A DNA stretch of 42,735 nt from the IMG/VR virus record IMGVR_UViG_3300020020_001120, positions 1 to 42,735 of that record. One strand, given 5' to 3'. Numbering within the stretch: position 1 is the stretch's first letter; each line of letters begins with the position of its first letter. Below the pieces are notes generated by a model. It was given only the letters and a program-made list of their open reading frames with translations, was not told where the DNA came from and searched no databases. Source of the DNA: a virus. A program made the position numbers and the translations under genes. Below, in pieces: positions 1 through 42,735 of this stretch.

Positions 1-75
1 ATCTATCGCGAGACCTGGGAACGCGTCTCGGTTGTCGGACTCTGGCACCATGCGCAGCGCAAGCGCTCGAAGTGA
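1..75 (+). CDS. C-terminal end of an unknown protein (partial)
   Basis: The frame is open from the first base and ends at a TGA at 73-75, giving 24 residues ending in a basic tail (HAQRKRSK). Nothing in it identifies a family. The gene would begin outside the window. If the molecule were circular and closed at the window ends, this frame would run antisense into the RHH gene at 42316-42735, which is unlikely, so the window is more probably a cut from a longer sequence. It could also be a chance open frame. Confidence 0.3.
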   Translation: MYRETWERVSVVGLWHHAQRKRSK

Positions 76-100
76 GCCCGGCTAAAGGTGATTAGCGAGT

Positions 101-343
101 GTGATCCGTCGCGGTATAAGCCGACACATGCCAGACAGCCCACCCAACAACGACCTACGCGCGCAACGACTCGCGCTCATTGCCGACCTCGAAGCGATGC
201 AGATTCAGATGCGCTCACTGCGCGCCCGCGTACAACTCGGCGACCCAGAAGCCGAGCGCGAAGGGCGCGAGCTCGTAAAGGTATTGCAGCCGCACGCCGC
301 CGCCATCATGGCCGCCATCGCCAAAAGGCCGCGCACGAAGTGA
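101..343 (+). CDS. Small hypothetical protein, 80 aa
   Basis: I do not recognise this protein. It is mostly helical by composition, with a charged, Leu/Arg/Glu-rich middle and an Ala-rich end, and has no Cys or membrane segment. The GTG at 101 is preferred because AAAGG at 84-88 is a reasonable ribosome site 12 bases upstream; an ATG at 128 is the alternative and would give 71 aa. It converges on the minus-strand pair at 384-853, and the 40 bases between hold an array of 8-bp repeats. Function unknown. Confidence 0.5.
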   Translation: MIRRGISRHMPDSPPNNDLRAQRLALIADLEAMQIQMRSLRARVQLGDPEAEREGRELVKVLQPHAAAIMAAIAKRPRTK

Positions 344-348
344 CCAGC

Positions 349-388
349 GCATCGGTGCACCGGTCGACTGATGCATCGGTGCTCTAGT
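349..388. repeat. Octad repeat array 1 (five 8-bp units)
   Basis: Contiguous 8-bp units read GCATCGGT, GCACCGGT, CGACTGAT, GCATCGGT, GCTCTAGT. It lies between two convergent genes (stops at 343 and 384), so it is not a promoter site for either. Related arrays are at 4525-4604, 16708-16755, 16922-16969, 28865-28912 and 42183-42230. Contiguous short direct repeats with fixed phase are the kind of site bound by RHH partition/regulator proteins (omega, ParG); binding by the RHH protein of this window is inference. Confidence 0.7.
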
Positions 389-581
389 CGCTCGAGTGTC
401 TTGAGCACTCGTCGCCGTCTTCGCAAATCGAGCAAGTGCATGCGCCCATCTCGCATTCGCTTCCTGGGAAGCTCGGGTCGCCGAGCATGGTCGGAAACCA
501 GCGCCGGCCGCACACGTCGCACTGGTCGTGCGGCGCGCACCAGGGGCCCGGGGGAGGGCTCGGCTCGGCCTCACCACTCAA
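384..581 (-). CDS. Small Cys-rich hypothetical protein, 65 aa
   Basis: The protein has seven Cys, including CDVC and CTCSIC clusters plus several His, suggesting a small metal-binding fold. Its ATG overlaps the stop of the upstream gene by four bases (ATGA at 578-581), so the two are translationally coupled in a minus-strand operon. The final codons overlap the octad array at 349-388. No family is recognised; a zinc-ribbon-like role in nucleic-acid or protein binding is only a guess. Confidence 0.5.
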   Translation of the reverse strand: MSGEAEPSPPPGPWCAPHDQCDVCGRRWFPTMLGDPSFPGSECEMGACTCSICEDGDECSRHSSD

Positions 582-853
582 GGCACCACCGACCAGAGCT
601 TCTCGTGCTCTTCGAGCCGCTCTCGGCGCTTCATTATCTCGAGCCGCATCAAGACTTCGGCGGCGATCAGCGCGTCATACATCGGGTCGCCGTCGAGAGC
701 GCCCGGCTTGCGCAGCATCATGAACCGCGAGGCCCCTTCGAGCGTCGCCAGGTGCCGCTCGAGCTCGACGATACCCGATCGCATAAGCTCGCGTAGCACG
801 GCACGTGACGTGGCCAGGGTGTCGCTCTCCGACGCTGTCTGCTCTGCCGCCAT
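578..853 (-). CDS. Hypothetical protein, 91 aa
   Basis: First gene of a two-gene minus-strand operon with 384-581. The product is predicted helical and charged (for example MRLEIMKRRERLEEHEKLW near the end) and has no recognised domain. A TATAGC hexamer lies six bases upstream of the ATG on the minus strand, which could place transcription start near the start codon, but no convincing -35 goes with it. The gene sits on the edge of the origin region and diverges from the origin rather than reading into it. Confidence 0.5.
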   Translation of the reverse strand: MAAEQTASESDTLATSRAVLRELMRSGIVELERHLATLEGASRFMMLRKPGALDGDPMYDALIAAEVLMRLEIMKRRERLEEHEKLWSVVP

Positions 854-1293
854 AGCCGAGCTATAGCCTCATGGCGCAGCCGACACCAGACACAACCGAG
901 CCCGCGAATCAGCGGTCGCTAGGGCCTCGCTAAGGCGAGAGAGACGCACGCGGCTCTGTAGGAGCGACCGCCCCTTCGAAGCTCCCTCACGCCAACGTCG
1001 TGCGAGCAAACGGCGTTTACGCACTACGGCTACACGCGCTCGCGAGCTAGAGCCCCGGCGCGCTAGCGCGCGAGCTAGAGCGCCGGGCTAGAGTCTCCGA
1101 GCGCTATTTGCTTGACACGGGTCTGCGCCGCACATGTACGCTCGCGCGTGCGCGGTCTCAGTTAACCGAGAGACTAGGCTTACGCTCTCCGTTGAGACGT
1201 CGTCAGAAGAGAATCTCGCAATCTGGGCAGAGGCACGGAATCCAGATCTTGCTTTGCTGAGCGCCGATACATGCGCGCGCGCGAGACGCGACC
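854..1293. other. Non-coding, repeat-rich flank of the plasmid origin
   Basis: I see no convincing gene here. The stretch has a 9-bp inverted repeat (912-920 with 963-971) enclosing a smaller hairpin, two copies of GAGCTAGAGC 28 bases apart (1044-1053 and 1072-1081) around a GCGCGCTAGCGCGC palindrome, and a TTGACA at 1112-1117. GTCTC/GAGAC arms around GTTAAC near 1154-1174 form another dyad. Short frames exist on both strands but have shadow-like composition. The region adjoins the iterons, so these are probably origin or copy-control elements. Confidence 0.5.
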
Positions 1294-1356
1294 AACCATG
1301 TCTGGAACGGTCCCAACCATGTTTGGAACGGTCCTTAACCATGTCTGGAACGGTCC
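1294..1356. repeat. Three 20-bp replication iterons
   Basis: Three direct copies of AACCATGTCTGGAACGGTCC occur at 1294-1313, 1315-1334 (one mismatch, TTT for TCT) and 1337-1356. The 21- and 22-bp periods put all copies on one face of the helix, as expected for initiator-binding iterons. They lie downstream of the TrfA-like gene, which is transcribed toward them, and 30 bases from a DnaA box. Together these mark the vegetative origin of the plasmid form. Confidence 0.85.
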
Positions 1357-1385
1357 CCGCAAATGGCGCTAGCGCGGGGATAACG

Positions 1386-1394
1386 TGTGGATAA
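1386..1394 (-). promoter_or_regulatory. Perfect DnaA box
   Basis: The 9-mer TGTGGATAA is the reverse complement of the consensus DnaA box TTATCCACA. It follows the iterons by 29 bases and is itself followed by an inverted repeat, CCTACC at 1395-1400 with GGTAGG at 1405-1410. A GCGCTAGCGC palindrome at 1366-1375 lies between iterons and box. Host DnaA participation is what is known for TrfA-type origins. Confidence 0.75.
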
Positions 1395-1467
1395 CCTACC
1401 AATGGGTAGGGAGTGCGAAATCGCGCAATTCGGCCGACGGCGATCCGTCAGCGACGGCGCTCGAGCG

Positions 1468-2241
1468 TCAACCGTTCGAGGAAACGACGTCAGCCTCGAA
1501 CCGCAGGCGCAGCAGGCCGTGCGCCTGCAGCTCGCTCACCGCCGCCTTTACGCGCCGCCGCACCTCGTTAGGTGGCTGCGTCGGTGCGATGCGTCGGCGA
1601 ATCGTGTCGAGCGTCACTGACGGCACCGCCGAGAGGCACAGCTGCAGCCACTGCGCGAGAGGCCGGTTGCCGACTGCGTGCCTCGTCGGCTCGTCAATCT
1701 CAACCATGCCGAGCGCCATCACGTCGAGCATGTCGCGGTTTAGCCACAGCGAGAGCTTGCCGCCCTCGAGCTCGGCGTCGAGCAGCAGACCGCCGAACGC
1801 TCGGCGCTGCTCGTCGCGACTCTCGAGTGCAGCCCTGCCGAGGCCTCGAACAAGCGACCACAGCGCGTTAAGGTTGTACGCGCCACCCTTGCGCGCGAGG
1901 GCGCGGTTTAGCTCCGAGAGCGGCAACGACACGCGCTCACCGGCGCTGCAGCCCTCGAGTCGAGAGACCGCAAGCATCCACACGTCAGCGTGCGCCTGCG
2001 TGAGCTCGGGCCCGTCGAGCCAATACACGCGACCCGCGCCGCGCAGCTCGAGGGCCCGCTCACGCTCGCGAGCCTTGCCGACATGCGAAGCTGTGAAAAC
2101 GTTGGCGCGAATCACTTCGAGCGGCATCTGCAGGGTACCCGATCGGCATCGTGGCACGCGTTCGAGCGGCGCGCGAGTGCGTGCAAGTGCGCTCCCGGCA
2201 AGTGCCTTGAGCTTATCGGCCGCATCTGCTTTACTCTCCAT
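1468..2241 (-). CDS. TrfA-like plasmid replication initiator
   Basis: The 257-aa product resembles the TrfA family, which binds iterons and recruits DnaA and the replicative helicase. The middle carries the family pattern of LPLSELNRALARKGG, then ALWSLVRGLGRAALE, then a Leu/Asp stretch and HAVGNRPLAQWLQL, followed by a second winged-helix-like half ending at the C-terminus. The ATG at 2241 is preferred over the GTG at 2244 because an AGGGA site (minus strand, 2252-2248) is then six bases away. The gene reads toward the iterons at 1294-1356. An inverted repeat (GCGGG/CCCGC, about 2255-2271) just upstream may be an autoregulatory site. Identification rests on motif memory plus the adjacent origin. 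Confidence 0.8.
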   Translation of the reverse strand: MESKADAADKLKALAGSALARTRAPLERVPRCRSGTLQMPLEVIRANVFTASHVGKARERERALELRGAGRVYWLDGPELTQAHADVWMLAVSRLEGCSAGERVSLPLSELNRALARKGGAYNLNALWSLVRGLGRAALESRDEQRRAFGGLLLDAELEGGKLSLWLNRDMLDVMALGMVEIDEPTRHAVGNRPLAQWLQLCLSAVPSVTLDTIRRRIAPTQPPNEVRRRVKAAVSELQAHGLLRLRFEADVVSSNG

Positions 2242-2279
2242 CACGAATCCCTGAGCGGGCCACTAACCCGCCGATTCAA

Positions 2280-2309
2280 GACACCGCGCTGTTTCAGCAG
2301 TGCGGTGTC
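2280..2309. terminator. Hairpin between the ASCH-like gene and rep
   Basis: GACACCGC (2280-2287) pairs perfectly with GCGGTGTC (2302-2309), and an inner CTG/CAG pair closes around TTT. On the minus strand it lies after the ASCH-like gene and before rep, so it may end transcription of the former or attenuate the latter. No long T run follows. Confidence 0.4.
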
Positions 2310-2314
2310 AGGCT

Positions 2315-2330
2315 ATGGCCTCGGGGCCAT
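2315..2330. promoter_or_regulatory. 16-bp palindromic operator candidate (copy 1)
   Basis: ATGGCC-TCGG-GGCCAT lies in the leader of rep. The same 16-mer with one central change (TCTG) is at 4617-4632 in front of the Cro-like gene. A shared dyad in the rep leader and the lysogeny switch suggests one regulator controls both; which one is unknown. Confidence 0.5.
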
Positions 2331-2397
2331 GTACGGCAGAGTAGAGCCCGGCAGACACCGCCAAGGCAAAGAAAATCGGCAATGTGCGGACGATTGC

Positions 2398-3147
2398 CTA
2401 CCGCTTGCGGGCCGCTTTGCGGGATTTCACGCCCACCGCGCGCGTCTGCAGCGACCGGCCGACGGATCGTCTGCGTGCCGCCGGCGGCTGCTCGAGCGCG
2501 AGCCGGTCGGCTTCGGCGCACCGGCGCATCGACTCGGCGTCGTGCCGCGTAAAGGACAGCGCCCACACCCACGGGTCGAGCTCTACGCTTAGGTCCGGCC
2601 GCGGATACGCGAGCGACCAACGCCGCTCGAAGAGTTGGCGACGGATCGGACACTCATCCTGACAGTAACTGTAACTAGTATCGTGCTCCGGACAAGCGAC
2701 GCCCTCACCTGCTAGGTCGAAGTGACGCGCGTCACTCAGTCGCTGCACACGCACGTCGTACAACCGTAACCACATGCGTGCAGCTGACAGCGGCATCAAG
2801 AGCGGCGATATCCACGCGTGCGCTCGCCAGCTCTCCGCGCTGTCACTGTCAGCCTCATACACGACCGTGCGCTCGCGACCGCGGCGGGCCACGGCCCAAC
2901 GCTCGCGCACCCATAGCCAATCGTGCTGGGCGCCATATGGACAGGTCACTGTTGCGGGTTTGCCGGCAGCGGTCGAGCACACCACGCGCACGCGGTCGCG
3001 GTCGGCTTCGTCACGCACCCATCCATCGATCGTCAAACCCGGCGGCAGTTGCACCGGTCGACGCAACTGCCATTGCCGACCCGCGCGCAGTCGCCTGACT
3101 TGGCCGCGCGAGCACACAATCGAGCGCTGTTGCACGCGCGTTGTCAT
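2398..3147 (-). CDS. ASCH-domain-like phage protein, 249 aa
   Basis: The order of motifs matches a common phage protein group with an ASCH-like fold: an N-terminal RRPV-type basic strand, then CPYG...DWLWVRERWAVA, SPLLMPLSAARMWLRLYDVRVQRL, and a C-terminal WSLAYPRPDLSVELDPWVWALSF strand. ASCH domains are thought to bind RNA or nucleotides, and the phage members have no settled role. Four Cys in the middle (CPEHDTSYSYC, C) may bind a metal. The C-terminus is basic. The gene diverges from 3377-3787, and the 229-bp space between holds no other gene. Position between rep and the switch suggests expression in the prophage or early phase. Confidence 0.6.
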   Translation of the reverse strand: MTTRVQQRSIVCSRGQVRRLRAGRQWQLRRPVQLPPGLTIDGWVRDEADRDRVRVVCSTAAGKPATVTCPYGAQHDWLWVRERWAVARRGRERTVVYEADSDSAESWRAHAWISPLLMPLSAARMWLRLYDVRVQRLSDARHFDLAGEGVACPEHDTSYSYCQDECPIRRQLFERRWSLAYPRPDLSVELDPWVWALSFTRHDAESMRRCAEADRLALEQPPAARRRSVGRSLQTRAVGVKSRKAARKR

Positions 3148-3376
3148 CCGCTCTAACGGATACTACAGCGCGCGCATAGTGTGCGTGAGTGTAAGCCTCA
3201 CGATTTTGTCGAGCGGGGCAACACACGACTGTTTCGGTCAGCCGACAAGTGTGTCACGACGGGACGGCCACGTCGCCGCTACCCGTGACTCACCCATCAG
3301 CCGTGCGCTCGATTGGCGCGCGCGCGAAGCTGATGGACGACACCGGTCAGCTGGCTAGGGGGGATTAGTAGCAGCT

Positions 3377-3787
3377 ATGCCGGGTAGTCGACTTGATGCG
3401 CTTCGCGCAGACGCCGCCATCGCTCAAGAGCTCGCCGACCTCGACGACGCTCGCGCGACCGTAGCCGCGATCCACGTGGCGCGGGTACCGCCCCATCATC
3501 ACCTGTCGCGCATCTGGCCGATCACCCCGCCGCGCTCACGTCTCGGGGTCTGGTGTCAGTGGCTCGGATTTTCCAAAGCTGATATCGCCGCCGCTCAATT
3601 CCGCGCGCCCATCCGCGTCGCGGCCGACGTCGCGCACGCCATTCGAAAGCTCGCGCCGAACATGCCGAGCGCGCTCGGCGTGGCGCTCGCCGTGCTCGAG
3701 TCGTGCGGCATCGTGCTCGACGGCGACTCGCTCGCCATCCTCTGCACGTTCGCGGCGCAGTGCCGCTTCCCTAGGCCCGTTTCTTAG
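3377..3787 (+). CDS. Hypothetical protein, 136 aa
   Basis: No family is recognised. The second half (from about residue 60) reads as regular helices with a possible DNA-binding-like pattern (FSKADIAAAQFRAPIRVAADVAHAIRKL), reminiscent of a small HTH, followed by a hydrophobic C-terminal helix pair. An AGGGGGG ribosome site about 13 bases upstream supports the ATG. The last 17 bases overlap the end of the repressor gene on the other strand (convergent). Confidence 0.55.
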   Translation: MPGSRLDALRADAAIAQELADLDDARATVAAIHVARVPPHHHLSRIWPITPPRSRLGVWCQWLGFSKADIAAAQFRAPIRVAADVAHAIRKLAPNMPSALGVALAVLESCGIVLDGDSLAILCTFAAQCRFPRPVS

Positions 3788-4385
3788 ACCGCCGAAACTG
3801 CGACTGCACGACCGCCGCCGTGATTGTCTCCGGCGAATACGGCGCCTTGCCGTCGGCGCGCGCGAGGTCGCGAATCTCTTGCAGGCTTGCCCGACCTTCG
3901 GCGCCGCCGCGTGCCTTGCCCTTGCCCTTGCCCTTGCCCTTGCTCGTGCGCTCGCTCCAGTACGTCTCTAACCACGGCATCGTTGCGGGACGCTGCGCAC
4001 ATGCTCGCATCACGGCCGCGACCTGCCCCGGCGTCGCCTTGCGCTCGGCGAGCCATGCGGTGACGTCGGCCGTGGTGAGGACGGTCGGCAGCTCGAGCTG
4101 TGCTCGGTATTGATCGCGACCGTCGGGCCCGAAGCACAGCTCTTCGAGCGGCGCTTCGAACATCAACGCGATCCTCATGAGTGTTGGGATCGTTGGCATC
4201 GCTTGGCCGAGCGTCCAGTTATCGACCGCGCCATATGACACGCCGAGCACCGCTGCGAATGCGCCCTTCGTGTAGCCCTCTCTTTGGAATAGAGCCCATA
4301 TCCGCCGGCCGAGCGTCGATTCGCTCAACGGGTCGCTATCCAGCGCCGGCGCTGGCTCCCGCGCAATCTTTCCTCGCCAACCCAT
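3771..4385 (-). CDS. CI-like XRE-family transcriptional repressor
   Basis: The 204-aa product has an XRE helix-turn-helix at about residues 25-83 (TLGRRIWALF...KGAFAAVLGVSYGAVDNWTLGQAMPTIPTLMRIALMFEAPLEEL). The C-terminal part has no visible LexA-like Ser/Lys protease motif, so induction would not follow the usual RecA route. A Lys/Gly track, (KG)4-K, is encoded by five perfect CCTTGC hexamers at 3914-3943; its length can change without a frameshift. The gene diverges from a Cro-like gene across 261 bases, the classical lysogeny-switch layout. Probable prophage repressor. Confidence 0.7.
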   Translation of the reverse strand: MGWRGKIAREPAPALDSDPLSESTLGRRIWALFQREGYTKGAFAAVLGVSYGAVDNWTLGQAMPTIPTLMRIALMFEAPLEELCFGPDGRDQYRAQLELPTVLTTADVTAWLAERKATPGQVAAVMRACAQRPATMPWLETYWSERTSKGKGKGKGKARGGAEGRASLQEIRDLARADGKAPYSPETITAAVVQSQFRRSKKRA

Positions 4386-4524
4386 CGGGCCGGAACTAGC
4401 GGCTTTAGGTCATCCGCGCAAGCAATTGCGGCAAACACAATCGGCGGGTGGAAAAGCTCCTACACTATGCTCCGTAAGCTCTAGCCCAAAAGCCCTATGG
4501 TCTGCCGGCTTTAGGCCGGCCGAA

Positions 4525-4604
4525 GCACAAGCGCACCGACCTACCAGTGCTCAAGTGCACACGTGTGCGAGTGTGCGCGAGCACGCGTGCTCATGAGCAT
4601 TGCG
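4525..4604. repeat. Octad repeat array 2 (ten degenerate 8-bp units)
   Basis: Read in 8-bp steps from 4525 the units include GCACCGAC, CTACCAGT, GCTCAAGT, GCACACGT, GCACGCGT, GCTCATGA and GCATTGCG. The phase is kept although individual units drift from the GCACCGGT consensus. It lies in the regulatory space between the CI-like and Cro-like genes. Confidence 0.5.
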
Positions 4605-4616
4605 ATCGGGCTATAC

Positions 4617-4632
4617 ATGGCCTCTGGGCCAT
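4617..4632. promoter_or_regulatory. 16-bp palindromic operator candidate (copy 2)
   Basis: ATGGCC-TCTG-GGCCAT, the partner of 2315-2330. It overlaps the end of a TATACA hexamer (4612-4617) and ends 14 bases before the Cro-like start codon, so a protein bound here would block initiation of the lytic operon. Confidence 0.5.
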
Positions 4633-4646
4633 AGTAATCCGGACGG

Positions 4647-4949
4647 ATGCAACTCGCTCAGTGGGTCGAGACACAGGACGCCGGCGTGCTGACACGCCTA
4701 CAGCTGCAGACGGGCTTGAGCTACACCGCGATTCTGCGCGCGGTGCATCGCCGCACGAAGCCCCTGTACCAGACGGCTCACAAGATTGCCGCCGCCACCA
4801 ACTATCAGGTGAGCGTCGAAGAAATCTGTGCACCGCCGCTGCCGCCAGCGCCGAAGCGCAAGCGCGCAAAGAAGCCGGCGAAGCCCGTCGTCGCTAAGAA
4901 GCCCGCGAAGCGCAAGCGCGCCGCGCAGCCGTCGGCGGCGACCGCCTAG
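4647..4949 (+). CDS. Small Cro-like HTH regulator with basic tail
   Basis: The 100-aa product has an XRE/Cro-type helix-turn-helix over about residues 14-58 (LTRLQLQTGLSYTAILRAVHRRTKPLYQTAHKIAAAT). A Lys/Arg/Pro/Ala-rich tail from about residue 65 resembles histone H1-like tails and should bind DNA nonspecifically. It is the first gene of the rightward early operon and diverges from the CI-like repressor, so a role as antirepressor or early regulator is inferred. A GGACGG stretch just before the ATG is a weak ribosome site. Confidence 0.65.
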   Translation: MQLAQWVETQDAGVLTRLQLQTGLSYTAILRAVHRRTKPLYQTAHKIAAATNYQVSVEEICAPPLPPAPKRKRAKKPAKPVVAKKPAKRKRAAQPSAATA

Positions 4950-4981
4950 CCATCGACCCGCTTGCCGACCGTCGACGCCGA

Positions 4982-5019
4982 GCCCGCCGCTCTCTATTGG
5001 GGGTTGGGATGCGGCGGGC
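4982..5019. promoter_or_regulatory. Long-stem hairpin before the replication operon
   Basis: GCCCGCCGC (4982-4990) and GCGGCGGGC (5011-5019) are perfect 9-bp arms around a 20-base loop containing a G-rich run. It separates the Cro-like gene from the O-like gene and may attenuate or terminate transcription. It also overlaps an ATG at 5009, one reason to prefer the later start at 5051. Confidence 0.4.
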
Positions 5020-5050
5020 CCGGCGTTTCCGTGATGAGCGAGTTAAGCCT

Positions 5051-6127
5051 ATGCCAAAAGCTCCGAGCCGACCACGAATAGCGCATGCGCCGGAGCGACA
5101 GCTCACGGTGAAGGTGCCGTCGCGCTACTGGGCGGCCGATTCGCCGCTCGATGGTATCAGCCTCGCCGTCTGGGTCGGGCTCTTGCACCTCGCTCGGCGC
5201 ACCGAAGAGCGGGCTCGCGCGCGTGACAGTCACGGGGACAGTCACGCGTCGCTCGAGCGTGACAGTCACGCTCTGATTGAGCGCGGCGACGTGTACCCGG
5301 CGCAGTCAATCCGTGATGCCAACATGCAGCCGCTCACGCTCGCCGCGATTGCGCGTTTCGTGAAACTCCCACGCCATCAAGTGCAGCACGCAATGCACCA
5401 GCTCGAAGCCGCGGATGAGATTGCCAAAAGCCTAGACGGTGCCTACGTTTTGACCGAGTACAAGGTCACGCAGGAGTGCGCTGGGACCGAGCGCAAGCGC
5501 CGCCAGCGAGCCCGAAAAAAGCGGGACAGTCACGGGGACAGTCACGCCGCATCCGAGCGGGACAGTCACGGGGACAGTCACGCTTCGCCGCGTGACAGTC
5601 ACGCCCTCGCGCGCGCGTTCTCAGAGATTGAAGAGTTAGAAGAATTTAAGATCTCACAAGCCGCCGCTCTCACACTCTTTAATCCTGCCGCACGCGCGCG
5701 GGCGCACGACAGCGGCGTGTTCACGGTGCCGAGTGAGATTGCCGGCCACCGCTGGTATCACGCCCTCATTTGGTCGGCATGCACGCTCACGGCGCCGGAG
5801 CCGACGCCGAGCAGCAAGCACTTTGCCGCCTACCAGTTCATCGGTCGGCAGTCTCCGGCCGACCGTGCGCGCGTCGAAGCGTGTGCTCGCACCGTGCTCA
5901 CGGGGCGCTCAGAGTCCGCGCATTGGTTCACACCCACGCACGTCATGGACCACTGGCCGCACTATCTCAGCGGCAACCCGCCCAAGCTTCGAGGCTCGGC
6001 GCCGGCTCGCCCGGTCGAGACGCCGGCCGACCTCGACCAGGCGCGCGCCGAGCTGGAGCGCGCAGCCGCCGCGAAGCCGCCCAGCTGGCTCGACACCCGG
6101 CCCGACGGCTCGCGGGTGGCTACATGA
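5051..6127 (+). CDS. Lambda-O-like replication initiator with internal iterons
   Basis: The 358-aa product sits directly before a DnaC-like loader, the O-P arrangement of lambdoid replication. The N-terminal half reads as a winged-helix region (QLTVKVPSRYWAA..., LTLAAIARFVKLPRHQVQHAMHQLEAADEI). Two DSHGDSHA-type segments, near residues 58-75 and 158-185, are the translation of eight copies of GACAGTCACG in the DNA. By analogy with lambda O, which holds its own origin iterons, this is probably the lytic origin. Starts at TTG 4997 and ATG 5009 are possible, but both overlap a hairpin, so ATG 5051 is chosen. The stop overlaps the next ATG (ATGA). Confidence 0.7.
   Translation: MPKAPSRPRIAHAPERQLTVKVPSRYWAADSPLDGISLAVWVGLLHLARRTEERARARDSHGDSHASLERDSHALIERGDVYPAQSIRDANMQPLTLAAIARFVKLPRHQVQHAMHQLEAADEIAKSLDGAYVLTEYKVTQECAGTERKRRQRARKKRDSHGDSHAASERDSHGDSHASPRDSHALARAFSEIEELEEFKISQAAALTLFNPAARARAHDSGVFTVPSEIAGHRWYHALIWSACTLTAPEPTPSSKHFAAYQFIGRQSPADRARVEACARTVLTGRSESAHWFTPTHVMDHWPHYLSGNPPKLRGSAPARPVETPADLDQARAELERAAAAKPPSWLDTRPDGSRVAT
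5225..5603. repeat. Eight internal iterons (GACAGTCACG), lytic origin candidate
   Basis: Exact copies of GACAGTCACG start at 5225, 5237, 5261, 5525, 5537, 5561, 5573 and 5594. Spacings are 12, 24, then 12, 24, 12 and 21, so most copies are in phase with multiples of 12. Several are extended to the near-palindrome GTGAC-A-GTCAC. They lie inside the O-like gene in two clusters about 250 bp apart. A ninth copy is at 16994-17003. Confidence 0.8.
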
Positions 6128-6819
6128 CCGAGCGCGGCAACGAGCGCTTAGGCGCCGTCATACAGCGGCTGCAACGGGCGTTTATCGCCAACGGGCCGCA
6201 GTCCGACGCCGAGCTCGCCGACGCCTCTCGGCTCGCCGAGCGCGCCGCACGCCGCGCCGCCCTCGAGCGCGCCGGCCATCCGCTGCCGATCACGACCGCG
6301 ATGCACGACGCCATCGTGCTCGGCACCCTATCGCGCACCTACGCGCTCAACGTGGCGCTCGGATGGCATGGGCTCGCCAAGCCATCCGAGCGGACGAAGG
6401 CGCCGTCTCGGCCGATCCTCGTGCTTCATGGGCTCGCCGGGTCCGGCAAGTCGGTCGCCGCGGCCGCCGTGCTCGCGCAAGTGCCGGGCGCCCGCTGGGC
6501 GTCGAGTCGCACGCTGCTCGAGTGCTACACCGGAAGTTTTGGCGAAGTGCTGCAGCGCCGGGCCGTGCTGCAGACATCCTCGCTGCTCGTGCTCGACGGC
6601 ATCGGAGACGAGCGACCCGACCGCGCGGATGCGATGTCCGACGCGCTGCTCGACATGCTCGCGCACCGCGTGCACCGCCGGACGATTGTCACGACACGGC
6701 TGCTCATGAAGCCGTTCGAGACTCGCTACAGCAGCACGCCGCTGGCGAGTCTATTCGTCGAGTCGGCCGAGCTCGCGCCGATTCCGACGCACGACATGCG
6801 CAAAGGGGGCTTGCCGTGA
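6124..6819 (+). CDS. DnaC-like helicase loader ATPase
   Basis: The 231-aa protein has an AAA+ core. Walker A is GLAGSGKS at about residues 103-110, and Walker B is LLVLDGIGDE at about 154-163. A sensor-like IVTTRLLMKPFETRYSS segment follows. Length and layout fit DnaC/IstB-type loaders, which place the host replicative helicase at an origin opened by the initiator. The ATG overlaps the stop of the O-like gene (ATGA), so the two are translationally coupled. Longer upstream extensions of this frame are shadows of the O-like gene. Confidence 0.8.
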   Translation: MTERGNERLGAVIQRLQRAFIANGPQSDAELADASRLAERAARRAALERAGHPLPITTAMHDAIVLGTLSRTYALNVALGWHGLAKPSERTKAPSRPILVLHGLAGSGKSVAAAAVLAQVPGARWASSRTLLECYTGSFGEVLQRRAVLQTSSLLVLDGIGDERPDRADAMSDALLDMLAHRVHRRTIVTTRLLMKPFETRYSSTPLASLFVESAELAPIPTHDMRKGGLP

Positions 6820-7046
6820 CGCTGTGTCCCCGCTGCCTGCTTCATGGTCGACGCGTGCGCATGTACGTCGACCACGTCTGCGACTGTCCAGACCGCCGGT
6901 GCGAGCAATGCCGCCGCCCGCTGCTCGTCACCGTCGCGCTTATCGACGAGCGCGGCAGTCTTAGCCAGCGCTCAGCGTGCGGCTGCTTCAAGCGCGAGCT
7001 CGCGCGCGAGCTGAGTCAATCCCACCTCCGGAGCGCCACGCCATGA
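6816..7046 (+). CDS. Cys-rich putative zinc-binding protein, 76 aa
   Basis: Four pairs of Cys (CPRC, CDC, CEQC, CGC) and several His indicate a zinc-ribbon-like fold. The GTG start overlaps the TGA of the loader gene (GTGA), and the stop overlaps the start of the resolvase, so it is an integral member of the replication operon. A role in DNA binding during replication or recombination is inferred from context only. Too small to assign to a family. Confidence 0.6.
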   Translation: MTLCPRCLLHGRRVRMYVDHVCDCPDRRCEQCRRPLLVTVALIDERGSLSQRSACGCFKRELARELSQSHLRSATP

Positions 7047-7720
7047 CGACACGACCGCCGCCGTTGCCGCCGTTACGACCGAGCAAAGAAGGGCGCACGA
7101 AATGGCGCGTGCTGCGCTTCGGGCGCACTCGCCGCGCTCCCATCGCCGTCACACTGCGGCCGCTTCGCGCCGTCGTGCTCGCCATCGATTCGGCGCGCAA
7201 GGCTGGTTGGGCGATTTACGACCGCGGCTCGCTCGTCGCGTATGGCGAGTGCGCTTCGGGCATCGCACACCAGCGCGACCATGTGATCGACATGGCGCTC
7301 GGCTACGCTGGGCGCGCGGGACTGCCGACCGCGATCGCCGTCGAGACACCCTTCGGCGGTCCGCTCGCGACCATCGTGTCGCTCGCGACGAGCGCCGCGC
7401 TCTGGCGCGACACGTGGCGCGCGCACCAAGAGCCGCTGCGCGCTTGTCTCGACGTGCAGGCGGGCGAATGGCGCCGGCACCTATTCGGGTCCGGCAAGAT
7501 GCCGCGCGACGCAGCTCGGCGGCTCGAGCAGCTCACCGCCCAGCGCATCGCGCACCAACACCAGCCCGCGATCGGGATGGCCAACATCGGGCCCGACGCG
7601 GCCGCGGCTATCTGCTTCGGCTACGTCGCGCGGTCGAGCGTCGAGCTGCAATCAGCGCTGCGCTGCGACCTTGTCGAGACATCGAAGGCACTTCGACCCG
7701 TGGGAGCACCGCGCTCATGA
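7043..7720 (+). CDS. RuvC-like Holliday junction resolvase
   Basis: The 225-aa protein shows the RNase H-like RuvC core: a first strand VVLAIDSARKAGWAIYD with Asp49, AIAVETPFGG with Glu101, and IGPDAAAAICFGY with Asp185 near the end. These match the acidic metal-binding residues of RuvC-type nucleases. Phage enzymes of this type resolve branched replication or recombination intermediates before packaging. About 40 N-terminal residues are basic and proline-rich and may be a flexible DNA-binding extension. It is coupled to its neighbours by ATGA overlaps on both sides. Confidence 0.75.
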   Translation: MTTRPPPLPPLRPSKEGRTKWRVLRFGRTRRAPIAVTLRPLRAVVLAIDSARKAGWAIYDRGSLVAYGECASGIAHQRDHVIDMALGYAGRAGLPTAIAVETPFGGPLATIVSLATSAALWRDTWRAHQEPLRACLDVQAGEWRRHLFGSGKMPRDAARRLEQLTAQRIAHQHQPAIGMANIGPDAAAAICFGYVARSSVELQSALRCDLVETSKALRPVGAPRS

Positions 7721-8484
7721 CGACGTCGCCGAAGCGCTGCAACTACGTCAACGGCGGCTTCACGTGCCGCGGTGCCGCCTACTATGAAGATACCAACGGG
7801 CCGAGATGCTACTCGCATCGACCCGAGCAAGTGGCGCGTGCCGCACGCAAAGAAGCCGAGCGCGTTCTATGCGACGCTGAGCGCGGCATCCGGCGCTGCG
7901 GCGCCATGACGCTCACCAACCGGCCGTGTCCGCGCATCGCCATGCAGGGAAAGGGTACGTGCGCGCAGCACGACCCGGCGCAACAAGAGGCACGCGCGCA
8001 GGCGAGTGTCGAGCACGCAGCCAAGAAAACGCGCGAGCATCAAGACTGGTGTAACCGGCGCAAGGTCGAGCTCGAGAGCGGACTCGCGGCTCTGCAGAGC
8101 CGGCACAACGCACTCGTGCACGACGACCTCGCTTTGCGCCGGAGCGTGCGCGACTTGCGCGCCGAGATAGAGCGGCTAAAGCGCGAGCGCGACGCCGAAG
8201 CTAAGCAGGTCGACACGGTCGCCGCCGAGCTGCTTCAACACGCTCGCGGCTATCTTGCGCAGTCTGTCGAGCGCATAACGCCCGAGCAGTGCGACCTCAT
8301 GGTTCGCTGTGTCGAAGCGCTAACAAGGCACTCGCGCGAGCAGCGTCTTGCCGCTCGCCACCCACGCTCCGATATCACGTGGCGGCAGCCGACCGAATGG
8401 GAGCTCGACCCGCGCAACCCGGACAACTGCCTCAACAAGAGCGTGCCCGGCTACGAACCACTGCTCTGGAGAGACACGCTCTAG
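7717..8484 (+). CDS. Putative zinc-binding coiled-coil protein, 255 aa
   Basis: The N-terminal 90 residues hold two Cys/His groups (CNYVNGGFTCRG...CYSHRPEQ and CGAMTLTNRPCPR...CAQHDPAQ), which look like two small zinc-binding modules of similar design. A long coiled coil follows at roughly residues 105-175 (repeated Leu/Arg/Glu, RRSVRDLRAEIERLKRERDAEAKQ). The C-terminal part is ordinary and acidic. I do not recognise a family. The tandem Cys/His modules suggest a nucleic-acid or protein adaptor in the early operon. Confidence 0.55.
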   Translation: MTTSPKRCNYVNGGFTCRGAAYYEDTNGPRCYSHRPEQVARAARKEAERVLCDAERGIRRCGAMTLTNRPCPRIAMQGKGTCAQHDPAQQEARAQASVEHAAKKTREHQDWCNRRKVELESGLAALQSRHNALVHDDLALRRSVRDLRAEIERLKRERDAEAKQVDTVAAELLQHARGYLAQSVERITPEQCDLMVRCVEALTRHSREQRLAARHPRSDITWRQPTEWELDPRNPDNCLNKSVPGYEPLLWRDTL

Positions 8485-8490
8485 CAAACC

Positions 8491-8835
8491 ATGCTCGCCC
8501 TCAAGCCGATTCCAGCCACGCCGACGCACTGCCGCGCATGCGCGCGCGAGCTGCCGCCGTTGCGTAGGTGGGGCGGCTTGTGCGAGCGCTGCGTCGTGAC
8601 GCACCGAGCGCCGCCGCTCAGCGACCCGCTCGAGCGCGACTGGATTATCGTGCACACGAGCACGCGCCGGCGCCCGAACGGCGAGCTAGAACAATACATG
8701 CGCATCCGTTGCCGGTGTGGGGTCGAGCGCTTGATTGCCGCTTCGGCGTGGCGGCAGCGCCGCTCGTCACGCTGCAACCGCTGCCGCATGCGCCGTGAAC
8801 GCCGCGGCACCGGAGGGCTCGCCAATGCCACCTAA
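8491..8835 (+). CDS. Zinc-ribbon-like protein, 114 aa
   Basis: Three Cys pairs are visible: CRACARELPP...CERC near the N-terminus, CRCG in the middle and CNRCRMRR near the end. This pattern fits a small zinc-binding DNA-binding protein placed just before terminase, a position often taken by late regulators or HNH-like proteins in tailed phages; no HNH motif is seen. Its end overlaps the TerS start by 11 bases. Confidence 0.55.
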   Translation: MLALKPIPATPTHCRACARELPPLRRWGGLCERCVVTHRAPPLSDPLERDWIIVHTSTRRRPNGELEQYMRIRCRCGVERLIAASAWRQRRSSRCNRCRMRRERRGTGGLANAT

Positions 8836-9424
8836 GTCACCCAAAAAGACCGCGAAGACGCGCAAGCGTAAGACAGCTGAGATACGGGTTTCCGCACCAT
8901 CGCGCGCGCGTAGGCGCCCACCGCGAGTGCGGAAACATCCCGACCCGCCGCCGCTGCCGCCAGCGCCGAACGTCGGAGGCCGGCCGAGCCTGTACACGCC
9001 GGCGCTGCATGAGCGTGTCTGCGCGCTCGTCGCCGTGCGCGTGCCGATTCGCACGGCTTGCCAGCTCGAGGGTATCGGCGCGCGCACGCTCTACGACTGG
9101 CGCGAGCGCGGCAAGCTCGGCCAAGAGCCGTTTGCCTCCTTCGAGCAAGACTTGGCGATCGCCGTGGCGCGCGCCGAAGCGACGGCCGTGCAGTTCATTG
9201 CGACCGCGGCCGCGGACAATTGGAAAGCCAACGCTTGGTGGCTCGAGCGGCGTTTCCCCAAGCGCTACGGCGCCAAGCAACAGCTGCGCGTGAGCAAGGC
9301 GCCGGCCGACATGACAGACGAAGAGCTCGAAGCGGCCATTGCAGCGCACGGCTATGTGCGCGCACTACCGACCGACCCGCTCACGACTACCGACCGCATC
9401 ATCATCGCCGAAAAGAGCACCTAA
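8825..9424 (+). CDS. Terminase small subunit
   Basis: The 199-aa product begins with a basic, proline-rich arm (about 60 residues) followed by an HTH-type DNA-binding region, GRPSLYTPALHERVCALVAVRVPIRTACQLEGIGARTLYDWRERG at about 66-111. A helical oligomerisation-like part follows (FEQDLAIAVARAEATAVQFI...WWLERRFPKRYG). This layout is typical of small terminase subunits, which recognise the packaging site and regulate TerL. GGAGGG at 8812-8817 supports the ATG at 8825. TerL lies one gene downstream. Confidence 0.75.
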   Translation: MPPKSPKKTAKTRKRKTAEIRVSAPSRARRRPPRVRKHPDPPPLPPAPNVGGRPSLYTPALHERVCALVAVRVPIRTACQLEGIGARTLYDWRERGKLGQEPFASFEQDLAIAVARAEATAVQFIATAAADNWKANAWWLERRFPKRYGAKQQLRVSKAPADMTDEELEAAIAAHGYVRALPTDPLTTTDRIIIAEKST

Positions 9425-9426
9425 CC

Positions 9427-10635
9427 ATGCCCCCGCGCCCCACTATCCCCATCCCGCATTGGTCTACTGCCGGCTCCAATATCGAGCCGAGCGCCGGCAA
9501 AAAGTCAGAAGGGTGGATCGTCAACGAGCGCCCTCCTGCCGAATGGTTGAACTGGCTGCAGAACTCGGCCGGAGAGTGGCTGCAGTTCTTGGCAGACGCT
9601 ACCGCCGGCCAACCGGTCGCCGACCTGCTGCTCAACTTTGCGAACACCGATGCATTCGCCGCGCTGATAGACGTCACGACGACGCCGGCGTCGAGCAACT
9701 ACCGGCTCGTTGCGCGCTTCAAGATAAACTCGAGCATGCATGTGCGCATCTATGCGGGCTCGACTTCGCGGCGCTTACTGCTCGCCTACAATGCGGTGTG
9801 GGGCGGCTCGAGCTGGCTCGCCGACAACAACACCCAACCCGCGACCGCCGTCGCACTCGTCAACGATGGCTCGACGGCCACCTTCGAACTGCTCTACCAC
9901 GCTGCGACGCCGTCGACATGGACAGACGCGGCTTGGTCGCCGGGCGTGTTCACCACGCTCAACGTGCAGGCCATTCACGCGGTCGGCCCGGGCGCTTCGC
10001 AGTTCGACGCAGGCATCACGAGCACAAGCGATATCACTGCGGCGACCATGCGCGTCACCACGGGTCCGCTCACGCTCAAGAGCACCACGGATATCGCGTA
10101 CGCGACCGTCGGCGACACGCAGCCGCGGCGCAACGTGTGCATCCCGATGTCGTCGGCTTTCGACATGCGGCGCTACCTAGACCCGGCCGTGTCGCCGCCG
10201 ATGTACAACGCTTACTACGACCCCAATTTCGATTGCTGGCGCGGCGCGATCGATGCCGTGCCTACCGGAACCACCTATCCACTGCTATTCGCTGTCTCGT
10301 TACCGCGTGGCGCACTGCGTTGGAGCGTTCGCATGATGTGGCACACGCCCGGCACCCACTACAACCAGGCGACTCTCTACCGCGTGCACCGCGACTTCGG
10401 CCTCACCACGCTCACACCACCGGCGCCGGAAGCGCTCGCATTCTTCCTGCAAACGGCCGCGGATATCACTGCGGTCGGCGACGCTAACGTCAACGAGTTC
10501 GCCGTCCAAACGGACCCGGTAGACCCGGCCAAATACGCGTATTTTGTGTCGGTGACCGTCAGCGCGAGCGTGTCCGGCAACGTCTTGTACAGTCTGCGCA
10601 GCTGGTTTGACGACCCGGGCGCGCGCAACGGTTAG
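9427..10635 (+). CDS. Putative virion/tail-fibre-like protein, 402 aa
   Basis: The N-terminus (HWSTAGSNIEPSAGKKSEGWIVNERPPAEWLNWLQN) has the GW..NERPPA.W.NWLQ pattern seen at the start of some phage fibre or particle proteins. The rest is beta-rich, with many Thr/Ser/Val, no coiled coil and no enzymatic motif. It lies between TerS and TerL, an unusual place for a structural gene. Function is inferred only from the N-terminal pattern and composition. Confidence 0.55.
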   Translation: MPPRPTIPIPHWSTAGSNIEPSAGKKSEGWIVNERPPAEWLNWLQNSAGEWLQFLADATAGQPVADLLLNFANTDAFAALIDVTTTPASSNYRLVARFKINSSMHVRIYAGSTSRRLLLAYNAVWGGSSWLADNNTQPATAVALVNDGSTATFELLYHAATPSTWTDAAWSPGVFTTLNVQAIHAVGPGASQFDAGITSTSDITAATMRVTTGPLTLKSTTDIAYATVGDTQPRRNVCIPMSSAFDMRRYLDPAVSPPMYNAYYDPNFDCWRGAIDAVPTGTTYPLLFAVSLPRGALRWSVRMMWHTPGTHYNQATLYRVHRDFGLTTLTPPAPEALAFFLQTAADITAVGDANVNEFAVQTDPVDPAKYAYFVSVTVSASVSGNVLYSLRSWFDDPGARNG

Positions 10636-10647
10636 CCCGACTGTCAT

Positions 10648-12114
10648 GTGGCGCACCCTAGACACGACCTATCCTCGCTCATAGCTGAGCACCATCGCCG
10701 GGCGACGCGTGCAGCACGACGCCCGGCGACGCTGCACGCGTTCATCAAGGCGGCGTGGCCGCTTGTGGTGCCTAACGCGCCCTTCGTAGACAACTGGCAT
10801 CTCGGCGCTCTGTGCGAGCACCTCGAAGCGCAGTCGCGCGGACAGCTGCCGCGGCTCGTGATCAACGTGCCGCCCGGCTCGAGCAAGTCGACGACGGTCT
10901 GCGTGATGTGGCCGGCCTGGGAATGGACGTGGCACCCCGGATCGCAATGGCAGTTCGGCGCCTACGCCGACACGCTCGCCGTGCGCGACTCGCTGCGTTG
11001 CCGTGGGCTCTTCGAGACCGATTGGTATCGCGACCTATTCGGCGAAGTGTGGACGCCGCAGCGCGGCCGATGGCTGGCAAACTGGTTGCAGAACAACAAG
11101 GGCGGCATCCGCCAAGCGATATCGGTCGGCGGCTCACCGACCGGCTTTCACGCGCATAGGCAAGTCGTCGACGATCCGATCAAGCCGCTCGAAGCGCACT
11201 CGCCGGCGGCGCTCGAGCGCTGTCAGCGGTGGTGGTTCGAGACCATGGCCAGTCGTGTGTTACCCGGGAACAACACACGCACCATCATCATGCAACGCTT
11301 ACACGACCGCGACCTCGCCGGGCAAGCGGCCGAGCAAGGGTATGCGGTGCTGTCGATTCCGATGCGTTACTACAGCACGGCCGCGCGCGCGCCGACGCCG
11401 CTCGGATGGCTCGACCCGCGCTCGAGCGACGGCGAGCTGCTATGCGCGAACCGCTGGGACGAAGCCGAAGTCGAGCGGCGAAAGAAGGAATTTGGTCCCG
11501 ACGGCTGGGCGGCTCAAGACCAGCAAGACCCGGTGCCGGAAGGCGGCGCCATCTACAAACAAGAGTGGTTCCACAACTACTATCTCGCGCGACCAGACCT
11601 CCGGGGCGCGTTAGTTGTCATCTCGTTCGACTGCGCATTCAAGAGTCACGAGACGAGCAGCTACGTCGCCGGGCAAGCGTGGGCTTTCAAGCCGCCCAAC
11701 TTCTACCTGCTCGCCGAAGTGCGCGAACACCTCGACTTCGTCGGCACCATCGCCGCAGTGAAGTCGATGTATGCGCAGTATCCCGAGGCATCCGCGGTGC
11801 TCGTCGAAGACAAAGCAAACGGACCGGCCGTGATCGAGATGCTCAAGTCGAGCATCCCGGGCGTGCTCGCTATCGAGCCCGACGGGTCGAAGGAAGCCCG
11901 CGCCTATGCGACGCAGCCCATCTTCGCGGCCGGCAACGTCTGGCTTCCTGACGCCTCGCTCGCACCGTGGATTCTCGATTGGGTGCTCGAGCACAAGCGC
12001 TTCCCACGCGGCATCGCCAACGACCGCGTCGACGCGCAGACGCAAGCCATCCGGTGGTGTCTCAAGGGCGGCTTTGGCGACTACTACTCCGGGCTCGAGA
12101 GTCTCGACGTGTGA
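10648..12114 (+). CDS. terL: Terminase large subunit
   Basis: The 488-aa protein is the packaging motor. The ATPase half has Walker A INVPPGSSKST (Lys80) and Walker B VVDD (Asp175-Asp176). The RNase H-like nuclease half has SFDCAFK (Asp328), VEDKANG (Glu387/Asp388) and NDRVDAQTQAI (Asp459/Asp462). All expected acidic residues are present. The GTG at 10648 has no clear ribosome site. Two bases further left an out-of-frame ATG overlaps it. TerL translocates DNA through the portal and cuts it; the packaging strategy cannot be read from this window. Confidence 0.9.
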   Translation: MAHPRHDLSSLIAEHHRRATRAARRPATLHAFIKAAWPLVVPNAPFVDNWHLGALCEHLEAQSRGQLPRLVINVPPGSSKSTTVCVMWPAWEWTWHPGSQWQFGAYADTLAVRDSLRCRGLFETDWYRDLFGEVWTPQRGRWLANWLQNNKGGIRQAISVGGSPTGFHAHRQVVDDPIKPLEAHSPAALERCQRWWFETMASRVLPGNNTRTIIMQRLHDRDLAGQAAEQGYAVLSIPMRYYSTAARAPTPLGWLDPRSSDGELLCANRWDEAEVERRKKEFGPDGWAAQDQQDPVPEGGAIYKQEWFHNYYLARPDLRGALVVISFDCAFKSHETSSYVAGQAWAFKPPNFYLLAEVREHLDFVGTIAAVKSMYAQYPEASAVLVEDKANGPAVIEMLKSSIPGVLAIEPDGSKEARAYATQPIFAAGNVWLPDASLAPWILDWVLEHKRFPRGIANDRVDAQTQAIRWCLKGGFGDYYSGLESLDV

Positions 12115-12118
12115 GCCG

Positions 12119-12147
12119 TTGACATGCCGCTAGCCTGCCAATACACG
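12119..12147 (+). promoter_or_regulatory. Late leaderless promoter P1
   Basis: TTGACA (12119-12124), 17 bp, TACACG (12142-12147), then five bases to the ATG at 12153. TGCC lies two bases before TAC. It follows the terL stop by four bases. The predicted transcription start coincides with the start codon. One of five sites with this layout. Confidence 0.7.
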
Positions 12148-12152
12148 CCGGC

Positions 12153-12683
12153 ATGTCAGAGCAGTCGACGGCGCTGATACTCACGATAGTTCCGACGACT
12201 CTGCGCGAAGCATCGGCGTTTGTGGGTCGCCATCACCGGCACCATCCGCCCCCGCAGGGGGGGGCGTTCGCAATCGCCGTTGCGCGCGATGGTGAGATCG
12301 TAGGTGTGGCGATTGTCGGGCGCCCAGTGGCGCGCATGTCAGACGACGGCTTTACGGCAGAGGTCACACGCGTGTGCGTCGTCGACGACGTAAAGAACGC
12401 ATGCTCGAAGCTCTATGCGGCTGCGTGGCGAGCTGCGCGCGCCATGGGCTACCGCCGATGCGTCACCTACACCCTAGCGACCGAGCCCGGTGTCAGCTTG
12501 CGCGGCGCCGGTTGGCGTCTCGTCGGCGAAGCCGGTGGCGGGTCATGGTCGCGCGCGGGTCGACCGCGCATCGACATGCATCCGCTGCAGACCAAGCTCC
12601 GATGGGAAGCTATTGACACCCGCGCACCCTGCCAATACAGCCCGACATGGATTGGCGCTCCGACAGCTGGGAAAACGCCGTAA
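12153..12683 (+). CDS. XF1762-family (GNAT-like) phage protein
   Basis: The 176-aa product matches the family pattern strongly: FVGRHHRHHPPPQGGAFAIAVA, then GEIVGVAIVGRPVAR, TAEVTRVCVVDDVKNACSKLYAAAWRAARAMGYRRCVTYTL, and GAGWRLVGEAGGGSWSR. These proteins share a GNAT acyltransferase-like fold and are common near phage head genes, but their substrate is not established. The start is placed directly after promoter P1 with no room for a ribosome site, implying leaderless translation. The last 37 bases overlap the portal gene in another frame and contain the portal promoter. Confidence 0.8.
   Translation: MSEQSTALILTIVPTTLREASAFVGRHHRHHPPPQGGAFAIAVARDGEIVGVAIVGRPVARMSDDGFTAEVTRVCVVDDVKNACSKLYAAAWRAARAMGYRRCVTYTLATEPGVSLRGAGWRLVGEAGGGSWSRAGRPRIDMHPLQTKLRWEAIDTRAPCQYSPTWIGAPTAGKTP
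12613..12641 (+). promoter_or_regulatory. Late leaderless promoter P2
   Basis: TTGACA (12613-12618), 17 bp, TACAGC (12636-12641), five bases, ATG 12647. TGCCAA immediately precedes TAC, as in P1 and P3. It lies inside the 3' end of the upstream gene and should drive portal and downstream head genes. Confidence 0.7.
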
Positions 12684-14071
12684 CCGGGCTCGGCACGCTG
12701 CGCGACAAGCTGCAGGCGCACACGCCGCGGATGCGCAACCAGCTGTCCGACACAGCGCTCGAGGCACTGCACACCGAAGACGATATCTGCGCGCGCATTG
12801 TCGAGCAGTTGCCGGCCGACGCTTTGCGCGAGGGCTTTTCGGTCGCCATCAAGTCCGACCAGGTCGCCGACACGACGACCGTCGGCAAAGACATCGACGA
12901 GGTGCTCGCCGGGCTCGGCGCCGAAGCCGCGCTGCGCGAGGCCTGGGTGTGGGGTCGCCTCTACGGCTTCGGCGCCGTCTTTCTCGGCGTCGACGACGGC
13001 CGCACGCCAGACGACCCGCTCGACCTCGAAGCCGTCGTGCGTCTCACGCACCTCACGGTATTCCGTCGGACGCAGCTGCAGCAAAACACGTATTACGGCG
13101 ACCTCTCGGCGCCCAACTACGGCAAGGTCGAAACCTACCGCGTCACCAATCTCGGCGTGCCGCACGGCAGCGTGGCGAAGCCCATCTCGCCGGCCGCGGG
13201 CTCGCTCGTCATACACGAGTCGCGCTTGCTGGCGTTCCGCGGCGTGCTCACATCACGCTACGGCGCGCAAGCTGCGTGCTTCTGGGACGACTCCATTTTG
13301 CAACGCGTGTTCCAAGCGGTGCAGGCGAGCTCGTCGAGCTGGATGGGCGCAGCCCATCTCATGACAGATGCGTCGCAAGGCGTTCTCAAGATCGCCAACC
13401 TCATGCAGCTCATGACGGCGGCGGGCGAAGAGAAACTGCGCGCGCGCATCAAGTTTCTGGACATCTGCCGCAGCGTCGCGCGCGCCATCTTGCTCGACGA
13501 GCGTGAGAGCTTCGAGCGCATCGCAACGCCGTTTAGCGGCATCCCGGAGCTGCTCGACCGTTTCATGATGCGCGTGGCCAGTGCTGCGCAGATGCCGGTT
13601 ACCGTGCTCTTCGGGCGCTCGCCCGCCGGCATGAACGCCACCGGTGAGTCGGACATTCGCACGTGGTACGACCAGGTCGCCGCCGAGCGCGGTAAGCGGC
13701 TCACGCCGGCGATCGATAAGCTCGTGCGTGTGGTGATGGCGACCGACAAGGGGCCCACCAATGGCAAGCAGCTCGACGGCTTCGAGGTCTGCTATCCGCC
13801 GCTCTGGCAACCGACCGCCAAAGAGCGCGCGGAGACTTTCAAGACGACCGCCGACGCGCTCGCGACGCTCGTCACGGCGAAGATCATTTTGCCCGAAGAG
13901 GCCGGCATCAAGCTCGCCAAGGGCGGCGACTTCGACGAGCTCGACGTCGAAGCCCGCGAAGCGGCGCTGCAGTACGAGCTCGAGCGACTCGCCGAACCAG
14001 AGCCGGAGCCAGAGCCGCCGATGCTGCCGCCGCCTAACGGTCTCGAGCCACCGGAGCCTTACGAAGCATGA
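12647..14071 (+). CDS. Portal protein (DUF1073-type)
   Basis: The 474-aa protein follows terminase and resembles the DUF1073 portal family. Indicators are the N-terminal NQLSDTALEALHTEDDICARIVEQLPADALREGF, a central WVWGRLYGFGAVFLGVDDG, LLAFRGVLTS, and a late PVTVLFGRSPAGMNATGESDIRTWYDQV. The last motif is typical of portals. The portal forms the dodecameric ring at the head vertex through which DNA passes. A Pro/Glu-rich tail (PEPEPEPEPP) ends the protein. Start follows promoter P2; stop overlaps the next ATG. Confidence 0.8.
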   Translation: MDWRSDSWENAVTGLGTLRDKLQAHTPRMRNQLSDTALEALHTEDDICARIVEQLPADALREGFSVAIKSDQVADTTTVGKDIDEVLAGLGAEAALREAWVWGRLYGFGAVFLGVDDGRTPDDPLDLEAVVRLTHLTVFRRTQLQQNTYYGDLSAPNYGKVETYRVTNLGVPHGSVAKPISPAAGSLVIHESRLLAFRGVLTSRYGAQAACFWDDSILQRVFQAVQASSSSWMGAAHLMTDASQGVLKIANLMQLMTAAGEEKLRARIKFLDICRSVARAILLDERESFERIATPFSGIPELLDRFMMRVASAAQMPVTVLFGRSPAGMNATGESDIRTWYDQVAAERGKRLTPAIDKLVRVVMATDKGPTNGKQLDGFEVCYPPLWQPTAKERAETFKTTADALATLVTAKIILPEEAGIKLAKGGDFDELDVEAREAALQYELERLAEPEPEPEPPMLPPPNGLEPPEPYEA

Positions 14072-16209
14072 GCGCGGCGGCGCCGCGCTTGCGCTCGAGC
14101 TCGGCGCCCGACTTTCCCACGACGGCGCTGCACGGCTACCTCTCCGCGCTGCTCGGTAACAGCCGCGATATCGAGCGCACGTTGCGCGCGCACATCTTGC
14201 CGTATCTGCCGACGCTCGCGGACCGCTATGCAGTCGCTGCGAATAGGCGCAACGACGCCCGACGCATGCGCGTGGCTGTCGTCGGCGGTCCGCGCACCGG
14301 CAAGTCGACCGCTGCTCGAGCGCTCGCCGATGCGCATGGGCTGCCGCTGCGGCACGCAGACGACCTCATACCGCTCGGTTGGAGCCGCGCCAGCGAGCAG
14401 CTCGCGCACGAGATACGCCTATCCGACGGGGGTATCTTCGAGGGCGTGGCGATCGCGAGGGCGCTGCGCAAGCTGCTCGAGCTCGAGCCCGGCCAGCCGC
14501 TCGACGCCGTCGTGCGCATGCGCGAGCCGTATGCCGAGCTCACGCCCGGGCAAGCGGCCATGTCCGCGGGTCACGACCGCGTGCTCGAAGCCATCCTGCC
14601 GGAGCTCGAGCTCCGTGGCGTGCGCGTGCTCGAGCTGCCGGCACAGGGGCTCACCGCTCGTGCGGCGCTTACGTTCGCGGCGCGCGCCGGCATCACTCCG
14701 CGACTCGACGCACGCGACCCGCTGCTCAGCGAGCTCTTCGCGCGCGCGCGTGCTGCGCACCGCTTCGACATTCGCACGGCCGCGCTGCTCGCCGGCCAGC
14801 GTGTCGACGAGCACGTGCGCGAGACGCTCGAGCGCCAGGTCGGCGAAGCGCTCGGCTTGCCGCGCTACCAGATTCGCGCCGCGCTTGCGCCGCCCGCGCG
14901 CACCGACGCCATACGCACCGATGCGAGGCGAAAGAAGCCCGCGCAAAAGCTCGCCGCCATCGACCCGCTCACGCCCGGTGGGCCGATCGCCGAGAAGCTC
15001 GATAAGTTCGTGAAGAGCAACGTGGCGCGCGTAGGCGGCATGACCGACGGCGTGTATGCGGACGTCGAAGCCTCTGTGCGCAAGGGGCTCGAGCAAGGCT
15101 TGCGACCCGACGCGCTCGCGGCGCGGATTCTCTCGCAAAACAAATCGCTCAGTGAGACACAGGCGACCATCATCGCCAACGACGCCGTCGGCAAGTTTCA
15201 CGGCGCACAGACGCAGCTGCGGCAGCAGTCGCTCGGCGTCACTCACTACCGCTGGCGCACCGTGCGCGACCTCAAGGTGCGTCCGGGTCACCGTGCGCTC
15301 GAGGGAACCACGCAGGCGTGGGATTCGCCGCCCGTCACAAACTCCAAAACAGGCAAGCGCGCACACCCCGGCTTCGACACGCACTATTACGCGTGCCGCT
15401 GCAGCGCGTCGCCCATCATCGACCCGGCGACGATTGCGCCGCCGCCTGACAGCCCGTTCGCACGCAAGCCGGGCGCACCGCCCACGCAGCTACCGCTGCC
15501 AAGCGTCCCAACGCCCACCGTTCCGCGCCGCTTCCCAGTGCGCACAGAGCCGGCGAAGCCCGCCAGGGCGCCGAGAGTGCGGCGCCGCCCGCTGGCGCAG
15601 CCAGCGCCGGATGCGCCGTTGCTCACGCAACCGCCGCCGACGGCACCCATCGCGCCGAGCTCGCCGCCGTTGCCTGTCCCGCCGGCGCCGACGCCGCTGC
15701 CGCCGACCGCTGCGCCCGCAGTGCCGCGCGGCTTACCCGTGCGCACCGAGCCGGCGAAGCCCGCCAGGGCGCCGAGAGTAAGGCGCCGCCCGCTGGCGCG
15801 GCCAGCGCCGGATGCGCCGTTGCTCACGCTGCCGCCGCCGTTGCCGCCGCCGATACCGCCGCCGATACCGGCCGCAGACCAGACGCTACTGACGCCGCTC
15901 GAATACGGCGTCTCCGACGCTCAGCTGGAGTATCTGCGCGAGGGCATGCGGGACATGACTGTCATCACCAGCGCATACGTCGGGGCCACGCCGGCCGAAG
16001 TCGACTTGATTGCGACGGGACAAACGCGCACCCAAACCGGCCAGGCTTTCGAGCCGATCGTGATATCGGTCGAGCCGGGCTACATGGAGCTGACAGACGG
16101 TCGGCACCGCATGGCGGCGGCTCGCGCAGCCGGTGCGACGCGAATCCTTGCGCGCATCAAGACGCCCGGCGGGCGCGAATACCTGCGCGTGATTCCCATC
16201 CCGCGTTAG
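14068..16209 (+). CDS. MuF-type minor head protein fused to a P-loop kinase-like and a ParB/Srx-like domain
   Basis: The 713-aa protein is a fusion. Residues 1-60 look like the start of a MuF/SPP1-gp7 protein. About 66-190 is a P-loop kinase-like insert: AVVGGPRTGKST (Walker A 74-81), then PLRHADDLIPLGWS, IFEGVAIARALRK and TPGQAAM. About 195-450 is the MuF region, with RWRTVRDLKVRPGHRAL near 395 and a YYACRCSASP strand near 440. A Pro-rich linker (about 455-605) contains two near-identical 36-residue repeats. The last 108 residues end in a ParB/Srx-like DGRHRMAAARAAGATRILARI (DGRHR at 677-681). MuF proteins are carried in the virion, and some temperate-phage MuF proteins carry C-terminal toxin domains. 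Roles of both extra domains are inferred. Confidence 0.75.
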   Translation: MSAAAPRLRSSSAPDFPTTALHGYLSALLGNSRDIERTLRAHILPYLPTLADRYAVAANRRNDARRMRVAVVGGPRTGKSTAARALADAHGLPLRHADDLIPLGWSRASEQLAHEIRLSDGGIFEGVAIARALRKLLELEPGQPLDAVVRMREPYAELTPGQAAMSAGHDRVLEAILPELELRGVRVLELPAQGLTARAALTFAARAGITPRLDARDPLLSELFARARAAHRFDIRTAALLAGQRVDEHVRETLERQVGEALGLPRYQIRAALAPPARTDAIRTDARRKKPAQKLAAIDPLTPGGPIAEKLDKFVKSNVARVGGMTDGVYADVEASVRKGLEQGLRPDALAARILSQNKSLSETQATIIANDAVGKFHGAQTQLRQQSLGVTHYRWRTVRDLKVRPGHRALEGTTQAWDSPPVTNSKTGKRAHPGFDTHYYACRCSASPIIDPATIAPPPDSPFARKPGAPPTQLPLPSVPTPTVPRRFPVRTEPAKPARAPRVRRRPLAQPAPDAPLLTQPPPTAPIAPSSPPLPVPPAPTPLPPTAAPAVPRGLPVRTEPAKPARAPRVRRRPLARPAPDAPLLTLPPPLPPPIPPPIPAADQTLLTPLEYGVSDAQLEYLREGMRDMTVITSAYVGATPAEVDLIATGQTRTQTGQAFEPIVISVEPGYMELTDGRHRMAAARAAGATRILARIKTPGGREYLRVIPIPR
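15520..15829 (+). repeat. Pair of about 109-bp direct repeats in the linker of the MuF fusion
   Basis: The segments 15520-15628 and 15721-15829 are nearly identical, offset by 201 bp. Each encodes PVRTEPAKPARAPRVRRRPLA followed by PAPDAPLLT. The high DNA identity suggests recent duplication or conversion, and recombination between them would shorten the linker by 67 residues without a frameshift. Confidence 0.8.
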
Positions 16210-16592
16210 CTCGCCGACGTCGCCGCTCGGTACGTCACACGCGTGTAGCGCTGCCCACCGGGGCCCATGGCTCGCTCGTCGAGCTCGCGCACGCACGCGC
16301 AGCGCTCGCACGACTCGACCCGCACGCCGCTTCCGGCGAGCACTGGCAACCAGGCGTGCACACCGTGAGTCGGACACAGCGGCTCGCGCGGCGGCACCTC
16401 GACATAGACCGAGCCCGCCTCACCGCTCGACTCGCACACGACTGACACCTCGAGCAGCCACGTCGAGCAGCTCCGTGCGCGTTGCGAATCCACGTCGACA
16501 CGTGCGAGCGCTTGCGCCAGCGCCATCTCCGCAGTTGCGCTCTCGACCGCGGTATACGGGGTTGCGTCTTCTGACACGATCCATGTTGCCAT
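16206..16592 (-). CDS. Reverse-oriented accessory (moron-like) protein, 128 aa
   Basis: This is the only minus-strand gene within the 8.8-41 kb rightward late block. It has its own signals: TTGACC (16650-16645), 18 bp, TATAGC (16626-16621), then an AGGAGG ribosome site (16609-16604) 11 bases before the ATG. That is unlike the neighbouring leaderless genes and is the hallmark of a gene expressed from the prophage. The product has an Ala-rich N-terminus, five Cys (CVVCES earlier; CERCAC later) and a C-terminal GPGGQRYTRVTYRA strand. No family is recognised. It overlaps the MuF gene end by four bases. Confidence 0.65.
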   Translation of the reverse strand: MATWIVSEDATPYTAVESATAEMALAQALARVDVDSQRARSCSTWLLEVSVVCESSGEAGSVYVEVPPREPLCPTHGVHAWLPVLAGSGVRVESCERCACVRELDERAMGPGGQRYTRVTYRAATSAS

Positions 16593-16620
16593 CGCCTAAC
16601 AAGCCTCCTGTGTACGACGA

Positions 16621-16650
16621 GCTATAGCGCTGCAACTCTAGCGCGGTCAA
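16621..16650 (-). promoter_or_regulatory. Promoter of the reverse-oriented gene
   Basis: TTGACC, 18-bp spacer, TATAGC on the minus strand: a conventional sigma-70-like promoter followed by a strong AGGAGG ribosome site at 16609-16604. Start of transcription is predicted near 16614. Confidence 0.6.
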
Positions 16651-16707
16651 CAGAACGCGGTGCGCAAAACGGTCGCGCGGTACGCTGTGTGTAATGTGTG
16701 CATAAGT

Positions 16708-16755
16708 GCACCGATCCTTCGATGCTCTGGTCGACCGGTGCACCGGTGCGTGTAT
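16708..16755. repeat. Octad repeat array 3 (six 8-bp units)
   Basis: Units are GCACCGAT, CCTTCGAT, GCTCTGGT, CGACCGGT, GCACCGGT, GCGTGTAT, contiguous and in phase. The array lies upstream of the minus-strand accessory gene and its promoter. Confidence 0.7.
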
Positions 16756-16795
16756 CCACCCCGGCGCCGGCCGACCGCTCGAGCGCCGTGGCTCA

Positions 16796-16898
16796 CCCGG
16801 GGGGCTAGCAAGTGACCTGCTAGCCCCCGGGCGGGAGCGACCGACCGCTCGCCATTCCGGCCGCATTCGGGGGCTAGCAAGTCACCCGCTAGCCCCGG
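16796..16898. repeat. Two direct copies of a GCTAGC-centred hairpin
   Basis: Hairpin 1 pairs GGGGGCTAGCA (16800-16810) with TGCTAGCCCCC (16818-16828) around a 7-base loop. Hairpin 2 pairs GGGGCTAGC (16870-16878) with GCTAGCCCC (16888-16896) around a 9-base loop. The left halves are an 18-bp direct repeat (GGGGGCTAGCAAGT-N-ACC) 69 bases apart, so this is a duplicated element. It could be a bidirectional terminator pair or a recombination, resolution or replication site. No T tract follows either. Confidence 0.75.
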
Positions 16899-16921
16899 GT
16901 CCGGGCGCCCGGGGGTAAGGC

Positions 16922-16969
16922 GCACCGGTGCACCGATCCACCGGAGCACCGGTGCTCTTGACAATCGGT
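16922..16969. repeat. Octad repeat array 4, overlapping promoter P3
   Basis: Units are GCACCGGT, GCACCGAT, CCACCGGA, GCACCGGT, GCTCTTGA, CAATCGGT. The -35 TTGACA of P3 (16958-16963) lies inside units five and six, so a protein covering the array should repress P3. Confidence 0.75.
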
Positions 16970-16986
16970 CGCCGTGCCAATACGCG
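16958..16986 (+). promoter_or_regulatory. Late leaderless promoter P3
   Basis: TTGACA (16958-16963), 17 bp ending TGCCAA, TACGCG (16981-16986), five bases, GTG 16992. Its -35 is embedded in octad array 4, and a copy of the replication iteron (16994-17003) starts at the third base of the GTG. Confidence 0.7.
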
Positions 16987-16988
16987 TC

Positions 16989-17005
16989 CGCGTGACAGTC
17001 ACGCG
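16989..17005. promoter_or_regulatory. Iteron copy forming a 17-bp perfect palindrome at a late promoter
   Basis: CGCGTGAC-A-GTCACGCG is a perfect palindrome containing GACAGTCACG, the same 10-mer found eight times in the O-like gene. It covers the predicted transcription start and first codons of the protease/scaffold gene. Confidence 0.65.
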
Positions 17006-18203
17006 CTACGATGCCGCCCGGTTAGGCAACGCCAGAAAGACGTCGCAAGGCTTTTTGCGGGCCCCAGCGCGCGTCACGCGCACGGGCGTCCTGACCTACC
17101 ACCGCGCCGACGGGACGGTCGTGCGCGAGCTCAGGCGGCCCGACAACGTCTTCGCCGCCGACTCGCTCGCTACCCTCGCCGACGCGCCCGTCACCGACCT
17201 GCACCCGCGCGACATGCTCTCACCGAGCAACGCCAAGCAGCTCGCCGTCGGCCATGTGTCCGGCGCATCCGCTCGAGCAGACGCTGGCAAGTTTGTGGAA
17301 GCCCAGCTCGTCATCACCGACGCTGCCATGATCGCGGCCATCGAAGCCGGCGACCGGAGCGAGGTGAGCTGCGGCTACACGTGCGACCTCGTGCACGGCG
17401 CCGGGGTGTTTCAGGGCGAGCACTACGACGCCGAGCAAAAAAACATCATCTACAACCACGTCGGCATCGGGCCGCGCAATTGGGGCCGCGCTGGCGCCGA
17501 AGTCGCGCTGCGACTCGACAGCAAGACGCCTGACGACTTTGCGCTCGGCACAGACGCCGCGCGAGCAGTGCTCACTGACGAGCCAAAGAGGGATAGCCAC
17601 ATGGATCTGGTCACCATCCGTATCGACGGAATCGAAGCGCAAGTCTCGCCGACTGCCGCGCAAGTCATGCAACGCTCACTCGACGCGCGCGACACCGCGG
17701 CACGCGACGCCACGTCGAAGCTCACCGACTTGCAAAAGCGCGTCGACGGGCAGCAAGCCGAGCTCGACGCGACGAAGGCGCAGCTCGCGCAAGCGGCCGA
17801 CCCCAAGCGCTTCGACACGGCGCTGCGCGAGCGGCTCGACTTGCTCGACAAGGCGCGGCCGGTGCTCGGCAGAGACGCAAAGCTCGACGGCAAGACACCG
17901 CGCGAAATCAAAGAGCTCACACTCGAGAAGCTAAAAGTAGGCGGCAAGCTCTCCGAGCGCGCCGACGCCTACGTCGACGTGCTCTTCGACGTCACGGTCG
18001 ACAAGTGGCTCGCGGACAACAAGAACCGCGAGCCACGAGGCGGCGGTTCGCCGCCTCCACACCACGACGGCGGCGGCGCCGGTGACGACAACGACGTGCA
18101 CGCGATCCTCGACGGTCGTCGCAACGACGGCAGAGAGCTGCCCAAGCGCGAATACCAGACGCCACCGTGGCGCTCGAAGCTCGCGAGCTCGCGCTCCAAG
18201 TAG
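16992..18203 (+). CDS. DUF2213-type prohead protease/scaffold protein
   Basis: The product (403 aa from GTG 16992) begins with a DUF2213-like protease region: VTRTGVLTYHRADG, then RRPDNVFAADSLATLADAPVTDLHP, VGHVSG, and SEVSCGYTCDLV...NHVGIGPRNWGRAG. From about residue 205 it becomes a charged coiled coil (LQKRVDGQQAELDATKAQLAQ) and acidic linker, as expected of scaffold. A GTG at 16974 would lie upstream of the P3 transcription start, so 16992 is chosen. An in-frame ATG at 17601 with AGAGGG eight bases before it should give a separate scaffold product of about 200 aa, as with nested lambda C/Nu3. Confidence 0.8.
   Translation: MTVTRYDAARLGNARKTSQGFLRAPARVTRTGVLTYHRADGTVVRELRRPDNVFAADSLATLADAPVTDLHPRDMLSPSNAKQLAVGHVSGASARADAGKFVEAQLVITDAAMIAAIEAGDRSEVSCGYTCDLVHGAGVFQGEHYDAEQKNIIYNHVGIGPRNWGRAGAEVALRLDSKTPDDFALGTDAARAVLTDEPKRDSHMDLVTIRIDGIEAQVSPTAAQVMQRSLDARDTAARDATSKLTDLQKRVDGQQAELDATKAQLAQAADPKRFDTALRERLDLLDKARPVLGRDAKLDGKTPREIKELTLEKLKVGGKLSERADAYVDVLFDVTVDKWLADNKNREPRGGGSPPPHHDGGGAGDDNDVHAILDGRRNDGRELPKREYQTPPWRSKLASSRSK
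17601..18203 (+). CDS. Nested in-frame scaffold product (internal start)
   Basis: ATG 17601 is in frame with the protease/scaffold gene and has AGAGGG (17587-17592) at good spacing. The full-length gene itself is leaderless, so this is the only recognisable ribosome site in the gene. The 200-aa product would contain the coiled coil and acidic tail without the protease region. Nested scaffolds are known in many tailed phages; its use here is inferred. Confidence 0.55.
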   Translation: MDLVTIRIDGIEAQVSPTAAQVMQRSLDARDTAARDATSKLTDLQKRVDGQQAELDATKAQLAQAADPKRFDTALRERLDLLDKARPVLGRDAKLDGKTPREIKELTLEKLKVGGKLSERADAYVDVLFDVTVDKWLADNKNREPRGGGSPPPHHDGGGAGDDNDVHAILDGRRNDGRELPKREYQTPPWRSKLASSRSK

Positions 18204-18242
18204 GCCCACCACACCGACCACATACGAAGGGAAACCAGCCAC

Positions 18243-18728
18243 ATGCAACTCACCTATCCCGTCAATCCCGTGATCGGCGTGCACGGCCAGCGCATCGAAA
18301 ACTGGCCGAGCGCCATCGCCACCGGGCTCGCGTCGGCAGCGATCGTCAACGTCGGCGTCGTCGTCGTCTTCGACACGGCTGCCGGACGCGACCCCAAGTC
18401 GGTCCGCGCGCCAGCCACCACGGGCGAGGTCACGACGCTCACCGGCGTCGCCGGCATCACGCTCTGGGACCATACCTACCCAGAGCCTCCCTACCGGGTC
18501 GGCTCGAGCTTGCCAGTCATGCGCAAGGGGCGCATTGCCATCGTCGCCGCGACCGCACTCGTCGCGCACACAAACCCCTTCGTCCGATTCGCGGTCGTCG
18601 GCGCCGGCACCATACTCGGCGAGCTCCGCAACGACGCAGACGCCGGCAACGCAGTCGCCGCGCCCTACCTAAACGTGATTGTCGGCGCAGCCGCCGGCGG
18701 CGTCGCCATCGTTGAGATCAACCTCTAG
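18243..18728 (+). CDS. Structural cement (decoration) protein, Gp24-like
   Basis: The 161-aa protein lies between scaffold and major capsid protein, the usual place of capsid cement or decoration proteins. The sequence begins TYPVNPVIGVHGQRIENWPS and is beta-rich with Gly/Ala/Val repeats (GVVVVFDTAAGRDP, FAVVGAGTILGEL, VIVGAAAGGVAIVEINL), matching the pattern of small Gp24-type cement proteins. GAAGGGA upstream of the ATG is a good ribosome site. It would bind the outside of the expanded capsid and stabilise it. Confidence 0.65.
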   Translation: MQLTYPVNPVIGVHGQRIENWPSAIATGLASAAIVNVGVVVVFDTAAGRDPKSVRAPATTGEVTTLTGVAGITLWDHTYPEPPYRVGSSLPVMRKGRIAIVAATALVAHTNPFVRFAVVGAGTILGELRNDADAGNAVAAPYLNVIVGAAAGGVAIVEINL

Positions 18729-18777
18729 CAGCGCGCCAGCGCCAGCCACAGCGCCGAAAGCTCGAAAGTCACAGCCC

Positions 18778-19845
18778 ATGAATCAACACATCCTCGACCG
18801 GCTCGACTCACACGCGCTCGCTGAGCAGCTCGCGCAGCTGGGTAAGCGCCTAGACGCGACGCAGTTCGCCAACGTGGTGCGCGCCATCGCCCACACGCGC
18901 GCGTCTATCCACGGCATCGACCGCATAGACGCCAACGAGACGGCGCTCTTCGGTCGCGACCTGGAGTTTATCTCGTCGCGCTTGCGCGAGACGCACAAGC
19001 CCGCGCTCAAGTGGCGCCAGTTCGTGCCGGTGAGCTCCGAAGCGCCGCCAGGTGCCGAGACGTGGTCCTACCGCATGTGGGATTCGACCGGCATGGCCGA
19101 AATCGTGGCCAATTTCGCCGATGATATTCGCCGCGTCGCCGTGATGGCAAAGAAGCAGTCGTACGACATCGCGACCTACGCGCTCGGCTACGACTACTCC
19201 GTGCTCGACCTCGAGCGCGCCGCCATGGCGGGTGTGGACTATCAGAACAAAGAGGCCGAAGCCGTGCGGCTCGGCTTCGAACAGCGGCTCGAGAAGATCG
19301 CCGCCATCGGACAGCCCGGTACGACCATCAAGGGCTTGGTGAACCACCCTAACGTCCCGGTGATTGCCGCGGCCGTGGTGGGCGCGACTTCGGCGTGGGG
19401 CACCGGCACCAAGACGCCTGACGACGTGCTCAAGGACCTCATCGCCGCTGAGGATTCGATCCTTGTCGCGACCAATGGCGTCGAGTCGCCCGACACACTG
19501 ATTCTGCCGCTGAGCGAGTATCGCTACTTGCAGAACACGCCGCTCTACACGGGCGCTGGCTCCGACCCCGAAGACACCATCCTGAGCGTCTACCTCGCGC
19601 GCACCGCTTTCGTGCAGGAGGTCGATTGGTGGTTGCCGCTCGCCACAGCCGACGCAGCCGGCACCGGCTCGCGCGGCATCTGGTACCGCCGTGACCCGCG
19701 CTACGTGCACCTCGAGCTCACGCAGCCGCCAAAGGAGCTGCCGCCGCAAGCAAAGAACCTCGCCCTCAGCGTCGAGAGCTGGGCGCGCGCCGGCGGCGTC
19801 GCCTGGGAATACCCGCTGTCGGCTGTCTACATGGACGGCATCTAG
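18778..19845 (+). CDS. Major capsid protein (DUF2184-type)
   Basis: The 355-aa protein resembles the DUF2184 capsid family found with DUF1073 portals and DUF2213 proteases. Indicators are ETALFGRDLEFISSRLRETHKPALKWRQFVPVSSEAPPGAETWSYRMWDSTGMAEI, then YDIATYALGYDYSVLDLERAAMAG, GQPGTTIKGLVNHPNVPV, and late VDWWLPLATADAAGTG...LELTQPPKELPPQ. These are predicted to form the HK97-like shell. The frame is open further left, but only the ATG at 18778 gives the expected N-terminus. The upstream GAAAG stretches are weak ribosome sites. Confidence 0.8.
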   Translation: MNQHILDRLDSHALAEQLAQLGKRLDATQFANVVRAIAHTRASIHGIDRIDANETALFGRDLEFISSRLRETHKPALKWRQFVPVSSEAPPGAETWSYRMWDSTGMAEIVANFADDIRRVAVMAKKQSYDIATYALGYDYSVLDLERAAMAGVDYQNKEAEAVRLGFEQRLEKIAAIGQPGTTIKGLVNHPNVPVIAAAVVGATSAWGTGTKTPDDVLKDLIAAEDSILVATNGVESPDTLILPLSEYRYLQNTPLYTGAGSDPEDTILSVYLARTAFVQEVDWWLPLATADAAGTGSRGIWYRRDPRYVHLELTQPPKELPPQAKNLALSVESWARAGGVAWEYPLSAVYMDGI

Positions 19846-19895
19846 CCCAACCGCGCCACGCCAACACCGACTAACACCGCGCAGGAAAGCACCCC

Positions 19896-20150
19896 ATGGC
19901 CGACACAACCATCACTAACAGCTCAGCCCACATCCTGTGGATACAGGGCGCCAGCGGTCTGATTAAGCTCGACCCACTGTCGACAGTCACGATCCCAGCG
20001 GCCGACCTCGAGCGGGTCAACGCCACGCTCGCCGGTCCGTTCAAATTCTACGTCGACACCGGCGAGCTCGTCGTCACCGAGCCGCCGCCGCCGCCGCCCG
20101 AAGGTGGCGCCCTGCGAGCATCAACCCCGAAGCCCCCGTCGAAGGCCTAA
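19896..20150 (+). CDS. Small head-associated protein, 84 aa
   Basis: It sits between the major capsid protein and the head-tail connector genes and has an AGGAAAG ribosome site. The first 60 residues are beta-rich (ITNSSAHILWIQGASGLIKLDPLSTVTIPA); the C-terminus is a polyproline run followed by a short Ser/Pro tail. No family is certain. Its place and size fit a head completion or accessory head protein. Confidence 0.55.
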   Translation: MADTTITNSSAHILWIQGASGLIKLDPLSTVTIPAADLERVNATLAGPFKFYVDTGELVVTEPPPPPPEGGALRASTPKPPSKA

Positions 20151-20153
20151 CAC

Positions 20154-20501
20154 ATGGTCACCGTCGAGCAGCTCTTCGTCGAGTTCCCGGAGTTTGCCCG
20201 CACGGCATACTCGCTCGTCGAAGCTAAGCTCGCCGACGCCGAAGCGCTCACCGCGGCGAGCTATTCGGGCGCCACCCCGATCGCGAAGCCGGACGGCCTC
20301 ACGCCGACCGGCACCGTGCTCGTCGACACGGCGCGCGACATGCGCGTCAAATACCTTGCCGCAGAGCTGCTCGTGCTCACGCCAGCAGGTGAGTTTGCGC
20401 GGCTCGACCCGAGCAAAGAACCCGACGGCGCTCGCTCTATCTATGAGCGGCGCCGCCTGGAAATCGACCGCAGCTACAACCCGCTCGGCATGGTGCTCTG
20501 A
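20154..20501 (+). CDS. DUF4054-type head-tail connector
   Basis: The 115-aa product begins VTVEQLFVEFPEFA and continues with helices ending in ARLDPSKEPDGARSIYERRRLEI. This N-terminal pattern is typical of DUF4054 and other gp6-like adaptor proteins, which form the ring below the portal. It starts three bases after the previous stop, in the usual order capsid, connector, tail completion. Confidence 0.65.
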   Translation: MVTVEQLFVEFPEFARTAYSLVEAKLADAEALTAASYSGATPIAKPDGLTPTGTVLVDTARDMRVKYLAAELLVLTPAGEFARLDPSKEPDGARSIYERRRLEIDRSYNPLGMVL

Positions 20502-20502
20502 C

Positions 20503-20964
20503 ATGCCGGTCATCGATAAAGACAAGGGGTGGAAAGCGCTTGGCAAGGCCGTCGCGAAGCTCGGCGACGGCCCCTCTGTGCTCGTCGGCGTTCAAGGCGC
20601 GAAGGGCAACGCACCGCACGGCGCCGACGGCCTCACCAACGTCGAGCTCGGCACGATCCATGAGTTTGGGCTGGGCGTGCCGGAGCGCAGCTTCATCCGT
20701 GCGGCCATCGACGAGCACGAACGCGACCTCGTCGACTTTATGGCGCCACTCGGCCAGCGCTGCTTACTCGGCGAACTAACCGAAGCGGCTGCGCTCGGCC
20801 TCACCGGCGAAAAAGCCGTCGACCTCATCAAGGATCGCATCCTCGCGCACATACATCCGCCGCTAGAGAAAGCCACGATTGCCGCAAAGGGCGGCATCGA
20901 GACGCCGCTAGTCGAACACAGCACGCTGCTCAACTCCATCACCTGGGAACTGGAGGCGAAGTAG
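20503..20964 (+). CDS. Tail completion/neck protein, 153 aa
   Basis: The protein contains VLVGVQGAKGNAPHG...TNVELGTIHEFGLGVPERSFIRAAIDEH. The IHEFG...PERSFIRAA pattern is characteristic of HK97-gp10-like and virion-morphogenesis tail completion proteins, which terminate the tail tube or join it to the head. The ATG begins one base after the stop of the DUF4054 gene. Later codons encode a helix and the segment GIETPLVEHSTLLNSITWEL, also typical of the family. Confidence 0.7.
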   Translation: MPVIDKDKGWKALGKAVAKLGDGPSVLVGVQGAKGNAPHGADGLTNVELGTIHEFGLGVPERSFIRAAIDEHERDLVDFMAPLGQRCLLGELTEAAALGLTGEKAVDLIKDRILAHIHPPLEKATIAAKGGIETPLVEHSTLLNSITWELEAK

Positions 20965-20965
20965 C

Positions 20966-21568
20966 GTGGATTGGCAACTCTTCGCCGACGTCACGCGCAC
21001 ATGGGTCGCGTGCACTTCCCAGATTGTGATCGACAGCGTCGTGTGGACCGGCGAGCCCGAAGGCATGCTGCCGCGACCGCTCGCGCGTCTCAATCTGCTC
21101 GGCGCTCCCTACCCTCCCGGCAGCGACGAAGTTAGGTATGTGTCGCAAGGCGACGGCCAAGACGCCGCCGTGCGCATCATCGGCAGCCGCGCCATCACGC
21201 TGAGCATTCTCGTGCAGACGCGCGACGGCACCCCGTGGGGCCGAGCGTTCCGCTACCTCGAGCGGGTCCAAAACAGCCTAGCGCTGCCGAGCACGTACAA
21301 CACTTTCGCCAAGCTCGGCATCTCGCTCGAGCAGCCCGCCGGCATGCTCGTCGACTTGCTGCGATTCCACGACTTCCGAAAGGAATCCGCCGCGAGTCTC
21401 GACCTCCGAATGGCCTACGCGTTCGACACGATGTGTGAGTGCGGCGAAGCGCTCGTCCCGGAAACTATCGGCACGATCGAACACGTGCGCGTTGCCGGCA
21501 CCGTGCACACGCCATTCGGCGGCGACGTCGACGTCGTGCAGGTCCCCGAAAGACAGTTCGACAAATAG
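20966..21568 (+). CDS. Neck terminator-like protein (LIC_12616 type)
   Basis: The 200-aa product has the pattern of neck/tail terminator proteins preceding DUF3383 sheaths: VVWTGEPEGMLPRPLARLNLLGAPYPPGSDEVRY, SRAITLSILVQTRDGTP, LDLRMAYAFDT, and a C-terminal ETIGTIEHVRVAGTVH. The GTG at 20966 follows GGAGG (20951-20955) with about 10 bases between. It probably caps the sheath and tube at the head-proximal end. Confidence 0.65.
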   Translation: MDWQLFADVTRTWVACTSQIVIDSVVWTGEPEGMLPRPLARLNLLGAPYPPGSDEVRYVSQGDGQDAAVRIIGSRAITLSILVQTRDGTPWGRAFRYLERVQNSLALPSTYNTFAKLGISLEQPAGMLVDLLRFHDFRKESAASLDLRMAYAFDTMCECGEALVPETIGTIEHVRVAGTVHTPFGGDVDVVQVPERQFDK

Positions 21569-21575
21569 GTGATGC

Positions 21576-22886
21576 ATGGGCACTGAGATCGAAGTCATCC
21601 AACACACAGTCGTAGTCGCCGACGCTACCGTCACCCGCTTCGGCTTCGGCATTGCGCTCATTGCCGTCAATCACTCCTATTGGCCGGAGCTCGTGCGGAC
21701 ATTCAGCACGGCCGACGAGCTCACCCTGCCGCCGTTCAATGTGCCGCAGGACAGCGAGCTCTACCGCGCGGCCAAGCAGCTCAAATCGCAGTCGCCGAGC
21801 CCGCCTACGTACAAGGTCGGCCGACTCACCGGCAGCTTTACGCAGACATTCTCGCTCACGCCGGCCGCGCCGAGCGCACCCAACCAACACTACACAATCA
21901 CCATCGACGGCGTCGCGGTCGACGTCACGGCATCGCCGCCCGCTACGGCAGACGCGGTGTGCACGCAGCTCATTACCGCTATCAACGCAGTCACCGACGT
22001 CACCGCGACCGGCACCTCGAGCGTCGTCGTCACCAGCGACACGGCCAACGTGACGCACGCCATCTCCAACGTGTCGAGCAACCTCAGCTTCGACGACACG
22101 ACGCCGGCGCCGAGCGTCTTGCCTGCTGTCGACTTGGCCGCCATCCGCGCAGCCGATGGCGACTGGTATGCGCTCGTCATGCTCTCGCCGAGCCAGGAGG
22201 CTATCCAGAGCGCCGCAGCCTGGGCGCAGTTAGAGCGAGCGATCTACCTCGCCGCGAGCGCTGACAGCGCCATCCCGACGTCGGCAACCACCGACATCGC
22301 AAGCGTGCTGCAGTCGCAGTCATTCACGCGCGCGTCGGTTTGGTACCATCCCAACCCCGCCGAGCATCTCGACGCGGCTGTCGTCGGCGCCCTGCTGCCG
22401 AAGCTCCCGGGGCCCATTACCTTCGCGAACAAAGGGCTCGCGGCAGTCACGATGCAGAGCCCGAACACGACGCAGCGGCTCGCGCTCAAGACGAAGAAAG
22501 CCAACTGCTACGTCAACATCAAGGGGCTCGGGTTCACCCTCTGGGGTTGGGCGGCGAGCGGCCGATATCTCGACGTCACCGTCGCGATCGATTGGTTCGA
22601 CGTCAACATCGAAGACCGCATCATCTCGCTGCTGCGCAATAACGACGTGGTGCCGTACACCGAGAGCGGCATCGAGCTCGTGCGCTCCCAAATAAACGGC
22701 CAGATTCTCGACGGCATCGCCCTCGGAATCATCGACGGACAGCAACCCTACTCCGTCACTGCGCCGGCGCTCGCGAGCATCGACCCGGCGCTCAAGACGC
22801 AGCGCATCTTGCCGGACATGCGTTACACGTACGCCCTCAGCGGGGCAATCCATCAGGTCCGCGTTGTCGGGCTCGTGCAGGTCTGA
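21576..22886 (+). CDS. Contractile tail sheath protein (DUF3383-like)
   Basis: The 436-aa protein has the sheath layout. An N-terminal strand VVVADATVTRFGFGIALIAV is followed by an Ig-like insertion (FTLTPAAPSAPNQHYTITIDGVAVDV). The conserved C-terminal region includes VWYHPNPAEHLDAAVVGALLPKLPGPITFANKGLAAV, LTKKANCYVNIKGLGFTLWGWAASGRYLDV, and LLRNNDVVPYTESGIELVRSQI. Presence of a sheath makes the particle a myovirus. It is followed by tube, chaperone and tape measure in canonical order. Confidence 0.8.
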   Translation: MGTEIEVIQHTVVVADATVTRFGFGIALIAVNHSYWPELVRTFSTADELTLPPFNVPQDSELYRAAKQLKSQSPSPPTYKVGRLTGSFTQTFSLTPAAPSAPNQHYTITIDGVAVDVTASPPATADAVCTQLITAINAVTDVTATGTSSVVVTSDTANVTHAISNVSSNLSFDDTTPAPSVLPAVDLAAIRAADGDWYALVMLSPSQEAIQSAAAWAQLERAIYLAASADSAIPTSATTDIASVLQSQSFTRASVWYHPNPAEHLDAAVVGALLPKLPGPITFANKGLAAVTMQSPNTTQRLALKTKKANCYVNIKGLGFTLWGWAASGRYLDVTVAIDWFDVNIEDRIISLLRNNDVVPYTESGIELVRSQINGQILDGIALGIIDGQQPYSVTAPALASIDPALKTQRILPDMRYTYALSGAIHQVRVVGLVQV

Positions 22887-22921
22887 CCCACACCATCAAG
22901 AGCCAATAGGAGCGCCGCATC

Positions 22922-23359
22922 ATGGGATTCAAGGCCTGGAACATCAAAGAGCTCAACCTCTCGCTTAACGCGGTGCCGCTCGACGGCGGCGGTTACGCCG
23001 AAGACGAAGTACTGACTATCGATTGGACGGAAGATTGGTACATGAAGTATGTGGGGGCCGACGGTGAGGTCACCCGCACACGCACTAACAACTTCTCGGC
23101 GACGGCCACGCTCAAGTACGCGCAGACCGCCGACGCCAACGACCGTCTCAGCGCCATGCTCTCGGCTGACATCGCCGTGCTCAACGGCGCAGCGTGCGGC
23201 GTGTTCATGGCACGCGACCTCGCCGGCCGACTGCTCGTCACCAGTGCGCGCGCGTGGATCGTCGCGCCGCCGGCCATCAAACTCGGCAAAACTGTGCAAG
23301 TTTACGAATGGAAAATCGATTTAGCGGACGCCCGCACATCGTTCTTTGGGGGTCGCTAA
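22922..23359 (+). CDS. Tail tube protein (DUF3277-like)
   Basis: The 145-aa product immediately follows the sheath. It contains SLNAVPLDGGGYAEDEVLTIDWTEDWYMKYVGADGEVTRTRTNNFSATATLKYAQTADAND, the pattern of DUF3277 tube proteins, and ends in KTVQVYEWKIDLADA. The tube is the inner channel for DNA. AATAGGAGCG upstream is a good ribosome site for the ATG at 22922. Confidence 0.75.
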   Translation: MGFKAWNIKELNLSLNAVPLDGGGYAEDEVLTIDWTEDWYMKYVGADGEVTRTRTNNFSATATLKYAQTADANDRLSAMLSADIAVLNGAACGVFMARDLAGRLLVTSARAWIVAPPAIKLGKTVQVYEWKIDLADARTSFFGGR

Positions 23360-23365
23360 ACACGC

Positions 23366-23899
23366 ATGCCAACTCGCGCGGTCAAAGAGAAAGTCATCGG
23401 AGGGCATCGCTACGAGGTGACGCTGCTCGGCGCGAAGCAGGGCCGTGCGATGCTCGTGCGGCTCATGCGCTCGCTCGGCCCGGCCACGGCCGGATTTATC
23501 GAGGGCACGCTGCATGCGAAGGGCGACATCACCGTGTCGCTCGCGTCGGGCGCATCCGATGCGATCCGCGAACTGTCGCAACGCGTCACCGAAGCCGACT
23601 TCGCGGCCATCAGCGACGAGCTCGCGCGGTTCACCGTCGTGCACCTCGACGCGGAGCACGCGCCTAAGCTCGACGCCATCTTCGAAGAGCACTTCGTCGG
23701 TCGCTACGACGTCATGCTGCAGTGGTTTGCTTTCGGCTTAGAGGCAAACTTCTCGAGTTTTTTCGCCGGTACCGCGAGCGACAAGAGCACGTTCGCGGAG
23801 CGACTCAAGACGCTGATGTCGTTACTGCCGCAATCCCCGCAGGCATCGACTGGGACATCCACCGCATCGCAACCAGCACCCATTACCGGGCAAGCCTAA
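23366..23899 (+). CDS. Tail assembly chaperone, frame-0 product
   Basis: The 177-aa product lies between the tube and the tape measure, where chaperones of tape measure assembly are found. It has a basic/hydrophobic N-terminal part and an acidic helical middle (DAIRELSQRVTEADFAAISDEL). Near codon 131 the message reads AGT TTT TTC, a TTTTTTC slippery heptamer (23758-23764) for -1 slippage into the frame ending at 24012. Tail chaperones commonly make two forms this way. Confidence 0.7.
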   Translation: MPTRAVKEKVIGGHRYEVTLLGAKQGRAMLVRLMRSLGPATAGFIEGTLHAKGDITVSLASGASDAIRELSQRVTEADFAAISDELARFTVVHLDAEHAPKLDAIFEEHFVGRYDVMLQWFAFGLEANFSSFFAGTASDKSTFAERLKTLMSLLPQSPQASTGTSTASQPAPITGQA

Positions 23900-24012
23900 C
23901 GGAGATATTCCACGACTGGACTCTTGACGACCTCTACGACGCACACGCGGTGTTAGACATGTACGACGAGCTAGAGCGCCGACAAGCAGCCGCCATCAAG
24001 GATCGCCAGTGA
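23722..24012 (+). CDS. Tail assembly chaperone, -1 frame extension
   Basis: This open frame overlaps the end of the chaperone gene and is predicted to be reached by -1 slippage at TTTTTTC, 23758-23764. After the slip translation continues from 23764 with RRYRERQEHVRG... and ends IFHDWTLDDLYDAHAVLDMYDELE, an acidic helical tail. The local frame start at 23722 is not a convincing independent start and has no ribosome site. The stop overlaps the tape-measure GTG (GTGA). A separate small protein is possible but less likely. Confidence 0.6.
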   Translation: MVCFRLRGKLLEFFRRYRERQEHVRGATQDADVVTAAIPAGIDWDIHRIATSTHYRASLTEIFHDWTLDDLYDAHAVLDMYDELERRQAAAIKDRQ

Positions 24013-25769
24013 GCGCGGTCGTCTTACGCGAGCTCGTCGCCATGCTCGGCCTCCAGGTCGACGAGAAGGCGTTTAAGAAAGCAGACGAAGGACTCAGCAA
24101 GGTCAAGAAAGGCCTCGAAGGCGTCGACGGCAAGATGCGCGACGCGAAGAGTCGATTCGCCAAGACCGGCCAGGCCATGGGCGACGGCGCGGCCGATGGT
24201 GCGCGCGCGAACGCCAAGTCGATCGCCAAGAAAGTCGCAGACGGCGGCGGCATCGGCAGCGCCATCGGCGCCACGCTCGGCAAGTACCTCGGCGGCGCTG
24301 CTGTCGTCGCCGGGCTTAAGCACATGACCGATCTGGCCAGCTCGGCCGACGAAACTAACAACGTGCTCCGGGAGGTCTTCGGCCCCGAGGGCGAGGCGCA
24401 GGTGCACACCTGGGCCGCGGCCGTCGGCGAGTCGATGGGGCGTTCCAAGTACGCCATGGAGGCCAGCGCCGCGTCGCTCGGCGCGATGCTCGAGCCCATG
24501 ACGGGCAACGCGGCCGAAGCGCAGGAGATGTCGCAGAAGTTTGCCGAGCTCGCAGTAGACCTCGGCTCGTTTTTCAACGCCAGCGACGAAGACGCGCTCG
24601 CCGCATTGAAGAGCGGCATCACCGGCGAAGCCGAGCCGCTCAAGAAATTCGGCATCGTCATGAACGATGCAACGCTGGCCGAGTACGCCCACACGAAAGG
24701 GATCACTAAGAAGCTCACCGCAATGAGCAATGCGGAGAAGACCGAGCTTCGCTACGGCTTCATTCTGAGCAAGACGACCAAGGCGCAGGGCGATGCGGCC
24801 CGCACCTCTGACAGCTACGCCAACAAACAAAAAGCGTTCGGAGCCGCGATTGACGACCTCGCCACCGACATCGGCAAAACGCTCTTGCCTGTCGCTACCA
24901 AGATGCTCCGCTGGGCGCTCGCATCGATACAGCAGTTCGGCAAGCTCACGCAGACGAGCAACATCCTAAAAGCGGCGTTCGTCGTGCTCGGCGTCGCCAT
25001 GCTCTACGCGTTCGGCCCGGCGGCACTCACCATCGCCGCCGTGGCGGCCGGGCTGGCCGTCGTCATCGGTGTGCTCGACGACTTGATCACGTGGTTCGAG
25101 GGCGGCGACTCGCTCTTCGGCGACCTGCTGAATCAGATGTTTGGCGAGGGCGCATCGGAGAAAGCGCTCGCCGGCTTCAAAGAAGCGATCGAAGCCGCGC
25201 GCGGCGTCTACGACCGCTTTATCGAGACGATCAAGAGCTTCGACTGGGAAGGATTCTTTGACCGATGGGGTCGCCGCATTCGCGAGTTCGGCGGAACGCT
25301 GCGCGAGTTTAAGAACAAGTGGGACGAGATACTTTACGAAGAGGCCGGCTCGCCAACGAGCGGACCGCTTGCCGAGCGCCACAATGCGCGCGTGCTCGCC
25401 GAAGCTGCGGAAAACCTCGCAGCGCAACAGCGAAAGAAGCGCTCCGACGAGCTGCACGCCAAGGTACTCGCAGAGCGGGCCGCAGCGGCTGCAGAAGAGC
25501 AACGGCGACTCTCGGCCGACACAGAAGCCAATCGCGGCACGCCGGGCTTTGCGTATGCCAGCCCATACGCATCCTATTCAGGCGGCGCCGTCACAGCACC
25601 GCTGCCGCCGCCGGCGTCGTCTATCAACAGCATCACGCAGGGCTCGCTCGTCATCAACAACTTCCTGCCGCCAAACGCCAACGTGTCCGACTACACGCGC
25701 CAGCAGCAACGCGCGGCAGACATCCAGCTGCGCCGCGCCAAAGACGCGCTTGAGCGCACCGCGCCGTAG
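24009..25769 (+). CDS. Tail tape measure protein
   Basis: The 586-aa protein has a charged coiled-coil N-terminus, Gly/Ala-rich hydrophobic segments (GGGIGSAIGATLGKYLGGAAVVAGL and a long membrane-like stretch around residues 320-350, AAFVVLGVAMLYAFGPAALTIAAVAAGLAVVIGVL), and a long C-terminal helix. This is the usual make-up of tape measure proteins that set tail length and aid DNA entry. It is short for the class, predicting a tail of modest length. The GTG overlaps the chaperone stop. Confidence 0.8.
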   Translation: MSAVVLRELVAMLGLQVDEKAFKKADEGLSKVKKGLEGVDGKMRDAKSRFAKTGQAMGDGAADGARANAKSIAKKVADGGGIGSAIGATLGKYLGGAAVVAGLKHMTDLASSADETNNVLREVFGPEGEAQVHTWAAAVGESMGRSKYAMEASAASLGAMLEPMTGNAAEAQEMSQKFAELAVDLGSFFNASDEDALAALKSGITGEAEPLKKFGIVMNDATLAEYAHTKGITKKLTAMSNAEKTELRYGFILSKTTKAQGDAARTSDSYANKQKAFGAAIDDLATDIGKTLLPVATKMLRWALASIQQFGKLTQTSNILKAAFVVLGVAMLYAFGPAALTIAAVAAGLAVVIGVLDDLITWFEGGDSLFGDLLNQMFGEGASEKALAGFKEAIEAARGVYDRFIETIKSFDWEGFFDRWGRRIREFGGTLREFKNKWDEILYEEAGSPTSGPLAERHNARVLAEAAENLAAQQRKKRSDELHAKVLAERAAAAAEEQRRLSADTEANRGTPGFAYASPYASYSGGAVTAPLPPPASSINSITQGSLVINNFLPPNANVSDYTRQQQRAADIQLRRAKDALERTAP

Positions 25770-25781
25770 GAGCCGAGCCCG

Positions 25782-26708
25782 ATGCCGTTCAACAACACGC
25801 GCGAAGTCACGCACATGCAAATCGATGGCATTTGGATCGACTGCAGCGTGCGCGAGAGTCACGGCATGACGGCGCAGTGCACGCAGTTTCCGGTCGAAGA
25901 CGGGCCCAACATCAGCGACCACGTGCGCACGCAGCCGGAGACGCTGCATATCGAGGGCATCGTGACTAACACGCCGATCGAAGCGCCGAAGTCGCACGCC
26001 GGCTCTGACGTGCTCATGAGCACGAGCTACCCGCTGCTCGACAGAGACGGCCGCGCCATTCTCACGACGAGTGACACGTTCAAGACGTACCCAATCGAAG
26101 GCGAGCCGGTCGCGGGCTGGCTGAGCGTGCTGCCATTCGTCGGCCAGGTCTACGACCTCTCGCGCGCCGCGAGCGACCCGCGCACGCCAAAAAAGAAGCT
26201 GCAGATGGCGGTCACGGAGCCACAAGGCATCCGCAACAACATGTCGATGCAAGCGCTGCAGATGGTCGTAGCGCCCACCATCACGAGCACGCCGTTCGGG
26301 TCGAGCGACGCGAACGCGGTCGGCAGCTCGTTCGACCGCGTCGCCGCCGTCGCCGCCGCGCTGCGTGACACCTACGCGCGGCGCAAGGCTGTCCAGGTCG
26401 TCACCGCATACCGCGTCTACAACAACGCCGTCTTGATTGAGCTCACCGTGACGCGCGACGCGTCGAGCTCGGCGAACGCGCTCATGTTCACGGCGCAATG
26501 CCAGATGGTCAATATCGTCGGCGTCACGTACGGCTCGCCGGTGCCCACGCAGGTCCGCGCCACGCCCGCGAAGGCCAAGGGCACGCAGAACACCAAGCCG
26601 ACCAAGCCCGGCGAAGTCTCGCCCGACCTCAAGCGCAAGACGAGCGCACTCAAGCAAGGGTTTAGCGACTTACGAGACAGACTCACCGCCGTCGCGCCCG
26701 CCCCCTAA
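25782..26708 (+). CDS. Dit-like baseplate protein
   Basis: The 308-aa product follows the tape measure. It begins MQIDGIWIDCSVRESHGMTAQCTQFPVEDGPNISDHVRTQPETLHIEGIVTNTPIE, the pattern of Dit-like tail proteins: a beta-rich ring protein that joins the tail tube to the hub. A C-terminal Lys/Pro/Thr-rich tail follows the core. Role inferred from family pattern and gene order. Confidence 0.65.
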   Translation: MPFNNTREVTHMQIDGIWIDCSVRESHGMTAQCTQFPVEDGPNISDHVRTQPETLHIEGIVTNTPIEAPKSHAGSDVLMSTSYPLLDRDGRAILTTSDTFKTYPIEGEPVAGWLSVLPFVGQVYDLSRAASDPRTPKKKLQMAVTEPQGIRNNMSMQALQMVVAPTITSTPFGSSDANAVGSSFDRVAAVAAALRDTYARRKAVQVVTAYRVYNNAVLIELTVTRDASSSANALMFTAQCQMVNIVGVTYGSPVPTQVRATPAKAKGTQNTKPTKPGEVSPDLKRKTSALKQGFSDLRDRLTAVAPAP

Positions 26709-26711
26709 CGC

Positions 26712-27038
26712 ATGGCCAGCATCAGCATCACGACGACGCCCGACGTCGACACGACCCAACGCGTGCAGCTAAGCGGCTCGAGCTACTCGCTGCGCATCGT
26801 ATGGAGCCAGCGCGGCGCGTGCTTCCGCATGAGCGTGTCGGACACCGCGGGCGTGCCGCTGATTGTCGGCGTGCGCATGATCACCCTCTACCCGCTGCTC
26901 GAGCGCTACCACTACAACACCAAGCTCCCGCCGGGCGACCTATGGTTTCTCGACCTGCGCGACGAGAGCGGCAAGCCGACGCTCGCCGAGATGGGCGACC
27001 GCTATCGCCTCTACTACGTCACAGACGACACGTGGTGA
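26712..27038 (+). CDS. Baseplate plug protein (Pam3 gp18-like)
   Basis: The 108-aa product is beta-rich (LSGSSYSLRIVWSQRGACFRMSVSDTAGVPLIVGVRMITLYPLLERYHYNTKLPPGDLWFLD) and has the compact pattern of the plug domain described in the cyanophage Pam3 baseplate. It closes the tube below the hub. It lies between the Dit-like and hub genes with three-base gaps. Confidence 0.65.
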   Translation: MASISITTTPDVDTTQRVQLSGSSYSLRIVWSQRGACFRMSVSDTAGVPLIVGVRMITLYPLLERYHYNTKLPPGDLWFLDLRDESGKPTLAEMGDRYRLYYVTDDTW

Positions 27039-27041
27039 CGC

Positions 27042-27899
27042 ATGGCCGACCAGAGCATCATGCCGGCCGACGCACTCTTCGACCGCGTCTACTCGCTGCA
27101 AGTCGAAGACATGACCATCACCGAGCTCAACGTGAGCTTTCACGTCAAGCGCTCGCTGTCCGCGAAGGTGTCCGGGCGCTGCGACGTCGTCATCAACAAC
27201 CTCTCCGAAGACACCCGCAAGCGGCTGCACGCGATGCGACAGGTCTACGTGTCGCTCGAAGCGGGCTATGCACCCACGGGGCTAAGTCTCATCTTTCGCG
27301 GCGACCTCTCCGAAGCCTGGAGCTCGCGCGACGGCACGCAGTGGACCACCACCATCACGAGCGACGACGGCGGCAAAAAGAAGAAAAGCGCGCGCGTCCA
27401 ACGCAACTACGTCCAGGGCACACCCCTTGCCAAAATCATCACAGACATCGCCGCCGCTATGCAGGTCGGAGCCGGCAACGCAGCGACCATCGCGGCCGAC
27501 GCCCGCTACTGGAAAACAGGGCAAGCCGCCGTCGGTAAAGGCATCACGACGAGCGGCGACGCCGCCCAGCAGCTCGACCGCATCACGCGGTCGTGCGGGC
27601 TATCGTGGTCGATTCAAGACGGACAGCTGCAGTTTCTGCCAACGCGCGCGGCAGCGTTACCGGACCCGCCGATTCTGCTGTCGCCGCAGAGCGGCTTGAT
27701 TGAGTCGCCGGAGCTGGGAAAAGACCAGATCGTCAAAGCCCGCACGCTCATGCTGCCGGGCTTGTATCCCGGTCGCCAGGTCGAGCTCGACACGCGCTAT
27801 GTCGACGGCGTCTATCGCATCGACTCTGTGACGTACAAGGGCGAGTGGCTCGGCAATGATTGGGGCACCGAGCTCGAGCTGAGCGCTCTGCAGCGCTAG
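27042..27899 (+). CDS. Baseplate hub protein (gp27-like)
   Basis: The 285-aa product shows hub/late-control-D-like features: an N-terminal FDRVYSLQVEDMTITELNVSFHVKRSLS...CDVVINNLSEDTRKRL, then SLIFRGDLSEAWSSRDGTQWTTTITSDDG, and a late YRIDSVTYKGEWLGNDWGTELELSAL. These repeat the beta-barrel strands that form the trimeric hub. Promoter P4 begins four bases after its stop. Confidence 0.7.
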   Translation: MADQSIMPADALFDRVYSLQVEDMTITELNVSFHVKRSLSAKVSGRCDVVINNLSEDTRKRLHAMRQVYVSLEAGYAPTGLSLIFRGDLSEAWSSRDGTQWTTTITSDDGGKKKKSARVQRNYVQGTPLAKIITDIAAAMQVGAGNAATIAADARYWKTGQAAVGKGITTSGDAAQQLDRITRSCGLSWSIQDGQLQFLPTRAAALPDPPILLSPQSGLIESPELGKDQIVKARTLMLPGLYPGRQVELDTRYVDGVYRIDSVTYKGEWLGNDWGTELELSALQR

Positions 27900-27903
27900 C
27901 CCC

Positions 27904-27933
27904 TTGCGCTCGGCGCGACTCTGCCGCTACGCG
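27904..27933 (+). promoter_or_regulatory. Late leaderless promoter P4
   Basis: TTGCGC (27904-27909), 18 bp ending TGCCGC, TACGCG (27928-27933), five bases, ATG 27939. Differs from P1-P3 in the -35 but keeps TGCC-NN-TAC and the 5-bp distance to the start codon. Confidence 0.65.
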
Positions 27934-27938
27934 CCCGT

Positions 27939-28106
27939 ATGCAGAGCACCGACCCAACGCCCACCGAAGAGACCACCGAGACGCTCGAGCGGCCGGAGCC
28001 GGCCATCCCGACTGGCGACCTGCAGCCCGTGCCGGAGCCGGCGAGCGCCGAAGCCGACCTCGAGGCCGACGACCTCGCGAGCGCCTTAGTCGCGCCCGAC
28101 GCGTGA
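27939..28106 (+). CDS. Small acidic Pro/Glu-rich protein, 55 aa
   Basis: This short frame starts exactly five bases after promoter P4 and ends in TGA overlapping the GTG of the spike gene (GTGA), so it is positioned as a leader gene of the spike. The product is very acidic and proline-rich (for example EETTETLERPEPAIPTGDLQPVPEPASAEADLEADD). No family is recognised. It may be a flexible chaperone-like peptide or simply a translated leader coupling ribosomes to the spike gene. Confidence 0.6.
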   Translation: MQSTDPTPTEETTETLERPEPAIPTGDLQPVPEPASAEADLEADDLASALVAPDA

Positions 28107-28855
28107 CGCTCGCGACGCCCGACTGGGCGGAGATAGTGCAGGCGGCCATCGCGTCGGCACTCTTCGACACCCACACGGCGATGCCGGGGCAAATCGTGGC
28201 AGTGCACACCGACGCGAGCGGCCGCGGCCAGCTCGCCGACGTGCGCCCTTGTCTGCGCAACGCGCTGGCGATGGCCGACGACGCAGAGGGCTTTGCGCCC
28301 TTCGTCGAAGAGGACCTACCCATCATCCCGCGCGTGCCTATCGCGTTTCCACAGGGCGGCGGCTTCGCCATCACATGGCCGCTCGCCGCCGGCGACTTCG
28401 TCTTGCTCGTGTTCGCCGAGCGCTCTATCGACCAATGGCTCGCTACCGCGGCTAAGAGCCGCCAGGTCGCCATCTCGACGGGCGACTTGGGGACACACAC
28501 GCTCGACGGCGCCGTCGCGCTGCCGCTCGGCCCGGCGCCCTTGGGGCACCTCCTGAGTCCCGTGTCGTCGACCGCCATGCGGCTCGGCTCTGATACGGGT
28601 AAGGCGATTTACGTCACGGCGACCAAGGTCAACCTAGGCAGCTCGGCGCCGACCGACGCGGTCGCCCTCGCCTCGAAGACAAATGGCAACTTCACAGCCA
28701 ATCAGACCGACCTCACCGTGCTCGTGACCGCGCTCAAGACGGCTATCGCCGGGCTCGACCCGAGCGGGGTCATCTCGGGTGCTTTCAACACCGCCGTTGC
28801 AGCCATCCCGGCCACGCCGACCGGCGTCGGGTCGACCGTCGTTGCCAGCGACTAG
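28103..28855 (+). CDS. Baseplate central spike (Gp138/Mu gp45-like)
   Basis: The 250-aa protein has an OB-fold N-terminus (AMPGQIVAVHTDASGRGQLADVRPCLRNAL) and the family pattern IPRVPIAFPQGGGFAITWPLAAGDFVLLVFAERSIDQWL. The rest is a beta-helical Thr/Ser/Ala-rich part (KVNLGSSAPTDAVALASKTN), as in membrane-piercing spikes. The GTG at 28103 is coupled to the small leader gene; longer extensions to the left are not supported. Confidence 0.7.
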   Translation: MTLATPDWAEIVQAAIASALFDTHTAMPGQIVAVHTDASGRGQLADVRPCLRNALAMADDAEGFAPFVEEDLPIIPRVPIAFPQGGGFAITWPLAAGDFVLLVFAERSIDQWLATAAKSRQVAISTGDLGTHTLDGAVALPLGPAPLGHLLSPVSSTAMRLGSDTGKAIYVTATKVNLGSSAPTDAVALASKTNGNFTANQTDLTVLVTALKTAIAGLDPSGVISGAFNTAVAAIPATPTGVGSTVVASD

Positions 28856-28864
28856 TTGCTCGAG

Positions 28865-28912
28865 CGACCAGTGCACCGGTGCACCGATTCGCCGGTGCTC
28901 TTGCGCTTCGGT
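28865..28912. repeat. Octad repeat array 5, overlapping promoter P5
   Basis: Units are CGACCAGT, GCACCGGT, GCACCGAT, TCGCCGGT, GCTCTTGC, GCTTCGGT. As at 16922-16969, a GCTCTTG unit supplies the promoter -35. The array fills the space between the spike and W genes. Confidence 0.75.
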
Positions 28913-28930
28913 CGACTCTGCCTGTACAGC
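28901..28930 (+). promoter_or_regulatory. Late leaderless promoter P5
   Basis: TTGCGC (28901-28906), 18 bp ending TGCCTG, TACAGC (28925-28930), five bases, GTG 28936. The -35 lies inside octad array 5. Confidence 0.65.
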
Positions 28931-28935
28931 CCGGC

Positions 28936-29385
28936 GTGACCGACCTTGCGCTCGACCCGCTCGACGGGGACATCGTGATCGCTGGCGGCGACCTTGCGCT
29001 CGTCCACGGGGCCGACGCCGTCGCCCAAGACATCAAGCTGCGCGTCGCCCTGTTCAAGGGCGAGTGGCCACTCGATACCCGCGTCGGCATCGACTACCGC
29101 ACGCTGTTCTTTGAGCGCCGGCCGCCCGACCAGGTCGTGCGCGCGGTGTTCACACAGGTGCTGCGCGAGACGGGCGGCGTCGCCAGCGTCGACCGTCTGC
29201 AGATTGGCTTCGCCCGCGCGGAGCGCTCGCTCAACATCTCGGCGACCGTCACGACGACCGCCGGCGAGGTCGTGCCGGTCTACCGCGACGTGCTCGTGAC
29301 GCTCGACGCGTCGACCGAGCCCACAGACATCGCCACACCCACCGGCACCGTGGCGCCGGCGCGCTTCAACGGGGGCTCACCGTGA
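28936..29385 (+). CDS. Baseplate wedge protein W (gp25/Mu gp46-like)
   Basis: The 149-aa product begins VTDLALDPLDGDIVIAGGDLALVHGADAVAQDIKLRVALFKGEWPLDTRVGIDYRTL, a clear match to the W/gp25-like family, which starts the sheath and joins wedges to hub. The frame is open further left to 28879, but the family N-terminus starts at GTG 28936. That is also five bases after promoter P5, so homology and promoter geometry agree on a leaderless start. The stop overlaps the J gene start. Confidence 0.8.
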   Translation: MTDLALDPLDGDIVIAGGDLALVHGADAVAQDIKLRVALFKGEWPLDTRVGIDYRTLFFERRPPDQVVRAVFTQVLRETGGVASVDRLQIGFARAERSLNISATVTTTAGEVVPVYRDVLVTLDASTEPTDIATPTGTVAPARFNGGSP

Positions 29386-30560
29386 GCGGACTCACCCCGG
29401 AAGGCTTCGTCGCCAAGACAGTCTCGGAAATCATCGCCGAACTGCAAGCCGCCCAGCGCTCGACCGTCGACGGCTCGCTCAACACCAGCGCGACCGGCGT
29501 CATCGCCAATCTCAACATGTCCATCGCGCTCGAGCTCGCTGCGTGCTGGGAAGCCATCGCCGAGGTCTACGACGCACACGACCCCGTGAGTGCCGAAGGC
29601 ATCGCGGCCGACGCCAACGGCTCGCTCGTCGGCGTGCCGCGTCTACCGGCGACCAAAGCGTTCGTAACGCTACATCTCACGATGGCGCCGTCTACACTCG
29701 TGCCGAGCGGCAGCGTCGTGTCGGACCCCACGCGACCGAGCGTGCGCTTCGTGACGCTCGAAGACGCACTCACCTCGACCACGTCGACAAGCGTCGACGT
29801 GTTTGCCGAGGCCGAGACGGCCGGCGAGCTCACGGCCGGTGCCAACACACTCACCAAGATCGAAAGCCCGGCGTCCGGGTGGACAGCCGTCACAAACCCA
29901 ATGCCGGCCGTCCCCGGGCGCGACGTCGAGACCGACGAAGAGTATCGCATCCGGCAAGCCGAGCTGCGCGCGACCAGCGAGGGCTCAACGCTCGACGGTA
30001 TCGTCGCCGACGTCGCCCTACTGCCTAACGTGCTCACCGCGAAGGGCTACGAAAACGTCTCAGACGTCGTCGTCAACTCGCTGCCGCCGCACTCATTCGA
30101 GATCGTCGTCTCCGGTGGCAACGACCAGGTGATCGCGCAATCCATCTGGCGCAACAAACCGGCCGGCATCGAGACCTACGGCACGACGAGCGTGTCGATA
30201 CTCGACAGCGAGGGCGTGACGCACACGGTGCGCTTCTCACGCCCGACTGAGAAGATCGTCAACGTCACCTACGCCGCGACGACCGACGCCAGCTACGTCG
30301 CCGCCAGCATCCGCGCGGCGCTCGAGCAGGCGAGCGTCGACCCGACGAGCCCGGCGCACTTCGGCATCGGCGAGCCGGTGTACCTCGTGCGGCTGCTCGC
30401 CATCGCATCCGAAGTGCTCGGCGTCGTCAACGTGACGCTCGACATCGCGCTCGCGCCGGCGCTGCCGCCCGATGCGATCCCGACCTCGCCCGATAACGTC
30501 TTGCTCGTCGGCACGCGCGAGGTCGCGACTTTCGCCGGCGCGACGTGGGTCGGACCGTGA
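29382..30560 (+). CDS. Baseplate protein J (Mu gp47-like)
   Basis: The 392-aa product has the J pattern. An N-terminal GFVAKTVSEIIAELQAAQRSTVDGSLNTSATGVIANLNMSIALELAACWEAIAEVYDAHDP is followed by beta-rich TLVPSGSVVSDPTRPSVRF and AVPGRDVETDEEYRIRQAELR, then a C-terminal ferredoxin-like part. J forms the wedge trifurcation with W. GTG 29382 overlaps the W stop (GTGA). Confidence 0.8.
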   Translation: MSGLTPEGFVAKTVSEIIAELQAAQRSTVDGSLNTSATGVIANLNMSIALELAACWEAIAEVYDAHDPVSAEGIAADANGSLVGVPRLPATKAFVTLHLTMAPSTLVPSGSVVSDPTRPSVRFVTLEDALTSTTSTSVDVFAEAETAGELTAGANTLTKIESPASGWTAVTNPMPAVPGRDVETDEEYRIRQAELRATSEGSTLDGIVADVALLPNVLTAKGYENVSDVVVNSLPPHSFEIVVSGGNDQVIAQSIWRNKPAGIETYGTTSVSILDSEGVTHTVRFSRPTEKIVNVTYAATTDASYVAASIRAALEQASVDPTSPAHFGIGEPVYLVRLLAIASEVLGVVNVTLDIALAPALPPDAIPTSPDNVLLVGTREVATFAGATWVGP

Positions 30561-31156
30561 CGCTCACGCACAACCCGGACGTGGTGGCCCAAGGGCAAGC
30601 GCTGCCCATCTACGACCTGCGCACACCGAAGTTTCTCGCGCTGCTCGCCACCTACCTCGAGCAGGTGCAACAGCTCGAAGACGCGATTTACGATGTCTTC
30701 GTCGGCACGATGCTGCCGGGCGCAGAGGGCGACGCGCTCGACATGCTCGGCGAGCTCATTGGACAGCCGCGCGCCGGGCGCGACGACTTCACCTACAAGC
30801 TCTGGATATCGGCGCGCATCATGCTTAACAAGTCGAGCGGCAGACCGCCCGACATCCTCGGCATCGCACGCGCCATCATGCCGCCGGGCGGCACTATCCT
30901 CCTCGAGGAATACTTCCCCGGGGCGTTCAAGCTCGAGCTGCTCGGCCTCACGTTCGCGACCACCGGCGTGCAGCTGCGCCAGGTGTTTCGCGAGGCGAAA
31001 GCCGCGGGCGTGCGCATCGACGTCATCTTCTCCGCGGCCGACGTAGGCGAGCAGTTCACGCTCGGCGGCGCCGCTGTCACTCCGGATATCAACGTGCAGC
31101 AAGGCTTCGCGGACATCGCGCAAACGACCGGCGGCCAGCTCGTCGGTGTGGTGTAG
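30557..31156 (+). CDS. Baseplate wedge protein (I-like, DUF2612 type)
   Basis: The 199-aa product follows J in the position of protein I. It contains IYDLRTPKFLALLATYLEQVQQLEDAIYDVFVGTMLPGAEGDALDMLGELIGQPRAGRDDFTYKLWISARIMLNKSSGRPPDIL, matching DUF2612-type wedge proteins. It links the baseplate to the fibre encoded next. The GTG at 30557 overlaps the J stop (GTGA). Confidence 0.7.
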   Translation: MTLTHNPDVVAQGQALPIYDLRTPKFLALLATYLEQVQQLEDAIYDVFVGTMLPGAEGDALDMLGELIGQPRAGRDDFTYKLWISARIMLNKSSGRPPDILGIARAIMPPGGTILLEEYFPGAFKLELLGLTFATTGVQLRQVFREAKAAGVRIDVIFSAADVGEQFTLGGAAVTPDINVQQGFADIAQTTGGQLVGVV

Positions 31157-31158
31157 AT

Positions 31159-34100
31159 ATGGCAATCACACTCACGTTCGACCAAGTAGACGCAGGCATA
31201 CCGGCCGGCAGCGTCGACCGCGGCCGCACCGACATCAAGAGCACCGGAGCTGTCGCCGCGACGCGCGCGCACACCGTGACGATCACGGTCGGCAACATCC
31301 CGACCGGTGCGCTCGTCGACGTCGTGCTGCTCGACGAGCCGCCTAACAGCAACCCGCTCTTGACCGAGCTCGCGCCGGAGACATGGACGCTCGAGTTCGA
31401 TATCGGGTGTTGGGGTCCGTTCCGTGTGCGCGTCACCGCGACCGCGAGCGGACAGGTTGTGTCATCTGTCACGCGGCGCATCTCGATTCGCTCGCCGGGC
31501 TATCACATCGACTATCCGGGACTCGCCGAGAGGTACGACCCGAACGCGACGCTCGTGCCGACCGTGCCGTCGGTCGAGTTGACGGAGATGAATGAGGGCT
31601 CAACCAACCGCCCTCTCGTCGACTTTCACCGGCAGATGGTCGAAGCCATCGAGGGCGGCGTCGGCGGCGGCGGAGTCATCCCGGACGGCAGCATCACCGA
31701 AGAGAAGCTCGCGCCGGCGCTCAGCGACAATCTGCTGCGCGCCGACGGCTCGCTGCCGCTTACCGGCTCGCTCGACGCCGCCGGCAACACGGTGACGAAT
31801 CTCGCCGCGCCGACGCTCGGCTCCGACGCCGTGCCGCTCTCGTATGTGCAGCAGTCCATGACGCTCGCCGGCATCCGCACGCCGTGCAGGCTCGTCGCGA
31901 CGACGCCGTTCACGGCCTCGAACACGCAAGTCATCGACTCAAAGGCGACAGTAAACGGCGACCGCGTGCTGCTCACTGCGCAAGCGTCGCCGGTCGACAA
32001 CGGCATCTACGTCGCCAACGACGCCGGCGCATGGACCCGCGCGCTCGACGCGGACACCAGCGGCGAGCTCATCCCCGGCATGGTCGTCTTTATCACCGAC
32101 GGCACAGTCTACGCAGACAGCGGATGGGTGCTCTCCACCGATGCGCCCATCGCCATCGGCACGTCGGCGCTTACGTTCTCGCGGTTCACCGGCGCTGCGC
32201 AGCTCGTCGCCGGCGCTGGCTTGCTCAAGACTGGCGACACGGTCGACGTCGTCGCGCACGCAGACGGCTCGATAGTCGTGTCTGCAGACGCCGTGCAGGT
32301 CGGCATCCTCGCAACCGATGCGCAGCACGGCAGCCGCGGCGGCGGCACGCAGCACGCCGCAGCGACGACGAGCGAGCCCGGATTCTTAGCGGCCCTCGAT
32401 AAAACCAAGCTCGACGGCGTCGAAGCCGGCGCGCAAGTCACGTCTTTTGCGCGCGTGCAGACCGCACTCGCCGCGGCGAGCTCGGCCGTCGGCTTCAACG
32501 CGCAGCGCTTGACCGGCGTCGCCGACCCGACCGCAGCCCAAGACGTCGCGACGAAAGCCTACACAGACGCCGTCGCGCAAGGTCTAGACGTAAAGGCCTC
32601 GTGCAGAGCCGTTGCAACCACGAATCTCGGCACGCTCTCCGGCAACTACACGATCGACGGCATCACGACAGTCAACGGCGACCGTCTGCTGCTGACAGGG
32701 CAGAACACAGCATCGCAAAACGGCATATGGGTCACAGCGGCGGGCGCATGGGCACGCGGTGCGGACGCAGACAGCTCGGCCGAAGTCACCGCCGGCATGT
32801 TTGTCTTTGTCACCGAGGGCACGGTCAACGCTGACAGCGGGTGGGTCCTGACGACCAACGACCCGATCACGCTCGGCACCACGGGCCTCGTGTTCACGCA
32901 GTTTAGCGGCGCTGGCCAAATCACCGCCGGCACCGGGCTCATCAAAACGGGCAACACGCTCGACGTCGTCGCCCACGCCGACGGCTCGATAGCCGTGTCT
33001 GCAGACGCTGTGCAGGTCGGCATACTCGCTACCGATGCACAGCACGGCACCCGCGGCGGCGGCACGCAGCACGCCGCAGCGACGACGAGCGTCGCCGGAT
33101 TCTTCGCGGCACTCGATAAAACCAAGCTCGACGCGGTCGAAGCCGGCGCGCAAGTCACGTCTTTTGCGCGCGTGCAGACCGCACTCGCCGCGGCGAGCTC
33201 GGCCGTCGGCCTCAACGCGCAGCGCTTGACCGGCGTCGCCGACCCTAGCTCACCGCAGGATGCTGCGACGAAAGCCTACGTAGACGCCGTCGCTCAAGGG
33301 CTCGATACGAAGGCCTCTGTGCGTCTGGTCGCGACGGCCAACGTGCCGGCGCTCACCGGAGCGGTCGCCATCGATGGCGTCACGACATCGACCGGCGACC
33401 GCGTGCTGCTCACCGCGCAGACCGCCGGCAGCGCAAACGGCATCTACACGACAGCCGCCGGCGCTTGGGCCCGCTCGACCGACGCTGACACATCGGCCGA
33501 GGTCAACTCGGGCATGTATGTGTTTGTTACCGAGGGCACCGCGAATGCAGACAGCGGCTGGGCCCTCACCACAAACGACCCGATCGTGCTTGGCACGACC
33601 GCCCTCGCGTTTACGCAGGTTTCCGGCGCTGGGCAAGTCATCGCCGGCGCCGGCTTGACGAAGACTGGCAATCAGCTCGACGTGGTCGCGCACGCCGACG
33701 GCTCCATCGTCGTCGCTGCCGACAGTGTGCAGGTCGGGATCCTTGCGACCGATGCGCAGCACGGCACGCGAGGCGGCGGCACCGTGCATGCGGCGGTGGT
33801 CGCGGGCGGAGCTTCCGGATTCATCACGGGCGCCGATAAAACCAAGATTGACGGGATCGAAACCGGCGCGCAGGTAACGTCGTTTGCGCGCGTGCAGACT
33901 GCGCTAGCGGCTGCGAGCTCGGCGGTAGCTTTCAACGCGCAAAGACTCTCGAACGTCTTAGACCCTACAGCCGCGCAGGACGCAGCGACCCGCGCTTACG
34001 TCGACGCCGGGGTGATCGTCGCGGGCGCGGGCCTCACGAAGACAGTGACCACGCTCAACGTAGCCGCGCACGCCGACGCGTCGATCGTGGTGGCGGCAGA

Positions 34101-35973
34101 CACGGTGCAGGTGGGCGTGCTCGCGACCGACGCGCAACACGGCACGCGGGGCGGGGGCACGACGCATGCGGTAGCGACGACGAGCACTGCCGGCTTCATG
34201 GCGGCGGCGGACAAGACGCGACTCGACGCGCTGCGGGCTCGCAGCTACTTCGACGCGCGGCTCGCCACTGCAACCACGCTGCCGGCCTACACGGCGACCA
34301 CCATCTCGACCAACCGACCGCGTCTCACCGCGACGGCCAACGGCGCCCTCAGCGTCGACGGCGTCGCCGTTGTCGCCGGCGACCTTGTCGTCGTGCTCTT
34401 CGAAGCCGCGGCCAACTGCGGCGTATACGAAGTCATCGCACCCGGCACCGCCGGCACGCCCTATCAGCTCGACCTCGCCTACTCCGGCGCCTACACCGCG
34501 ACGGTCAGCGGCTCGCAAATGATCGTGCGCACTGGCTCGGCTGGCTATGCGTACTGCAATCGCGAATTTCGACCCGGCTCGACCACCAGCGGCCTGTTCA
34601 TCGAGATTCCCGGCGAGCTGCAGTTGTGGCCGCGCGACACCACGCCGCCGACAACGGTTTATCCCGGCTGGCTCTACGAACTCGACATGCTCGGCTCCAC
34701 TGTTAGCCTCACACTCGTATCGCCGCCTGGGTCCGAGCAGGTGTTGCGCGGCGTGCGGTTCGGCGTCAACGCCGGCGCTACCATCTCGCTCACCATCACA
34801 CCGAGCTCGCCGAGCAAAATAGACTCGCCTTATGCGACGAGCGGTGCCTCTGGCGGCTCGCCGGGCACCTCGATCAGTTACTCGGTTATCTCCGGCTCTG
34901 CGACGACATGGGTCTGCGGCCGCAGTTACACGAGCTACAACCCAGACAGCCCCTATTGGAAAGTCGACACGGCCTATGGGCTAGCGGCCGAGTCGGTGTT
35001 AAGCGCCAGCGGTCGAATCGACTTCACCGGCACAGGGCCCGTTGCCGGATCCGTTCTGACGGGCAGAAGCACGAGTCAAGCATGGTGGGTGCCGCCTGAC
35101 GTCGACCCGAGTACAAACGGCTTTCGCTTGTCGCCGACGGCTGACGACTCACCGGTCGCTGATGGCGCCTTTTCAATCATCTACCTCGCCCCGGTCAAGA
35201 GCGACAGGATCGCGCTCTACGACACTACGGTCTCAGGCTGGCGCTTGTGCACGGTCAACGGTTTCGGACAGACGCTGTCAGGCCGCACGACGGGCACGCC
35301 GTTCGACGTATTCATCTCACTGTCAGCACCTGCACCCACCGACGGAACGGCCGCCGGCGTCGCCGTGGAGTTCGTCAACTGGACATCGCCGACAGCACGC
35401 GCGACCGCAATCACCCGCGTCAACGGCGTTTTGACCAAGTCTGGCGCACCCGCGTCGCGCTACCTCGGTACATGCAACCCGCGCAGCGCGACGACCTATC
35501 ACATGCAGACGGTCGGCAACGATACGACACCGGCCAAGTGTGACCTTTGGAACATCGACAACCAGGTCACAGCAGCGTTTAGATACGCGCGCAGCTGGAC
35601 GCCGGAGACATTCACGCACCCGACGGCCAACACCTGGGTCGGCGCGAATGGCTCGTCCTCGCGCTTCGAATTCGTGCAGGGCGTGCCGGGCACCTGGACC
35701 CGTGCGCAAGCCTATGCCGCCGTGCAGACGAAGACCTTCGCAGCCGTAACAGGCATCGGCTTCGACACCGTCGGCACGCCGAGCGGAACGCGAACGCGTG
35801 TGCTTTCGACAAGCGTCAACGACGCAGTCACGGCCAACGGTCAATACTCCCTGCAGTCGCCCATCGGCGTGCACTATCTCGCGTGGATTATCTGGGCCTC
35901 TAACGTTGCGGTCGTCTGGTGGGGCGCGCAGTCGACGCACGAGAGCGGACTCGAGATAGCGTTCCAATGCTAG
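31159..35973 (+). CDS. Repeat-built tail fibre protein, 1604 aa
   Basis: It is the largest gene and follows the wedge protein. The N-terminal 170 residues (Ig-like strands, then a short helical segment) probably attach to the baseplate. Three full copies of a roughly 240-aa unit and a fourth half copy follow. Each unit contains NGDRVLLTAQ...NGIY..AAGAWAR, ADSGWVLTTNDPI.LGT, ADGSIVVSADAVQVGILATDAQHGTRGGGT and DPTAAQDAATKAYVDA. The C-terminal 500 residues are unique and beta-rich, the likely receptor-binding end. Unit number can change by recombination without frameshift. Confidence 0.8.
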   Translation: MAITLTFDQVDAGIPAGSVDRGRTDIKSTGAVAATRAHTVTITVGNIPTGALVDVVLLDEPPNSNPLLTELAPETWTLEFDIGCWGPFRVRVTATASGQVVSSVTRRISIRSPGYHIDYPGLAERYDPNATLVPTVPSVELTEMNEGSTNRPLVDFHRQMVEAIEGGVGGGGVIPDGSITEEKLAPALSDNLLRADGSLPLTGSLDAAGNTVTNLAAPTLGSDAVPLSYVQQSMTLAGIRTPCRLVATTPFTASNTQVIDSKATVNGDRVLLTAQASPVDNGIYVANDAGAWTRALDADTSGELIPGMVVFITDGTVYADSGWVLSTDAPIAIGTSALTFSRFTGAAQLVAGAGLLKTGDTVDVVAHADGSIVVSADAVQVGILATDAQHGSRGGGTQHAAATTSEPGFLAALDKTKLDGVEAGAQVTSFARVQTALAAASSAVGFNAQRLTGVADPTAAQDVATKAYTDAVAQGLDVKASCRAVATTNLGTLSGNYTIDGITTVNGDRLLLTGQNTASQNGIWVTAAGAWARGADADSSAEVTAGMFVFVTEGTVNADSGWVLTTNDPITLGTTGLVFTQFSGAGQITAGTGLIKTGNTLDVVAHADGSIAVSADAVQVGILATDAQHGTRGGGTQHAAATTSVAGFFAALDKTKLDAVEAGAQVTSFARVQTALAAASSAVGLNAQRLTGVADPSSPQDAATKAYVDAVAQGLDTKASVRLVATANVPALTGAVAIDGVTTSTGDRVLLTAQTAGSANGIYTTAAGAWARSTDADTSAEVNSGMYVFVTEGTANADSGWALTTNDPIVLGTTALAFTQVSGAGQVIAGAGLTKTGNQLDVVAHADGSIVVAADSVQVGILATDAQHGTRGGGTVHAAVVAGGASGFITGADKTKIDGIETGAQVTSFARVQTALAAASSAVAFNAQRLSNVLDPTAAQDAATRAYVDAGVIVAGAGLTKTVTTLNVAAHADASIVVAADTVQVGVLATDAQHGTRGGGTTHAVATTSTAGFMAAADKTRLDALRARSYFDARLATATTLPAYTATTISTNRPRLTATANGALSVDGVAVVAGDLVVVLFEAAANCGVYEVIAPGTAGTPYQLDLAYSGAYTATVSGSQMIVRTGSAGYAYCNREFRPGSTTSGLFIEIPGELQLWPRDTTPPTTVYPGWLYELDMLGSTVSLTLVSPPGSEQVLRGVRFGVNAGATISLTITPSSPSKIDSPYATSGASGGSPGTSISYSVISGSATTWVCGRSYTSYNPDSPYWKVDTAYGLAAESVLSASGRIDFTGTGPVAGSVLTGRSTSQAWWVPPDVDPSTNGFRLSPTADDSPVADGAFSIIYLAPVKSDRIALYDTTVSGWRLCTVNGFGQTLSGRTTGTPFDVFISLSAPAPTDGTAAGVAVEFVNWTSPTARATAITRVNGVLTKSGAPASRYLGTCNPRSATTYHMQTVGNDTTPAKCDLWNIDNQVTAAFRYARSWTPETFTHPTANTWVGANGSSSRFEFVQGVPGTWTRAQAYAAVQTKTFAAVTGIGFDTVGTPSGTRTRVLSTSVNDAVTANGQYSLQSPIGVHYLAWIIWASNVAVVWWGAQSTHESGLEIAFQC
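31876..34236 (+). repeat. About 720-bp tandem repeats in the fibre gene (3 full, 1 half)
   Basis: Units begin near 31876, 32598 and 33318, and a half unit runs from about 34010 to 34236. DNA identity stays high in the ADGSIVVSADAVQVG and QVTSFARVQTALAAASS segments. Equal-length units encode repeated rod domains. Confidence 0.75.
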
Positions 35974-36698
35974 CGATCGGCATCATGACCGTTGCAGAAC
36001 GCGCCGAACACTGCCGGCGGCTCGTCGAGCGCGTCGGCGGCGAGGTGAGCGTGCACGTCGACATCAACCGGCGAGGTTGCTGGCCGGCGTGGAAAGCGAC
36101 TTGGGTCGCGTGCGCGCTAGCCCAACCGCGCGCGACGCACATCGCGATCCTCGCCGACGACATCGCCGTGTGCTCTGACCTACGCGCGACCCTCGAGGCG
36201 CTCGTCGCTGCGCGGCCGCACTCGCCGATCGCTGGCTGGCTGCCGCGCGACCAGGTCGAGCTCGCCCACGCGCAAGGCTTGCGATGGGCAAGCACTCGGC
36301 GGCTGCAGTTCGTCCAAATGCTCGTGCTGCCGCGCGAGCTCGGCGACCGCGCGCTCGACTGGGTATGCGACCGCGAGCATCTCTTCGGAGACCTATGGGC
36401 CACATGGGACGATGAGCGCCTAAAAGCCTTTACGCTCGCGCACGACCTAGACACCTTCGTCCCCGTTCCGAACGTGTGCGACCACCTCGGCGGCGACGGC
36501 ACCATCAAGTCGACGTTTGGACACCGCTTCGCGCCGGAGAGCGCACGCGCGCGCGTGTGGCTCGGCGAAGACGGCAGCGGAGCAGCGCTCGACTGGTCTG
36601 ACTTGCGCGCTGTCGGCGACCAGCCGGTGCACCCGTATCGCATCCCGCGCATCTTGCTCACGCCCTACAACACCAGCCACGACGAGGTGCCGCCATGA
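35967..36698 (+). CDS. Glycosyltransferase-like protein
   Basis: The 243-aa product starts MLAIGIMTVAERAEHCRRLVERVGGEVSVHVDINRRGCWPAWKATWVACALAQPRATHIAILADDIAVC. The strand HIAILADDI followed by a conserved turn resembles the nucleotide-sugar and metal-binding strand of GT-A glycosyltransferases, with the DD pair in the DxD position. A later WATWDDERL segment is also typical. ATG 35967 overlaps the fibre stop. Cotranscription with the fibre suggests it modifies the fibre, the capsid surface or the host receptor. Confidence 0.55.
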   Translation: MLAIGIMTVAERAEHCRRLVERVGGEVSVHVDINRRGCWPAWKATWVACALAQPRATHIAILADDIAVCSDLRATLEALVAARPHSPIAGWLPRDQVELAHAQGLRWASTRRLQFVQMLVLPRELGDRALDWVCDREHLFGDLWATWDDERLKAFTLAHDLDTFVPVPNVCDHLGGDGTIKSTFGHRFAPESARARVWLGEDGSGAALDWSDLRAVGDQPVHPYRIPRILLTPYNTSHDEVPP

Positions 36699-37066
36699 GC
36701 TGCGCTGGAGCCCTACCCGCTCAAATCAATCTCGTGCCGGCCGCCGTGCAAATCCGCGTCGCGATCGGGGCGTCGGTCGGTCTGCGACTGAGCGCTGTGC
36801 ATTCGGACGGCACGCCGTTCGACCTCGCGCCGTACACGGTGACAGCGCCGTTCTCGCCGACGCATAGCGCTGTGCCGCAAATCCCCGGGTGGGCGGTCGT
36901 TGTCGAGGGTACCTTCGTACTGCTTACGCTCTTGCCCGCAGACACGGCGACGCTCGCGCCTACGGGCAAGCCTGCGACGTGGCACTGGGACGTCTGGCTA
37001 GCGCACTCGACCGCACCGGAGCGGCTGCTATTCGCGCACGGCGACCTCGCGTTACTCACACCGTGA
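36695..37066 (+). CDS. Fibre-associated beta protein, 123 aa
   Basis: The product is a single beta-rich domain (INLVPAAVQIRVAIGASVGLRLSAVHSDGTPFDLAPYTVTAPF...HWDVWLAHSTAPERLLFAHGDLALL) resembling small Ig-like or BppU-like N-terminal domains of phage baseplate proteins. Its ATG overlaps the glycosyltransferase stop. No enzyme motif. Probably an adaptor between fibre components. Confidence 0.55.
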   Translation: MSCAGALPAQINLVPAAVQIRVAIGASVGLRLSAVHSDGTPFDLAPYTVTAPFSPTHSAVPQIPGWAVVVEGTFVLLTLLPADTATLAPTGKPATWHWDVWLAHSTAPERLLFAHGDLALLTP

Positions 37067-37075
37067 GGGCTCAAC

Positions 37076-37885
37076 ATGGCAACCCAACGATGCACAGTCA
37101 CCGTCACCGCGCAGCCCGCTGGCAGCCCCGGGCCCGTCGGACCCGCGGGTCCGGTCGGGCCCGCGGGTCCTCCTGGAGCTGGCGGCGCAGCGACCGTGCT
37201 CGCGCCCTACTTGACGCCGCCGCTGGTGGCTGCCGCACTAAATGACGAGTTTGACGCCGGCTCGCCGGTGCTCGGCGATCGCGGATGGACGGCTCTGCAC
37301 AACGGCACCGGCGAGCTGCTCACGCGCAAGGGCGAGGTCACGACGGCGGCGCCCGTGCTGGGCCCGACCGAATACAACTCAACGCTCGTCAATGGGGTGA
37401 TTCGAATCCAGTCGACGAGCGGCATGCGGCTAACAAAAGCGCTGTCAGCGCCGCAGACGCAGATCGCTGCGCGCTTCACCGACCCGCGCATGAACACGTC
37501 GCAAGTGATTCAGATGCAGCTGACAAACGTCGCTGGAGCGCACGACCCGACGACGGTCGCGCTGAGCTACGGCTATTTGTGGGGCAACCGCTGCCGGTCG
37601 TACAAGTATCTCGACCTGACGCCGACCACGCTCAGCACGGTTGTGCCGGGCGTTGACGACGGTGCTTACGTGTTTGTGCAGGATTGGCGCCCCTCTGATT
37701 CGCGCTGGGGTAGCGCCGTGATCAACCCGCACACGCAGCGCATGCTGCGCGTCGAGGGTGGTGGGTTTGCACCTCTGACGCCGACGCGTGCCGGCTTCGA
37801 GATCCTCACGGTGGCCGCGACGTTTGCCTGGGTCGAAATCGATTACATCCGCGAATATCCATACGGCAGCTGGTTTCCCGCGTGA
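37076..37885 (+). CDS. Collagen-like fibre protein 1, 269 aa
   Basis: A short N-terminal strand is followed by a Gly-X-Y run (GSPGPVGPAGPVGPAGPPG, residues about 16-36) and a C-terminal globular domain of about 220 residues, DEFDAGSPVLGDRGWTALHNGTGEL...WVEIDYIREYPYG, which has the look of a lectin-like beta-sandwich. Collagen-like stalks with globular heads are used as trimerising spacers in phage fibres. Likely a receptor-binding protein. Confidence 0.65.
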   Translation: MATQRCTVTVTAQPAGSPGPVGPAGPVGPAGPPGAGGAATVLAPYLTPPLVAAALNDEFDAGSPVLGDRGWTALHNGTGELLTRKGEVTTAAPVLGPTEYNSTLVNGVIRIQSTSGMRLTKALSAPQTQIAARFTDPRMNTSQVIQMQLTNVAGAHDPTTVALSYGYLWGNRCRSYKYLDLTPTTLSTVVPGVDDGAYVFVQDWRPSDSRWGSAVINPHTQRMLRVEGGGFAPLTPTRAGFEILTVAATFAWVEIDYIREYPYGSWFPA

Positions 37886-37894
37886 GGTGATGCC

Positions 37895-38368
37895 ATGGCG
37901 GCAGATGAGTTTTGTGAACTGACTGTCATTGTGTCACCTGCCGGATCGCCGGGGCCCGCAGGTCCGACCGGGCCCGCGGGTGCGGACGGAGCCGCAGGTC
38001 CTGTCGGGCCGCAGGGGCCGCAGGGGCCGCAAGGTGAGCCAGGATCGGGTGCCAGCGTGGCGATACCCTTGTCCAACAAAGCTATGCCAGCGTCCATCAC
38101 CACCGCTCCGCACATGCTGGCGTGTGCAACGCCTCTTGCAGTCACCCCGAATGCGGACGGCTATTTGCACGTGTTCGTGAACGGCGTCGCGTACGCGCTC
38201 GGCGATGCATCACGCGCCAGCGACTTCTATTTCTCGGTCGACGCCGGCGCAACGGCCAAGCCGATCGCCAGCCTCGACGCGGGTGACCTGCTTTACCAAG
38301 GCAGCGGGCTCGCGTTCAACCTCGACGCCGGCGACGTCGTCGCATTCCTAACACTGGCCACGCCATGA
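37895..38368 (+). CDS. Collagen-like fibre protein 2, 157 aa
   Basis: The product has a Gly-X-Y run of about 10 triplets (GSPGPAGPTGPAGADGAAG then PVGPQGPQGPQGEPG) and a C-terminal beta-rich domain (LHVFVNGVAYALGDASRASDFYFSVDAGATAKPIASLDAGDLLYQG), typical of small phage head or tail appendage proteins. The N-terminus repeats that of the preceding gene (TVIVSPAGSPGP), pointing to duplication with divergence of the tip. Confidence 0.65.
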   Translation: MAADEFCELTVIVSPAGSPGPAGPTGPAGADGAAGPVGPQGPQGPQGEPGSGASVAIPLSNKAMPASITTAPHMLACATPLAVTPNADGYLHVFVNGVAYALGDASRASDFYFSVDAGATAKPIASLDAGDLLYQGSGLAFNLDAGDVVAFLTLATP

Positions 38369-39348
38369 CTATCAAACTCAAGCAGATAGACCTACCGCCC
38401 GGCATGTCGACGACCGCGGTCACCGACGGCGCGTTGCTCACCGGCACCGAAGCGGCCGAGCTCATCGCGGGTGTGGACGGCACCAACCACGCCCAATTTG
38501 TCGCGACGGAAGCCGATGGCCGGGTGAAGATCTCAGACGGCGGCGTGCCGTTGCGGATCTCTGTGCCGTCCGTAGCAGATGCTGGCAACAGCACCGACAC
38601 GCCGCTTGCTGCTAACGGCGTCTTTACCGGCGCTGCCGTATTCGTGCAAGACTACGCAGCGATCGGCGTGCACGCGTTTGCTAACGTGGGGTCAGCCACT
38701 GACGGGCTGAAAATGCAGTGGTCAACAGACGGCGTTCTCTGGAGTGAGACGCTCGCCTTTACGCTGCTACCGAGCCTCCCGGGATCGTATACGGTCGGAC
38801 CGCGAGCGGCGTATTTCCGCGTCGTGTTCACGAACGGCGGCACGGCACAGACTACGTTCCACATACAGACCATCCTGCATTACACGGTGGTGCGCACCGG
38901 GACTATTCGCATCTCCGATGTGACTCACCCCGAATCCGACGCGTCGATCGTCAAATCGGTGATCACGGGCCGCACGACTCAGGGCGGCGGCGGGTACGTC
39001 GACGTCAAGGTCGCGCCGTCCGGCGCAGTGGCGATCGACGGCTCGGTCACGGTCTCGAATTTCCCAGCATCGCCAGGTGCACCAGCTACGGCAACCGTTG
39101 CCAGCGTCGCCGCCGCCATCACATCCGTTACGCTGCTCGCGAGCAATGCGCTTCGCAGGGGCTCGACGGTCCAGAACGACTCAACATCGCCGCTGTATCT
39201 CAAGCTCGGCAGCGCTGCTTCGAGCTCGAGCTACACGTGCCTTATGGTGCCGGGCTCATACTATGAGACGCCGTACGGCTACACCGGGATCATTACCGGT
39301 GCATGGGCCTCTGCAGTGGGTGCCGCTCTAGTGACGGAGGTTGCATAA
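38365..39348 (+). CDS. Putative fibre/virion protein, 327 aa
   Basis: The ATG overlaps the stop of collagen-like protein 2. The product is beta-rich with no catalytic motif. It contains AQFVATEADGRVKISDGGVPLRISVPS and QTTFHIQTILHYTVVRTGTIRISDV, and a C-terminal part with SNALRRGSTVQNDSTSPLYLKLGSAASSSSYTCLMVPGSYYETPYGYTGIITGAW, a pattern I associate with small phage beta-sandwich appendage proteins. Function inferred from place and composition. Confidence 0.55.
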   Translation: MTIKLKQIDLPPGMSTTAVTDGALLTGTEAAELIAGVDGTNHAQFVATEADGRVKISDGGVPLRISVPSVADAGNSTDTPLAANGVFTGAAVFVQDYAAIGVHAFANVGSATDGLKMQWSTDGVLWSETLAFTLLPSLPGSYTVGPRAAYFRVVFTNGGTAQTTFHIQTILHYTVVRTGTIRISDVTHPESDASIVKSVITGRTTQGGGGYVDVKVAPSGAVAIDGSVTVSNFPASPGAPATATVASVAAAITSVTLLASNALRRGSTVQNDSTSPLYLKLGSAASSSSYTCLMVPGSYYETPYGYTGIITGAWASAVGAALVTEVA

Positions 39349-39349
39349 C

Positions 39350-41161
39350 ATGCCTCTCTATCCACCAATCCCCGGTGCGGGTAGCGGCGGGCTCATGCCG
39401 CACCCCGGTCTAGTCGGCGATCCGGCAGTCGGCGAGTACGTGATAGCGGACCCGGCGTCATGGCCGCTGATTACGCTGCCGGTGACGACCGAGGTTGGGG
39501 CGCGTGTCGGCGTATATGCGCCGCTCGGAATCGATGTCGTGCCGCCTGACGGTTACGGCTTGATCCACGGCGCATCTAGCACTGACTCGGCAACGCCACG
39601 CCACTTAGCAGGGCCCACGTATGCAGAGTGGGTCCTTACGGATATGGCAGGGTCCGGCACCGGGCCGTATGCCTGGGTTCAAGGCGGCGGCGGCGGCGGC
39701 GGGCTGGTTGTGGCGCGCGACAGTTCGTCACCGTGGGTCGGCGAATGGGCGAACGCAACTGGGCCGGGGCCGCAAGGGGTTACCGCGCCCGTGTCGAGCG
39801 AAGTCAACTCACGCTTCGGCGCGTACGTGCGCGCCGATGCCGCTGGCACGCAGCTGCATATCACGGCTGGCAGCCTGCGATTAGGCGCGGATCACCACGA
39901 AGCACCGGCATCGATCACGCTCGACGCCGGTGCTTATTACGAGTGGGTATTGATTAGGGATCCGTTTGACCTTGGCTACGAATGGATCCCGGCGGGACAG
40001 TCGTATGCATCGGGCGGCGGCACCGAAGGACCCATGGGACCGGCGGGGCCGCAGGGCGACACAGGGCCGCAGGGGCCGCAGGGCATACCGGGCGATCCGG
40101 GCGGCGGTGGGTTTCGCGTAGGCTATCTGACGGCCGGAACGTTTACATATGTAGTGCCGGCAAACCACCTCGTCACAGGCGCGTGGATGGCACCAGGCGC
40201 GAGCGGTGGGAGTGGTGGATCGGGCGGCGGTGGCGGTGGTGCGACCGGCGGCGGCGGCGGCGGCGGCCGCGGTGGTTCTGGTGGGTCGTGCTCGCTCGCG
40301 CTTATCCCGCTGAGCGTAGCGGCGGGGACGTCCCTAAGTATTGTGGTCGGCGCAGGCGGCGCAGGTAGCGCAGGCGGCGCAGGCGGCGCAGGTGGGGCGA
40401 CCGGTGTTCTGGGTTCCACCCCCGGCGTTGCCACGCCGGGGACGCCGTCCAGCATCACCGCGCCGGCTGGACTGGTCGTGACGACTGGCACGCCGGCAGC
40501 CGGCGTCAACACGGGCCCGCTGGCAACGCCCGGCGGCGGGCCTGGATCAGCATCAGGAGGATCCGGCGCGGCATCGACCGCGGCGACCGGCCAGCGGTGG
40601 CCTTACGCGATCACCTTGGCAAATCCATTCAGCGCCACGCCGGGCACAAACGGCTTTACCAGCGGCGGTTCATCGTCTGGATCTTTAAAGCTGACAATCC
40701 AGCCCTCTGCTACCGCGCAGGGTTTTGGCGCTACCGATTATATCCTGACGCCAGCCGCAGGCGTCCCCGGTGCGGGAGCCGGCGGCGGGGCTGGCACAGG
40801 CGGCGGCGGCGGCTCCGGATCGTGTGGTGCCCCGGCGTTATTCGGTTGGGAGGTGGCTCTGCTAGGTCTGCCGAACGCGCCGCAAACCGGGCCCGGATCG
40901 GGCTGCGGCGGTACACCAAGCACAGGCGGCGCAGGCGGCGCCGCAGGCTTGGCAGGATCGGACGGCCTTACCGGTGGCAATGGCCAGGATGGCAGTATGG
41001 GTCGCGGCGGCGGCGGTGGCGGCGGTGGCGGCGGTGGCGGTGGCGGAGCCACTGGTTTCACTGGTGGTCGCGGCGGCAACGCCGGCGCCGGCGGCCGTGG
41101 CTCCGATGGGGCCGTGATCCTCGAGCTGCGACCGGTGACCGTGCCGCCGATCGTCGACTAG
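39350..41161 (+). CDS. Glycine-rich, collagen-like adhesin, 603 aa
   Basis: The ATG at 39350 has GGAGG (39336-39340) nine bases upstream; a TTG at 39341 in frame is not needed. Two related N-terminal domains of about 80-90 residues (each ending in a EWVL strand) precede a short Gly-X-Y stretch (GPMGPAGPQGDTGPQGPQG). The C-terminal 350 residues consist of very Gly-rich segments (runs of up to nine Gly) separated by variable loops, ending GSDGAVILEL. The Gly-rich part resembles tail-tip adhesins built from packed polyglycine helices, with loops giving specificity. Last gene of the rightward block. Confidence 0.7.
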   Translation: MPLYPPIPGAGSGGLMPHPGLVGDPAVGEYVIADPASWPLITLPVTTEVGARVGVYAPLGIDVVPPDGYGLIHGASSTDSATPRHLAGPTYAEWVLTDMAGSGTGPYAWVQGGGGGGGLVVARDSSSPWVGEWANATGPGPQGVTAPVSSEVNSRFGAYVRADAAGTQLHITAGSLRLGADHHEAPASITLDAGAYYEWVLIRDPFDLGYEWIPAGQSYASGGGTEGPMGPAGPQGDTGPQGPQGIPGDPGGGGFRVGYLTAGTFTYVVPANHLVTGAWMAPGASGGSGGSGGGGGGATGGGGGGGRGGSGGSCSLALIPLSVAAGTSLSIVVGAGGAGSAGGAGGAGGATGVLGSTPGVATPGTPSSITAPAGLVVTTGTPAAGVNTGPLATPGGGPGSASGGSGAASTAATGQRWPYAITLANPFSATPGTNGFTSGGSSSGSLKLTIQPSATAQGFGATDYILTPAAGVPGAGAGGGAGTGGGGGSGSCGAPALFGWEVALLGLPNAPQTGPGSGCGGTPSTGGAGGAAGLAGSDGLTGGNGQDGSMGRGGGGGGGGGGGGGGATGFTGGRGGNAGAGGRGSDGAVILELRPVTVPPIVD

Positions 41162-41184
41162 CGACGGCCGCTTCGAATCCCGCA

Positions 41185-41208
41185 GGCTCTAGCCCGGCAG
41201 CTAGAGCC
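41185..41208 (+). terminator. Hairpin after the late operon
   Basis: GGCTCTAGC (41185-41193) pairs perfectly with GCTAGAGCC (41200-41208) around a 6-base loop. It lies 24 bases after the stop of the last tail gene. There is no T tract, so it may be a weak or factor-assisted terminator. The same CTAGAGC word recurs in the origin flank near 1047-1093. Confidence 0.5.
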
Positions 41209-41267
41209 CGCGAGCGCCTATCACCACACACACCGTGCGAGTATCCCTGACATTGGAGCCTAAAACT

Positions 41268-41281
41268 CACTTGGCCAAGTG
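41268..41281. promoter_or_regulatory. 14-bp perfect palindrome (operator candidate)
   Basis: CACTTGGCCAAGTG is perfectly symmetric and ends next to a TATATC hexamer (41284-41289), so it could be an operator over the promoter of the small gene that follows. Confidence 0.45.
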
Positions 41282-41317
41282 GCTATATCCTCTAGACACG
41301 CGACCGCGCTCGCGGCG

Positions 41318-41569
41318 ATGCTCGGCCAGATGGACCCGTCACCCTGCGCGTTCAATGCCGGACCCGACTACACGCACGAGCGCTTCGCCGACGCCGATGC
41401 CGCGCTGCGCGCAGCGGGTTATCGCTACGACCTCGCGGCCGAGCAGTGGCTGCACCCGACGCGCGCGCCCGCCTACATCCGCCGCGCTGTGGCGCTCGAC
41501 AACGGCGGTCACCAGGTGACGCGCTATCTCATTGTGCACACGGCGGCCGAGCGCTCAGCGCGTCACTAG
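41318..41569 (+). CDS. Small hypothetical protein, 83 aa
   Basis: The product has no recognised family. It contains FNAGPDYTHERFADADAALRAAGYRYDLAAEQWLHP, a pattern that looks like a small helical domain. A GTG at 41279 is in frame but lies inside the palindrome and upstream of the likely transcription start, so ATG 41318 is preferred; 41330 is also possible. It converges on the minus-strand pair at 41555-42167 with a 15-base overlap. Confidence 0.45.
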   Translation: MLGQMDPSPCAFNAGPDYTHERFADADAALRAAGYRYDLAAEQWLHPTRAPAYIRRAVALDNGGHQVTRYLIVHTAAERSARH

Positions 41570-41836
41570 CAGCTCGCCGGCAACGCCCGCTTCGACCGCC
41601 ACGCGCACGAGCTCGAGCAGCTCGAGCGACGCGCAGCCGCGTGTGATGGTCATCCGCCCATCGACGACGCCGAGCGTGCCGTCGGCCAGCGTGCGCCGAA
41701 GCGCGTTTGCCGACGGCACGCACCCAAGCACGCGCCACCGACGCACGAGCGACCCACCGCGCCAGCTCGGCAACGCTTCGAGCAGCACGACCCGGCCGTG
41801 CGACAGCCGGTAGGACACTGTCTCGCTCGACCCCAT
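41555..41836 (-). CDS. Small hypothetical protein, 93 aa
   Basis: Second gene of a minus-strand pair with the HTH regulator, starting seven bases after that gene's stop. The product is a mixed alpha/beta sequence (TVSYRLSHGRVVLLEALPSW, LADGTLGVVDGRMTITRG) without known motifs. It may form a functional pair with the regulator, but nothing marks it as toxin or antitoxin. Confidence 0.5.
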   Translation of the reverse strand: MGSSETVSYRLSHGRVVLLEALPSWRGGSLVRRWRVLGCVPSANALRRTLADGTLGVVDGRMTITRGCASLELLELVRVAVEAGVAGELLVTR

Positions 41837-41843
41837 GCGGCGC

Positions 41844-42167
41844 CTACCCTACCAGCGGCAACGCCAGCTGCGCGCCGCTGCCGGCCTCGAGCGCGGCCGG
41901 GCCGCACTTCACCAGCGGCTTGAGCCGACCGTCCGCGTCGCTGGCAATGATCACCGCCCACAGCCGAGCTCGCAGCCGGGCGCTCGCCCGACGGTAGCCA
42001 CGCTCGACCATCGCCAGCGTGTCGGCCGTGCAGCCCGCGAGCTGCGCCAGGTCGTTTATCCGCATGCGCCGGCCGCTCGGCAGCCGCTGCAGCTTGCGCC
42101 AGCGCCGAATCTCGAGACCCTCGCCCTTCACTCCGCGCGCCGCCAGCTGCTCAATTGTGAGTTCCAT
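41844..42167 (-). CDS. HTH (XRE-like) regulator, 107 aa
   Basis: The middle of the protein reads as a Cro/XRE-type helix-turn-helix: MRINDLAQLAGCTADTLAMVERGYRRASARLRARLWAVI, residues about 35-73. The N-terminus (MELTIEQLAARGVKGEGLEIRRWRKL) is helical and basic. The gene has an extended -10 (TGG-TATACA, minus strand, 42238-42228) about 60 bases upstream, and octad array 6 lies in the leader between the promoter and the ATG. That makes it a candidate target of the RHH protein encoded just upstream. Confidence 0.6.
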   Translation of the reverse strand: MELTIEQLAARGVKGEGLEIRRWRKLQRLPSGRRMRINDLAQLAGCTADTLAMVERGYRRASARLRARLWAVIIASDADGRLKPLVKCGPAALEAGSGAQLALPLVG

Positions 42168-42182
42168 CGTCCCACCGCCAGT

Positions 42183-42230
42183 CTACCGAAGCATCGGTGC
42201 GTCTGTGCACCGGTGCTTCGATGCGCTTGT
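42183..42230. repeat. Octad repeat array 6 (six 8-bp units)
   Basis: Units are CTACCGAA, GCATCGGT, GCGTCTGT, GCACCGGT, GCTTCGAT, GCGCTTGT. It lies between the RHH gene (ends 42316) and the HTH regulator gene (starts 42167), overlapping the predicted transcript start of the latter. Confidence 0.7.
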
Positions 42231-42238
42231 ATACCACA
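42228..42238 (-). promoter_or_regulatory. Extended -10 promoter of the HTH regulator
   Basis: On the minus strand TGTGG-TATACA gives TGN followed by TATACA. No good -35 is seen at 17 bp, consistent with an extended -10 promoter. Transcription would start near 42221 and run through octad array 6. Confidence 0.45.
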
Positions 42239-42315
42239 TATCCGCTATAAGCGCCGCCGGGCGCGTGTCTGGCGGCTCTAGGCGCCCGGCGCTACCACGC
42301 GTTGCCCAAAACCCC

Positions 42316-42735
42316 CTAACGTCGCTTGCGCGCCGCCAGCTCGTTGCGCGCAATCCATTCCTTCGCAGCCGTCTCGGCCGCTTCCGAAGCGCTCAGCTCG
42401 AGCGCTTCGGCACGCTCGGCGAGCCGCTCGAGCGTCGCCGTGGTGAGCAGCGCGGCGCCGCCCCCGAAGAATCGCTCGAGCGCATCGGCGACGACGGTCG
42501 ACATCTCGATACGCCGGCTCGCGCAATGGGCGCGCAGCTTCTCGCCGATCGCCTTGGGCAAGTAGGACGTGACGCGGTCGAGCTCGGCTTTGCGCCGCCG
42601 GTGCACGAGCCCGCGCGCCGAGCCCTTGACCCCCGTGGGCTTGTCGACGAGCTCGAGCGCCAGGTCGTCGACGCCGGAGCCCGGGATGGCGGTTTGCCGC
42701 GACGAGCGCGGCGACGACAGCGGACGCGGCTTCAT
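42316..42735 (-). CDS. Ribbon-helix-helix protein, ParG/omega-like centromere-binding candidate
   Basis: The 139-aa protein has a basic, proline-rich N-terminal arm (about 55 residues), a ribbon-helix-helix core VTSYLPKAIGEKLRAHCASRRIEMSTVVADALERFF at about 55-91, and a charged helical tail. The arm-plus-RHH layout is that of small centromere-binding partition proteins, which also act as regulators. Its ATG is the last triplet of the window, and the first bases read ATGA. An upstream gene could therefore end in an overlapping TGA; a ParA-type ATPase just outside the window would be expected but is not visible. Candidate binder of the six octad arrays. Confidence 0.6.
   Translation of the reverse strand: MKPRPLSSPRSSRQTAIPGSGVDDLALELVDKPTGVKGSARGLVHRRRKAELDRVTSYLPKAIGEKLRAHCASRRIEMSTVVADALERFFGGGAALLTTATLERLAERAEALELSASEAAETAAKEWIARNELAARKRR

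Follow-up and report, generated by a model that had tools for sequence, protein, structure and literature searches.

A TrfA-like plasmid replicon beside an O/DnaC-type replication module in a contractile-tailed phage contig

Introduction

TrfA replicons are usually studied as the engines of broad-host-range plasmids. The window analyzed here, the entire 42.7-kb phage contig IMGVR_UViG_3300020020_001120 of IMG/VR (42,735 nt), carries a TrfA-like initiator close to a phage-type replication module, raising the question of whether the dormant phage is a plasmid. A preliminary description of the sequence had proposed two separate replication systems and a prophage maintained as a plasmid.

Results

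PHROG matches in the window comprised TerS, TerL, portal, protease, capsid, sheath and baseplate proteins, that is, the packaging, head and tail genes expected of a phage-plasmid. The contig probably represents the greater part of a temperate contractile-tailed phage inherited as a low-copy plasmid. Neither direct nor inverted repeats were found at its ends. The window is not closed, and a missing stretch of about 4 kb lies outside the assembly, which counts against the plasmid reading. In two relatives the assembly ends overlap by 123 b and 141 b, as expected of circles. Nevertheless, circularly permuted phage DNA also gives end overlaps, which counts against the plasmid reading. Rfam and tRNA searches of the window gave no match. 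The principal features are collected in Table 1.

Table 1. Replication, partition and regulatory features of the window.
Feature	Position	Strand	Basis or remark
Period-8 palindromic array	347..384	.	
Promoter-like block (TTGACA, 17 nt, TGTACGCT), directed towards the iterons	1112..1142	+	Conserved position in 6 replicons
Three 21-nt iterons, plasmid-type origin	1294..1357	+	Copies at 1294-1314, 1315-1335 and 1337-1357
DnaA box TTATCCACA	1386..1394	-	Sole perfect copy in the window
TrfA-like iteron-binding replication initiator (predicted), 258 aa	1468..2244	-	hhalign and predicted fold
phrog_874 protein, conserved trfA neighbor	2398..3147	-	phrog_874 E 2.4e-30; 84-34% identity in 7 relatives
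HTH repressor-like protein	3771..4385	-	HTH_3 over cut-off; phage repressor PHROGs
Small HTH/Cro-like regulator, divergent from repressor	4647..4949	+	Weak PHROG regulator matches; conserved in relatives
O-like phage replisome organizer, origin repeats within gene	5051..6127	+	Low-confidence model; viral-structure matches
GACAGTCAY origin repeats, two clusters (3 + 5)	5225..5602	+	8 copies within the O-like gene
DnaC-like AAA+ helicase loader	6124..6819	+	phrog_50 'DnaC-like helicase loader' E 1.4e-4; AAA_16 E 2.7e-5
Period-8 palindromic array, left arm of divergent head-gene promoter region	16698..16751	.	
Period-8 palindromic array adjoining TTGACA, upstream of head-protease gene	16920..16957	.	
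Period-8 palindromic array separating two genes of the baseplate region	28869..28902	.	
Period-8 palindromic array (RTGCAYCG), downstream of RHH	42187..42220	.	
RHH-type DNA-binding protein (predicted), proposed centromere-binding partner of ParA	42316..42735	-	Alignment; ParA adjacency in relatives

The plasmid-type origin and its initiator

The window contains a plasmid-type initiator together with an origin. As described earlier, three iterons lie beside the initiator gene, although each is 21 nt long and not 20. The copies match the reference copy at 100, 90 and 100%, and they form the only three-copy array with a spacing of 20-24 in the window. No such array arose in 50 Markov-2 shuffles, placing the iterons beyond chance. 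The DnaA box that had been noted is perfect, and relatives carry an identical box beside their iterons. Equivalent iteron triplets occupy the corresponding position in six relatives (G004, G005, G006, G011, L123 and L128). The promoter-like block is kept in 6 replicons despite their differing iterons; no promoter was called when 900-5200 was scanned for the sigma-70 consensus.

The initiator aligned with plasmid TrfA profiles over 228 columns (hhalign, 99.4%, E 7e-22), at about 20-25% identity to plasmid TrfAs. Its predicted fold (model pLDDT 72) was closest to RepE54 (Z 14.4) and Pi (12.5), with 6.4 for TrfA 9a0w. The model thus places the protein in the looser class of TrfA-like/RepE-type iteron initiators with two winged-helix Rep domains. 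Searches of Pfam, PHROGs and NCBIfam with the protein gave no match; PF07042, the Pfam TrfA family, was missing from the window at E<=10 and from the protein scan at E<=1, and only one relative among 11 records (G008) passed its cut-off. Three TrfA queries retrieved nothing from the INPHARED phages, and the exact iteron pattern had 0 matches in viral contigs.

Iteron sequence tracks TrfA lineage, with a Mantel r of 0.88 (8 of 5040 permutations), and trfA dN/dS is about 0.18-0.52. As an exception, the TRF rows for three distant relatives (G008, G009 and G010) contain no iteron array of 20-22 bp close to the position of Rep, in spite of the PF07042 TrfA of G008, and this counts against the plasmid reading.

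The phage-type replication module

The O-like gene reported previously was found to contain eight GACAGTCAY copies, starting at 5225, 5237, 5261, 5525, 5537, 5561, 5573 and 5594. Only three more occur elsewhere in the window, and the shuffle mean is 0.4 per window. The two clusters recur at corresponding places in five relatives (G003, G004, G005, G006 and G011). In the structural model, of low overall confidence, region 97-134 reads as a winged helix; the top viral-structure matches are phage replication initiators, weakly supporting an initiator fold. The DnaC-like loader that had also been described follows directly, completing the lambda O/P-type order of an initiator gene with internal repeats and then a helicase loader. 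The two replication systems of the preliminary description are thus confirmed; each module is conserved independently of the other, and they differ in kind. The loader ORF falls just past the interval delimited there.

The RHH protein, ParA and the palindromic arrays

The RHH ORF extends to the contig end, which coincides with its start codon, and its Pfam RHH_1 match is very weak (E 0.47). Between the window and L123 the gene shows dN 0.02 and dS 0.23. A ParA gene lies directly upstream of RHH, overlapping or abutting it, in all seven relatives whose sequence covers that spot (the type Ib arrangement), which supports the earlier guess that RHH is a partition-like gene. ParA is seen in relatives only because the window contig ends there; its absence from the contig itself nevertheless counts against the plasmid reading. 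The relatives' ParA scored 168 bits with NCBIfam ParA_partition, against a cut-off of 180. A ParE-family toxin is present in G004, in favor of the plasmid reading.

Arrays of 8-bp palindromes are spread over the genome and look like centromere or operator sites. They recur at orthologous intergenic sites across relatives with one motif per RHH type; two array types covary with two RHH types. All four pairings of Rep lineage and array type were found. In 5 of 5 relatives inspected, arrays lie upstream of parA.

Host searches

Scanning TerL against GTDB representatives gave no relative at first, and a second scan gave only 8 loci of 30-36% identity; these representatives thus yielded neither a host genome nor a lysogen, which counts against the plasmid reading. 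The best plasmid matches of the relatives' ParA were Sandaracinus pSa001 (38%) and Myxococcus pMF1 (39%). A tetranucleotide comparison with 12 sequences ranked Myxococcus best (r 0.39), with Sinorhizobium at 0.34, and is indecisive for the host.

Proposed life cycle and competing explanations

Plasmid replication and segregation genes stand beside an ordinary phage replication module, and the dormant phage is therefore probably a free plasmid and not a chromosomal insertion. The plasmid-maintained prophage proposed earlier is supported by replicon conservation and by ParA-RHH in relatives, which point with good confidence to a temperate contractile-tailed phage inherited as a low-copy phage-plasmid. 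For DNA binding, replication, segregation, regulation and lysogeny we infer the following scheme. While the phage is dormant, its TrfA-like protein would bind the three iterons and recruit host DnaA to the neighboring box, giving slow, copy-controlled replication. RHH and its ParA partner, just off the contig, would segregate the prophage copies, the palindrome arrays across the genome serving as centromeres. Since they abut promoters, the arrays are probably operators as well. On induction, the divergent HTH regulators would release the O-like/DnaC-like module, which would fire a second origin within the O-like gene and start lytic replication.

An alternative is a conventional temperate phage whose recombinase inserts it into the chromosome, with TrfA and ParA as plasmid cargo or a rescue system. 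The window encodes no domain of the tyrosine recombinase, serine resolvase or rve integrase type, in agreement with the preliminary description; because the contig has no terminal repeat, this holds for the assembled part only. An integrase just beyond the window had been named as evidence against a plasmid prophage, and a PF00589 tyrosine recombinase that could mediate integration does occur in 5 of 11 records; where trfA is also seen, the two genes lie a few kb apart. Nevertheless, its best solved-structure relatives are P1 Cre variants, its homologues lie in 403 plasmid records versus 1 phage record (at differing E limits, 1e-20 and 1e-10), and it is missing from L123/G018, the closest relative to bridge the window's gap, and from the circular G004. 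Being Cre-like, mostly plasmid-borne and missing from L123/G018, it does not refute the plasmid prophage. No host flank was noticed among the family records mapped; Rep, iterons and RHH show both conservation and covariation, and chromosomal insertion appears quite unlikely. P1-type Cre/lox resolution also finds no counterpart: the window lacks a Cre-like gene, and 8 flanks contained no lox-like inverted repeat (12-b arms, 5-9 spacer, <=1 mismatch). A lytic phage with an acquired but unused replicon and partition module, or a decaying phage-plasmid fusion, would agree with the lack of a known lysogen and an identified host. Against this, the ORFs are intact with dN/dS below 1, the iterons are in register across 7 replicons, a repressor/Cro-like pair is present and ParA-RHH has been retained, making disuse or decay highly improbable.

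Competing solely with the centromere part of the phage-plasmid explanation, the arrays might be operators of a phage regulator, such as an HTH protein or the small HTH-like protein at 41844-42167, and have no segregation role. They adjoin TTGACA boxes and promoter regions, and the HTH proteins differ between the two groups, as does RHH. Set against this are the arrays upstream of parA and the tandem spacing of the 8-bp palindromes, which suits RHH dimers. Moreover, omega of pSM19035 is known as a centromere protein of the RHH class with an added role in promoter control (PMC9499535). A purely operator function is less likely than not, though of appreciable probability. Within the phage-plasmid explanation, we tentatively propose, at slightly below even confidence, a family with two exchangeable incompatibility cassettes, namely TrfA-like Rep with matching iterons and RHH with matching genome-wide arrays. 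A change of array type has replaced the motif at each of several orthologous promoter sites, and one RHH protein would gate the late genes while also segregating the prophage.

Comparison with known systems

TrfA of IncP-type plasmids and of TrfA plasmids from Azotobacter, Janthinobacterium and Cupriavidus shares with the window profile homology and iterons with a DnaA box; the window protein differs in its low identity, its lack of a PF07042 match and its location on a tailed phage. P1 and N15 likewise combine a plasmid replicon and partition with lytic genes, and some window relatives resemble P1 in their Cre-like enzyme. In contrast to both, the window family has a TrfA-type Rep, and RHH instead of an HTH ParB. 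N15 is similar in its several separate centromere sites (PMC7205306), but its prophage is linear whereas that of the window would be circular.

According to PMC7157519, mycobacteriophages Miko and Rachaly also join a plasmid Rep to partition (RepA and parABS), and RepA is necessary for stable lysogeny; they differ in Rep, in their mycobacterial host and in an origin where the authors found no repeated motifs. The delta/omega system of pSM19035 resembles the window in RHH with ParA and in short-repeat arrays overlapping promoters, but uses 7-bp non-palindromic heptads in place of the 8-bp palindromes, the putative RHH sites here (PMC9499535). Aeromonas phage vB_AsaM-56 (Popoffvirus) gave the best named TerL match (40.7%) and has a similar contractile-tail layout, but neither TrfA nor ParA is annotated among the 79 of 83 features viewed. 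The available portions of PMC6963756, PMC9499535, PMC7205306, PMC11652158, PMC13202766, PMC12690207 and PMC7157519 do not describe a TrfA-type tailed phage-plasmid.

TrfA combined with phage genes is already known from a Cupriavidus plasmid. The 106-kb circular plasmid of C. metallidurans ZM16 (NZ_CP090528.1) carries terminase, portal, capsid and tape-measure genes. Like the window family, it combines phage genes with a TrfA gene, which here has a MipZ/ParA gene and another small gene beside it; it differs in its phage head genes (by annotation), its more than twofold size and its own DnaE and DnaB-like genes.

In the window family, a TrfA replicon would form the plasmid half of a tailed phage in which the specificities of Rep for iterons and of RHH for arrays diversify and are reshuffled. 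The family may thus offer a natural test system for how phage-plasmids avoid incompatibility, and for a possible coupling of prophage inheritance to late-gene control through one segregation protein.

Among TrfA-matching records, 4 of 228 were viewed widely, namely the Cupriavidus record and three phage-size plasmids, from Aeromonas hydrophila (40 kb), Arsenophonus (40 kb) and Proteus mirabilis (44 kb). In the stretches covered, these three had conjugation genes and lacked phage head and tail genes. A phage-plasmid mosaic region of Arsenophonus is reported to contain a TrfA-related gene (PMC13202766).

Two replicons on a tailed phage

The window, an IMG/VR virus contig in full (66.6% G+C), encodes a contractile-tailed phage, with PHROGs matches to TerS, TerL, portal, head protease, capsid, sheath and baseplate. 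By TerL, the closest named phage is Aeromonas phage vB_AsaM-56 (40.7%). An IMG/VR scan with TerL matched 233 stretches, 80 of which were kept, and 23 of these loci (L002–L024) showed 68–100% identity. The longer loci were used for comparison: G003 (L007), G004 (L008), G005 (L009), G006 (L014), G008 (L019), G009 (L020), G010 (L023) and G011 (L024). Contig ends overlap in G004 (123 bases), G006 (141 bases) and G010 (31 bases). No end overlap was found for G003, G005, G009, G011 or the window, and the 42,735-base window has no direct or inverted terminal repeats.

The preliminary description proposed two separate replication systems, and both were observed with small corrections. The three iterons stand as described except for their length, measured as 21 nt instead of 20 bp; beyond them come a perfect DnaA box and the 3′ end of an ORF encoding 258 aa. 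No further three-copy array with 20–24 spacing occurs elsewhere in the window, nor in any of 50 Markov shuffles of it.

Features of the window and of relative G004
Feature	Record	Position	Strand	Remark
TTGACA-17-TGTACGCT block	window	1112-1142		reads towards iterons
Iterons	window	1294-1357		
DnaA box	window	1386-1394	-	
TrfA-like gene (Rep)	window	1468-2244	-	
Repressor-like gene, repeat	window	3914-3943		five internal CCTTGC copies, coding a KG repeat
O-like ORF	window	5051-6127	+	
Mom-like DNA modification gene	window	12153-12683		phrog_1384, E 1.2e-38; within head operon
Head-gene divergent promoter region	window	16590-16980		
Variant TGTGCATAA	window	16697		near arrays of the above region
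Tail-fibre gene	window	31946-33941		repeated modules of ~720 b, 77–79% identity
RHH-like gene	window	42316-42735	-	
Mom-like gene	G004	33392-33874		adjoins trfA
ParE-family toxin	G004	34634-34921 (L091:14634-14921)		plasmid-type region; PF05016, E 8e-13

The encoded protein matched no Pfam, PHROGs or NCBIfam model, and its sole plasmid match was an Azotobacter TrfA (25% over 82%, E 0.01). Profile–profile comparison of six phage homologues with five annotated plasmid TrfAs and the G008 TrfA gave 99.4% (E 7e-22, 228 columns), against 0.1% for an unrelated control profile (TerL). The AlphaFold model (pLDDT 72, pTM 0.74) aligned with RepE54, the iteron initiator of mini-F (Z 14), with Pi (Z 12.5) and with TrfA 9a0w (Z 6.4). 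Among 11 records the curated PF07042 model was passed by G008 only, and the window protein is therefore TrfA-like rather than Pfam TrfA. The TTGACA-17-TGTACGCT block occupies the same place in G004, G005, G006, G011 and L123 (also G018), the nearest relative spanning the window's gap, and is kept while the iterons differ; it might possibly give rise to an origin-activating or antisense transcript.

In the lytic replicon, the O-like ORF contains two GACAGTCAY clusters (3 + 5 copies), and a gene for a DnaC-like protein follows (phrog_50, E 1.4e-4). Both clusters recur at the matching place in G003, G004, G005, G006 and G011, so that, unlike the plasmid iterons, the lytic origin keeps its sequence; G009 has a reduced set, and G008 and G010 have none. 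The O-like model (pLDDT 56) found replication initiators as its best viral-structure matches and no PDB match below 1e-3, hinting at a replication-initiator fold. The Mom-like gene has moved, lying in the head operon in the window versus beside trfA in G004.

Rep lineages and iterons

Nine homologues of the window Rep type were found (window, G003, G004, G005, G006, G011, L123, L128 and L130). Iteron triplets of 21–22 bp with a TTATCCACA box nearby accompany seven of them; the G003 region is cut off by the contig end, and the script found no array in L130. In the latter (IMGVR 3300027676_000045), a viral contig unrelated in other respects, degenerate repeats with ~22-b spacing are visible by eye downstream of the TrfA-like Rep. 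No such array was seen near the Rep site in G008, G009 or G010, which speaks against a uniform replicon picture.

The Reps form two lineages, window/L123/G011 (59–78% identity) and G003/G004/G005/G006/L128 (53–71%), with 24–31% between them. The more alike two Reps are, the more alike are their iterons (Mantel r 0.88; 8 of 5040 permutations equally good), over seven replicons with iteron strings picked by us. The dN/dS (NG86) of trfA is 0.44 for window/L123, 0.52 for window/G011 and 0.18 for L123/G011.

Partition region and period-8 arrays

The window contig terminates at the start codon of the RHH-like gene. A partition role for this gene, as first suggested, is supported by its relatives: ParA directly precedes it in all seven that reach the spot (G003, G004, G006, G009, G010, G011, L123). 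ParA (AAA_31) was found in 7/13 records searched and not within the assembled sequence of the other six, window included. L123, which shares 93–97% DNA identity with the right end of the window, carries trfA, two genes (presumably Uma2-like and T5orf172-like), ParA and RHH across the gap.

Intergenic tandem 8-bp palindromes, RTGCAYCG (motif A), gave strand-wise 10 matches in the window, 15 in G003, 13 in G004 and 9 in G005, and none in G006, G009, G010, G011 or Markov controls; the group contrast, not the match count, is the evidence, since the matrices were trained on the genomes scanned, at a threshold of our choice. The RHH proteins of G006 and G011 share 75% identity with each other and 41–47% with the window type; both genomes have another period-8 motif (B), approximately RCTAGYGC, in corresponding positions, namely in the promoter region of the head genes, downstream of RHH and ahead of the baseplate genes. 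Motif B occurs at up to 5 positions in controls and at 11 in G008. All five relatives inspected have arrays upstream of parA (G003, G004, L123, G011 and, ~350 bases off, G006), and in 6/6 genomes arrays directly adjoin a TTGACA box that lies upstream of the head protease gene. These arrays are the presumed binding sites of the RHH protein. A precedent is pSM19035, where the repeat arrays of an RHH protein overlap promoters (PMC9499535), and several separate centromere sites are described for N15 (PMC7205306).

All four combinations of Rep lineage and array occur: the first lineage with A (window, L123) or B (G011), the second with A (G003, G004, G005) or B (G006). This is as expected if Rep lineage and array type were exchanged independently, as two incompatibility determinants.

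Plasmid maintenance or integration

The absence of an integrase noted at the outset held: PF00589, PF00239 and rve domains are all missing from the window. PF00589 is likewise absent from G018, G019 and G020 (0/4 with the window), and the L123 stretch spanning the gap has no tyrosine recombinase. Within the family, PF00589 is present in 5/11 records, window counted (G003, G005, G006, G010, G011), plus a cut piece in G008. This recombinase could serve integration or multimer resolution. Its solved-structure matches are Cre or Tre in 17/18 cases (E down to 1.8e-12), Tre being derived from Cre; its matches comprise 403 plasmid records (limit 1e-20) and a single phage record (limit 1e-10). No lox-like repeat was found. 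On this evidence multimer resolution is favored, though not proven, above integration, and the suggested maintenance as a plasmid prophage is supported.

The circular 106-kb Cupriavidus metallidurans plasmid NZ_CP090528.1 (L139, L142) has TrfA next to a MipZ/ParA gene as well as terminase, portal, capsid and tape-measure genes, and is apparently a TrfA phage-plasmid in a sequenced isolate; such an element is thus already in databases. Our literature search found no description of a tailed phage-plasmid with TrfA. For RepA-plus-parABS mycobacteriophages, PMC7157519 reports experiments in which the plasmid Rep was needed for stable lysogeny and lytic growth looked unaltered without it.

As a further observation, TGTGGATAA DnaA boxes lie near the arrays of the head-gene divergent promoter region in five relatives (G003–G006, G011).

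Follow-up and report, generated by a model that had tools for sequence, protein, structure and literature searches.

A putative divergent late promoter of a probable phage-plasmid bordered by candidate arrays for its centromere-binding protein

In the window, by which the whole 42,735-nucleotide stretch of viral DNA analyzed here is meant, a gap among the late genes was found to contain two arrays of 8-bp near-palindromes, two hairpins, and two putative promoters that point away from each other. The gap is read here, with better than even confidence and from sequence comparisons, as the divergent late promoter of a phage-plasmid under the control of a centromere-binding protein (CBP), where the arrays would serve as centromere-operator sites and the hairpins would be accessory.

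Results

The window comprises most of a tailed-phage genome, with genes for the terminase, portal, head morphogenesis, head maturation protease, major capsid, tape measure, baseplate wedge, and tail, and has a coding fraction of 92%. On the gene map of the window, no other non-coding stretch of the late block is as long as the gap at positions 16593-16973, in agreement with an earlier note on this DNA that had called it the only long gap there. The gap is flanked on the left by a head-morphogenesis gene (14068-16209, plus strand) and a leftward gene, and on the right by the protease gene. Relatives of the protease were found at 16 IMG/VR loci, 15 of them at 83-91% identity, and the comparison of the gap covered 13 sequences, namely the window and 12 relatives. 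The features of the gap and its borders are listed below, identified from the letters themselves unless another basis is given.

16206..16592, minus strand: leftward gene, encoding a 128-aa protein with a C-x2-H / C-x2-C zinc-ribbon-like motif
16604..16609, minus strand: Shine-Dalgarno sequence AGGAGG of the leftward gene, invariant in 13 sequences
16621..16650, minus strand: putative left promoter, with -35 TTGACC (16645-16650), an 18-bp spacer, and -10 TATAGC (16621-16626)
16686..16705, minus strand: DnaA-box-like 9-mers TTATGCACA and TTACACACA, 11 bp apart (16686-16694, 16697-16705)
16701..16748, no strand: left octad array, six units of 8 bp, present in all relatives
16769..16781, plus strand: copy 1 of the GRCCGACCGCTCG repeat that flanks hairpin 1
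16800..16828, no strand: hairpin 1, GGGGGCTAGCA-AGTGACC-TGCTAGCCCCC, with an 11-bp perfect stem and a 7-nt loop
16839..16851, plus strand: copy 2 of the repeat, GACCGACCGCTCG, partly conserved in relatives
16870..16896, no strand: hairpin 2, GGGGCTAGC-AAGTCACCC-GCTAGCCCC, with a 9-bp perfect stem and a 9-nt loop, missing in several relatives
16908..16916, plus strand: CCCGGGGGT unit, single in the window
16923..16954, no strand: right octad array, four units, immediately before the -35 box of the late promoter (sequence and conservation)
16958..16963, plus strand: TTGACA, putative -35 box of the rightward promoter of the head-tail operon, invariant in 13 sequences
16974..18203, plus strand: head maturation protease gene, first gene of the rightward operon (PHROG 530, 3.7e-80)
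16989..17005, no strand: 17-bp palindrome CGCGTGACAGTCACGCG, with a core shared with eight repeats in the replication gene

The octads follow the consensus CACCGGTG, a palindrome with an 8-bp period, as obtained from 123 units in four long genomes. The earlier note had placed one octad array on either side of the hairpins, and both arrays proved real: each is kept in 13 of 13 sequences, where Markov sequences of the same size give a chance expectation of about 0.02 arrays per window. Besides these two, arrays were found at the following places in the window.

342..381, no strand: octad array between convergent genes
4526..4557, no strand: weak octad array in the divergent repressor region, below the filter of the array scan
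28866..28897, no strand: octad array between baseplate genes
42176..42223, no strand: octad array following the CBP gene and preceding a small HTH gene

The window total thus amounts to five strong arrays and one weak array, all six of them intergenic, and each long relative contains five to eight. In one of these (G010), an array at 29269-29308 occupies the place that apparently corresponds to the weak array of the window.

Both putative promoters were conserved in the comparison. The hexamers TTGACC and TATAGC of the left promoter are invariant in 13 sequences, and its spacer is 2 bp shorter in L021. On the right, TTGACA directly adjoins the array in every one of the 13 sequences, and the promoter that the earlier note had seen beside this array is retained here as a putative one whose -10 box is not clear-cut. 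A -10 element about 17 bp after TTGACA would place the transcript start near GTG 16992, which suggests a leaderless protease mRNA. Codons 1-12 of the protease gene showed the lowest synonymous divergence (0.058 versus 0.10-0.35 in other blocks), which points to a non-coding constraint on this stretch or else to GTG 16992 as the true start, and the annotated GTG start may accordingly be wrong. At the protease start, CGCGTGAC(A/T)GTCACGCG is kept in 13 of 13 sequences.

All 13 sequences carry DnaA-box-like 9-mers in the interval that separates the left promoter from the left array; their quality varies, and those of the window are less perfect than those of its relatives. For example, the stretch in L010 reads TTATCCACAgtTTACACACAggTTATCCACA and contains three 9-mers in an 11-bp phase, the outer of which overlaps the terminal octad CACTTATC; the outer unit of the left array in the window overlaps such a 9-mer as well. 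Most strict DnaA-type 9-mers were located either in the gap or beside rep; G012 has two more elsewhere. These 9-mers, the leftward promoter with its AGGAGG, and the 17-bp palindrome add to the features that the earlier note had described. In L010, L011, L013, and L021, the CCCGGGGGT unit is moreover amplified, and its several copies occupy the stretch from the hairpin to the right array.

The leftward 128-aa protein is well conserved across 12 aligned sequences (its anchor pattern was not found in L018); it has no PHROG or NCBIfam match and nothing above the cutoff in Pfam. Elsewhere in the late block, a Mom-like DNA modification gene lies at 12153-12683, with the terminase on one side and the portal on the other (PHROG 1384, 1.2e-38). 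The gap region gave no meaningful DNA matches in the phage and plasmid DNA collections and no match in an Rfam scan, and a genome scan for a host that bears the protease matched no isolate or host genome.

Within the gap region, conservation is lower for the striking hairpins than for the rest. Both GCTAGC-containing hairpins of the earlier note were confirmed with their perfect stems of 11 and 9 bp, as was the lack of a T tract: there is none on either strand, and a terminator scan was silent at both places. The 18-bp direct repeat that the note had described in them keeps its start-to-start spacing of 69 bp and is not exact, matching at 17 of 18 positions with one mismatch; it extends to 36 nt at 86% identity. 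The hairpin pattern reached the count of the window in none of 100 shuffles and, outside the gap, was absent from the window and from the related contigs searched. The search in related phages that the note had suggested, run as an exact-pattern scan of IMG/VR, matched only relatives in this phage group.

Among the relatives, the sequence between the arrays has a GC content of 71-78% and a length of 98-250 bp. Most of them contain one or two GCTAGC hairpins, with stems of about -20 to -37 kcal/mol, while in about one third the hairpins are lost, decayed, or replaced. Specifically, the hairpin is mismatched in L015 and decayed in L018, only a short one is present in L012, and L016 combines a short hairpin with an unrelated large hairpin where hairpin 1 would sit. 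The loss of hairpin 2 in L007 and similar differences look like deletions between G runs. A conserved hairpin structure was considered as a selected feature and rejected, since it is not uniform and its folding z-scores range from -5.4 to +1.0 across relatives; the z-scores of -8 to -9 for the fold of the whole island were set aside because the octads pair mutually and dominate that fold. A meaning centred on the hairpins, as the earlier note had it, is not supported, as their copy number and sequence vary whereas none of the 13 sequences lacks the arrays or the promoters.

The replication and partition elements of the window lie toward its two ends, as listed below.

1292..1394, no strand: probable plasmid origin, with three 21-bp iterons CCAACCATGTCTGGAACGGTC (1292-1357) and a perfect DnaA box (at 1386), beside the Rep-like gene
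1468..2241, minus strand: Rep-like gene, fast-diverging (residue pattern and divergence)
5225..5603, plus strand: GACAGTCACG repeats, eight exact, in the reading frame of the putative lytic replication gene (5108-6127)
42316..42735, minus strand: CBP gene, 139 aa, predicted ribbon-helix-helix (RHH) protein, at the right edge of the window

No family model matches the Rep-like protein, so its assignment is only inference. The protein at this position in G010 is 32% identical to that of the window and 52-53% identical to those of G012 and G015, and such divergence may mark incompatibility groups. The GACAGTCACG repeats, which can be likened to the iterons in lambda O, are conserved in G010, G012, and G015: each of the four long genomes has seven to eight copies in the replication gene and one in the gap, and the window and G010 have one extra copy elsewhere.

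The CBP has the residue pattern of an RHH protein. No RHH family matched it above the Pfam cutoff, and its AlphaFold (AF2) models were poor, with low confidence or without the strand. In three relatives (L023-L025), parA is directly upstream of the CBP gene with overlapping start and stop; in the window, parA would be beyond the edge. The ParA of these relatives is a short protein of 240 aa with a Walker A motif from about residue 12 and without an N-terminal HTH domain, followed immediately by the small CBP gene, both of which are traits of type Ib systems; it scores 3.5e-48 and 164 bits against NF041546, just below the 180-bit cutoff. A short-repeat centromere at or near the par operon, a further type Ib trait, was found in G010 and G012, where arrays lie on both sides of the parA-CBP operon (37089-37120 and 38385-38440 in G010; 3448-3479 and 4749-4796 in G012). 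The gap and the par array are so placed in G010 and in the window as to agree with a circularly permuted map of about 47 kb, on which parA falls in the segment that the window lacks. A tyrosine recombinase (PF00589) is encoded near parA in G012 (L033:1-987), with a matching stretch at the start of G015, and may serve the phage-plasmid as a dimer resolvase or integrase.

The best plasmid matches of the ParA were those of pMF1 from Myxococcus fulvus (37%) and pSa001 from Sandaracinus amylolyticus (38%), and a genome scan with ParA as the query found only distant ParAs at 22-32% identity. These relatives of ParA hint at a host in Myxococcota. The CBP resembles the pSa001 protein that adjoins parA (BLASTP 8e-6; hhalign E 2.5e-5), a protein (P0002) that passes the Pfam model 56B_RHH (PF21432), and gave no match in the plasmid collection by tblastn. 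Arrays with an 8-bp period are present on both plasmids, and the one upstream of parA on pSa001 (L048:5720-5960) is its apparent putative centromere.

Discussion

Virion genes and plasmid replication and partition genes were found on one element, where the partition part is taken from the ParA-CBP of the long relatives. With a CBP homologous to the pSa001 protein, a ParA that resembles those of pSa001 and pMF1, and a pMF1 ParB that binds dispersed 8-bp arrays, this phage is probably a phage-plasmid whose type Ib centromere/operator sites are dispersed. Homology and architecture, namely the parA-CBP operon with its flanking arrays and the likeness to both plasmids, indicate that the octads are most likely the sites of the phage's own CBP.

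Under the favoured reading, the left promoter would drive the small zinc-ribbon-like protein and the right promoter the protease-head-tail operon, each bordered by an array of sites for the CBP, a predicted RHH analogue of ParB in a type Ib system. In the dormant plasmid state, CBP dimers would fill the arrays side by side. The filled gap arrays, together with the other dispersed arrays, would then be centromere sites for ParA, and the filled right array would occlude the adjacent -35 box and keep the virion operon off. Such occlusion is the simplest regulatory step, since the RHH ParBs of the pSM19035 type bind contiguous repeats cooperatively and control promoters (PMC9499535). The arrays at 342-381 and 28866-28897 have no obvious promoter alongside, which suggests that partition is the common role to which regulation was added, and that regulation may not apply everywhere. 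The DnaA-box-like 9-mers that overlap the left array and the initiator-type palindrome at the protease start may add an input from the replication state. The binding of the CBP to the octads, the repression, the binding of DnaA, and the role of the hairpins are steps that we infer; the hairpins appear secondary, most likely as weak barriers against read-through that comes from the upstream head operon, or as slippage-prone filler.

Several known systems share parts of this arrangement. The ParB of pMF1 binds dispersed arrays of AGATGTCT units in vitro, as demonstrated by footprinting and EMSA, and represses par (PMC3235114). The type Ib parCAB of this plasmid resembles the phage in its related ParA, the small CBP gene after parA, and the contiguous 8-bp near-palindromes beside and away from par (PMC3235114). 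Unlike the phage, pMF1 is a plasmid with another octad sequence, a ParC, and some dispersed arrays within ORFs, and no array is known at a virion promoter. Similarly, the par of pSa001 combines a related ParA and CBP with 8-bp-period repeats upstream of parA, but it is not from a phage, its repeat sequence differs, and its putative centromere is known from sequence alone. In the Delta/Omega system of pSM19035, the RHH protein Omega binds contiguous 7-bp repeats at several promoters and joins partition with transcription control, though these heptads are non-palindromic and the plasmid is from Firmicutes (PMC9499535). The mycobacteriophages of the RedRock type, temperate phages whose extrachromosomal prophages are kept as plasmids, have a parABS whose par is flanked by the loci parS-L and parS-R, made of eight 8-bp repeats (PMC7157519). 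They differ as actinobacteriophages with parS near par, or by repA in some phages, and dispersed arrays at virion-gene promoters are not described in the part of that source drawn on here (PMC7157519). The phage-plasmid N15 also has several separate centromere sites for its SopABC (PMC7205306). It differs in its HTH-type SopB, its single inverted repeats, and its type Ia system. The centromere sites of N15 are placed genome-wide.

Other accounts of the gap were weighed against this reading. That the hairpins form a T-less bidirectional terminator or insulator, which keeps read-through of the upstream head operon, antisense to the leftward gene, from reaching the protease operon, is quite possible, at somewhat less than an even chance. 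The head gene and the leftward gene run toward each other until their ends overlap, no terminator separates them, the stems are stable in most relatives, L016 swaps in an unrelated large hairpin at the same place, and similar T-less GC-rich hairpins, themselves possible terminators in the same style, closely follow the last late gene (41185-41208) and come after the CBP gene of the par operon (42255-42291). However, no relative has a T tract on either strand, the stem is decayed in L018 and weak in L012 with folding z-scores near zero in both, and the hairpins lie upstream of both promoters and outside both transcripts. As some relatives do without hairpins, such a role is not essential. We consider it unlikely that the GCTAGCARGTNACYTGCTAGC dyad is instead an operator for a phage HTH regulator at both promoters: it is an odd-length, near-perfect palindrome with a partly conserved centre, it is confined within IMG/VR to this phage group, and the window encodes several HTH genes, yet no second copy is near any regulator gene, its promoter distance and copy number vary, and some relatives have lost it.

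The chance that the gap is a second replication origin, with DnaA boxes, iteron-like arrays, and hairpins, is small. Its 9-mers keep the 11-bp phase seen near rep and an initiator-type palindrome is present, but it has no AT-rich unwinding element, no skew change, and none of the 21-bp rep iterons. Still smaller is the chance that the dyad is a lox-like core site where a tyrosine recombinase would resolve dimers. Some relatives have 13-15-bp arms around an asymmetric 7-9-bp spacer, and the recombinase near parA in G012 and the matching stretch in G015 would fit; against it, arm sequences vary, no dyad copy is near the recombinase, an ORF examined in the same area of G010 has no Pfam match, and G012 itself, which bears the recombinase, has a decayed dyad, making such a site unlikely. 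The earlier note had floated a dimer-resolution, pairing, packaging, or replication-related role. Pairing survives in that the arrays would be partition-type sites, and no recombinase site, packaging site, or replication-origin role was found for the hairpins. Its view that the island exceeds the needs of a divergent promoter or terminator is borne out by arrays that match the dispersed partition set and by the DnaA-box-like and initiator-type motifs.

An extended form of the CBP-controlled promoter, offered tentatively and rather doubtful at present, would have the gap work as a switch with several inputs: one stretch would be bound by the partition protein, host DnaA, and the phage replication initiator, which would jointly license virion-gene expression. 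If true, the phage-plasmid would sense its own replication and segregation state before it quits dormancy.

Judged by its sequence likeness, the partition module appears to be a new relative, carried by a phage, of the pMF1 kind, and what is new here is that such arrays stand at a virion-gene promoter alongside motifs of the replication type. A specific 8-bp code and a candidate binding protein are now on offer and can be tested in vitro. As the arrays probably dock the phage's own segregation protein, virion-gene expression and the inheritance of the dormant phage may be linked. If the reading is right, the segregation protein would double as a silencer of virion genes through genome-wide centromere arrays, and plasmid maintenance would be tied to the lysis decision in a phage group without an isolate identified here.
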